Positions 1 to 32,527 of a DNA stretch of 32,527 nt are shown here, piece by piece. The notes beneath the pieces are model-generated. The model searched no databases. It worked only from the letters and a program-made list of their open reading frames with translations, and had not been told where the DNA came from. Origin of the DNA: Anaerolineaceae bacterium. GTDB lineage: Bacteria; Chloroflexota; Anaerolineae; Anaerolineales; Anaerolineaceae. The first letter of the stretch is position 1, and every line of letters begins with the position of its first letter. The stretch covers positions 1 through 32,527 of the forward strand of contig PWSY01000042.1 in the NCBI GenBank assembly GCA_003563055.1. The letters run 5' to 3'. A program made the position numbers and the translations under genes.

Positions 1-189
1 AGCGAAAACCTGCAATTTGTCCGTTTCCCGGATGACATGATGGTCCAGGGGCGGGAATTTGACCCCCATCACGGTCAAACAGTGTTTGTGTGGGATATAC
101 CCATCGATTACATCCGGGCATTCTTACGGGACTTTGAGAATGACGCCATCCCACCCGATGTGGATGGGGGTATGACCTGTCCTGAGTGA
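1..189 (+). CDS. C-terminal end of an unknown protein (partial)
   Basis: Frame 1 is open from the first base of the window to a TGA at 187-189, giving 62 residues of a protein whose start lies outside. The tail is acidic and contains the stretch DIPIDYIRAFLRDFEND, followed by a proline/glycine-rich end that finishes GGMTCPE. No transmembrane segment or familiar motif is visible. The uninterrupted frame and the amphipathic composition make it more likely a real gene end than chance, but I do not recognise the family. About 340 bases separate it from the next gene, so it is probably not co-transcribed with it. Confidence 0.5.
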   Translation, partial: SENLQFVRFPDDMMVQGREFDPHHGQTVFVWDIPIDYIRAFLRDFENDAIPPDVDGGMTCPE

Positions 190-481
190 CGCAAAGCCTT
201 TTTGATATGTAATGCAATTTGTGATCATGTCAGCCATAAAGGAGCTGGTTAATGAATGCCTTGCTTTTAATGACATTTAGGTCAGAGCTGAGCAGGTCTG
301 TCAGTTAGCGAACCCTGGAAAAAAATTTTTGGGGAATGGTGAATTTTCACCCGGGAATCCATAAGTGCCGTTATAATTCAAGTCAAGTATTGATCTTGGT
401 TGAAAAATGCAGCTGATTGATTTGGGTGTTATTGCCTCTTTGCAAACCCAGTTGTTTGTTAAACTTTACGATATATGGAAT
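190..481. other. Intergenic stretch with no supported gene
   Basis: Both strands were read. There is no open frame with a ribosome binding site. A TATAAT lies at 372-377 but has no recognisable -35 partner and is about 160 bases from the next start. A short A/T palindrome at 320-331 sits between GG-rich flanks and could be a weak terminator for the preceding partial gene. Nothing else stands out. Confidence 0.4.
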
Positions 482-512
482 TTGTCACAATCAACACGAT
501 ATTTGTTAAAAT
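482..512 (+). promoter_or_regulatory. Predicted promoter of the sulfane-sulfur operon
   Basis: A TTGTCA box at 482-487 is followed, 19 bases later, by TAAAAT at 507-512 with an upstream TG at 504-505 (extended -10). Transcription would begin near 519. This leaves a short leader that contains the GGGAG ribosome binding site (524-528) before the GTG start at 537. The spacer is slightly long, so the extended -10 would have to compensate. Confidence 0.45.
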
Positions 513-536
513 GATTTATTGAAGGGAGAGACCGCT

Positions 537-1967
537 GTGCTTTTAAAACACTTTTTTGTACCCAAAATTGCCCATAGTTCTTATATCCTGGCTGGCCAAA
601 AGTCCTGTGCTGTCATTGACCCTCAACGGGACATTGATCTATACCTGCGCGAGGCCAGGCAATTGGGATTTGAGATCACCCATATCTTACAGACACATCT
701 TCATGCCGATTTCATTTCTGGCCACATGGATCTGGCCAAACAAACCGGGGCAAAGATCTATGTCGCCAAATCTGCTGATTGCACATTTGGTCATGTACCC
801 CTTGTTGAAGGAGATCGAATAGAAATTGACAATATCCTCCTGGATGTGCTCGAAACACCAGGTCATACCCCCGAGCACCTCAGCTTTGTTGTTACTGATA
901 CATCTCGGGGCGACAGCCCCATAGGTGTCTTTGTGGGTGATACGCTCTTTGTCGGAGATGTCGGCCGACCTGACCTCTTTCCAGATATCGCCCAGGATTT
1001 AGCGGGAAAATTGTACCAAAGCTTACACGATAAGCTCCTCAAACTGCCCGACTTCTGCGAAGTTTACCCAGCGCATGGTGCCGGTTCGTTATGCGGTCGT
1101 TCGATGGGCGCCAAGTATCAATCAACGATTGGCTTTGAAAGAAAATATAACCCTGCCTTACAAATCAAAGAAAAAGAAGACTTCATTAAATCGCTGACAG
1201 AAGATATGCCATCCGCGCCGGATCATTTCAGTCGCTGCAGTGATATCAATCGTGACGGCCCAGATTTACTGTCCAATTTACCAGCTCTGAAAAGATTGAC
1301 GGTGGCGGAATTTGCACAAAAAATGAAAGATCCACAAGTGCAGGTGATTGATGTCAGGAGCTACCTTGGTTTTGGCGGCCAACACATCAAAGGTTCCTGG
1401 CATCTTGACTTGAATGGAAACTTTCCGACATTTGCTGGATGGGTCCTGCCAACGGACAAGGATTTTCTCCTGCTGGCTGATGATGACGAAAAAGCACAAT
1501 CCAGCGTGGTGTGGGCACGTCGGGTTGGGGTCGATCGCATTGTCGGCTATTTAGGCGGTGGTATGCCAGGATGGTTGACTTCTGGTTACCTGACGGGAAG
1601 GGTCTCTCAGATCTCGCCTGAAGACCTGCATGCCATGGTGGTGGGGGAGAATAATTTCATTCTTGTTGATGTGCGTGCAAAAGGTGAATATGAGGAGAAC
1701 CACATCAAAGGTGCGGTCAATATCGAAACGGCTGACCTGCGAACACAGCATGATCAATTGGATCAGGGCAAAACGATTATCCTGATCTGTAGTTCGGGAA
1801 ACCGCTCCAGCTTGGGCTGCAGCATTTTGGCTCAACATGGTTTTGATCAGCTCTATAATGTGGCGGGGGGGATGACCGGTTACAGCGCTGCGGGATATAC
1901 CAAAGAATGCCGGGTGTGTGCCAACCCGCATGGCTCTCGTTATTTCAGTGAAGTATACGAGAATTAA
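537..1967 (+). CDS. Persulfide dioxygenase-rhodanese fusion (CstB-like)
   Basis: A 476-residue cytoplasmic enzyme predicted to oxidise persulfides (such as glutathione or coenzyme A persulfide) to sulfite and to pass sulfane sulfur on to make thiosulfate. Residues 1 to about 225 form a metallo-beta-lactamase fold with H54-x-H56-x-D58, H110, D141 and H180, the ligand pattern of ETHE1-type iron dioxygenases. Residues about 255-345 are a rhodanese-like domain whose active-site loop (about 311-320) has no cysteine. Residues about 360-455 are a second rhodanese with the active loop CSSGNRS (C418). Catalytic fold, dead rhodanese, active rhodanese is exactly the order known for CstB of Staphylococcus aureus. 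The GTG at 537 is chosen because GGGAG lies 8 bases before it; an in-frame TTG at 519 lacks this. Two sulfur transporters follow. The C-terminus adds a CRVC pair. Confidence 0.9.
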   Translation: MLLKHFFVPKIAHSSYILAGQKSCAVIDPQRDIDLYLREARQLGFEITHILQTHLHADFISGHMDLAKQTGAKIYVAKSADCTFGHVPLVEGDRIEIDNILLDVLETPGHTPEHLSFVVTDTSRGDSPIGVFVGDTLFVGDVGRPDLFPDIAQDLAGKLYQSLHDKLLKLPDFCEVYPAHGAGSLCGRSMGAKYQSTIGFERKYNPALQIKEKEDFIKSLTEDMPSAPDHFSRCSDINRDGPDLLSNLPALKRLTVAEFAQKMKDPQVQVIDVRSYLGFGGQHIKGSWHLDLNGNFPTFAGWVLPTDKDFLLLADDDEKAQSSVVWARRVGVDRIVGYLGGGMPGWLTSGYLTGRVSQISPEDLHAMVVGENNFILVDVRAKGEYEENHIKGAVNIETADLRTQHDQLDQGKTIILICSSGNRSSLGCSILAQHGFDQLYNVAGGMTGYSAAGYTKECRVCANPHGSRYFSEVYEN

Positions 1968-2063
1968 AGCGTAAAGTTAGCCACAGGATTTCCTGGGTGT
2001 CATTGATTAAGATCTGGTTCAATGGCAGCGTTATGATGCCTTATAGGAATTAGGAGTTTACAA

Positions 2064-2588
2064 ATGTTAGAAGCTTTTTCGCAGGTGAGATGGTCACCGT
2101 ATGTTGTTGGCGTTGGGATTGGGGTGTTAAGCTGGCTCAGTTTTCTGATATTAAAAAAACAACTTGGCTGCTCGACATCCTTCGCCAAAACAAGTGGGAT
2201 GATTGAAAAATTACTCAGAGGCCCAGATGTGGCGCTCAAGCCATATTATCAAAAAATAAAACTGGATATTGACTGGCAATGGATGTTGGTTCTGGGGATT
2301 GTGTTTGGTTCCCTTGCTTCTGCTCTTTTATCGGGAGATTTTCGTTTTCAGTGGGTGCCAGGCATTTGGCTTTCGGCCTTTGGGCACACACCGGTTTGGC
2401 GGGTGCTTGTCGCTTTGGTGGGTGGGATAATCATTGGGTTTGGTGCACGTTGGGCGGATGGTTGTACCAGTGGACACGGGATCAGCGGCGCCTTGCAGTT
2501 AGCAGTCTCTTCCTGGATTTCTGCGATCGCTTTTTTTGTTGGCGGTATTTTGATGGCACACATTATCTTCAGGCTCATTGCGGGTTGA
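2064..2588 (+). CDS. YeeE/YedE-family sulfur transporter, first half-subunit
   Basis: A 174-residue integral membrane protein with about four hydrophobic helices. It carries the family hallmark around residues 127-142, with C134 in the context DGCTSGHGISG, and another cysteine in LGCSTSF (C36). In the characterised full-length homologue TsuA, conserved cysteines line the path for thiosulfate. Here the family is split into two genes; this one carries the motif typical of the first half, and the next gene carries the partner motif. The ATG is preceded by TTAGGAG at good spacing. It lies 96 bases after the persulfide dioxygenase, which supports transport of thiosulfate or another sulfane-sulfur compound. 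Whether it works in import or export is not visible from the sequence. Confidence 0.85.
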   Translation: MLEAFSQVRWSPYVVGVGIGVLSWLSFLILKKQLGCSTSFAKTSGMIEKLLRGPDVALKPYYQKIKLDIDWQWMLVLGIVFGSLASALLSGDFRFQWVPGIWLSAFGHTPVWRVLVALVGGIIIGFGARWADGCTSGHGISGALQLAVSSWISAIAFFVGGILMAHIIFRLIAG

Positions 2589-2595
2589 GGTGAAA

Positions 2596-3171
2596 ATGGT
2601 AAAAAAGAACATCTATAAAAATTTATCTGGTCACTTAAAATGGTCGCCTCTGGCTTGGGGTTTAATTTTCGGCGTAATATTTGGCTTCTTGCTCCAAAAG
2701 GGCGGGGCAACCAATTATAATGTCATTCTCGGTCAGCTTTTGCTGACTGATTTTACAGTTCTCAAAATCATGCTGACTGCTGTCTTGACCGGGATGATCG
2801 GCATCTATGCCATGAAGAGTCTTGGCTGGGTTGAACTTCATGTTAAGGCCGGGTCGTGGGGAATGAATGGGATTGGGGGACTGCTGTTTGGAATCGGTTT
2901 TGCTCTCCTGGGTTACTGCCCTGGGACGATTGCAGGTGCCATAGGTAATGGCTACCTGGATGCACTTGTGGGTGGTTTAATCGGCATTTGGATTGGTTCC
3001 GGGATCTTTGCCGCACTCTATCCGAAACTGCGAACAGGCATCCTGAGGAAGGGCGAATTTGGTGATATGACTTTACCCAGGCTTATAAAAACCAACGATT
3101 GGGTTGTAGTGGTGCCTGTTGCTGTGTTGATTCTCTCACTGCTTGTCTGGTTGGAAAGTGCCGGCTTGTGA
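2596..3171 (+). CDS. YeeE/YedE-family sulfur transporter, second half-subunit
   Basis: A 191-residue membrane protein with about five hydrophobic segments and the conserved motif GYCPGT (C108), characteristic of the second member of paired YeeE/YedE proteins. The start at the ATG 2596 is favoured because GAGGTG at 2586-2591 precedes it; an in-frame TTG at 2578 would overlap the previous gene and has no such site. Only 7 bases separate it from the upstream stop, so the two halves are very probably co-translated and assemble into one transporter. The cytoplasmic loop between the hydrophobic segments around residues 150-165 is charged. No cysteine other than C108 stands out. Confidence 0.85.
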   Translation: MVKKNIYKNLSGHLKWSPLAWGLIFGVIFGFLLQKGGATNYNVILGQLLLTDFTVLKIMLTAVLTGMIGIYAMKSLGWVELHVKAGSWGMNGIGGLLFGIGFALLGYCPGTIAGAIGNGYLDALVGGLIGIWIGSGIFAALYPKLRTGILRKGEFGDMTLPRLIKTNDWVVVVPVAVLILSLLVWLESAGL

Positions 3172-3223
3172 TGAACAGGTCCTTGTTGATCGTCGTCTCA
3201 AATGATCAATTAATTACTTTATC

Positions 3224-3565
3224 TCAGACCTGTTCGAAGTATTCAACAGAAACCCCAAAAAGTGTCGCGCCGCCCTTATGGGATTCAAGAACTGGCATGT
3301 AGCTAAGTTCTGCTGTTCCATGGATTGGTAAGGGGACATACTTTTTATAGGGTTGGCAATACTTTTCAACAAGCCTGTCAAGCTCGGTGATGCGAGATTC
3401 GTTTAGTCCCAAGATCAGGCACAGGGATGGCTCATAAAAAAGGCTGCTGTTACTGTCAATAATTGTGAAGTAGAAGTCCTTTTCAGTCAATTTCGCCATC
3501 AATTTTCTGGATTGCGGTCTTGAAACAACAATACATACCAGCCAGTTAATTTCCAGGTCAGGCAT
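3224..3565 (-). CDS. Divergent cyclic-di-AMP receptor-like (DarA/PstA, PII-like) protein
   Basis: A 113-residue soluble protein that aligns from memory with the DarA/PstA family. It has an opening beta strand INWLVCIVV, a central segment ending in LCLILGLNESRI, and a closing KGGATLFGVSVEYFEQV that matches the family's GGATVFVMPVDAFHQF-type end. Members are trimeric PII-like proteins that bind cyclic-di-AMP. The glycine-rich nucleotide-binding segment that normally follows strand 2 (GGF..GNTT) is replaced here by SNSSLFYEPS, so ligand binding is uncertain. The ATG follows GAGGA at 7 bases. It converges on the sulfur operon with only 52 bases between stops and no obvious terminator. The family assignment is fairly secure; the ligand is not. 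Confidence 0.7.
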   Translation of the reverse strand: MPDLEINWLVCIVVSRPQSRKLMAKLTEKDFYFTIIDSNSSLFYEPSLCLILGLNESRITELDRLVEKYCQPYKKYVPLPIHGTAELSYMPVLESHKGGATLFGVSVEYFEQV

Positions 3566-3589
3566 TTAAAATCCTCTGCTTCATGTTTG

Positions 3590-3619
3590 ATATTAACTTA
3601 CTATCATTTTACAATACAA
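3590..3619 (-). promoter_or_regulatory. Predicted promoter of the DarA-like gene
   Basis: Read on the minus strand, TTGTAT (3614-3619) and TAATAT (3590-3595) are separated by 18 bases. The predicted transcript starts about 15-20 bases before the ATG at 3565, with the GAGGA ribosome binding site inside that leader. Confidence 0.4.
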
Positions 3620-3661
3620 ACAGGCAGAGTCTATATATAAAAACAAAAAGAACAACTCAAA

Positions 3662-3719
3662 CAGCCCTGCTGTTGAAGGTTGACCAACCCCCAAAATTCC
3701 CTTGTAGACTGAGTAATTA
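3662..3719 (+). repeat. Dispersed intergenic repeat, copy A
   Basis: Starting CAGCCCTGCTGTTGAAGGTT and ending CTTGTAGACTGAGTAATTA, this 58-base stretch matches the reverse complement of 13192-13254 at most positions, with a few bases of length difference in the middle. A third, partial match in the orientation of copy B lies at 32485-32527. It sits in an intergenic space between a divergent gene pair and contains no open frame of its own. The identity could be a small mobile element remnant or a structured regulatory repeat. Confidence 0.65.
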
Positions 3720-3768
3720 GAAACAATCAATCATGTAATTGAATTTACCTCTAAAAATCTTTTTGCCG

Positions 3769-3777
3769 TGGTAAAAT
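3769..3777 (+). promoter_or_regulatory. Possible extended -10 promoter of the small membrane-protein pair
   Basis: TGGTAAAAT at 3769-3777 fits an extended -10 (TG-n-TAAAAT). It has no good -35 box upstream. It lies about 33 bases before the ATG at 3811, which would leave a leader containing the AGGAAGGG ribosome binding site. Confidence 0.3.
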
Positions 3778-3810
3778 TCTGGAGGATGAGTGTTTTTGAG
3801 GAAGGGATCC

Positions 3811-3993
3811 ATGGAAAAGAGGCGTAAGAAATCATATCTGATCCTGTTATTGATATCGATCGTTATCTGTGGTTGTCCAGGGTGTTTCTTGATTGGTCCG
3901 GGGTTCATAAATATAATCGATGTTTTAGGACGGACCCAAGCTATTGACGACCTATTATTTAATTTTGGTGAGGGTTTCATTCAAGGTGGCTGA
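3811..3993 (+). CDS. Small membrane protein, unknown function
   Basis: A 60-residue product starting MEKRRKKSY, followed by a hydrophobic helix (about residues 9-30) that contains three cysteines (CGCPGC). The positive N-terminus plus helix resembles a signal anchor, and ICGC is a poor lipobox, so a small membrane-anchored protein is the best description. The ATG at 3811 is favoured over an in-frame GTG at 3790 because AGGAAGGG precedes it at the right distance. It overlaps nothing and its stop abuts the start of the next tiny gene, suggesting translational coupling. I do not recognise the family. Confidence 0.55.
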   Translation: MEKRRKKSYLILLLISIVICGCPGCFLIGPGFINIIDVLGRTQAIDDLLFNFGEGFIQGG

Positions 3994-4137
3994 ATGATCT
4001 GTCCTGGAGCTGTGTTGATACTGATTCCTCTCTTGTTAGGGTTTTTTACTTTGGTGACTAAAAATAAGCCAGAAGAATTAACAGCGCTCAACCCGACAGG
4101 GGTTTCTAAAGAGGACCCACTGCCTCCACCCAGTTAA
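3994..4137 (+). CDS. Tiny membrane protein coupled to the preceding gene
   Basis: A 47-residue frame begins with ATG directly after the TGA of the preceding gene and ends with TAA at 4135-4137. The first 22 residues are hydrophobic (CPGAVLILIPLLLGFFTLV); the rest is polar and finishes in a proline-rich DPLPPPS tail. AGGTGG lies 4 bases before the start, slightly close, as expected for a coupled start. The layout of two consecutive single-helix proteins suggests a small membrane complex, but no homologue is recognised and the gene could be spurious. Confidence 0.4.
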   Translation: MICPGAVLILIPLLLGFFTLVTKNKPEELTALNPTGVSKEDPLPPPS

Positions 4138-4164
4138 TTAGACCTGACCTATTTTGGAAGGTTG

Positions 4165-4201
4165 TAAAAAGAAAATCCCAGACGCTTGATAAAGCTCTGG
4201 G
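4165..4201 (-). terminator. Intrinsic terminator ending the kamA transcript
   Basis: CCCAGA (4177-4182) and GCTT (4184-4187) pair with AAGC (4192-4195) and TCTGGG (4196-4201) around a GATA loop. On the minus strand the hairpin is followed by ATTTTCTTTTT, a typical U-tract. It lies 30 bases past the kamA stop. Confidence 0.8.
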
Positions 4202-4232
4202 GTTTAGTGGTTATGTTATCGAATCAGTGCCT

Positions 4233-5576
4233 TCAGGGTGATTGCTTCGATGAAGGGTTGTCCTCGATACCCCGAGGCAGCCATTTCTCCGGGTCTGCTC
4301 TTAGCCGATGGATCTTATCACCACGTTTGTGAAGCTGGTCAAATCCCTCGGGTTTAATTGACATCTGCTCACCCTTGAGTAAACCAAACACACCGCTTTG
4401 GCCTGGTTCCAGGCCCTCATCGATAAACGGCGTAACAAGCGCGGGGTCGATCGGTTCGTAATCAAGCGGTTCTTCGTAAGTGGTAATATAGCCTTCATAA
4501 TTGCGTAAGACGACTTTGTGGTCGGAATAGCTGAGGAGATAATTGGGGTTGAGTGGAATCTTGCCGCCACCTCCTGGGGCATCCACAACATAAGTGGGTA
4601 CGGCAAACCCTGAAGTATGCCCGCGCAAAGCTTCTATAATTTCGATCCCCTTACCAATTGGTGTGCGAAAATGTCCCACACCAGCCACCAGGTCGCACTG
4701 GTACAGGTAGTATGGACGCACGCGGATGAGGGCCAGGTCATGGACTAATTTGCGTTGAATGTGCGGATCGTCATTCACGCCAGCTAACAGGACGGATTGG
4801 TTGCCAAGTGGGATGCCCACCCTGGAAAGTTGATCACAAGCTCTGGCTAATTCAGCAGTAATCTCGTTGGGATGGTTGACATGGATGTTGAGCCATAATG
4901 GGTGGAATCGTTGTAACATCTCGCACAGGTCGTCTGTAACCCGTTGGGGCATGAATACTGGAACCCGTGAGCCAATCCGCACAATTTCGATGTGGGGGAT
5001 TTCTCGTAGGGCAGACAATAAGCGCTCAAGCACCCTGGGTGCCAAGGTGAGGGGGTCGCCACCCGATAGGAGCACATCCCGCACCTGGGGCGTTTGTCGC
5101 AGATATGCAAGTTGGGCTTCGAAATCTTTAGACCGGAAGCTTTGTGTAGGGTCACCGACGATCCTGGAACGCGTGCAGTAGCGGCAATAACTGGCACATT
5201 GGGTTGTCACCAGCATCAGAACTCGGTCAGGGTAGCGATGAACCAGGCCAGGGACGGGAGAGTGAGCGTCTTCTGCTAATGAATCATCCATTTCACCAAT
5301 AAAGGGATTGATTTCACCGGCTGTGGGGATGATCTGTTTGCGGATCGGGTCCAGAGGGTTTTCGGGGTCCATCAATGATGCAAAATAGGGCGTAATATCA
5401 ACCCTGAAAAGACCCTTCTGGCTGAGTGCTTCTCGTTCGCTGTCTGTCAACCGGATAATCTTTTCGAAATCCTGGATTGAATTCAGGCGATGGCTGAGCT
5501 GCCAACGCCAGTCATGCCACTTTACGTCAGGAATATCAGCAAAAGCGGCTGCCCGTTTGGATGGAAAGGATGGCAT
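4233..5576 (-). CDS. kamA: Lysine 2,3-aminomutase
   Basis: A 447-residue radical S-adenosylmethionine enzyme using pyridoxal phosphate (PLP) to interconvert L-lysine and L-beta-lysine. The iron-sulfur motif is C127-x3-C131-x2-C134. The PLP lysine is K339 in the loop DAPGGGGKIP. The two aspartates that bind the substrate side-chain amine in the Clostridium subterminale enzyme (D293, D330) have equivalents D295 and D332, so lysine rather than glutamate is the expected substrate. AAGGAG sits 7-8 bases before the ATG, inside the end of the upstream prs gene (10-base gap). Beta-lysine could feed lysine fermentation or be acetylated to an osmolyte. No other lysine fermentation gene is in the window, and the acetyltransferase two genes upstream is not obviously the beta-lysine one. 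Confidence 0.9.
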   Translation of the reverse strand: MPSFPSKRAAAFADIPDVKWHDWRWQLSHRLNSIQDFEKIIRLTDSEREALSQKGLFRVDITPYFASLMDPENPLDPIRKQIIPTAGEINPFIGEMDDSLAEDAHSPVPGLVHRYPDRVLMLVTTQCASYCRYCTRSRIVGDPTQSFRSKDFEAQLAYLRQTPQVRDVLLSGGDPLTLAPRVLERLLSALREIPHIEIVRIGSRVPVFMPQRVTDDLCEMLQRFHPLWLNIHVNHPNEITAELARACDQLSRVGIPLGNQSVLLAGVNDDPHIQRKLVHDLALIRVRPYYLYQCDLVAGVGHFRTPIGKGIEIIEALRGHTSGFAVPTYVVDAPGGGGKIPLNPNYLLSYSDHKVVLRNYEGYITTYEEPLDYEPIDPALVTPFIDEGLEPGQSGVFGLLKGEQMSIKPEGFDQLHKRGDKIHRLRADPEKWLPRGIEDNPSSKQSP

Positions 5577-5586
5577 TTATCACTCC

Positions 5587-6576
5587 TTACTCATTAAACA
5601 TTGCACCGACACTGCGACCTTCGTTGGCGCGCAGGATCACCTCGGCAAGCAGGGGGCCAATAGAAAGGTACACCAACCGGTCGCCCAATATGGCTTTCTT
5701 TTCAGGGGAGATGGGAACGGTGTTGGTGGTAATGAAGCGTTTGACGGGCAGTTCAGCCAATCGTTCTGCGGCATTTAGCGAGAGAATCGGGTGGATAAAG
5801 ACCATATAGATATTCCTGGCACCGTATTCTTTGAGAATCTCAACAGCGTGGACCATTGATCCGCCAGTGTTGACTTCATCATCCACCAGGATAATATCGC
5901 GATCTTTAACGTCACCGATAATTGTCATTGATATCGGATTCTTGATATCGGCAGTTCTTTTTTTCTCGATGAAAGCCAGGCCAGTATGCAGCAGGTCAGC
6001 ATATACCCGTCCCTTTTTAGCAAAACCGAGATCAGCTGTAACAACGACCGGGTTTTGTAAACAGGGGGCAATTTCAAGCAGGTAATCCTTCAATATATGA
6101 AAACCACGCAGCACATCACCGGGGATTGAAAAGAACCCCTGAATCTGCCCGGCATGGAGATCGAAGGTCATATAACGATCTGCTCCGGCTATCTGAATCA
6201 TATCGGCAACAAGCCTGGCAGTGATGGGGACGCGGGGTTTGTCTTTTTTATCGGAACGGCCGTAACAGAGGTAGGGAACAACCGCTGTTATCCTACCAGC
6301 GGAATCCAGTTTCAAGGTTTGGATGAGGATTAAGAGCTCCATCAGGTTGCGGTGGACCGGGCCGGCAGTTGATTGGATGACATAGCAATCCTGCCCACGT
6401 ACGCTGTTATGCAGCTTTACAAATAAATTTTCATTGGGAAATTCGAGGATATCACGACCACACAAGGGTAAATCGAGATAGTCTGATATTTCCTGAGAAA
6501 GTTCAGGGCAGGCAGTGCCTGCAAATAATTTTATATTGCCATAAAGCAAATCATACTGTAATTGTTGCATTGACAT
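5587..6576 (-). CDS. prs: Ribose-phosphate pyrophosphokinase
   Basis: A class I phosphoribosyl pyrophosphate (PRPP) synthetase making PRPP from ribose 5-phosphate and ATP for nucleotide, histidine and tryptophan synthesis. Visible features are the N-terminal KLFAGTACPELSQEI, the loop RSDKKDKPR, the metal/ATP region FDLHAGQIQGFF, the flexible-loop segment EKKR, and the PRPP-binding loop VDDEVNTGGSM (the common form is DDIIDTGGT, so N replaces D here). From the ATG at 6576 it is 329 residues, near the usual 310-320. A TTG at 6594 with AGGTGA 8 bases upstream is a credible alternative start adding 6 residues. It lies 4-22 bases after the acetyltransferase and 10 bases before kamA, clearly within one transcript. 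Confidence 0.9.
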   Translation of the reverse strand: MSMQQLQYDLLYGNIKLFAGTACPELSQEISDYLDLPLCGRDILEFPNENLFVKLHNSVRGQDCYVIQSTAGPVHRNLMELLILIQTLKLDSAGRITAVVPYLCYGRSDKKDKPRVPITARLVADMIQIAGADRYMTFDLHAGQIQGFFSIPGDVLRGFHILKDYLLEIAPCLQNPVVVTADLGFAKKGRVYADLLHTGLAFIEKKRTADIKNPISMTIIGDVKDRDIILVDDEVNTGGSMVHAVEILKEYGARNIYMVFIHPILSLNAAERLAELPVKRFITTNTVPISPEKKAILGDRLVYLSIGPLLAEVILRANEGRSVGAMFNE

Positions 6577-6598
6577 ATTTAATCCATTCTTCAACTAG

Positions 6599-7168
6599 CT
6601 AATCACCTGATTGGTTTTTTTCACCCTGCCATTCATCTTTCAAGACACTCATCAGGTGAACATCATAATAACGTCCGTCCTGGTAGAGGGCCTGGCGAAA
6701 TTTACCCTCGTAGGTAAAACCGGCTTTTTCATAGGCACGAATACCTCGCTTGTTCTTTGCGTAGACCTGCAACCAGATGCGGTTTAAATTGAGGATACCA
6801 AAACCATGTGTCAATAGCAAGCGCATGGTTTCTGTCCCATAACCCAGATCCCAACAGGTTTTTTCGCCGATCATGATGCCAACCTCAGCAGAGCGATTAC
6901 GCCAGTCGATGTTATGGAGTTGACAGGTGCCAATAGGATTGTGTTTTTCATCAGGCGTCTGGGTTATTAATTCGATTACCATAACATGTTCGCTTGAAGG
7001 GCGCTGCATCATCGATTCATACCACTGCTCTTCTTCAAATCGTGACATAGGATAAACCAGCATCAAGTTCTTTGTCACATCCGGATCATTTATCCAGTTA
7101 AGGAAAACAGGAATGTCCTCTTTTTCAGCGGCCCGCAAGCGAATTCGCTCTCCATGTAGATAGGGCAT
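6599..7168 (-). CDS. GNAT-family N-acetyltransferase (RimJ/RimL-like)
   Basis: A 189-residue acetyltransferase. It opens with GERIRLRAAEKEDIP, typical of the RimJ/RimL branch, and has a central beta strand AEVGIMIGEKTCWDLGYGTE whose last part carries the acetyl-CoA pyrophosphate-binding G-x-G-x-E-like loop. The C-terminal segment NKRGIRAYEKAGFTYEG is the conserved GNAT motif B. The natural substrate may be a ribosomal protein N-terminus, a polyamine or another small amine. Its place between aspS and prs-kamA makes beta-lysine acetylation conceivable, but the sequence looks like the RimJ/RimL group and not like the known beta-lysine acetyltransferases. It is preceded by an AAGGAAAGG-type ribosome binding site. 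Confidence 0.8.
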   Translation of the reverse strand: MPYLHGERIRLRAAEKEDIPVFLNWINDPDVTKNLMLVYPMSRFEEEQWYESMMQRPSSEHVMVIELITQTPDEKHNPIGTCQLHNIDWRNRSAEVGIMIGEKTCWDLGYGTETMRLLLTHGFGILNLNRIWLQVYAKNKRGIRAYEKAGFTYEGKFRQALYQDGRYYDVHLMSVLKDEWQGEKNQSGD

Positions 7169-7198
7169 TGAACTACCTTTCCTTTTTCGCAGGTTGCT

Positions 7199-8518
7199 CT
7201 ATGGCGAAAGCCGGGTCGGTCCACGGAACAGAAACACAGATTCACGAATGGTAGATAGATTAAGCAGGATCATTAAAAATCTGCTGAGACCAAACCCGAA
7301 CCCGCCATGAGGGGGTGTGCCATAGCGGAAATAATTGAGGTAATCCTGGATGGTCTCTGGATTAAGGCCTTTTGCTTGAGCCTGTGACTTTAGGATCTCA
7401 TAGCGATGTTCACGCTGTGCGCCGGTAGCGACTTCCAGCCCTTTGCCCAAAAGATCAAAACTGCGGGTGATGGTGCTGTTTTCTGGTTTGAGCATGTGGT
7501 AAAAAGGCCTGGCTTCAAAAGGCCATTCTGTAATGAAGACATAGTCGTGACCAAGGGTTTCCTTAAAGTGAGCACCGAGGGTACGTTCTGCACCAGGGTC
7601 AAGATCAAATTTCTTTTCAGGTGGCAATTGATAGCCAATCTCTTTGAGTAATTCATGCGCTTCAGCCATGGTGATGCGTGGGAAAGGTATTTTTGGCGTT
7701 TGCAGGTGAACATTAAAGGTGGTTTCAATCGCTTGCCCATGTTTTTCGTTGACCTCATTGTAAGTATGAGCCAGCCAATGCTCCATAAAGACCATCACAT
7801 CCTCATGGGAATCAATCCACGACATCTCCATATCAATGCCGGTAAATTCTGTCATGTGGCGAGAAGTAAAAGAGGGATCAGCGCGGAAGACCGGCCCAAT
7901 CTCAAATACCCGTTCGTACCCTGCAGCCATAGCCATTTGTTTGTAAAACTGAGGCGATTGGGCCAGGTAAGCCGTGGTTTCAAAATAGGATAAGCTGAAC
8001 AGTTCTGCGCCGCTTTCGCTGGGCATTCCCATAATTTTAGGTGAATGAATTTCAATGAAGTTGTTGTCCAACCAGTACTGACGCATGGCTTGTTCAGCCG
8101 TTGTTTGAACTTCGAAGATCAACTGGTTGACATCACGACGCAAGTCCAGGTAACGCCAATCCAACCGGAAGTCCTGTTCTGGTAGATAGTCACCGAAGGG
8201 TTCAAAGGGAAGGGGTATTTCGGCCGCATTTTCTATGGAGAGTGTTTCAAGTTGAATTTCAAGACCGCCCAATTTCACAATTTTATTTTCCACAACCTGC
8301 CCGGTAATGGTCAGAGCCGACTCTGTGCCCAGTTTGGAGATCTTTTCAGCCAGTTCAGGATTGCCTTTCTTGTAGTGGGCTACCTGAACCAGGCCGGTGC
8401 GATCACGGATTATTAAGAATTGCATGCTCTTTTGATCACGAAGGGTGTGGAGCCAGCCCTGGATGGCCACCTGCTTACCGACATGTTGATTGAGATCTTT
8501 TATCTGCGTTCTTTCCAT
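7199..8518 (-). CDS. aspS: Archaeal-type aspartyl-tRNA synthetase, probably non-discriminating
   Basis: A 439-residue class II synthetase in the short archaeal/AspRS2 form, lacking the roughly 120-residue insertion of standard bacterial AspRS. Residues 1-110 form the OB-fold anticodon-binding domain. The catalytic domain shows class II motif 2 (FRADPSFTSRHMTEFTGID) and motif 3 near the end (GFGFGLSRFLMILL, then RGPTRLSP). The anticodon-domain segment GWLHT has H24 where discriminating archaeal enzymes carry tryptophan and non-discriminating ones carry histidine. This suggests it charges both tRNA-Asp and tRNA-Asn and depends on the GatCAB amidotransferase, which is not in this window. CAGGAGAAG precedes the ATG. 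Asparaginyl-tRNA synthetase is the alternative name it may receive from automated tools. Confidence 0.85.
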   Translation of the reverse strand: MERTQIKDLNQHVGKQVAIQGWLHTLRDQKSMQFLIIRDRTGLVQVAHYKKGNPELAEKISKLGTESALTITGQVVENKIVKLGGLEIQLETLSIENAAEIPLPFEPFGDYLPEQDFRLDWRYLDLRRDVNQLIFEVQTTAEQAMRQYWLDNNFIEIHSPKIMGMPSESGAELFSLSYFETTAYLAQSPQFYKQMAMAAGYERVFEIGPVFRADPSFTSRHMTEFTGIDMEMSWIDSHEDVMVFMEHWLAHTYNEVNEKHGQAIETTFNVHLQTPKIPFPRITMAEAHELLKEIGYQLPPEKKFDLDPGAERTLGAHFKETLGHDYVFITEWPFEARPFYHMLKPENSTITRSFDLLGKGLEVATGAQREHRYEILKSQAQAKGLNPETIQDYLNYFRYGTPPHGGFGFGLSRFLMILLNLSTIRESVFLFRGPTRLSP

Positions 8519-8579
8519 TTATTTCTTCTCCTGTTTTTGTTGATTTTCCTGTTAAGATAATAAAAAATGAATGTGGTAT

Positions 8580-9599
8580 TTACATTAACTCGCTCGCAGC
8601 ATCGATAGGGCTTATTTTTCTTTGGATCAGATCGGCGATAACTGATTCAAATTTATCCTCGTCAAGGTTTTGTTGCCAGCGATGGACCAGCTTATCCTTG
8701 ATAAGTGCTTCCAGGGCATATCTCAATCGCTGGGTTTCCTTTTGCTCCCATAAACAGGAGGTGACCAGAAAAGACCGATGACATTGGATTGCATTAATTA
8801 AGCCTTCAACCCCTTTGCCTTCGCTGGCAATCGTTTTTAAAATGGGTGTTTTCCAACCTGGTTGTTCTATTGGGACGTAGAACGCTTCACCTGGGAGGTC
8901 ATCACGCAGGTGTTTGCCCAAGGTAAAGAGCTTCCCTTGGCTATTTTGGCCCATTTCAAGCATGGCTTGCAGAGTGTTAGCTGTGTTGTCTGCACCAGGT
9001 CGGTCGGCTTTATTAACCACGAGGATATCTGCAATTTCAAGAATGCCGGCTTTGATCGCCTGGATACCATCCCCCAGGCCGGGTGCATCGACCACGACCA
9101 CGGTGTGGGCAAGGCGTGAGATTTCCACTTCAGCCTGACCAGCGCCTATGGTTTCAACCAAAATTATGTCGAAACCGGCACTATCCAGAATTGTTGCGAA
9201 GGCGGCCGTGTTTTGGGCAATGCCACCGAGGGTACCGCGTGAAGCCATGGAACGAATAAACACGCCTTTATCACCAGCCAGGGCCTGCATGCGAATACGG
9301 TCTCCAAGGAGGGCACCCCCTGTGAATGGGCTGGTGGGGTCTACAGCAATAATGGCAATTTTGGGGGCAGGATTTTCGTCATTTGTTTGTCTGAGCAATT
9401 TAACCAACTGGTTGACGAGTGTACTTTTCCCGGTCCCAGGGGCGCCGGTCATGCCTATCAAATGCGCGTGTCCACTGTATGGGAAGAGAGCCGATTCAAG
9501 CTTTTGACCCTCTGGAGTGCCATTTTCAACTGCGGTCAGGGCGCGTGAAAGGTTTAACCGGTCTCCCTGGCGGATTGCATCTGGGTCAATCTGCGGCAT
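8580..9599 (-). CDS. meaB: MeaB/ArgK G3E-family GTPase (methylmalonyl-CoA mutase chaperone)
   Basis: A 339-residue GTPase that loads and protects adenosylcobalamin in methylmalonyl-CoA mutase-type enzymes. The Walker A loop is GAPGTGKST (residues 52-60). Next come the switch region AVDPTSPFTGGALLGDRIRM, the conserved VETIGAGQAEVEI and the guanine-specificity motif NKAD. The C-terminal helical arm used for dimerisation is present (about 290-339). It starts 2 bases after the stop of the B12-binding subunit gene, so the two are translationally coupled, and no separate strong ribosome binding site is seen. The pairing firmly links it to a B12-dependent acyl-CoA mutase. The large catalytic subunit is not in this window. 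Confidence 0.9.
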   Translation of the reverse strand: MPQIDPDAIRQGDRLNLSRALTAVENGTPEGQKLESALFPYSGHAHLIGMTGAPGTGKSTLVNQLVKLLRQTNDENPAPKIAIIAVDPTSPFTGGALLGDRIRMQALAGDKGVFIRSMASRGTLGGIAQNTAAFATILDSAGFDIILVETIGAGQAEVEISRLAHTVVVVDAPGLGDGIQAIKAGILEIADILVVNKADRPGADNTANTLQAMLEMGQNSQGKLFTLGKHLRDDLPGEAFYVPIEQPGWKTPILKTIASEGKGVEGLINAIQCHRSFLVTSCLWEQKETQRLRYALEALIKDKLVHRWQQNLDEDKFESVIADLIQRKISPIDAASELM

Positions 9600-9601
9600 A
9601 G

Positions 9602-10009
9602 TTAATTGCTCTGCGGGTGTAGGGAATCTTTGATGTCAGCAACGACAATTTGGGTATTGGTCCCTGGACCATAAACTGCAGATACGCCTTTATCCAACAG
9701 CCTGGGAATATCCTTTTGTGGAATGATTCCGCCAACGAAGACCCTAACATCATCAAGGCCATATTCTAATAGTTTTTCCATCACAGCCGGTACCAGTGCA
9801 TTATGCGCACCTGATAGAATGGAAAGCCCAAGCACGTCTACATTTTCCTGTAGGGCTGCTTCAGCAATCATCTCGGGAGTCTGGCGGAGCCCGGTGTAGA
9901 TGACTTCCATGCCAGCATCTCGCAGAGCGCGAGCGATCACCTTGGCGCCACGATCGTGTCCGTCAAGTCCAGGTTTTGCGATCAGCACACGAACTTTTCT
10001 TTGGGTCAT
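9602..10009 (-). CDS. Methylmalonyl-CoA mutase-type B12-binding small subunit
   Basis: A 135-residue free-standing cobalamin-binding domain. The lower-ligand histidine lies in the motif [10 protein letters not shown] (residues 14-23), followed by the nucleotide-tail-binding SILSGAH and the glycine loop VFVGGIIP. Full mutases have this domain at the C-terminus of the large chain; split forms with a separate approximately 130-residue subunit are common in archaea and several bacterial phyla. It is the first gene of the minus-strand block and precedes meaB by 2 bases. Its partner could convert methylmalonyl-CoA and succinyl-CoA or a related isobutyryl/hydroxyisobutyryl substrate. GGAG lies 5 bases before the ATG. 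Confidence 0.9.
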
Positions 10010-10041
10010 TCAATGCTCCATAAGGTTCTATTGCAACTCTG

Positions 10042-10047
10042 ATTATA
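10042..10047 (-). promoter_or_regulatory. Probable -10 box for the B12 subunit-meaB-aspS-prs-kamA transcript
   Basis: A perfect TATAAT on the minus strand lies 32 bases before the ATG at 10009 and would give a leader of about 25 bases including GGAG. No good -35 match is seen, so this is moderately supported. Confidence 0.4.
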
Positions 10048-10104
10048 CCGCGTTCACTGATATAAAAACTGAAATTCATGTTGATATTAGGCGCTTTCTC
10101 TTAC

Positions 10105-10133
10105 TTGCTTAGAACAGGAAGATTAATTAGAAT
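10105..10133 (+). promoter_or_regulatory. Predicted promoter of the small membrane protein/Vps62-like pair
   Basis: TTGCTT (10105-10110) and TAGAAT (10128-10133) are separated by exactly 17 bases. Transcription would start near 10140, about 30 bases before the ATG at 10171. It is arranged back to back with the -10 box at 10042-10047. Confidence 0.45.
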
Positions 10134-10170
10134 GAAGGAGTTGTTGATTTTGAATCTTTTGGAATAACAA

Positions 10171-10668
10171 ATGCCTGAACATAAACAAACCCACCCCCGG
10201 TTGATCACCCTGATGATCGTCTTGTTATTACTACAGGGGCCAGTGCTATTGTTTCTGGCGCTGAACCTGTTGACAGAGCATTGGTCTTTTCTGTTTTCAT
10301 GGCCGGTTTTTATAACTGAACTTGAGCGTGCGTTTTCTCTGGTGGTAAGTACGCCAGGTGAACTGGTTGAAGATGCGATTCTGTTCTATAACATGGTCGC
10401 TTTTGGCATCTTGTCTGTGGCTGCAGTGATTGCAGTGTTTTCTGGTCTGACAATCAGACGGGGTGGTGCTTTATCGTGGATCATGGGTTTAATCGCCCAG
10501 ATAGCAACACTTATGACGGCTATCTGGTTATATATGATCTATAAGCCTGCCCAGGCCTTCTGGTTGATGGGAATTGGGATCTTGATGGTACTTTACTTGA
10601 ATAATGCGGATGTGCGTCAATGGCTTTTGCGGCACAATGGGTTGTCTGATGGGGATGATCATGCCTGA
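10171..10668 (+). CDS. Four-helix membrane protein, unknown function
   Basis: A 165-residue integral membrane protein. After a short polar N-terminus, hydrophobic helices are visible at about residues 11-33, 66-88, 97-118 and 124-142, followed by an acidic cytoplasmic-type tail (SDGDDHA). The region between helices 1 and 2 is amphipathic and may face outside. The ribosome binding site is weak (GGA only). Its stop overlaps the start of the following large gene by 8 bases, which indicates coupled translation and probably a shared membrane role. I do not recognise the family. Confidence 0.7.
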   Translation: MPEHKQTHPRLITLMIVLLLLQGPVLLFLALNLLTEHWSFLFSWPVFITELERAFSLVVSTPGELVEDAILFYNMVAFGILSVAAVIAVFSGLTIRRGGALSWIMGLIAQIATLMTAIWLYMIYKPAQAFWLMGIGILMVLYLNNADVRQWLLRHNGLSDGDDHA

Positions 10669-12502
10669 GATTAACCAAAAGGCACTTTTGCAGCGTTTTG
10701 AGCCTGTTTTGAGATTTATGCATGGTGAGCGTTTTTTGCCATACAACGTGGATGATTATGTGGCAGAAGCTAGTTTGTGGGTAAAAGAGCACAACAAACC
10801 ACCGGAGGAGATAATATCAGAGTCCGAATTGGATCTGTCAGACCTGGGGTCTATCCGTCTGGAAGGTGTTCGAAGGGTATATTATTTGCAGTTCATTTCG
10901 CCTGTCAACTTGGCTGAAATGGCTGAATTAAAGATCAAAGAACTGCGGGAAAGCGTTAAAACGCGCAAATTCAAGCCGGCCAGAAGCCGGTTGGCCAGGG
11001 TGGGGTACCTTGCAAGACTGGTTGACGCCGCTTTTTCGCTGGCTTTACTGCTGCGTGGCCGTGTGCCAGGTGATTCGAAAACAGCCGCTGAGATCACATT
11101 TGAGCGTATGCTTTCGAACAAACGCTCATTCAAATATTATGGCAGGGTTGTTCAACAAAGTGGTTGGACCATTTTACAATACTGGTATTTTTATCCTTTT
11201 AATGACTGGCGCAGCAGTTTCTATGGTGCCAATGACCACGAAGCAGACTGGGAGATGGTAAACATCTATTGTTATCAGGACTCGGATAAAGTCACTAAGC
11301 CGGCCTGGGTTGCCTATGCCTGTCATAATTACTCGGGGGATGACCTTCGGCGACACTGGGATGACCCTGAGCTGGAGAAAGTCGGTGAGCATCCGGTGGT
11401 GTATGTTGGGGGTGGGTCTCATGCCAGTTATTTTCAACAAGGCGAATATTTAACCCAGCTCAGCCTGCCATTCCTCAAGCCCTACAGAAATGTCATCTCG
11501 GTGATTGACAAATTATTAAGAAAGCTGTTTCGAGAAAACAATACTGCAGAGGGTGATGAGAGCGAAAAAAGTCAGCTGTTTACAATTCCTTTTGTAGATT
11601 ATGCATTGGGAGATGGCTTTTCTATAGGGCCTGGATGTGATCAAGTCTGGGATACGCCAGGGTTGATTGAGCCCGCGCCAGATTGGGTGGTAAATTTCAG
11701 GGGGTTGTGGGGATTTTATGCTAAGGATCCCTTTTCAGGAGAGGATGCACCTGCTGGGCCGCGCTACAATCGCGATGGATCGGTGCGGCATGCCTGGTTT
11801 GATCCGCTTGGGTGGGCTGGGATGGAGAAGGTGGTGTCACCGATCGAAAAGGAAGCGATTTTTGAGGTCAGGAAAGCGGGCATTCGTTCAGAAATAATGT
11901 CTCTCAATAAAGAAATTAAGTGGTTGCAGGATGTGCATTACCAGCGTGGGATAGATTTTGCCGCCATTCGAGATGTCTCGTACTTGCAGAAGGAGGCCCT
12001 GGCCATCCGCGAATTGCTGGAGGAGGAACGGATGCTCCTGGCGGAGAAACGTCATCGTTTGACAATTGAGACTGCGATGTTGGAGGCTATGGAACGGCAT
12101 TCAGAAAGCGTCTTGCGGGAAAACCAGTTGTCGATTCGTGCGCATATCAAGCGTCCACATCAACCTCAGAGCAAAAAAGACCTGCGCTTCAGTGGATTGG
12201 CTGAGGTTTGGGCGGCTGTCAGCATCGGCATGATGATGATGGCGGTGGTTTTGCTGATCGTCTTTGCGCGTCAATTCTTGCTGGTTGGGTTGAGTGGTTT
12301 ATTGCTGGTAATGATCACGTTTGAGGCGGCTTTTCGCCGGAAGTTGGCAGGGTTGGTTCGCTGGATTGCGGTTGCCCTGGCATTTGTGGGCGTGTTGATC
12401 TTTTTGTTTGAATTTTTGTGGTTCTTCTTGTTGGCCCTGGTCATGGTGGTGGGTTTCTACATGATCGTGGAAAACTTGCGAGAATTATTCGCAAGGAAAT
12501 GA
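10661..12502 (+). CDS. Vps62-like protein with coiled coil and C-terminal membrane anchor
   Basis: A 613-residue protein. Residues about 150-400 resemble the Vps62/DUF946 family, with the order WYFYPFND, then NDHEADWEMV, YACHNYSGDD, and HPVVYVGGGSHASYF; the conserved histidines and aspartates suggest a buried polar or catalytic centre. Residues about 415-500 are charged and likely coiled coil. Residues about 520-610 contain four hydrophobic helices that anchor the protein. The ATG at 10661 is chosen because GGGGATG precedes it; upstream in-frame ATGs fall deeper in the previous gene. The biochemical function of Vps62-like domains is not established, so only the family is proposed. It ends at a strong terminator. 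Confidence 0.7.
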   Translation: MPEINQKALLQRFEPVLRFMHGERFLPYNVDDYVAEASLWVKEHNKPPEEIISESELDLSDLGSIRLEGVRRVYYLQFISPVNLAEMAELKIKELRESVKTRKFKPARSRLARVGYLARLVDAAFSLALLLRGRVPGDSKTAAEITFERMLSNKRSFKYYGRVVQQSGWTILQYWYFYPFNDWRSSFYGANDHEADWEMVNIYCYQDSDKVTKPAWVAYACHNYSGDDLRRHWDDPELEKVGEHPVVYVGGGSHASYFQQGEYLTQLSLPFLKPYRNVISVIDKLLRKLFRENNTAEGDESEKSQLFTIPFVDYALGDGFSIGPGCDQVWDTPGLIEPAPDWVVNFRGLWGFYAKDPFSGEDAPAGPRYNRDGSVRHAWFDPLGWAGMEKVVSPIEKEAIFEVRKAGIRSEIMSLNKEIKWLQDVHYQRGIDFAAIRDVSYLQKEALAIRELLEEERMLLAEKRHRLTIETAMLEAMERHSESVLRENQLSIRAHIKRPHQPQSKKDLRFSGLAEVWAAVSIGMMMMAVVLLIVFARQFLLVGLSGLLLVMITFEAAFRRKLAGLVRWIAVALAFVGVLIFLFEFLWFFLLALVMVVGFYMIVENLRELFARK

Positions 12503-12515
12503 CCAGACTCAAAAA

Positions 12516-12551
12516 CCCTGCAATCAATCATTGATTGCAGGGAAATATTTT
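12516..12551. terminator. Bidirectional intrinsic terminator between convergent genes
   Basis: CCCTGCAATCAAT (12516-12528) and ATTGATTGCAGGG (12530-12542) form a perfect 13-base-pair stem around a single C; the innermost pairs would open to make the loop. On the plus strand AAATATTTT follows, and on the minus strand TTTTTGAG follows, so it can end both the Vps62-like gene and the flavin reductase gene. Confidence 0.85.
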
Positions 12552-13078
12552 CAGACGCGATATTTATCAACCCCAAAAGTTTTTAGAATTTCACCATAAT
12601 AAATGCGATGAAAATCTTTATCTGGGTAATGGTGATCTATCGACTCAACTAAGAAATTGGCTGGGTTGAGGTCGTTGGCATAAATCTTCCGACATTCGAT
12701 GACGATTTCAGCTTCTTTAAAGGATGGGGCTGGAACGACATTGGAAGGTTCAGGGGTCAGGCCGGCTGCGGCAATTTTGTCACCGTCACGACCGGAACGA
12801 GTCCCTAAAAGGGTTAAGGCATCCCGGTATTGATCAGGGAATGCTGACAGGGTGAAGGTATCGTATTCCTCCATAAATTGGAAGGTGTAACGAGATGGTC
12901 TCACAGCGACAAAGGCAAAGGGTTTGGACCACATCGTGCCAAGAGCACCCCAACCGATGGTCATGGTGTTGAAATGGTTTTTCGCGTAGTCACCGGCGGT
13001 TAATAGAAGCCATTGCGTGCCAAAAAGATGGTGAGGCTGGTTTTGTAACTGGTTGATGTCGATGGGTTTTCTTTGCAT
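12551..13078 (-). CDS. Flavin reductase-like (FMN-binding split-barrel) protein
   Basis: A 175-residue cytoplasmic protein of the flavin reductase-like family. It shows the fold's signature course: LLTAGDYAKNHFNTMTIGWG near the N-terminus (FMN-contacting loop), then WSKPFAFVAVRPSRYTFQF and FTLSAFP. Relatives either reduce flavin with NAD(P)H or bind FMN as small electron-transfer proteins. It is shorter than flavoredoxins with extra domains and has no cysteine pair. AAGGAG lies 5-6 bases before the ATG. It is transcribed alone and ends at the shared terminator. The exact substrate cannot be named. Confidence 0.85.
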   Translation of the reverse strand: MQRKPIDINQLQNQPHHLFGTQWLLLTAGDYAKNHFNTMTIGWGALGTMWSKPFAFVAVRPSRYTFQFMEEYDTFTLSAFPDQYRDALTLLGTRSGRDGDKIAAAGLTPEPSNVVPAPSFKEAEIVIECRKIYANDLNPANFLVESIDHHYPDKDFHRIYYGEILKTFGVDKYRV

Positions 13079-13100
13079 GGTTTCTCCTTTAACTATTTTT

Positions 13101-13130
13101 ACTATGATGATACCATCAAATTTGCGCCAA
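13101..13130 (-). promoter_or_regulatory. Possible promoter of the flavin reductase-like gene
   Basis: On the minus strand TTGGCG (13125-13130) and CATAGT (13101-13106) are 18 bases apart. An overlapping extended -10 (TGGTATCAT) between them is an alternative. Confidence 0.3.
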
Positions 13131-13191
13131 CTGCTTATAGCACAAGAAAGTTTCGCTTTTTTATTATGGTGGTTTTAATGCTGAAATAATG

Positions 13192-13254
13192 TTACTACTC
13201 AGTCTAGAAGGGAATTTGGGAGTTTGATACGCCCAACCTTCAGCAACAGGGCTG
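13192..13254 (-). repeat. Dispersed intergenic repeat, copy B
   Basis: The reverse complement runs from CAGCCCTGTTGCTGAAGGTT to CTTCTAGACTGAGTAGTAA and matches copy A (3662-3719) over almost its whole length, with about five extra bases in the middle. The two copies are in opposite orientation and 9.5 kb apart, and both lie between divergent genes. Together with the promoter at 13101-13130 this accounts for most of the 300-base gap before ruvB. Confidence 0.65.
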
Positions 13255-13366
13255 CCCGAGGTGTTATGAAATATTTTGGTTAGGAAAAAGAAAAATTAGA
13301 TTATGGATCATATTTCTTTTAGTTTTTTCTGGGCGTGCACTGGGATATAAAGGATGGATGTTCGGG

Positions 13367-13372
13367 TATAAT
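13367..13372 (+). promoter_or_regulatory. TATAAT box immediately upstream of ruvB
   Basis: A perfect TATAAT ends 7 bases before the first ATG at 13380, so transcription would begin at or next to the start codon (leaderless). No -35 box is recognisable. A GAGG at 13374-13377 could instead act as a ribosome binding site for the second ATG at 13383 if the real promoter is further upstream. Confidence 0.35.
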
Positions 13373-13379
13373 CGAGGCT

Positions 13380-14411
13380 ATGATGGCAGAATCAAAAAGT
13401 CGTATTCATGATGGTGAGCAACGACCCGAAGACCACTTTGATTCAGCATTAAGACCGGCTTATCTCTCAGAGATGATCGGTCAGACACAGATCAAAGATA
13501 ATCTAAAAATATTGATCGAAGCAGCAAAGTTACGATCAGAAGCGTTGGATCATGTCCTTTTTTATGGGCCCCCGGGGCTTGGCAAGACGACCTTGGCCCA
13601 TATTCTGGCTAATGAGATGACTGTTAGCATCAAAATAACCTCAGGTCCGGCCATCGAAAGGGCTGGGGACCTGGCAGCCATCCTCACCAATCTTCATCAA
13701 GGGGATATTTTATTCATTGATGAAATCCACCGTCTGGGCAGGGTTGTTGAAGAAGTGCTCTACCCGGCCATGGAAGATTTTTCACTGGATATTGTGATCG
13801 GCAAAGGGCCTGCGGCGCGTTCCATTCGGCTGAAGCTGCCCCATATTACGGTGGTCGGTGCCACCACCCGACTGGCATTGGTGACCTCGCCATTACGGGC
13901 CCGGTTTGGCGCGACCTATCGCCTGGATTATTACGACATCGATTCTTTGATTGCCATTGTGCAGCGTGGGGCTGGTTTGCTTAATATTGAATACAATGGG
14001 CAAGGGGTGGAAGAGATTGCCAAACGCGCCCGGGGGACTCCCAGAGTGGCATTAAGAATGTTGCGCCGGGTACGAGATTATGCACAGGTGAGGGCGGACG
14101 GTAAAATTAACGGCCCGGTTTCCAAGGCTGCATTAGACTTGCTTAACATTGATGTGCTGGGCCTGGATGACCTTGACCGGCGTGTGCTCCTATGCGTGAT
14201 TGAGAAATATAGCGGTGGTCCGGTTGGTTTGAACACGATCGCTGCCTCTGTCAGCGAAGAACCCGATACGATCATGGATGTCGTAGAACCTTATCTTTTA
14301 CAGTTGGGCTTCCTGGAGCGTACTTCTCAAGGGCGGCAGGTAACCCGGCATGCATACGAACACCTGGGGATAGATTTTCGCGATAATAATACCCAGCAGA
14401 AATTGTTTTAA
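13380..14411 (+). CDS. ruvB: Holliday junction branch-migration ATPase RuvB
   Basis: A 343-residue AAA+ motor that, with RuvA, drives branch migration of Holliday junctions in recombination repair. Near residues 50-70 is Walker [10 protein letters not shown], then Walker B DEIH, sensor 1 GATTR and the arginine-finger region SPLRARFG. The C-terminal winged helix that touches DNA contains [16 protein letters not shown] and ends at [13 protein letters not shown]. The length fits the family. Two adjacent ATGs (13380, 13383) could serve as start; an in-frame GTG at 13335 is less likely because RuvB rarely has a longer N-terminus. ruvA and ruvC are absent from the window. queA follows 15 bases after the stop, a common ruvB-queA pairing in bacteria. 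Confidence 0.95.
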
Positions 14412-14426
14412 GCGGGCAGGTTAATT

Positions 14427-15449
14427 GTGCAAACCAGTGATTTTGACTACAACCTGCCCCAGGATCGGATTGCACAGACCCCGATCTCACCGCGGCATAA
14501 GTCCCGCTTGATGGTGGTCAATCGCGCAGATGAGTCAATCAAGCATTCCACATTCTGGCATATCGATCAGTTTTTGAGACCTGGTGACCTTTTGGTCATC
14601 AATGAGACCAAAGTTATCCCGGCAAGGATCTATGCACGAAAGCGGCCAGGCGGTGGCAGGGTGGAACTATTGCTCCTCAAACAACAAGGAACCCATACGT
14701 GGACTGCTCTGGTGGGGGGCAAAGGGTTAATTACAGGCCGTGAACTGACGATCAAGGACGGGCCTGATGTGGAAATTGTTAAAGAACTGGCCGGCCCCAA
14801 GCGTCTGATTCAATTCAGCGACCCAATAGAATTATATATAGACCATGTAGGAAAAATGCCGTTGCCACCGTATATTCACAAAACTTTGGAAGATTCTGAT
14901 CGATATCAGACAGTGTATGCCAAATCACCGGGTTCTGTAGCAGCACCGACTGCCGGCCTGCATTTCACCCCTGAATTGATGGACAAATTAAGCGGTCAAG
15001 GGGTCGGTTTTACCAGAATAACATTGCATGTTGGTCTGGACACCTTTGCACCGGTTACGGAATCAGATCCTGCAGAGCATGAAATTCATACCGAGTGGTG
15101 TGAATTAGCTGAAAATGCGGCCGAAACCATCTGTGCTGTTCAAAAAGCTGGTGGTAGGATTATTGCGGTTGGTACGACCAGCGTCCGCACCCTGGAAACT
15201 GCAGCACAAACAGCAAATGAAAGCCAGGTTGTGATGCAGTACAGCGGTTCAACCGGTTTGTTTATACTTCCGGGATATCGATTCCGGGCGGTGGATGCGC
15301 TGGTGACAAATTTCCATTTACCAAAGTCGACATTATTAATGTTGGTCAGTGCCTTTGCCAATCGTGATATCATCTTAAATGCTTATCAACAAGCAGTAGA
15401 CGAAAAATATCGCTTTTATTCATTTGGCGATGCGATGTTAATCTTGTGA
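14427..15449 (+). CDS. queA: tRNA preQ1(34) S-adenosylmethionine ribosyltransferase-isomerase
   Basis: A 340-residue enzyme that transfers and rearranges the ribosyl part of S-adenosylmethionine onto preQ1 at the wobble position of tRNA, giving epoxyqueuosine. The N-terminus FDYNLPQDRIAQTPISPRHKSR (split here only by eye) is the family's clear signature. Other conserved parts are LLVINETKVIPAR, AAPTAGLHFT, GVGFTRITLHVGLDTF, and VGTTSVRTLE with TNFHLPKSTLLMLVSAF near the end. The GTG at 14427 is the start: it leads straight into QTSDFDY and has AGG 6 bases upstream. The length is normal (about 340-350). It is coupled to ruvB. Queuosine precursor synthesis genes are not nearby, so preQ1 may come from elsewhere in the genome or from uptake. 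Confidence 0.95.
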   Translation: MQTSDFDYNLPQDRIAQTPISPRHKSRLMVVNRADESIKHSTFWHIDQFLRPGDLLVINETKVIPARIYARKRPGGGRVELLLLKQQGTHTWTALVGGKGLITGRELTIKDGPDVEIVKELAGPKRLIQFSDPIELYIDHVGKMPLPPYIHKTLEDSDRYQTVYAKSPGSVAAPTAGLHFTPELMDKLSGQGVGFTRITLHVGLDTFAPVTESDPAEHEIHTEWCELAENAAETICAVQKAGGRIIAVGTTSVRTLETAAQTANESQVVMQYSGSTGLFILPGYRFRAVDALVTNFHLPKSTLLMLVSAFANRDIILNAYQQAVDEKYRFYSFGDAMLIL

Positions 15450-15522
15450 ACTGATTTTGGTTTAATTATTGCATCTGAATAATCAAATGATTAATATTTA
15501 ATAATTTTCTTATAAAAAATAG

Positions 15523-15551
15523 TTTTTATTCGCAGGATAAAATGCTATAAT
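15523..15551 (+). promoter_or_regulatory. Predicted clpC promoter with extended -10
   Basis: TGCTATAAT (15543-15551) is a perfect extended -10 element, with a weak TTTTTA at 15523-15528 placed 17 bases upstream. Transcription would start near 15558 and give a leader of about 50 bases. No CIRCE or CtsR-type repeat is visible near it. Confidence 0.55.
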
Positions 15552-15607
15552 TTTAATAAACTAATAAGCATGTATGACATTGAAAACAGTCAAGGAATAC
15601 AAGAATC

Positions 15608-18079
15608 ATGATGCGATTTGATCGTTTTACAGAACGTGCCCAGGAAGCAGCACAACGTGCGGCTGAAATTATTCAACGGTACGGGCACAACCAAATTGAT
15701 ACAGAACATATCTTGCTGGCGTTAATCGAACAACCAGAGGGTGTGATTTCACAATTGCTGGAAATTCTCAAAATTGAAGCTGAAAACTTCAAAGAACGCC
15801 TGGATTATATCCTTCGAACCAGCCCAAAAGCGAATATATTTGGTGGCGGGGCGGGTCAGGTTTTCATAACGCCTCGTGTTAAGCGGATTATTGACCAGGC
15901 CAACCAGGAAGCAAATCGTCTAAAAGATGAATATATCTCAACAGAGCATATTTTTCTGGCGATATTAGGCGAGCGGAACACACCAGCCGCCAGGTTGTTA
16001 GAAGACTTAGGGATAACAAGGCAACGTGTCTTGGATGCAGTAGACGACCTGCGCGGCGGTCAAAAGGTGAATGATCCTAAAGCTGAGTCCCGGTATCGGA
16101 CACTTGAAAAATATTCACGAGACCTGACCACCATGGCTCGCGAAGGCAAGTTGGACCCGGTTATTGGGCGTGATGTTGAAATATTGCGCTTGATTCAGAT
16201 CCTTTGCCGCCGAACCAAGAACAATCCCGTTTTGATCGGTGAGGCCGGGGTTGGTAAAACAGCTATTGTGGAGGGATTAAGCCAGAAAGTGGCGACGAAT
16301 GATGTTCCAGAGATCCTAATGGGTAAGAAGGTAGTGTCATTGGATCTTGGTGCAATGATTGCTGGCTCGCGCTTCAGGGGGGAATTTGAGGAACGGTTGA
16401 AGGCTGCCATTGAAGAGATCCAGCGTTCCGAGGGTGAGATCATCCTTTTCATCGATGAACTTCACACCGTTGTTGGCGCTGGAGCTGCCCAAGGCGCAAT
16501 GGATGCCTCCAGTATGCTCAAGCCAGCTCTGGCTCGTGGTGAGTTACAGTGTATTGGAGCGACCACGCTAAACGAGTATCACAAGCACATCGAAAAAGAC
16601 GCAGCACTGGAGCGGCGGTTTGCACCTATTTATGTTGAAGAACCCAGCGTTGATGATACGATTGATATGCTGCGTGGTTTACGAGATCGCTATGAGGCGC
16701 ATCATAAAGTGACCTTCTCCGATGCAGCCCTGGTACAGGCTGCAAAATTATCTGCCCGTTATGTGACCGACCGGCGACTGCCTGATAAGGCCATAGACCT
16801 GGTAGATGAAGCAGCAGCCAAACTGCGGGTTGCTTTGTATTCTTTACCTGACGATCTCAAAGAATTAAAATCTGAAATCGATCACCTTCTGAAAGAGGAA
16901 GAACAAGCTGGTGTTGAACGAGATTATGAGCGGGCAGCACGGATGAAATCTGACAGGCTGCGCCTGGAAGAAGAATTCAGTCACAAACGGGATCAGTGGG
17001 AACAGGACCACAAACTGGATGAAGTTGTCGATGTTAATGATATTGCTGAAGTAGTCAATCAGTGGACGGGCATTCCTGTTTCACAGATGATGGAAGATGA
17101 GAAGGATAAGCTTCTTCAAATGGAAGAACGTATTCATGAGCGATTGGTCGGTCAGTCAGAGGCAGTAGCAGCTGTGGCCGATGCCATCCGGCGGGCAAGA
17201 AGCGGTCTGAAAGATCCGCGTCGACCGATTGGTTCGTTCATTTTCATCGGCCCTTCTGGTGTTGGCAAAACAGAACTTGCAAAAGCACTGGCGGAATTCA
17301 TGTTTGATGATGAGGATGCCCTGGTGCGGATTGATATGAGTGAGTATCGCGAACAACATTCGGTCTCACGTCTTTTTGGTGCACCTCCGGGTTATGTGGG
17401 TTATGAAGAAGGTGGTCAATTGACCGAGTCTGTTCGTCGAAGGCCCTACCGGGTGGTCCTGTTCGATGAGGTTGAGAAAGCCCACCCCGAAGTGTGGAAT
17501 GCGCTTTTGCAAATATTAGATGATGGACGCTTGACTGATGGCCAGGGCCGCCTGGTAGATTTTCGCAATACTGTCTTAATTATGACCAGTAACCTGGGCA
17601 CGGAATATGTGAACAAAAGCGGCACATTGGGCTTTCTTGGTTCGATGTCAGAGGGGGATCAGGCCAATCGAGAAAAAATTGAAAAATCTCTCAAAGAAGC
17701 CTTTCGGCCGGAATTCTTGAACCGGATCGATGAAATCATCGTCTTTGGGCCGCTGGGGAAAGAACACATGCATGAAATTGTAGCGCTACAGATGGAAGAT
17801 ATCCAGGTCCGACTGGAGGACCATGGCCTGAGGGTTGAATTGACTGAAGTTGCCACACGGTGGTTGGCGAACGAGGGTTATGATCCCGCTTTTGGTGCAC
17901 GTCCATTGAAAAGGGCCTTGCAGAAACATGTTGAAAGTCCGCTTTCGGTTTCTCTACTTTCTGGCGAATTTTCGGCGGGAGATACCGTCCTGGTGGATAT
18001 AGAAGATGATCAGGTTGTGTTCAAGCATAAAGAAGCTGTGGATATATCGAAACTGGATCAAGCTAAGGTTTCTGGATAG
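15608..18079 (+). CDS. clpC: ATP-dependent Clp protease ATP-binding subunit ClpC
   Basis: An 823-residue Hsp100 unfoldase that delivers proteins to ClpP. Residues 1-150 hold two Clp N repeats ([17 protein letters not shown], then [16 protein letters not shown]). The first AAA+ domain has Walker A GEAGVGKT and Walker B LFIDELH. A short middle domain contains a UVR motif ([20 protein letters not shown]), which marks ClpC rather than ClpB. The second AAA+ domain has GPSGVGKTE and [13 protein letters not shown], and then the ClpP-docking loop LGF (in GTLGFLG). The last part is the D2-small domain. AAGGA lies 11 bases before the first ATG; a second ATG follows directly. It is a single transcription unit with a possible terminator at 18092-18114. 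clpP is not in this window. Confidence 0.95.
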
Positions 18080-18091
18080 TTAATATGGTGT

Positions 18092-18114
18092 GCATCGGGT
18101 GACGCTTTTTTTTT
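18092..18114 (+). terminator. Possible weak terminator after clpC
   Basis: GCATC and GACGC flank a GGGT loop with one mismatch in the stem, followed by nine T residues (18106-18114). The stem is short, so some read-through into def-recF is likely. Confidence 0.4.
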
Positions 18115-18139
18115 ATGGTGGTATTTGAGTGGAGAAAAA

Positions 18140-18643
18140 ATGACATTAAGAGAGCTTAATGCTTTTCCTGATCAGGTTCTGCGTCAACCAGCGCAACCCG
18201 TCAAGAAATTTGGCGAGGAATTAAAAACATTGGTTGATGATATGATCGAGACGATGCGAGATGCGCCTGGGGTAGGCTTGGCAGCACCTCAAATTGGCAT
18301 CTCAAAACGGGTGATCGTGGTTGAGTTTGGTAATGAAGAAGATGAAAGCATTCCAAAACAACTATATGTGGTGATTAACCCAGAAATTGTGCGTAAATCA
18401 GAAGATCAAATTGTCGGTATTGAAGGTTGTCTTTCCGTCCCGGGTTTGGTGGGTGAGGTGGATCGATCACAAATTGTTACTGTAAGTGGGCAAGATGTTC
18501 ATGGTGAAAAGATAAAAATTCGGGCGCAAGGTTGGCTGGCACGAATTTTTCAGCACGAGATCGATCATATTAATGGTGTCCTCTATACAGACCGGGCACA
18601 AAATATCTGGCAACCAGACCCAGAGGAGATGGATTCAATATAA
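18140..18643 (+). CDS. def: Peptide deformylase
   Basis: A 167-residue metallo-hydrolase that removes the formyl group from the N-terminal methionine of new proteins. All three family motifs are present: GVGLAAPQIG, EGCLSVPG with the metal-binding cysteine, and HEIDHINGVLY with the two metal-binding histidines and catalytic glutamate. The ATG at 18140 is used because GGAG lies 6 bases upstream; an in-frame TTG at 18125 is less likely. It is followed 7 bases later by recF. Length is at the lower normal end, typical of type 1 enzymes with a short C-terminus. Confidence 0.95.
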   Translation: MTLRELNAFPDQVLRQPAQPVKKFGEELKTLVDDMIETMRDAPGVGLAAPQIGISKRVIVVEFGNEEDESIPKQLYVVINPEIVRKSEDQIVGIEGCLSVPGLVGEVDRSQIVTVSGQDVHGEKIKIRAQGWLARIFQHEIDHINGVLYTDRAQNIWQPDPEEMDSI

Positions 18644-18644
18644 T
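18639..18644 (+). promoter_or_regulatory. TATAAT box overlapping the def stop, 6 bases before recF
   Basis: The hexamer spans the final ATA-TAA of def and ends 6 bases before the recF ATG. It has no -35 partner and may be coincidental because the stop codon supplies half of it, but recF lacks a ribosome binding site, so a leaderless transcript is one explanation. Confidence 0.25.
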
Positions 18645-18650
18645 TTCGTT

Positions 18651-19856
18651 ATGTTTTTAAAACACCTTTCGTTGACAAATTTCCGAGGGTTTTCCCGGTT
18701 GGATTTAAATATTCCCCGGGAAATCTTGTTATTGGTTGGCGATAATGCCCAGGGGAAGACAACCTTGTTGGAAGCAATCTATTTTCTTTCTTCGCTTACG
18801 TCCTTTCATGCCAGCTCTGATCGGCAATTGATCAATTATTCAGTCCCAGAGAACAGCATCGGTGTTGGGCGGATCATAGGTGAGTTTCAACGAAAAGACG
18901 GTAATCATCGGATTGAAGCCAGGTTGATCCGCGAGCCAAATGGTGGCAATGGTGGTTCTCGTTTTCGTAAAGAAGTTTTACTGGATGGGGTTAAAAGAAA
19001 AATAAGTGATGTTGTGGGCTGGTTTAATGCCGTCATTTTCATGCCCCAAATGGCGCGAATTATTGAAGAGGGGCCTGCAGAGAGGCGACGGTATCTTGAC
19101 ATGCTGATCTCTCAAGTATCACCTCTTTATAGTCAACATCTCAGCGATTATGGTCAAACGCTTTCCCAACGAAATGCGCTTCTCAAACAATTGGGAGAAC
19201 GAGGCGGTGATCATGGTCAACTGGCGGTATGGGATGGTATGTTGGCAAGGCACGGGGCGTTCATCATGCATGAGCGTATCCGGGCTCTTCGTGAAGTTGA
19301 GGAGACAGCCAAACGGATTCATTATGATTTGACCCATGGAGAAGAAGTGCTTCGCCTGGATTACCAGCCGGCCTATGATCCGATGTCCCTTCCTGAGGGA
19401 CAATTGCCTTTAGCAGTCACTGCATTAGCAGACCGATCTGGTTTTTCTCGTGAAGAAATCGAAGCAGGGATGCTGGAAAAATTGCAGAAATTGCAAAGGG
19501 AGGAGATCACCCGGGGCGTTACGACCATTGGGCCGCACCGGGACGAAATGCGGTTTTTGGGCAATCAGGTTGATCTGGGCGAATTTGGCTCGCGTGGTCA
19601 GGGACGGACGGCTTTACTGGCGATGAAATTGGCCGAGGTGAGCTGGCTTAAACAGCGCACCAGCGATTGGCCGGTGTTGTTATTCGATGAGACGATGTCT
19701 GAGCTGGATATCCAAAGGCGTTTGGACCTTTTGTCTGGCATATCCGAATGTGACCAGGCTATTTTGACATCCACAGATTTGAGTATGTTTGATGGAGCAT
19801 TTGTAAACGCGCATACGGTCTGGCATGTGGCTGGTGGGATGGTCTCTGCTCAATAG
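18651..19856 (+). CDS. recF: DNA replication and repair ATPase RecF
   Basis: A 401-residue SMC-like ATPase that loads RecA at single-strand gaps with RecO and RecR. It starts MFLKHLSLTNFRGFSRLDL, as RecF proteins do, then Walker A GDNAQGKTTLLEAIYFLS, the ARIIEEGPAERRRYLDMLI segment, the signature motif SRGQGRTALLAMKLAE and the Walker B/D-loop region VLLFDETMSELDIQRR. The signature has QG where QQ is usual, a minor change. The ATG at 18651 fits homologues; upstream in-frame sequence overlaps def in another frame. No clear Shine-Dalgarno site precedes it. Classical neighbours dnaA, dnaN and gyrB are absent, so recF is detached from the origin region here. Confidence 0.93.
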   Translation: MFLKHLSLTNFRGFSRLDLNIPREILLLVGDNAQGKTTLLEAIYFLSSLTSFHASSDRQLINYSVPENSIGVGRIIGEFQRKDGNHRIEARLIREPNGGNGGSRFRKEVLLDGVKRKISDVVGWFNAVIFMPQMARIIEEGPAERRRYLDMLISQVSPLYSQHLSDYGQTLSQRNALLKQLGERGGDHGQLAVWDGMLARHGAFIMHERIRALREVEETAKRIHYDLTHGEEVLRLDYQPAYDPMSLPEGQLPLAVTALADRSGFSREEIEAGMLEKLQKLQREEITRGVTTIGPHRDEMRFLGNQVDLGEFGSRGQGRTALLAMKLAEVSWLKQRTSDWPVLLFDETMSELDIQRRLDLLSGISECDQAILTSTDLSMFDGAFVNAHTVWHVAGGMVSAQ

Positions 19857-19904
19857 GAGTTTAGGTAGGCTGTATGAGTGAAGATATTAATCCTGCTCAA
19901 CAGC

Positions 19905-21014
19905 TTATCTTTCCATGGTTTCATGCGCTACCTGCCGCCCAACATCGGTTAAGTCCACCTGACCATTACTTTGGAGAACCCAATTGGATCTTTCAGACCG
20001 TTTGATTACCTGCACAGTGAAATCGGGGCTCCAGTCCATTTCCTCATGCATATGTTCAATGCTGCTTTCATCTCTGTAATTTTCCGAATGTTCATGGTTT
20101 AATAGATGGATGAGCAACATTTTCTTAGCAAAATCCCATTTTTGCCTTTCTTGGCGTTGTAATTGTGCAATGATGCCATGGTCTGGCGCAAAGAGGAAGG
20201 CAACCATAAACAGCACGCCCACCATTGTTGACATGCTGCCTGCGATGGAAGCGTCCAAAAGATGTGCCATCCAATATCCGCTGACGGCGCTGATAATTCC
20301 AAGGATGACACTCAGCAAGAGCATCAAGGGTAGTTTTTTGGTCAATAAATGTGCTGTTGCTGCTGGCCCAATCAGGAAAGCGATAACCAAAATTGACCCT
20401 ACCGCATCAAAAGCACCTACAGTAGTTATCGAGACCAAGGAAATTAATAAATAATGGATCAATCCGGGCATGAAACCCAATGTGGCAGCTAAGCCGGCAT
20501 CAAAGGTTGAGAGTTTTAGCTCTTTGTAAAAAAGGAGGACAAAGAGCAGGTTAACCAATAGAATCACACTCATCACAACCAGCGACTTTGGGCCCAGATC
20601 TAACCCGAAAAAAACAAACCGTGAAAATGGGGCAAATGCCAATTCGCCGAGTAATACCGAGTCAGTATCAAGGTGAACGCCTGAAGGAAGCCTGGAAATA
20701 AGAATGATGGCGACGCTAAAAAGTGCAGGAAAGACCAAACCGATGGCTGCATCTTCCTTTACCATTTTTGTGCGCGTTAAGAGCTCTACCAATATGAAGG
20801 TGATTACACCCATTGCGGCTGCACTAAAGATCAACAAAGGTGAGTTTAAATCACGAACAACAAAAAAGGCCAGGACAATCCCTAACAGAACTGTATGGCT
20901 GATGGCATCACTTGCCATGGCTAATTTACGAAGAACCAAAAAGACGCCAATTAATGCACATGATGCGGCGACGACAGATGCAATCAAAAGAATTTCCAGT
21001 TGTTGAACCGTCAT
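19905..21014 (-). CDS. Zn/Mn-type ABC importer permease with C-terminal winged-helix-like domain (second permease)
   Basis: A 369-residue protein. Residues 1 to about 285 form the polytopic permease of the ZnuB/MntC/TroCD family, with conserved segments LRKLAMASDAISHTVLLGIV and GAFDAVGSILVIAFLIGPAATA. Residues about 290-369 are a soluble tail with predicted helix-helix-wing character, ending NGQVDLTDVGRQVAHETMER. That LT-x2-G-x2-A ending is typical of DtxR-type winged helices. The start at 21014 is the ATG that overlaps the preceding permease's TGA (ATGA), with GAGGAC 7 bases upstream; a longer in-frame extension is unlikely. Together with the first permease it would make a heterodimeric membrane channel. 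The role of the tail is discussed as a finding. Confidence 0.85.
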   Translation of the reverse strand: MTVQQLEILLIASVVAASCALIGVFLVLRKLAMASDAISHTVLLGIVLAFFVVRDLNSPLLIFSAAAMGVITFILVELLTRTKMVKEDAAIGLVFPALFSVAIILISRLPSGVHLDTDSVLLGELAFAPFSRFVFFGLDLGPKSLVVMSVILLVNLLFVLLFYKELKLSTFDAGLAATLGFMPGLIHYLLISLVSITTVGAFDAVGSILVIAFLIGPAATAHLLTKKLPLMLLLSVILGIISAVSGYWMAHLLDASIAGSMSTMVGVLFMVAFLFAPDHGIIAQLQRQERQKWDFAKKMLLIHLLNHEHSENYRDESSIEHMHEEMDWSPDFTVQVIKRSERSNWVLQSNGQVDLTDVGRQVAHETMER

Positions 21015-22150
21015 GCAGATTGTCCTCGTTCTTCGTCTATTGCATTGGCTATTTCCCAACCGGTTTCGGTTAATGACCAATTATCTTCATCGTCACTGAT
21101 GACAAGCTTTTGATCTTGCAGTACCCGCAGGGTTTTAAGTGTGCCTCTGGACGTTGAAGCCGCTGTGCGGAGCACATTTATGGAGTGGCTGTGGGTAATC
21201 GTTTCATGTTGGTTTGCCAGTCGGTACAAATCAAGAAGTACGCTCTCAACCTCCACCTTTCGACGATTGCGAAGGGATTGTATCCACTGCCAGATCAGGC
21301 CTCTTTTAGGGGCAAAAAGAATCGAGATCAGCACAATGGAACTGATGGAAAGCACGATGGTTGGCCCTGTAGCGATGCGGGGGCCCAGGCTGCTGATCAT
21401 TGTTCCCATGATGCCAGAAAGGGCACCGAATAATGCAGCAAGAAGCACCATCACCTGCATGCGATTGGTCCACTGACGTGCAGCAACTGCAGGCGCAACA
21501 ATCATCGCGCTCATCAGCACAACACCGACGGTTTGCAGGCCGATCACAATGGCGATGACGATAAGGCTTGTGAGCAGGATCTCCAGCCTGGATAATGGTA
21601 AGCCAAGACTGGCCCCGAAATCAGGGTCGAAACTGAGCAGTTTAAATTCTTTCCAGAATAAAACCATGGTCAACAGGATGATCCCTCCAATAGTTGCCAT
21701 GGTGATAATATCGCTTGCTAAAAGTGCCGCTGCCTGACCAAATAGAAAACTTTCCAAACCTGCCTGGCGGGCATCGGGAATCCTTTGGATAAAAGTAAGC
21801 AACATGAGACCAAAGCCAAAAAACACAGATAGGACCAGGCCCATGGCCGTGTCTTCTTTTATGTGGGTAAGCCTGATGATGTGCATAATTATTACTGTGC
21901 CCAGCCATCCGGTTATAGATGCCCCAATAATCAGGATAAGGGGGGCTCTACTGCGAGTCAGAAAAAAGGCTAACACGATCCCAGGCAGCGCGGCATGAGA
22001 CATGGCATCACCCAGAAGGCTTTGCTTTCTGAGCACCGCATAACAGCCTATAGCACCGCTGATCAATCCCAGCGTAGCAGAACCAAGCGCAACTGTGCGA
22101 AGTGTGTAGTCGAAAATTAGATCGTAGATAATCTCCAGGATGCCAGTCAT
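21011..22150 (-). CDS. Zn/Mn-type ABC importer permease with C-terminal winged-helix-like domain (first permease)
   Basis: A 379-residue permease. It opens MTGILEIIYDLIFDYTLRTVALGSATLG and has the family segment LRKQSLLGDAMSHAALPGIVLAF, followed by GLQTVGVVLMSAMIVAPAVAAR in the core. Residues about 285-379 leave the membrane and form a helix-turn-helix plus wing: a stretch with SRGTLKTLRVLQDQKLVIS followed by WSLTETGWEIANAI closely resembles the DtxR/MntR DNA-binding domain. The metal-sensing and dimerisation domain of DtxR is missing. The start follows the ATPase gene's stop by 4 bases, with only a weak GTGAG site, implying coupling. Substrate is likely zinc or manganese, judged from the binding protein in the same operon. 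Confidence 0.87.
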   Translation of the reverse strand: MTGILEIIYDLIFDYTLRTVALGSATLGLISGAIGCYAVLRKQSLLGDAMSHAALPGIVLAFFLTRSRAPLILIIGASITGWLGTVIIMHIIRLTHIKEDTAMGLVLSVFFGFGLMLLTFIQRIPDARQAGLESFLFGQAAALLASDIITMATIGGIILLTMVLFWKEFKLLSFDPDFGASLGLPLSRLEILLTSLIVIAIVIGLQTVGVVLMSAMIVAPAVAARQWTNRMQVMVLLAALFGALSGIMGTMISSLGPRIATGPTIVLSISSIVLISILFAPKRGLIWQWIQSLRNRRKVEVESVLLDLYRLANQHETITHSHSINVLRTAASTSRGTLKTLRVLQDQKLVISDDEDNWSLTETGWEIANAIDEERGQSA

Positions 22151-22154
22151 TTTC

Positions 22155-22919
22155 TCACGCCAATATGTTTTGATTATCAGATTTGGAACTTAAAAAGGAC
22201 ACCCTTCCGCCATATGTTTTCTTCAGATTTTCATCTGTGTAAACTCTGTCCACAGGGCCGCTTGTGATCTTCCGGATGTTGAGGAGGGTTACCCAATCAA
22301 AGTATTCTTTAACCGTTTGCAAGTCATGATGGACAACAACCATTGTTTTTCCCTCTACGCGGAGTTCCTGTAAGAGCGTGATAATGGCTCTTTCGGTTGT
22401 TGCATCCACGCCCTGAAAAGGTTCATCCATAAAATATATTCTGGCATCCTGGACAAGTGCCCGGGCCAAAAACACCCGTTGCTGCTGGCCACCTGAAAGT
22501 TGGTTGATTTGCCTGTCGGCTAATTGTAAAATGCCAACCTTCTCAAGGGCTTCATTTGTGATGCGGTGGTGGTCTTTTCTGGGCCGTTTAATCCAGCCTA
22601 ATTTGCCATAGAGCCCCATCATGACGACATCAGATACCGTGGTGGGGAAATCCCAATCAACGCTTCTCCGTTGGGGAACATAGCCAACCAGTTCTCTTTG
22701 CTCCTGATAAGGTTTATCAAAGATCAGGACTTGGCCGGCAGCTGGTTTTATCAGACCCAATACGGCTTTCACCAAGGTGGTTTTTCCAGCCCCATTGGGC
22801 CCGACTATCGCCATAATGACACCAGGTGGAACATGCAGGTCAATATCCCATAAAACGGGTTCATTTTCATAGGCAACAGTTAAGTCATTGACTTCTATGG
22901 CTAAAGGCTTGTTATGCAT
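22155..22919 (-). CDS. Zn/Mn-type ABC importer ATP-binding protein
   Basis: A 254-residue ATPase that powers the importer. It shows Walker [10 protein letters not shown], the Q-loop segment [20 protein letters not shown] characteristic of the zinc/manganese/iron (TroB/MntB) group, the signature LSGGQQQR, Walker B IYFMDEPF, the D-loop and the H-loop VHHD. AGGAAAAG lies a few bases before the ATG. It sits 64 bases downstream of the binding lipoprotein and 4 bases upstream of the first permease, in standard importer order. Confidence 0.93.
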
Positions 22920-22983
22920 ATTCTTTTCCTGGTAACGATTATTATTAGGATGAACCAGTTAATCGTTGATCATTATTCCCGAT

Positions 22984-23925
22984 TTATGGCTCACCCAATA
23001 GCGCGCTGACGATGGTGTCTATATTATATTGCAGCATGCCAATATAGGTGCCAGCTTGGGTACCAGGACTTCCCAGGGCATCGGAGAATAATTCTCCGCC
23101 TATGGATACTTCATGGTTGCGAGCTTGAACTGCAGCCTGAACGGCTAGTATGCTTCGGTCGGGAACTGAGGTTTCAATAAAAATGGCCCTAATGTCCTGG
23201 TTGACGATAAATTCTGCCAGTTCGCGGATATCTGCAGTGCCAGCCTCAGATTCTGTACTGATTCCCTGTAGTCCTCTAACCGTATACCCATAGGCTTCGC
23301 CAAAATACTGGAAGGCATCATGGGCAGTTATCAGGACCCTTTGATGTTCTGGCACTCTATTGGCCTGGTCAATCATGTAGGTGTGAAGTTCTCCAAGTTG
23401 GGCCAGGTAAGCGTCTGTGTTCTGCTGATAATAGTCCTGGCTTTGGGGATCTAATTCAATCAAGGTATCCCTGATTGCCTCCATGGCAACCATCCATAAT
23501 GAAACATCAAACCAAATATGCGGGTCTGGTGCCCCCACGTATTCTTCGTCTTCAAGAAGAACTGATTCGTCCACGTTTTCAGCGATGGCTACGGTGGCTT
23601 TTTGTCCTCGCATCTGGTTGAACACCTCAGCCATTTGTGCTTCAAGGCCCAGGCCGTTATAGAAAATCACATCGGCATTTGCCATTCGTGATACATCACC
23701 CTCACTTGCTTTATAGAGGTGTGGGTCAACGCCCGGCCCCATCAGATTGGTGACAACAACTCTTTCCCCACCAATATTTTGGACAGCATCTGCAATCATA
23801 CTGGTGGTTGTGACTACGTTAATCAGACGATCAGCGATTTCTCCTGTTGGTTGTTCGGTGGCGCAGGCAGAAAGCAGTAATGTAAGAAAAACGAGAATAA
23901 TGCTTAAATCTTTTAACTTTTTCAT
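22984..23925 (-). CDS. Zn/Mn-binding lipoprotein of ABC importer (cluster A-I)
   Basis: A 313-residue lipoprotein that captures metal outside the membrane. Residues 1-21 are a lipoprotein signal with lipobox LSAC (C21). Candidate metal ligands are H69 in DPHLYK, H136 in DPHIWFD, H202 in ITAHDAFQYF and D282 in LFSDAL: a three-His, one-Asp set as in TroA, which binds zinc or manganese. The glutamate used in manganese-specific PsaA/MntC at the third position is His here. The His-rich loop of ZnuA is missing. The segment GLQGISTESEAGTADI is typical of the group. TAGGAG precedes the ATG. First gene of the operon. Confidence 0.92.
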   Translation of the reverse strand: MKKLKDLSIILVFLTLLLSACATEQPTGEIADRLINVVTTTSMIADAVQNIGGERVVVTNLMGPGVDPHLYKASEGDVSRMANADVIFYNGLGLEAQMAEVFNQMRGQKATVAIAENVDESVLLEDEEYVGAPDPHIWFDVSLWMVAMEAIRDTLIELDPQSQDYYQQNTDAYLAQLGELHTYMIDQANRVPEHQRVLITAHDAFQYFGEAYGYTVRGLQGISTESEAGTADIRELAEFIVNQDIRAIFIETSVPDRSILAVQAAVQARNHEVSIGGELFSDALGSPGTQAGTYIGMLQYNIDTIVSALLGEP

Positions 23926-23944
23926 TAATTATCTCCTAATTTGT

Positions 23945-23973
23945 ATTATAAGGTATTAAGTATCCTTTACAGT
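23945..23973 (-). promoter_or_regulatory. Predicted promoter of the metal importer operon
   Basis: On the minus strand a perfect TATAAT (23945-23950) lies 19 bases before the ATG and leaves a short leader with TAGGAG. The base block 17 upstream (ACTGTA, 23968-23973) is a weak -35. The inverted repeat just upstream could bind a regulator. Confidence 0.45.
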
Positions 23974-23977
23974 CTAG

Positions 23978-23995
23978 AATTAGACATAGCTAATT
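23978..23995. promoter_or_regulatory. Perfect 6-6-6 inverted repeat, candidate metalloregulator operator
   Basis: AATTAG and CTAATT flank a six-base ACATAG spacer. It lies directly upstream of the -35 region of the metal importer promoter. Size and composition fit operators of the DtxR/MntR family in a general way; binding is inferred. Confidence 0.5.
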
Positions 23996-24257
23996 ATTTA
24001 TTTAGATGATACTATAAAAAACAAGAAACATCAAGTGCAATTATTGCAATTGATCCATGTATAAATGAGATAATTGGTTAGCATTTTTATGTGGGAATGG
24101 AGTGAATTACACCCATTTCGCAAAAAAAGAGGCTTTATTGTTCTGCCAGAGCAGTCCGGGTGTCGATATCTTGAAGTATTTCATATAAACAATAAAATTT
24201 AATTTTCCATGATTATTGATAAGCGAGCGAGAAATTTTATAGCTACCAGATTAAATC
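23996..24257. other. Intergenic stretch with nothing recognised
   Basis: AT-rich DNA between the metal importer promoter and the terminator of the next gene cluster. Short frames on both strands lack ribosome binding sites, and no tRNA, repeat or further hairpin was identified. Confidence 0.4.
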
Positions 24258-24285
24258 AAAAAGACGTCCGGCTGGACATCTTTTT
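24258..24285 (-). terminator. Intrinsic terminator of the LysM/unknown gene pair
   Basis: AAAAAGATGTCC and GGACGTCTTTTT (minus strand reading) pair through a 12-base stem with one G-U wobble around an AGCC loop and end in a five-T tract. It lies 30 bases past the stop of the gene at 24315. Confidence 0.8.
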
Positions 24286-24314
24286 GGTATGGATGGGTTG
24301 GTTTGTGTTAGGTC

Positions 24315-24938
24315 TTATTTGTTCATGAACGACTGAGCACATGTCATCATGGTTGACGCGACCAGCGTGCCCGATTGTGACCTGTGGGCAGATTGCCCCA
24401 GGGGGCTGGCTGAAATGAGTGCTTCTAAAATCGCATCAGCGTTGCTGCTCCCTTTTTGTTTGGATTGGAAGAATGCCATACCAGCTTTTAACAAATGATT
24501 TACATTGAAACCAGATTGGCTTGACCCTTCTTGCTTCTTGTCAGAAAGATTTGAAAATAAAGAGCCAAGCTGGGAATTGTTTTGGGAGGCTGCAGTCTCT
24601 TCAGCGCCTAAAAACGACCGGATGAAATTACCAAAAGTATCCTGATTTAGATCTGTGTCCTTATATTGCTCGGCTGCGTTGGATAAACCTTGAGAATAGA
24701 GCTTTGCAGAGCCGTTATTTGATTCTTTAGCCACAACCTCACTGGCATGTGCCAATTGCTCATTTACGGGGGCATCTGATTTTTGGGAGACAGCTGTCTG
24801 GATGAGTTGAAATATCTCCACCATATGATCGCCATGATCATGATTATGAGTGTCAGCTTGATTGAGTTGTTCCTTGTTTTCAGTCAAACGCTCCGTAACG
24901 GATTGAAACAGAGGCGACAGGTTGATATTATTGGTCAT
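24315..24938 (-). CDS. Unknown Gln/Ser/Asn-rich protein downstream of LysM gene
   Basis: A 207-residue soluble protein without a signal peptide or membrane helix. It is rich in Q, N and S. There is a histidine cluster near residues 31-38 (HNHDHGDH), a predicted helical middle, and a C-terminal region NHLLKAGMAFFQSKQKGSSN followed by ILEALISAS and LVASTMMTCAQSFM that looks like a compact helical domain. It starts 2 bases after the LysM gene's stop without an obvious ribosome binding site, so it is translated by coupling. The pairing suggests the two products act together. I do not recognise the family; the histidine cluster might bind metal, but this is only suggestive. Confidence 0.75.
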   Translation of the reverse strand: MTNNINLSPLFQSVTERLTENKEQLNQADTHNHDHGDHMVEIFQLIQTAVSQKSDAPVNEQLAHASEVVAKESNNGSAKLYSQGLSNAAEQYKDTDLNQDTFGNFIRSFLGAEETAASQNNSQLGSLFSNLSDKKQEGSSQSGFNVNHLLKAGMAFFQSKQKGSSNADAILEALISASPLGQSAHRSQSGTLVASTMMTCAQSFMNK

Positions 24939-24940
24939 AT

Positions 24941-25393
24941 TTACTTTTTCAGTTCTTCAGGAAGTTCAGGGATGACCAACTTCATCCCGGTACGCACGTT
25001 TCTTTCATTACCTTTGAGAGCTTCTTTGTTGTGCTCCAGGAGATGCTGCCAGTAAGGAGGGGTGGCACTGCCATAGTATTTTAACGCTACATGGCTCAGG
25101 GTTTCACCCTCTTCAACAACATGTTCTTTGACTTCTTTAGCTTCTTTAGCTGCTTTCGGTTTTCTCGATTCTTCCATTCGTGCTTTGCGTTCTTCCAATG
25201 ATTTCTGTCGTTCAGCAGCCAGGCGTGCTCGGTCTTTAGCTAAAAGGTCTTCGACCTGTTTTTGGAGCTTTTTGACCTTATCTTCTGCGTCTTTAACATT
25301 TGCCCTTTTTGCTTTGGCAGCGGCTGCTGCTTCTTCCCTGGCTTTTGCCAGTTCAGCTTCAAGTTCTGAGATTTTCTTTTTACCACCAAACAT
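24941..25393 (-). CDS. Coiled-coil protein with C-terminal LysM domain, no signal peptide
   Basis: A 150-residue protein. Residues about 6-88 are a strongly charged, Ala/Glu/Lys-rich coiled coil. Residues about 90-141 are a LysM domain (VVEEGETLSHVALKYYGSA, then NRNVRTGMKLVIP-like end, here NERNVRTGMKLVIP). LysM domains usually bind peptidoglycan or chitin, but no export signal is visible, so it resembles the cytoplasmic LysM/BON-type proteins whose role is unclear. AAGGAG precedes the ATG at good spacing. The gene heads a two-gene unit with 24315-24938. Confidence 0.85.
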   Translation of the reverse strand: MFGGKKKISELEAELAKAREEAAAAAKAKRANVKDAEDKVKKLQKQVEDLLAKDRARLAAERQKSLEERKARMEESRKPKAAKEAKEVKEHVVEEGETLSHVALKYYGSATPPYWQHLLEHNKEALKGNERNVRTGMKLVIPELPEELKK

Positions 25394-25448
25394 TGTATAG
25401 TTCTCCTTTCATAAGAGGACATTAAAATATATTAATTTTTATTGTAAT

Positions 25449-25457
25449 AGTATACCA
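25449..25457 (-). promoter_or_regulatory. Possible extended -10 of the LysM gene
   Basis: On the minus strand TGGTATACT (TG-n-TATACT) lies 55 bases before the ATG. It lacks a convincing -35. Confidence 0.35.
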
Positions 25458-25566
25458 TAAAGCATTCCACCCAGACCATAACCTGTCCAGTGTTCAGTTC
25501 ATGGTGTCCAAGATATATTATGGCATTCACAGGATTATAACAAAACCAAAAGATATGATAAAATTG

Positions 25567-25596
25567 TTTACAAAATCAGAAAACATTTGCGATATT
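25567..25596 (+). promoter_or_regulatory. Possible promoter of the DUF4332 gene
   Basis: TTTACA (25567-25572) and GATATT (25591-25596) are separated by 18 bases. The divergent LysM and DUF4332 genes share this 270-base region. Confidence 0.3.
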
Positions 25597-25663
25597 TTTA
25601 ATAGGATATGTTGATTGATGCGGTCAACTAACCACAAAGTATTTCTCACTGAAAGGAGATAAT

Positions 25664-26068
25664 ATGCCAAAATTAGAAAATGTTGAAGGAATTGGACCCG
25701 TTTACGCTGCGCAGTTACGAGAAGCAGGTGTGCGGAGCATCCCCGCACTTTTAAAACAAGGAGCAACACCTCGCGGCCGTCAGGAAATTGCCGAAAAATC
25801 TGGGGTCAGCTCTAAGCGATTATTGACCTGGATTAACCACGCAGACCTGAAGCGGATCAAGGGTGTGGAAAGGCAGTATGCTGAACTGCTGGAAGCAGCT
25901 GGTGTGGACACAGTGGTCGAGTTAGCCCAGAGAAATCCACAAAATTTACACCAAAAAATGCTGGAGACCAACCAGGAGAAACGGCTGGTCCGTCGGCCAC
26001 CAGCCTTGTCAATGGTTGAACGATGGGTGGCACAGGCAAAAGAATTGCCACGCGCCATTCACTATTGA
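25664..26068 (+). CDS. Helix-hairpin-helix protein, DUF4332 family
   Basis: A 134-residue cytoplasmic protein of two similar halves. Each begins with a helix-hairpin-helix: residues 3-25 (LENVEGIGPVYAAQLREAGV) and about 61-83 (LKRIKGVERQYAELLEAAGV). This is the DUF4332 architecture, whose hairpins resemble those that contact DNA non-specifically in repair proteins. AAGGAG lies 5-7 bases before the ATG. The function is unknown; a role in DNA or RNA binding is inferred only from the motif. It is transcribed divergently from the LysM gene. Confidence 0.88.
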   Translation: MPKLENVEGIGPVYAAQLREAGVRSIPALLKQGATPRGRQEIAEKSGVSSKRLLTWINHADLKRIKGVERQYAELLEAAGVDTVVELAQRNPQNLHQKMLETNQEKRLVRRPPALSMVERWVAQAKELPRAIHY

Positions 26069-26421
26069 TGGTATTAAATTTAGCGAACAGCGGCAAAATC
26101 TCTCGAATGGGGCGTGTTTCCAAATTTTAGCACGCCAACAAATCATCAAAATTCCAGAGCATGATGTTATCATGTCTCTGGAACATTGTTTATTGAAACA
26201 CATTCATGGTTTTTTGCAAGATGGGGTCCATTCACCGCACCTCTTTGGTATCAGTGACATATAGATTAGAATAATAATATGACCAAAGATATCCGAGTAA
26301 GATCTAACTTTTCGGCAGGTGAAGGGCCTTCACATAAGCTATGATTGCGGGAGATAAATACTGATTGGGATTTGAGGGTTCTTTTCTTATGATGCGACAA
26401 GAATTGAACATGGAGATAAAT
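26069..26421 (+). other. Gene-free stretch with three inverted repeats
   Basis: No open frame with a ribosome binding site was found. It holds GGCGTG/CACGCC arms at 26111-26116 and 26131-26136, a strong hairpin at 26152-26183, and a 15-base palindrome GTGAAGGGCCTTCAC at 26319-26333. A weak promoter-like pair TTGGTA (26245-26250) and TAGAAT (26267-26272), 16 bases apart, would make the palindrome part of the nitroreductase leader. Confidence 0.45.
26152..26183. repeat. Long hairpin in the gap before the nitroreductase gene
   Basis: TTCCAGAGCATGAT (26152-26165) pairs with ATCATG-T-CTCTGGAA (26169-26183) to give a 14-base-pair stem with one bulged T and a GTT loop. No run of T residues follows on either strand, so a simple terminator is less likely than a structured RNA element or protein site. 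Confidence 0.6.
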
Positions 26422-27000
26422 ATGGATTTGATGAACCTGGTTCAAAAGAGCAGAAGCTATCGTCGTTTTGACGAGCAATACCATATCGAGGGTAAGGTGT
26501 TGCGTGACTTAATCCGATTGGCACAGTTTTCACCAACTGGCAATAACCTCCAGCCTTTAAAATTCTGGTTGAGCAACTCACCTGAGATGAATGAGCTTAT
26601 CTTCCCACATTTAGGTTGGGCAGGTTCACTTAAGGACTGGGACGGGCCTGTTGAAGGCGAGCGCCCAAGTGCTTACGTGATTATTCTGGGTGACACCAAT
26701 ATCAGCGCCAATTTTGGGGTCAACCATGGGATTGCGGCCCAAAGCATCATGCTGGGCGCGGCAGAAAAAGGCCTTGGCGGTTGCATGAATGGTTCTGCGA
26801 AACGAGAGGTACTGCGCAAGGATTTGGGCATTGCCGAGCATTTTGAGGTACTGCTTGTACTGGCATTAGGGAAACCTGCAGAGCAGGTTGTGACTGAGCC
26901 AGTGGGTGAAGATGGCTCGATTAAATATTATCGTGATGAAAATGATGTGCACCATGTTCCCAAGCGCAGTTTGGAGGAACTGATTGTGCATGATGTATGA
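26422..27000 (+). CDS. Nitroreductase-family flavoprotein
   Basis: A 192-residue FMN-dependent oxidoreductase. It starts MDLMNLVQKSRSYRRFDE, the typical RRS/RSxRxF FMN-phosphate contact, with AQFSPTGNNLQPLKFW next. The GIAAQSIMLGAAEKGLGGCM segment and the closing LALGKPAE are further family marks. Members reduce nitro-compounds, quinones or other electron acceptors with NAD(P)H. The ATG at 26422 is chosen because GGAG lies 6-7 bases upstream and the product then matches family length; in-frame ATGs at 26389, 26392 and 26410 would add 4-11 poorly conserved residues. It ends at a strong terminator. The substrate cannot be predicted. Confidence 0.9.
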   Translation: MDLMNLVQKSRSYRRFDEQYHIEGKVLRDLIRLAQFSPTGNNLQPLKFWLSNSPEMNELIFPHLGWAGSLKDWDGPVEGERPSAYVIILGDTNISANFGVNHGIAAQSIMLGAAEKGLGGCMNGSAKREVLRKDLGIAEHFEVLLVLALGKPAEQVVTEPVGEDGSIKYYRDENDVHHVPKRSLEELIVHDV

Positions 27001-27022
27001 AGTTGTTTAGGTTGAAACAATG

Positions 27023-27057
27023 GCCGGAGGGTTTAATACCCTTCGGCTTTATTTTTT
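27023..27057 (+). terminator. Intrinsic terminator of the nitroreductase gene
   Basis: GCCG-G-AGGGT and ACCCT-T-CGGC form a stem around a TTAAT loop, followed by TTTATTTTTT. It overlaps the stop codon of the convergent SIS gene; on the minus strand no T-tract follows. Confidence 0.85.
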
Positions 27058-28108
27058 ACCAGGTCTCGGTGACTTTATTTAGTCCCCTCGGGTTGTCCAC
27101 ATCAAAATCTCGGGTATGTGCCAGGTACATGGCAAATAATTGGGCCGGTACAATGGCGGGGATGGGAGACAGCCACTCTGGAAGACCTGTCGGCAAGGTT
27201 ATCGGTTGGTCGGCCATTTCCAGTAAGCTATACTGATTACTGAACATAATCACTTCTGCATGCCGCTGGCGGACTTTGTCTATCAATAATTGCGCTTCAT
27301 GGACCATTTTCCCATCCGGTGCAATCACAAAGACCGGAAAGCCTCGATCGACAAGCGCAACCGGGCCATGGAGGAAATCAGCACTGGAATAGGGGATGGC
27401 TAGGGTATAGGTTAACTCCTTCATTTTGAGTGAAAACTCAAACGCAGAAGCATAATTAAAACCTCGGGCAATAATTACACAATGCGACATATACCGATAA
27501 CGTTCTGCCAGGTTTTTCACATGTGTTTCATCATCAAAAATTCTCTCAATCTTACTTGGAAGCGCCCGTAAGTCCTGCTGATATTGCTGTGCACCATCAA
27601 GCATCGCCGACAGGATAGCCAATGTGGTCAGCTGGGCGGTATAGGTTTTGGTGGCCGCCAGTGACAGCTCATCTCCGGCCTGCAGATTGAGAATGAATTC
27701 CGCAGCTTTTCCCAGATCGGAATGGGGATTATTGGTAATTGCTGCTGTGAGAGCGCCTTGTTTTTTCCCTTCTGCAACCACGGAAACGATATCAGGGCTC
27801 TTCCCGCTTTGGCTGATCCCAAGAACCAAAGAATCAGACAGGTTGGGCGGCTGGTTGTAGATGGTGAACAGGCTGGACGTTGCCAGGCTGACCACCATTT
27901 GATTGTGCGCGCCTAGAAGATATTGTGCATAACGACCGGCATTATCGCTTGTGCCCCGGGCAGCAATGTAAATGTGTCTGATCTCTCTGGAATGTATTTC
28001 CTCAACAAGGGCTTTGATAGAATTTTGTGAATGGGTGATCAGGTTCTGGATGATTTCTGGTTGCTGGTGAATTTCTTGAAAAAGTTGGGAGTTTGTTATG
28101 GATTGCAT
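27056..28108 (-). CDS. Double-SIS sugar-phosphate isomerase/deaminase (GlmS C-domain or NagB-II like)
   Basis: A 350-residue protein made of two sugar isomerase (SIS) domains without the N-terminal glutaminase domain of GlmS. The first domain shows ARGTSDNAGRYAQYLL and the phosphate-binding SQSGKSPDI; the second shows ARGFNYASAFEFSLKMKELT and SSADFLHGP. The end NPRGLNKVTETW is the typical GlmS/AgaS/NagB-II tail. Relatives deaminate or isomerise amino-sugar phosphates such as glucosamine 6-phosphate. The exact reaction is not decided by the sequence alone. AGGAACC precedes the ATG. It follows the NDPK-like gene by 36 bases and may share its transcript. Confidence 0.88.
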   Translation of the reverse strand: MQSITNSQLFQEIHQQPEIIQNLITHSQNSIKALVEEIHSREIRHIYIAARGTSDNAGRYAQYLLGAHNQMVVSLATSSLFTIYNQPPNLSDSLVLGISQSGKSPDIVSVVAEGKKQGALTAAITNNPHSDLGKAAEFILNLQAGDELSLAATKTYTAQLTTLAILSAMLDGAQQYQQDLRALPSKIERIFDDETHVKNLAERYRYMSHCVIIARGFNYASAFEFSLKMKELTYTLAIPYSSADFLHGPVALVDRGFPVFVIAPDGKMVHEAQLLIDKVRQRHAEVIMFSNQYSLLEMADQPITLPTGLPEWLSPIPAIVPAQLFAMYLAHTRDFDVDNPRGLNKVTETW

Positions 28109-28144
28109 CTGGTTCCTTTTGGTATTTGATGATTAATATTGTGA

Positions 28145-29158
28145 TCAGTTCCCATCCAGCCTTTTTTTGGCTAAGTTGATGGCTGTATCGGTGTTCTGAT
28201 TTTCGGTTTGAGTAAAGAGGTCTTTGTCATTAATGATGGGGTTTTCCAATAATCTTAGTGCTTGATCTTCTGACATACAGGCATTGATGGCTTTTCTAAT
28301 GGCCAAGGGTGGGCTTTTCGCAGGATCCAGGTTCAAAAGCGCGCCAAAGAAGTTGACAACCTCGAAAGCAGCTTCAAAGGGGCCTGCAGATAAATGGACT
28401 CCATTGGTGTTGACACCAACTTTTTCAAGTCCATAATATTGGGGATTGCCATAAAGCATCCCTCGGATCGAGTCGGTTTTTGCGTTCTCTGGGAAGGTGT
28501 CTCCCACAAGGTCGAATTTTAGATCATACCAATCAGTGTTTGTGTGAAGGAGCATCAGCAGAATGCGATGTTCTTCTTTAGTGAAGTGAACAAGCTGCGA
28601 AGGGTGAAAGCCATTGACCAATATAATGGGTACTTCCTGAAAAGTGCATTCTATAAAATAAAAACCGCTGCGTAATTTTTGCGCGCCCTGCCCAAACCAG
28701 AGTTCACCCAGCATATCAAGATTGCTGTTAAATGTGGATAAGAACTCGTGCCCACCAAGGATTTTGTGTTTTCCTGAATCTTTGGTATCAAGAAGTTCAA
28801 AAATCTTCTCGCGTGTATTCTGATCTATCATTGTGGATGCTTTGCGGGAAAGCTGGTTGATGAAGCCATAATGTCGGTTCATGATTTTGAAGCTTTCAAG
28901 AATAGCCCCGGGGACTATGGCTGCGCCACAGACCGTGACATTATGTTCAACAAACTTTTCTTCTATTAGTCTCAGGCTATTTAAAACCTTGCTCTGATCA
29001 TCCACAATTAAGAGTTCAGGTTTAACAAAGAAAACCAGTTCATTTTGCTTCTCGGTTTGCCCGACATCCACTGATTGCACAATCTTTGCTTCCTGTGCAG
29101 ATTTGATGTGGGTGATGAAAGCTTCACTGAATAGATTGATCTCATCCAAGTTTTTCAT
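28145..29158 (-). CDS. Divergent nucleoside-diphosphate-kinase-like protein with large insertion
   Basis: A 337-residue protein I do not match to a named family, but whose two ends fit the nucleoside diphosphate kinase (NDPK) fold. LVFFVKPELL (residues 41-50, K46) matches the NDPK start VMIKPDG, and HYGFINQL (96-103) the HY segment. After an insertion of about 100 residues, TDSIRGMLYG (228-237, R232) matches the GTIRGDFG motif, and N252-G-V-H255-L-S257 matches the catalytic N-x-x-H-G-S of NDPK, with the phosphate-accepting histidine in place. The FEAAFEVVNFFG helix follows as in NDPK. Standard enzymes are about 140-150 residues. ATG has only a weak GAGG site. Substrate and activity are unknown. 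Confidence 0.65.
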   Translation of the reverse strand: MKNLDEINLFSEAFITHIKSAQEAKIVQSVDVGQTEKQNELVFFVKPELLIVDDQSKVLNSLRLIEEKFVEHNVTVCGAAIVPGAILESFKIMNRHYGFINQLSRKASTMIDQNTREKIFELLDTKDSGKHKILGGHEFLSTFNSNLDMLGELWFGQGAQKLRSGFYFIECTFQEVPIILVNGFHPSQLVHFTKEEHRILLMLLHTNTDWYDLKFDLVGDTFPENAKTDSIRGMLYGNPQYYGLEKVGVNTNGVHLSAGPFEAAFEVVNFFGALLNLDPAKSPPLAIRKAINACMSEDQALRLLENPIINDKDLFTQTENQNTDTAINLAKKRLDGN

Positions 29159-29187
29159 AGTAGCCTCGTTTCTTATTATTGATGATA

Positions 29188-29193
29188 ATTATA
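29188..29193 (-). promoter_or_regulatory. Predicted -10 box of the NDPK-like/SIS transcript
   Basis: A perfect TATAAT on the minus strand lies 29 bases before the ATG at 29158 and would leave a leader of about 22 bases. No strong -35 is visible. Confidence 0.35.
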
Positions 29194-29222
29194 CACAGAC
29201 TTTTGTCATTAAAAATAAACGA

Positions 29223-29255
29223 TGTGCTCATCGACTTCGATGAGCACACCTTTTT
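29223..29255. terminator. Strong hairpin terminator after the repeat lipoprotein gene
   Basis: TGTGCTCATCG (29223-29233) and CGATGAGCACA (29238-29248) form a perfect 11-base-pair stem around ACTT. On the minus strand TCGTTTATTTTT follows, suiting the lipoprotein gene; on the plus strand CCTTTTT follows. Confidence 0.8.
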
Positions 29256-29273
29256 GCGAAATTTTTGTAAGAA

Positions 29274-30848
29274 TCAGGGGGTATAACAAATGGCATGCGT
29301 GTGTAGTGTTTTCTCGAGATCAAAAGTATTCCGTGCAAAATTCTGCCAGCCATTATTCAACATTGTGGTGTGATAGATAATTATTCCAATATCTACCGTA
29401 AAGCCACCACCGGTTACATAGCTGCCAGGGGGACAGGATACATCGAGCTGACCGATAACATTGGGTTGAATTATTCCACTGGTATCACTGACCTGTGTGG
29501 TGGCACCGGTGACACCCGCTAAACAGATGGTATAAACTTCAATTTCTGGTTGTTGATTGCCTGAATTGTTTATTTCCATTTGCCACCCATTGCCAGTTCG
29601 AGATGAATTGTAAACCTCAATGGGATCGGTGACACCAATCTTCCATCCACCACCGGTTGCATGGGTGCCATCAGGACAGGCAACCTCCAGACGGGTATTC
29701 CCGTCGGGATTGGCGTCGGTTTGCTGCCTTTCCTGGCTGGTCGTGCCACCGGTGTTGGAAAGACATACAGCGAATACATTGATGATCTGTTCTGAGTCGG
29801 TATTGTTATGACCTTGTACCTGCCAACCATTATCATCTTTTCCAGAGTGCCAGATACGAATATTGTCAGACCCATCAAACCCACCAGAAACAATGATGGC
29901 ACCTGCTGGACATGGTACTGTCAGGCTGCGGCTGCTGTTAGCTGGTATCGTTAGCCGTTCACTGAGCTGTTCGACTGATGGTGGTTGGGGCGTGGATGTG
30001 GGTGTTGGTGTCATTGTGGGTGTTGGTGAGGGTGTGTCCGTTGGGGGTTGTGGTACCACAATGACCAAATGCAGCTCGGGCCCAAAAAGGGTGCCATCTT
30101 CTGCCCGAATTCTCCAGGTAGATGAATAGGTACCAGGCTCCATGGGAGCTATCATATCGATGCTGATATCTGCATTGTTTCCCGCGTTAACCATCGGTAA
30201 GGCTCTGGGCGAACTGGCACCGAGAAGGTCACCATCTATATGAATCAGTTCGTATCCAATCCAATCACAACTACCGTTATTATTCACCCGCCAGATTTTC
30301 GTAAAAACTGATCCTGCGTCGAGTGTGGTGTTGGCCGGGATGGTGACATCTTCAATGAATGCAGCACTGTTTGTACAGATTGCTTCTGCTGTTTGGGTGA
30401 GTTCCAACCCTTCTGGTGTGGCTGTGGCTGTCTCCTCTGGTGTGGGCGGGATATCGACATCGTAGTTAGAAGAAACGACTTCAAGGGTTATGCTGGATGG
30501 GTCAGAATCCTTCCCTTGCAGATCTGTTAAAACCACAGAGATCGTTACGCTTCCTTCTTGAAGAGGTGTCCAAGGTTGATCAGCAGAAAATTCGAGTGGC
30601 GTCCCTTCAGCAGGTGAGTCTGTGTGTATCAGCTCGTTATCAACAAACAGCTTCACTGAACCCACCCCTCGGGATGCAAAAACCGTTGAGGTAATCCGAG
30701 CTTCCTCGTTAATCAAAACAGATTGACCATCTTCATGGCTGGTAATTTCAACCGTGAGATGGGGCTGATAAGGAAAGTGACATCCAGCGAAGAAAAATAA
30801 ACACACTAGACTGGTCATTACGGTCAAGGTTTTCCTCTTAGTTAGCAT
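29274..30848 (-). CDS. Surface lipoprotein: Ig-like domain, NBR1-like domain and three Cys-pair repeats
   Basis: A 524-residue exported lipoprotein. Residues 1-22 are a signal with lipobox FAGC (C23). Residues about 30-125 look like a bacterial Ig-type domain. Residues about 158-265 match the NBR1-like Ig domain (FTKIWRVNNNGSCDWIGYEL and PGTYSSTWRIRAEDGTLFGPEL), common in Anaerolineae surface proteins. A Pro/Thr linker (266-292) leads to three repeats of about 70 residues, each with C-P-x-G, a GG(G)-F/W turn, an N-G-W-Q motif and a closing cysteine: C313/C362, C391/C442, C472/C521. The even spacing (49, 51, 49) suggests one disulfide per repeat. AAGGAG lies 8 bases before the ATG at 30848; an in-frame TTG at 30851 is less likely. 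Probably a carbohydrate- or wall-facing protein; ligand unknown. Confidence 0.85.
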   Translation of the reverse strand: MLTKRKTLTVMTSLVCLFFFAGCHFPYQPHLTVEITSHEDGQSVLINEEARITSTVFASRGVGSVKLFVDNELIHTDSPAEGTPLEFSADQPWTPLQEGSVTISVVLTDLQGKDSDPSSITLEVVSSNYDVDIPPTPEETATATPEGLELTQTAEAICTNSAAFIEDVTIPANTTLDAGSVFTKIWRVNNNGSCDWIGYELIHIDGDLLGASSPRALPMVNAGNNADISIDMIAPMEPGTYSSTWRIRAEDGTLFGPELHLVIVVPQPPTDTPSPTPTMTPTPTSTPQPPSVEQLSERLTIPANSSRSLTVPCPAGAIIVSGGFDGSDNIRIWHSGKDDNGWQVQGHNNTDSEQIINVFAVCLSNTGGTTSQERQQTDANPDGNTRLEVACPDGTHATGGGWKIGVTDPIEVYNSSRTGNGWQMEINNSGNQQPEIEVYTICLAGVTGATTQVSDTSGIIQPNVIGQLDVSCPPGSYVTGGGFTVDIGIIIYHTTMLNNGWQNFARNTFDLEKTLHTHAICYTP

Positions 30849-30929
30849 CAATGTCTCTCCTTATTGACAAAATATTCCTACTATTTTCGTTTTAAAATTT
30901 GCTTATTTTTGTCTTATGAATGATAGAAA

Positions 30930-31412
30930 TTAAAACAGCCCGGGCTGCTTGGAAGTTTTGTCTTCTTGCCAAGCCTCGAGCAGGGTGCCATTTTTAAGGA
31001 TATGAATTACTTTTACACCTGATTCGATCAGTGATTGGGCTACGAAATGCTGACGATGACAATTTGCCGGATCTCCTTCAGCACAAAGCAATGCAGTATT
31101 ATTACGTAGTGAGAGTTGCAGCAAGATCCCTATCGCTTCATCGTATATCTCTTTTGGTGTGCTCCCTTGTTGTTTTGACACGGTATGTATGGTTTGTTTT
31201 TTGCCACCCAGCTTATGGCCCAGGTAGGTATATCGTATCTTGAACGGTTTCAGGATGTCTGAAAGACGCGATTTATTGCTCCAGGGAGCACGTCGACTGT
31301 AAGGGATGCTGCGGATGTCGATAATGTGTGTGATGTTGTTCGCCTGAATTAATGAAATAAACTTCATAAAATTGAGGTTGCTGTGCCCAATAGTATATAT
31401 CGTTTGAGCCAT
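30930..31412 (-). CDS. DUF488 family protein
   Basis: A 160-residue cytoplasmic protein. It starts TIYTIGHSNLNFMKFISLI and has IDIRSIPYSRRAPW and later LLCAEGDPANCHRQ, the conserved blocks of DUF488, with a conserved cysteine pair C-x5-C around residues 115-121. The family is widespread, often near stress or mobile regions, and has no established function. It is transcribed alone. There is no Shine-Dalgarno site; instead a promoter lies directly before the ATG (31418-31447). Confidence 0.88.
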   Translation of the reverse strand: MAQTIYTIGHSNLNFMKFISLIQANNITHIIDIRSIPYSRRAPWSNKSRLSDILKPFKIRYTYLGHKLGGKKQTIHTVSKQQGSTPKEIYDEAIGILLQLSLRNNTALLCAEGDPANCHRQHFVAQSLIESGVKVIHILKNGTLLEAWQEDKTSKQPGLF

Positions 31413-31417
31413 ATCTT

Positions 31418-31447
31418 ATTATATATGAGAAGTATGGTAAAAATCAA
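31418..31447 (-). promoter_or_regulatory. Predicted leaderless promoter of the DUF488 gene
   Basis: On the minus strand TTGATT (31442-31447), an 18-base spacer and a perfect TATAAT (31418-31423) are followed after only 5 bases by the ATG at 31412. No ribosome binding site lies between, so the transcript would begin at or next to the start codon. Confidence 0.5.
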
Positions 31448-31523
31448 CATTTTCAGATTATTCGTTAAAAATAGGTTACAGGAGATTTCCCCTTGATTGA
31501 ACAGCGATTATTTTGATGCTTAA

Positions 31524-31556
31524 ACTCTAAAAAGAAAATGCCCCGGGGCTTTGCTT
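31524..31556 (-). terminator. Possible terminator after the RNase P RNA gene
   Basis: On the minus strand a GC-rich palindrome (GCCCCGGGGC) is followed by ATTTTCTTTTT. The stem has only a small possible loop, so the exact structure is uncertain, but position and U-tract fit the end of the RNA gene. Confidence 0.45.
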
Positions 31557-31561
31557 GGGTG

Positions 31562-31952
31562 AATGCAACCAGGTCGGCCTGTAAGCCGCATTCTGTCTGG
31601 CAGAAAATCCTGCCTGGATGGATATCTATCTGGACTGATGGTTACCCATCAGCTCTAGCGGTCTACCCGGAGATAATTGGGAACCGGGCCAATCCCAACC
31701 CGATTAGGGGCTTCTCTCCTGCTTGACCTTGCACCGCATGGGGGTTACCTGGCCGAGCACATTGCTATACCCGCCGGTGGTCTCTTACACCACCATTTCA
31801 CCCTTACTTTCCTGTTGGGGAAAGCGGTATCCTTTCTGTGGCCCTTGTCCAAACGTTTGCACGCTTCCGGGCGTTACCCGGCATGCTGCCCTGTGGTGTG
31901 CGGACTTTCCTCGGATACAATGTATCCGCATCCATCCAGCCGACCTGGTTGT
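31562..31952 (-). ncRNA. rnpB: RNase P RNA component (bacterial type A-like)
   Basis: The catalytic RNA that trims the 5' leader of pre-tRNAs. Read on the minus strand, the 5' half of the P4 core GAGGAAAGTCCGCAC lies at 31898-31912 and the conserved 3' segment ACAGAATGCGGCTTACAGG, followed by CCGACC, lies at 31572-31596. CAACCAGGTCGGC near the 5' end pairs with GCCGACCTGGTTG near the 3' end, closing the P1/P2 stems. Internal GCAAGGTCAAGCAGGAGAGA and the AGGGTGAAATGGTG segment are further conserved parts. Total length about 390 bases is normal. Exact ends are estimated from the P1 pairing and may be off by a few bases. Short protein frames that cross this region are not genes. Confidence 0.93.
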
Positions 31953-31968
31953 AAATTAATACATTATT

Positions 31969-31974
31969 ATTATA
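31969..31974 (-). promoter_or_regulatory. Probable -10 box of rnpB
   Basis: A perfect TATAAT on the minus strand would start transcription near 31962, about 10 bases before the P1 stem. No clear -35 is present. Confidence 0.4.
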
Positions 31975-32026
31975 CGCCTAATCCATTGGAAAAGTATTAG
32001 TTTTCTTTGCGCAGGATATAACTGAC

Positions 32027-32055
32027 TGGACAAAAATAAAACGCTCGGGTAAAAT
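32027..32055 (+). promoter_or_regulatory. Predicted rpsT promoter
   Basis: TGGACA (32027-32032) and TAAAAT (32050-32055) are exactly 17 bases apart. Transcription would start near 32062, leaving about 45 bases of leader with GGAGGAAAG before the TTG start. Confidence 0.6.
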
Positions 32056-32106
32056 ATTTTCTCGTATGTAAGCGATTAGATGAAGTAAGATATTGGAGGA
32101 AAGACC

Positions 32107-32370
32107 TTGGCAAATATTAAATCACAAATAAAACGTAATCGCCAAAACCTTAAACGGCGAGAGTTAAACCGCATATTCCGAGGGAGTGCCCGTACTGCTC
32201 TTCGTAATGCCAGGAAAGCGATTGATAGCGGTGATATTAAAGAAGCGCGTGCAGCAACCCAGATCGCAACGAAAGCATTAGACAAAGCGGCTTCTAAGGG
32301 TGTCATTCACAAGAATAAAGCAGCTCGACAAAAAAGCCGGTTAATGCAGCGTCTTAATAATATAGGCTGA
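32107..32370 (+). CDS. rpsT: 30S ribosomal protein S20
   Basis: An 87-residue, lysine/arginine-rich, all-helical protein that binds 16S rRNA early in 30S assembly. It starts ANIKSQIKRNRQNLKRRELN after the initiator and contains the conserved KAIDSGDIKEA and DKAASKGVIHKNKAARQKSRL blocks (each cited in part). The TTG at 32107 is the start: GGAGGAAAG lies 5-6 bases upstream and no ATG fits. A TTG start is common for S20 and can take part in its translational control in other bacteria. It is transcribed alone between its own promoter and a strong terminator. Confidence 0.95.
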   Translation: MANIKSQIKRNRQNLKRRELNRIFRGSARTALRNARKAIDSGDIKEARAATQIATKALDKAASKGVIHKNKAARQKSRLMQRLNNIG

Positions 32371-32409
32371 TTGTTTTCTAAAACCTCGTGATCGATAGGT
32401 TGACTTTAT

Positions 32410-32441
32410 AGCGGGAGCAGCATAGGCAGCTCCCGCTTTTT
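32410..32441 (+). terminator. Intrinsic terminator of rpsT
   Basis: AGCGGGAGC (32410-32418) and GCTCCCGCT (32429-32437) form a perfect 9-base-pair stem around a 10-base loop, followed by a TTTT run. Confidence 0.85.
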
Positions 32442-32464
32442 ACGTATCAATGACAAGGGTGAGA

Positions 32465-32473
32465 TGTTATAAT
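32465..32473 (+). promoter_or_regulatory. Possible extended -10 promoter for a gene beyond the window
   Basis: TGTTATAAT is a perfect extended -10 (TG-n-TATAAT). Overlapping it is an inverted repeat, AATTAC and GTAATT at 32471-32489 with a 7-base spacer. The regulated gene would lie outside the window. Confidence 0.35.
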
Positions 32474-32484
32474 TACCTCAAATG

Positions 32485-32527
32485 TAATTACTCAGCATGC
32501 GAGGGAATAGGGGGTGTGGTGTGGCGG
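32485..32527 (-). repeat. Possible third copy of the dispersed repeat, cut by the window edge
   Basis: TAATTACTCAG at 32485-32495 is identical to the end of copy A (read on the opposite strand), and AGGGAAT plus a G-rich run follow at the expected distance. Six bases between them differ. The copy would continue past the window. Confidence 0.4.

Follow-up and report, generated by a model that had tools for sequence, protein, structure and literature searches.

DtxR-type winged-helix tails on both permeases of a Tro-type metal importer, and their possible role as transporter-resident metal sensors

The window, the whole 32,527-nucleotide stretch of an Anaerolineaceae contig (PWSY01000042.1) that was analysed, carries four minus-strand genes that form one operon in the order SBP, ATPase, permease 1 and permease 2, with the ATG of permease 2 overlapping the stop of permease 1 (Table 1). 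An SBP, an ATPase and two ABC-3 permeases thus share a single operon, which is the make-up of a TroABCD/ABC-3 importer, and we class the system as TroABCD-type because treponemal TroA is the best solved relative of its SBP. Its substrate is probably manganese or iron, judging from the TroA match and from the manganese/iron models that score highest with the ATPase. Elsewhere in the window, a RecF-like ORF listed at 18573-19856 overlaps the 3' part of a peptide-deformylase-like ORF at 18125-18643 (overlap 18573-18643; both named by eye), and the true start of the RecF-like ORF is probably near 18651. A second metal ABC system, with a different ATPase and SBP, was seen in genome G000 (contig C179, L042), where the permease is present as the first 52 profile positions only.

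Table 1. Coordinates of the importer operon, its tails and putative operator in the window, and of the membrane-anchored DtxR-FeoA proteins found in other loci
Feature	Position	Strand	Remarks
SBP, TroA/ZnuA-type metal-binding lipoprotein, 313 aa	22984..23925	-	PF01297 E 9.3e-82; top solved match Treponema TroA, E 3.6e-87
Importer ABC ATPase, 254 aa	22155..22919	-	NCBIfam top scores are manganese/iron ABC ATPase models, below cut-offs
Permease 1 (TroC position), 379 aa	21011..22150	-	ABC-3 core residues 16-279 + tail
Permease 2 (TroD position), 369 aa	19905..21014	-	ABC-3 core residues 9-275 + tail
Tail 1, permease 1 residues 286-379	21014..21295	-	fold by profile only; H315 and H322
Tail 2, permease 2 residues 282-369, predicted winged helix	19908..20171	-	H303, H307, E316, H321, E325 and W328 at conserved positions
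18-bp inverted repeat AATTAG-ACATAG-CTAATT, putative DtxR-type operator	23978..23995	.	upstream of operon
Members of the membrane-anchored DtxR-FeoA family	L173:5527-6534 (+); L035:2968-3987 (-); L180-L186		

An earlier note on this DNA had proposed that both permeases end in DtxR-like winged helices that lack the DtxR metal-sensing domain. The Pfam match is limited to the permease cores, beyond which lie 94 residues in permease 1 and 88 in permease 2, and the alignment with the closest solved relative by sequence ends at residues 284 and 280, respectively, so the tails fall outside that relative. The best structural and profile match of the tail fold is domain 1 of DtxR/MntR, a winged helix. 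Structure prediction of the permease 2 C-terminal end, which the note had suggested as a check, returned such a winged helix for tail 2, with a single long opening helix (positions 3-30); as modelled, this fold is related to the DtxR/MntR DNA-binding domain, and tail 1 is a DtxR-type winged helix by profile only. The metal-binding/dimerisation domain was sought with a full-length DtxR profile, which matched no permease ORF. The tails are 84-115 aa long and end after the wing, without the second domain of a whole repressor, and the longest tail 1 among 85 measures 115 aa, leaving the fused part without the DtxR metal-coordinating domain that marks a YtgCR fusion. The observation itself is thus confirmed, and the reading attached to it is partly supported.

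The distribution of the tails was evaluated in two sets. When genome contigs were searched with permease 1, 553 loci proved to encode a relative; the best 80 of these, 8 relatives and the window made up 89 loci, and 20 picked hits from a Chloroflexota sample brought the total to 109. Both permeases are complete in 104 of the 109 loci, with both tails in 81, tail 2 only in 23 and tail 1 only in none. Without the 20 picked loci the corresponding figures are 80/84, 4/84 and 0/84, a set that is biased towards double tails because the hits were ranked by similarity to the tailed permease 1. The Chloroflexota sample comprised 300 genomes, searched with a tail-2 profile at E<=0.001 and a tail-1 profile at E<1e-15. 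Tail-2 matches occurred in 69 genomes, 3 of them to non-permeases, and all 25 genomes with tail 1 lie within the remaining 66. The double tail is therefore a minority in this sample (25/66), with 41 genomes having no strong tail-1 match. Among these 41, 21 were read, and in 20 permease 1 ends 12-49 residues past the core; permease 1 of genome G312 has 61 dissimilar residues after the core. For the other genomes among the 66, the tail state was taken from the profile alone. Since tail 2 without tail 1 recurs in both the survey and the Chloroflexota sample, tail 2 looks basic and tail 1 optional in the tail-bearing loci and genomes. A tree was built from 108 permease-1 cores (L079 was left out, as a contig end cuts the gene); it requires at least 9 changes in the presence of tail 1, only 2 of which are forced by well-supported branches.

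Double tails occur in 17 named phyla, one of them archaeal (database names, mostly MAGs), in a count that took in 75 loci, 72 double-tailed and 3 with tail 2 only. Tail 2 was also found in 6/120 genomes from the phylum of the Spirochaetales MAG G381. The earlier note had singled out the presence of a tail on both permeases as the striking point and had called for a survey of how common such double fusions are; the survey rejects rarity, double tails being common both in the biased set (80/84) and among tail-bearing Chloroflexota genomes (25/66). Two individual cases are recorded here. One double-tailed operon lies on a contig attributed to a Woesearchaeota MAG (an archaeon; L122), for which transfer or mis-binning is possible. 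On a Paracoccus aestuarii plasmid (L205:3233-6243), permease 1, tail 1 and permease 2 lie in one frame and tail 2 in another, and a tail-bearing permease gene on that plasmid is clustered with a gene annotated as Fur-family (tails by profile).

Conservation within the tails is concentrated on a few residues. Tail 1 has only four invariant columns among 67 sequences, and two of them are His, corresponding to H315 and H322 of the window (67/67). In tail 2, the most conserved positions include H303 (63/64), H307 (64/64), E316 (63/64) and W328 (64/64), together with fold residues. Of 104 sequences, 85 have H at the position three before the Trp (E325 in the window), 12 have E and 4 another residue, with 3 unmatched. 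The model of tail 2 places H303 and H307 at the end of helix 1, and H321 and E325 in helix 2. We considered whether the tail His are the metal ligands of DtxR and rejected this, as the hhalign register puts the conserved His elsewhere (ligand numbers from the accessible part of PMC2628430 and from recall). The double-tailed operon at L177:2148-4381 (-) has a tail 1 without both His and a tail 2 that retains only the first His of HxxxH; this joint loss, a single case in sequence data, suggests that the two tails share a function. In L176, tail 2 is without the second His of the pair and no tail 1 is recognisable. The conserved His could serve structure or a protein interface.

Helix 3, the DNA-reading helix of DtxR, has a mean consensus frequency of 0.50 and 0.46 in the two tails vs 0.58 in DtxR (55 proteins), and the non-hydrophobic helix-3 positions of the tails mostly reach 0.2-0.4. 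The difference is modest, and faster evolution of the tails may be its cause. Mean net charge of the domain is -1.40 (sd 2.97) and -2.05 (sd 2.21) in the tails and +0.93 (sd 2.92) in DtxR, with overlapping ranges since the standard deviations are 2.2-3.0; the tails of the window carry -3 and -5. Helix 3 itself is mildly positive on average, at +0.8 in both tails and +1.5 in DtxR, and has a net charge of +3 in tail 1 and +1 in tail 2 of the window.

The inverted repeat upstream of the operon, to which the earlier note had pointed as a possible binding site, proved to be real and recurrent. The pattern TTAG-N6-CTAA (TTAGNNNNNNCTAA) has 1 match in the window vs 0.17 expected, and lies upstream of the SBP gene in 49/91 related operons vs 0.42 expected (first-order Markov resampling per region, 100 sets, at most 3 matches; 18 of the 109 loci have no usable upstream region, hence 91). 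By its sequence, this is a DtxR-type operator that recurs upstream of importer operons. Its frequency is independent of tail 1, at 38/70 with the tail and 11/21 without. Stand-alone DtxR proteins are encoded in 39/89 loci. When whole genomes were counted, for 44 of the 80 scanned loci, PF01325 was present in 42/44 tail-bearing genomes at E<=0.001 and over the cut-off in 39/44, leaving 5/44 with none over it. Among genomes with a readable upstream region, the operator was found in 14/34 with a DtxR over the cut-off vs 0/4 without, a difference in the direction expected if operator and DtxR go together, but not significant (Fisher p 0.28). No DtxR was found in the window's own assembly, which is 75.5% complete, including with the DtxR of congener G002 as the query; this query matched in 6/6 other congeners besides G002. 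In G047, a DtxR-type gene directly follows permease 2. The double-tailed operon of that genome (L035) stands between two DtxR-type regulators, one membrane-anchored (2968-3987) and one ordinary (9433-10107).

The three weak tail-2 matches to non-permeases are proteins of 335-338 aa that comprise a hydrophobic N-terminus (by eye), a P-x2-G motif, a linker, a winged helix, a DtxR metal domain and FeoA domains. A DtxR-FeoA-FeoA protein was detected at E<1e-70 in 7/201 Chloroflexota genomes, and a gene for a FeoB-type GTPase of ~280 aa (by motif) follows the DtxR-FeoA gene in 4/4 loci examined (L035, L173, L174 and L175). Over their first ~110 residues, these proteins can be aligned with a permease end together with its tail, at 98.2% (score 80) for tail 2 and 97.5% (score 67) for tail 1. 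Taken by itself, their winged helix reaches scores of 54.7 and 45 against the tails and of 129.6 against ordinary DtxR, and for this reason we regard the anchored proteins as DtxR proteins first; their hydrophobic segment gave no significant match to the permease core profile. From the N-terminal alignments it follows that a DtxR with a membrane-proximal region resembling a permease end exists. The likeness to tailed permeases extends over the end of the hydrophobic segment, P-x2-G, linker and winged helix, all of which align, whereas the anchored proteins keep the DtxR metal/dimerisation and FeoA domains, have no permease core and precede FeoB-type genes. An MntR with twin FeoA domains is already known (PMC4805248, accessible part).

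Feedback control of ABC manganese and iron importers is understood mainly as transcription. The tails of this importer may add a different layer. The most likely reading, which we hold at a little under even confidence, is that they form a transporter-resident metal sensor while transcription is left to a stand-alone DtxR. The tails would lie on the cytoplasmic side and would no longer read DNA; a stand-alone DtxR-type repressor acting at TTAG-N6-CTAA would control transcription; and the tails would sense cytosolic metal through their His and Glu residues, with tail 2 as the main sensor and tail 1 as an optional partner. The metal-bound state would then alter importer conformation or ATPase coupling, and the outcome would be a post-translational brake of the kind that MetNI and ModABC have in their C-terminal regulatory domains. 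We favor this sensor because the DtxR fold is kept, the second domain is gone, the DNA-reading helix is less conserved and the His/Glu residues are kept. Since His are retained in many phyla while the DNA-reading surface varies, the tails may adjust the importer rather than its genes. A broader version, in which a repressor DNA-binding domain became an allosteric metal-sensing brake on one or both Tro-type permeases in many phyla as well as in an archaeal MAG, having escaped notice even in the TroD of Treponema, and in which DtxR-FeoA beside FeoB is a sister form, is offered tentatively.

The main rival holds that the tails are structural modules, which serve assembly, stability or coupling below the ATPases and sense no metal. 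The long first helix of tail 2 could pass movement, and the repeated changes of tail 1 on the tree, few of them forced by well-supported branches, fit a part that is dispensable; structure alone would leave unexplained the high rank of His and Glu in conservation and the exchange of H and E before the Trp, and we consider the structural role possible but doubtful. FeoC acts on FeoB in the Feo importer, and the conserved His would also suit tails that pass metal along, or that recruit a partner from the cytosol, in a comparable way. According to the accessible part of PMC7762939, this iron-importer protein has a winged helix, and its binding to DNA is still to be demonstrated. No partner is known for the tails; the neighbourhoods were surveyed with DtxR, SBP and permease profiles. 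Such hand-over or docking seems quite improbable.

It is also unlikely that one or both tails, cleaved off or held at the membrane, bind the repeat at 23978-23995 and repress the operon in the manner of YtgCR, as the earlier note had entertained. Such a role would agree with the DtxR affinity of the fold, the DtxR-type operator upstream, the slightly positive helix 3, the lack of a detected DtxR in the window's partial assembly and of one over the cut-off in 5/44 tail-bearing genomes, the membrane-anchored DtxR-type proteins in the phylum, and the precedent of chlamydial YtgR (PMC5599777, accessible part). However, the dimerisation/metal domain is missing, the tails are on average acidic and their helix 3 varies more than that of DtxR, the presence of tail 1 makes no difference to how often the operator occurs, and among 38 tail-bearing genomes with a readable upstream region the operator was seen only in those with a DtxR over the cut-off, the last being a trend that is not significant. 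Stand-alone DtxR proteins are present in 39/44 genomes, and we rejected a YtgCR-like repressor on both permeases as the main reading on the basis of the missing second domain, the less conserved helix 3 and these separate proteins.

If the tails do sense metal, a direct brake is hidden in the "extra C-terminus" of a widespread importer family, repressor domains have been reused as transporter parts, and calling such permeases transcription factors would be wrong. A few point mutants, at H303, H307 and E316 of tail 2 and H315 and H322 of tail 1, would suffice to test sensing.

Among known systems, Treponema TroABCD is alike in having the nearest SBP, TroA, the same gene order and an 18-bp dyad upstream, which is the TroR operator (PMC2628430, accessible part). 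In three genomes of the phylum of the Spirochaetales MAG, permease 2 is 366, 366 and 367 aa long and is directly followed by a gene for a DtxR of 222, 222 and 153 aa. We take these operons as treponemal tro because the lengths equal those of TroD and TroR (366/222 and 367/153), which are given as TroD 366/367 aa, TroR 222/153 aa and TroC 298/304 aa in Table 1 of PMC2628430, as far as that paper was accessible. The putative TroD of all three, assigned by protein length, has a tail 2 that includes the His/Glu set, and its gene neighbours that of TroR; tail 1 is absent from their permease 1, and the region upstream of the SBP gene, read in two of the three operons, gave no match to TTAG-N6-CTAA. 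The accessible text of PMC2628430 makes no mention of the TroD tail. The window differs in having both tails and no troR in the operon.

Permease-repressor fusions have been reported in 11 phyla, according to the accessible part of the review PMC5599777. Chlamydial YtgC-YtgR, as described there, likewise has a C-terminal DtxR-type domain on the TroC-position permease, but YtgR has retained the metal-coordinating residues of DtxR, is released by cleavage and binds to the promoter of ytg, whereas in the window the tails are without the metal-coordinating domain and permease 2 is tailed too. From DtxR, MntR and IdeR, whose first-domain fold is the best match of the tails, these differ in having no second domain, a less conserved recognition helix and their own His/Glu set at other positions. 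The two-tailed form, winged-helix TroD-type tails and the His/Glu signature were not found in a literature search that reached few subscription papers; permease-repressor fusions are therefore known, and the two-tailed form, the His/Glu signature and the TroD tail are apparently new within the literature reached. The closest parallel for the proposed action is offered by MetNI and ModABC, in which C-terminal cytoplasmic domains of ABC importers act as substrate brakes by trans-inhibition (PMC10710835, accessible part). By analogy, a cytoplasmic domain would sense the imported substrate and stop the importer in each case, with the regulatory domain placed on the ATPase in MetNI and ModABC and on the permeases here.
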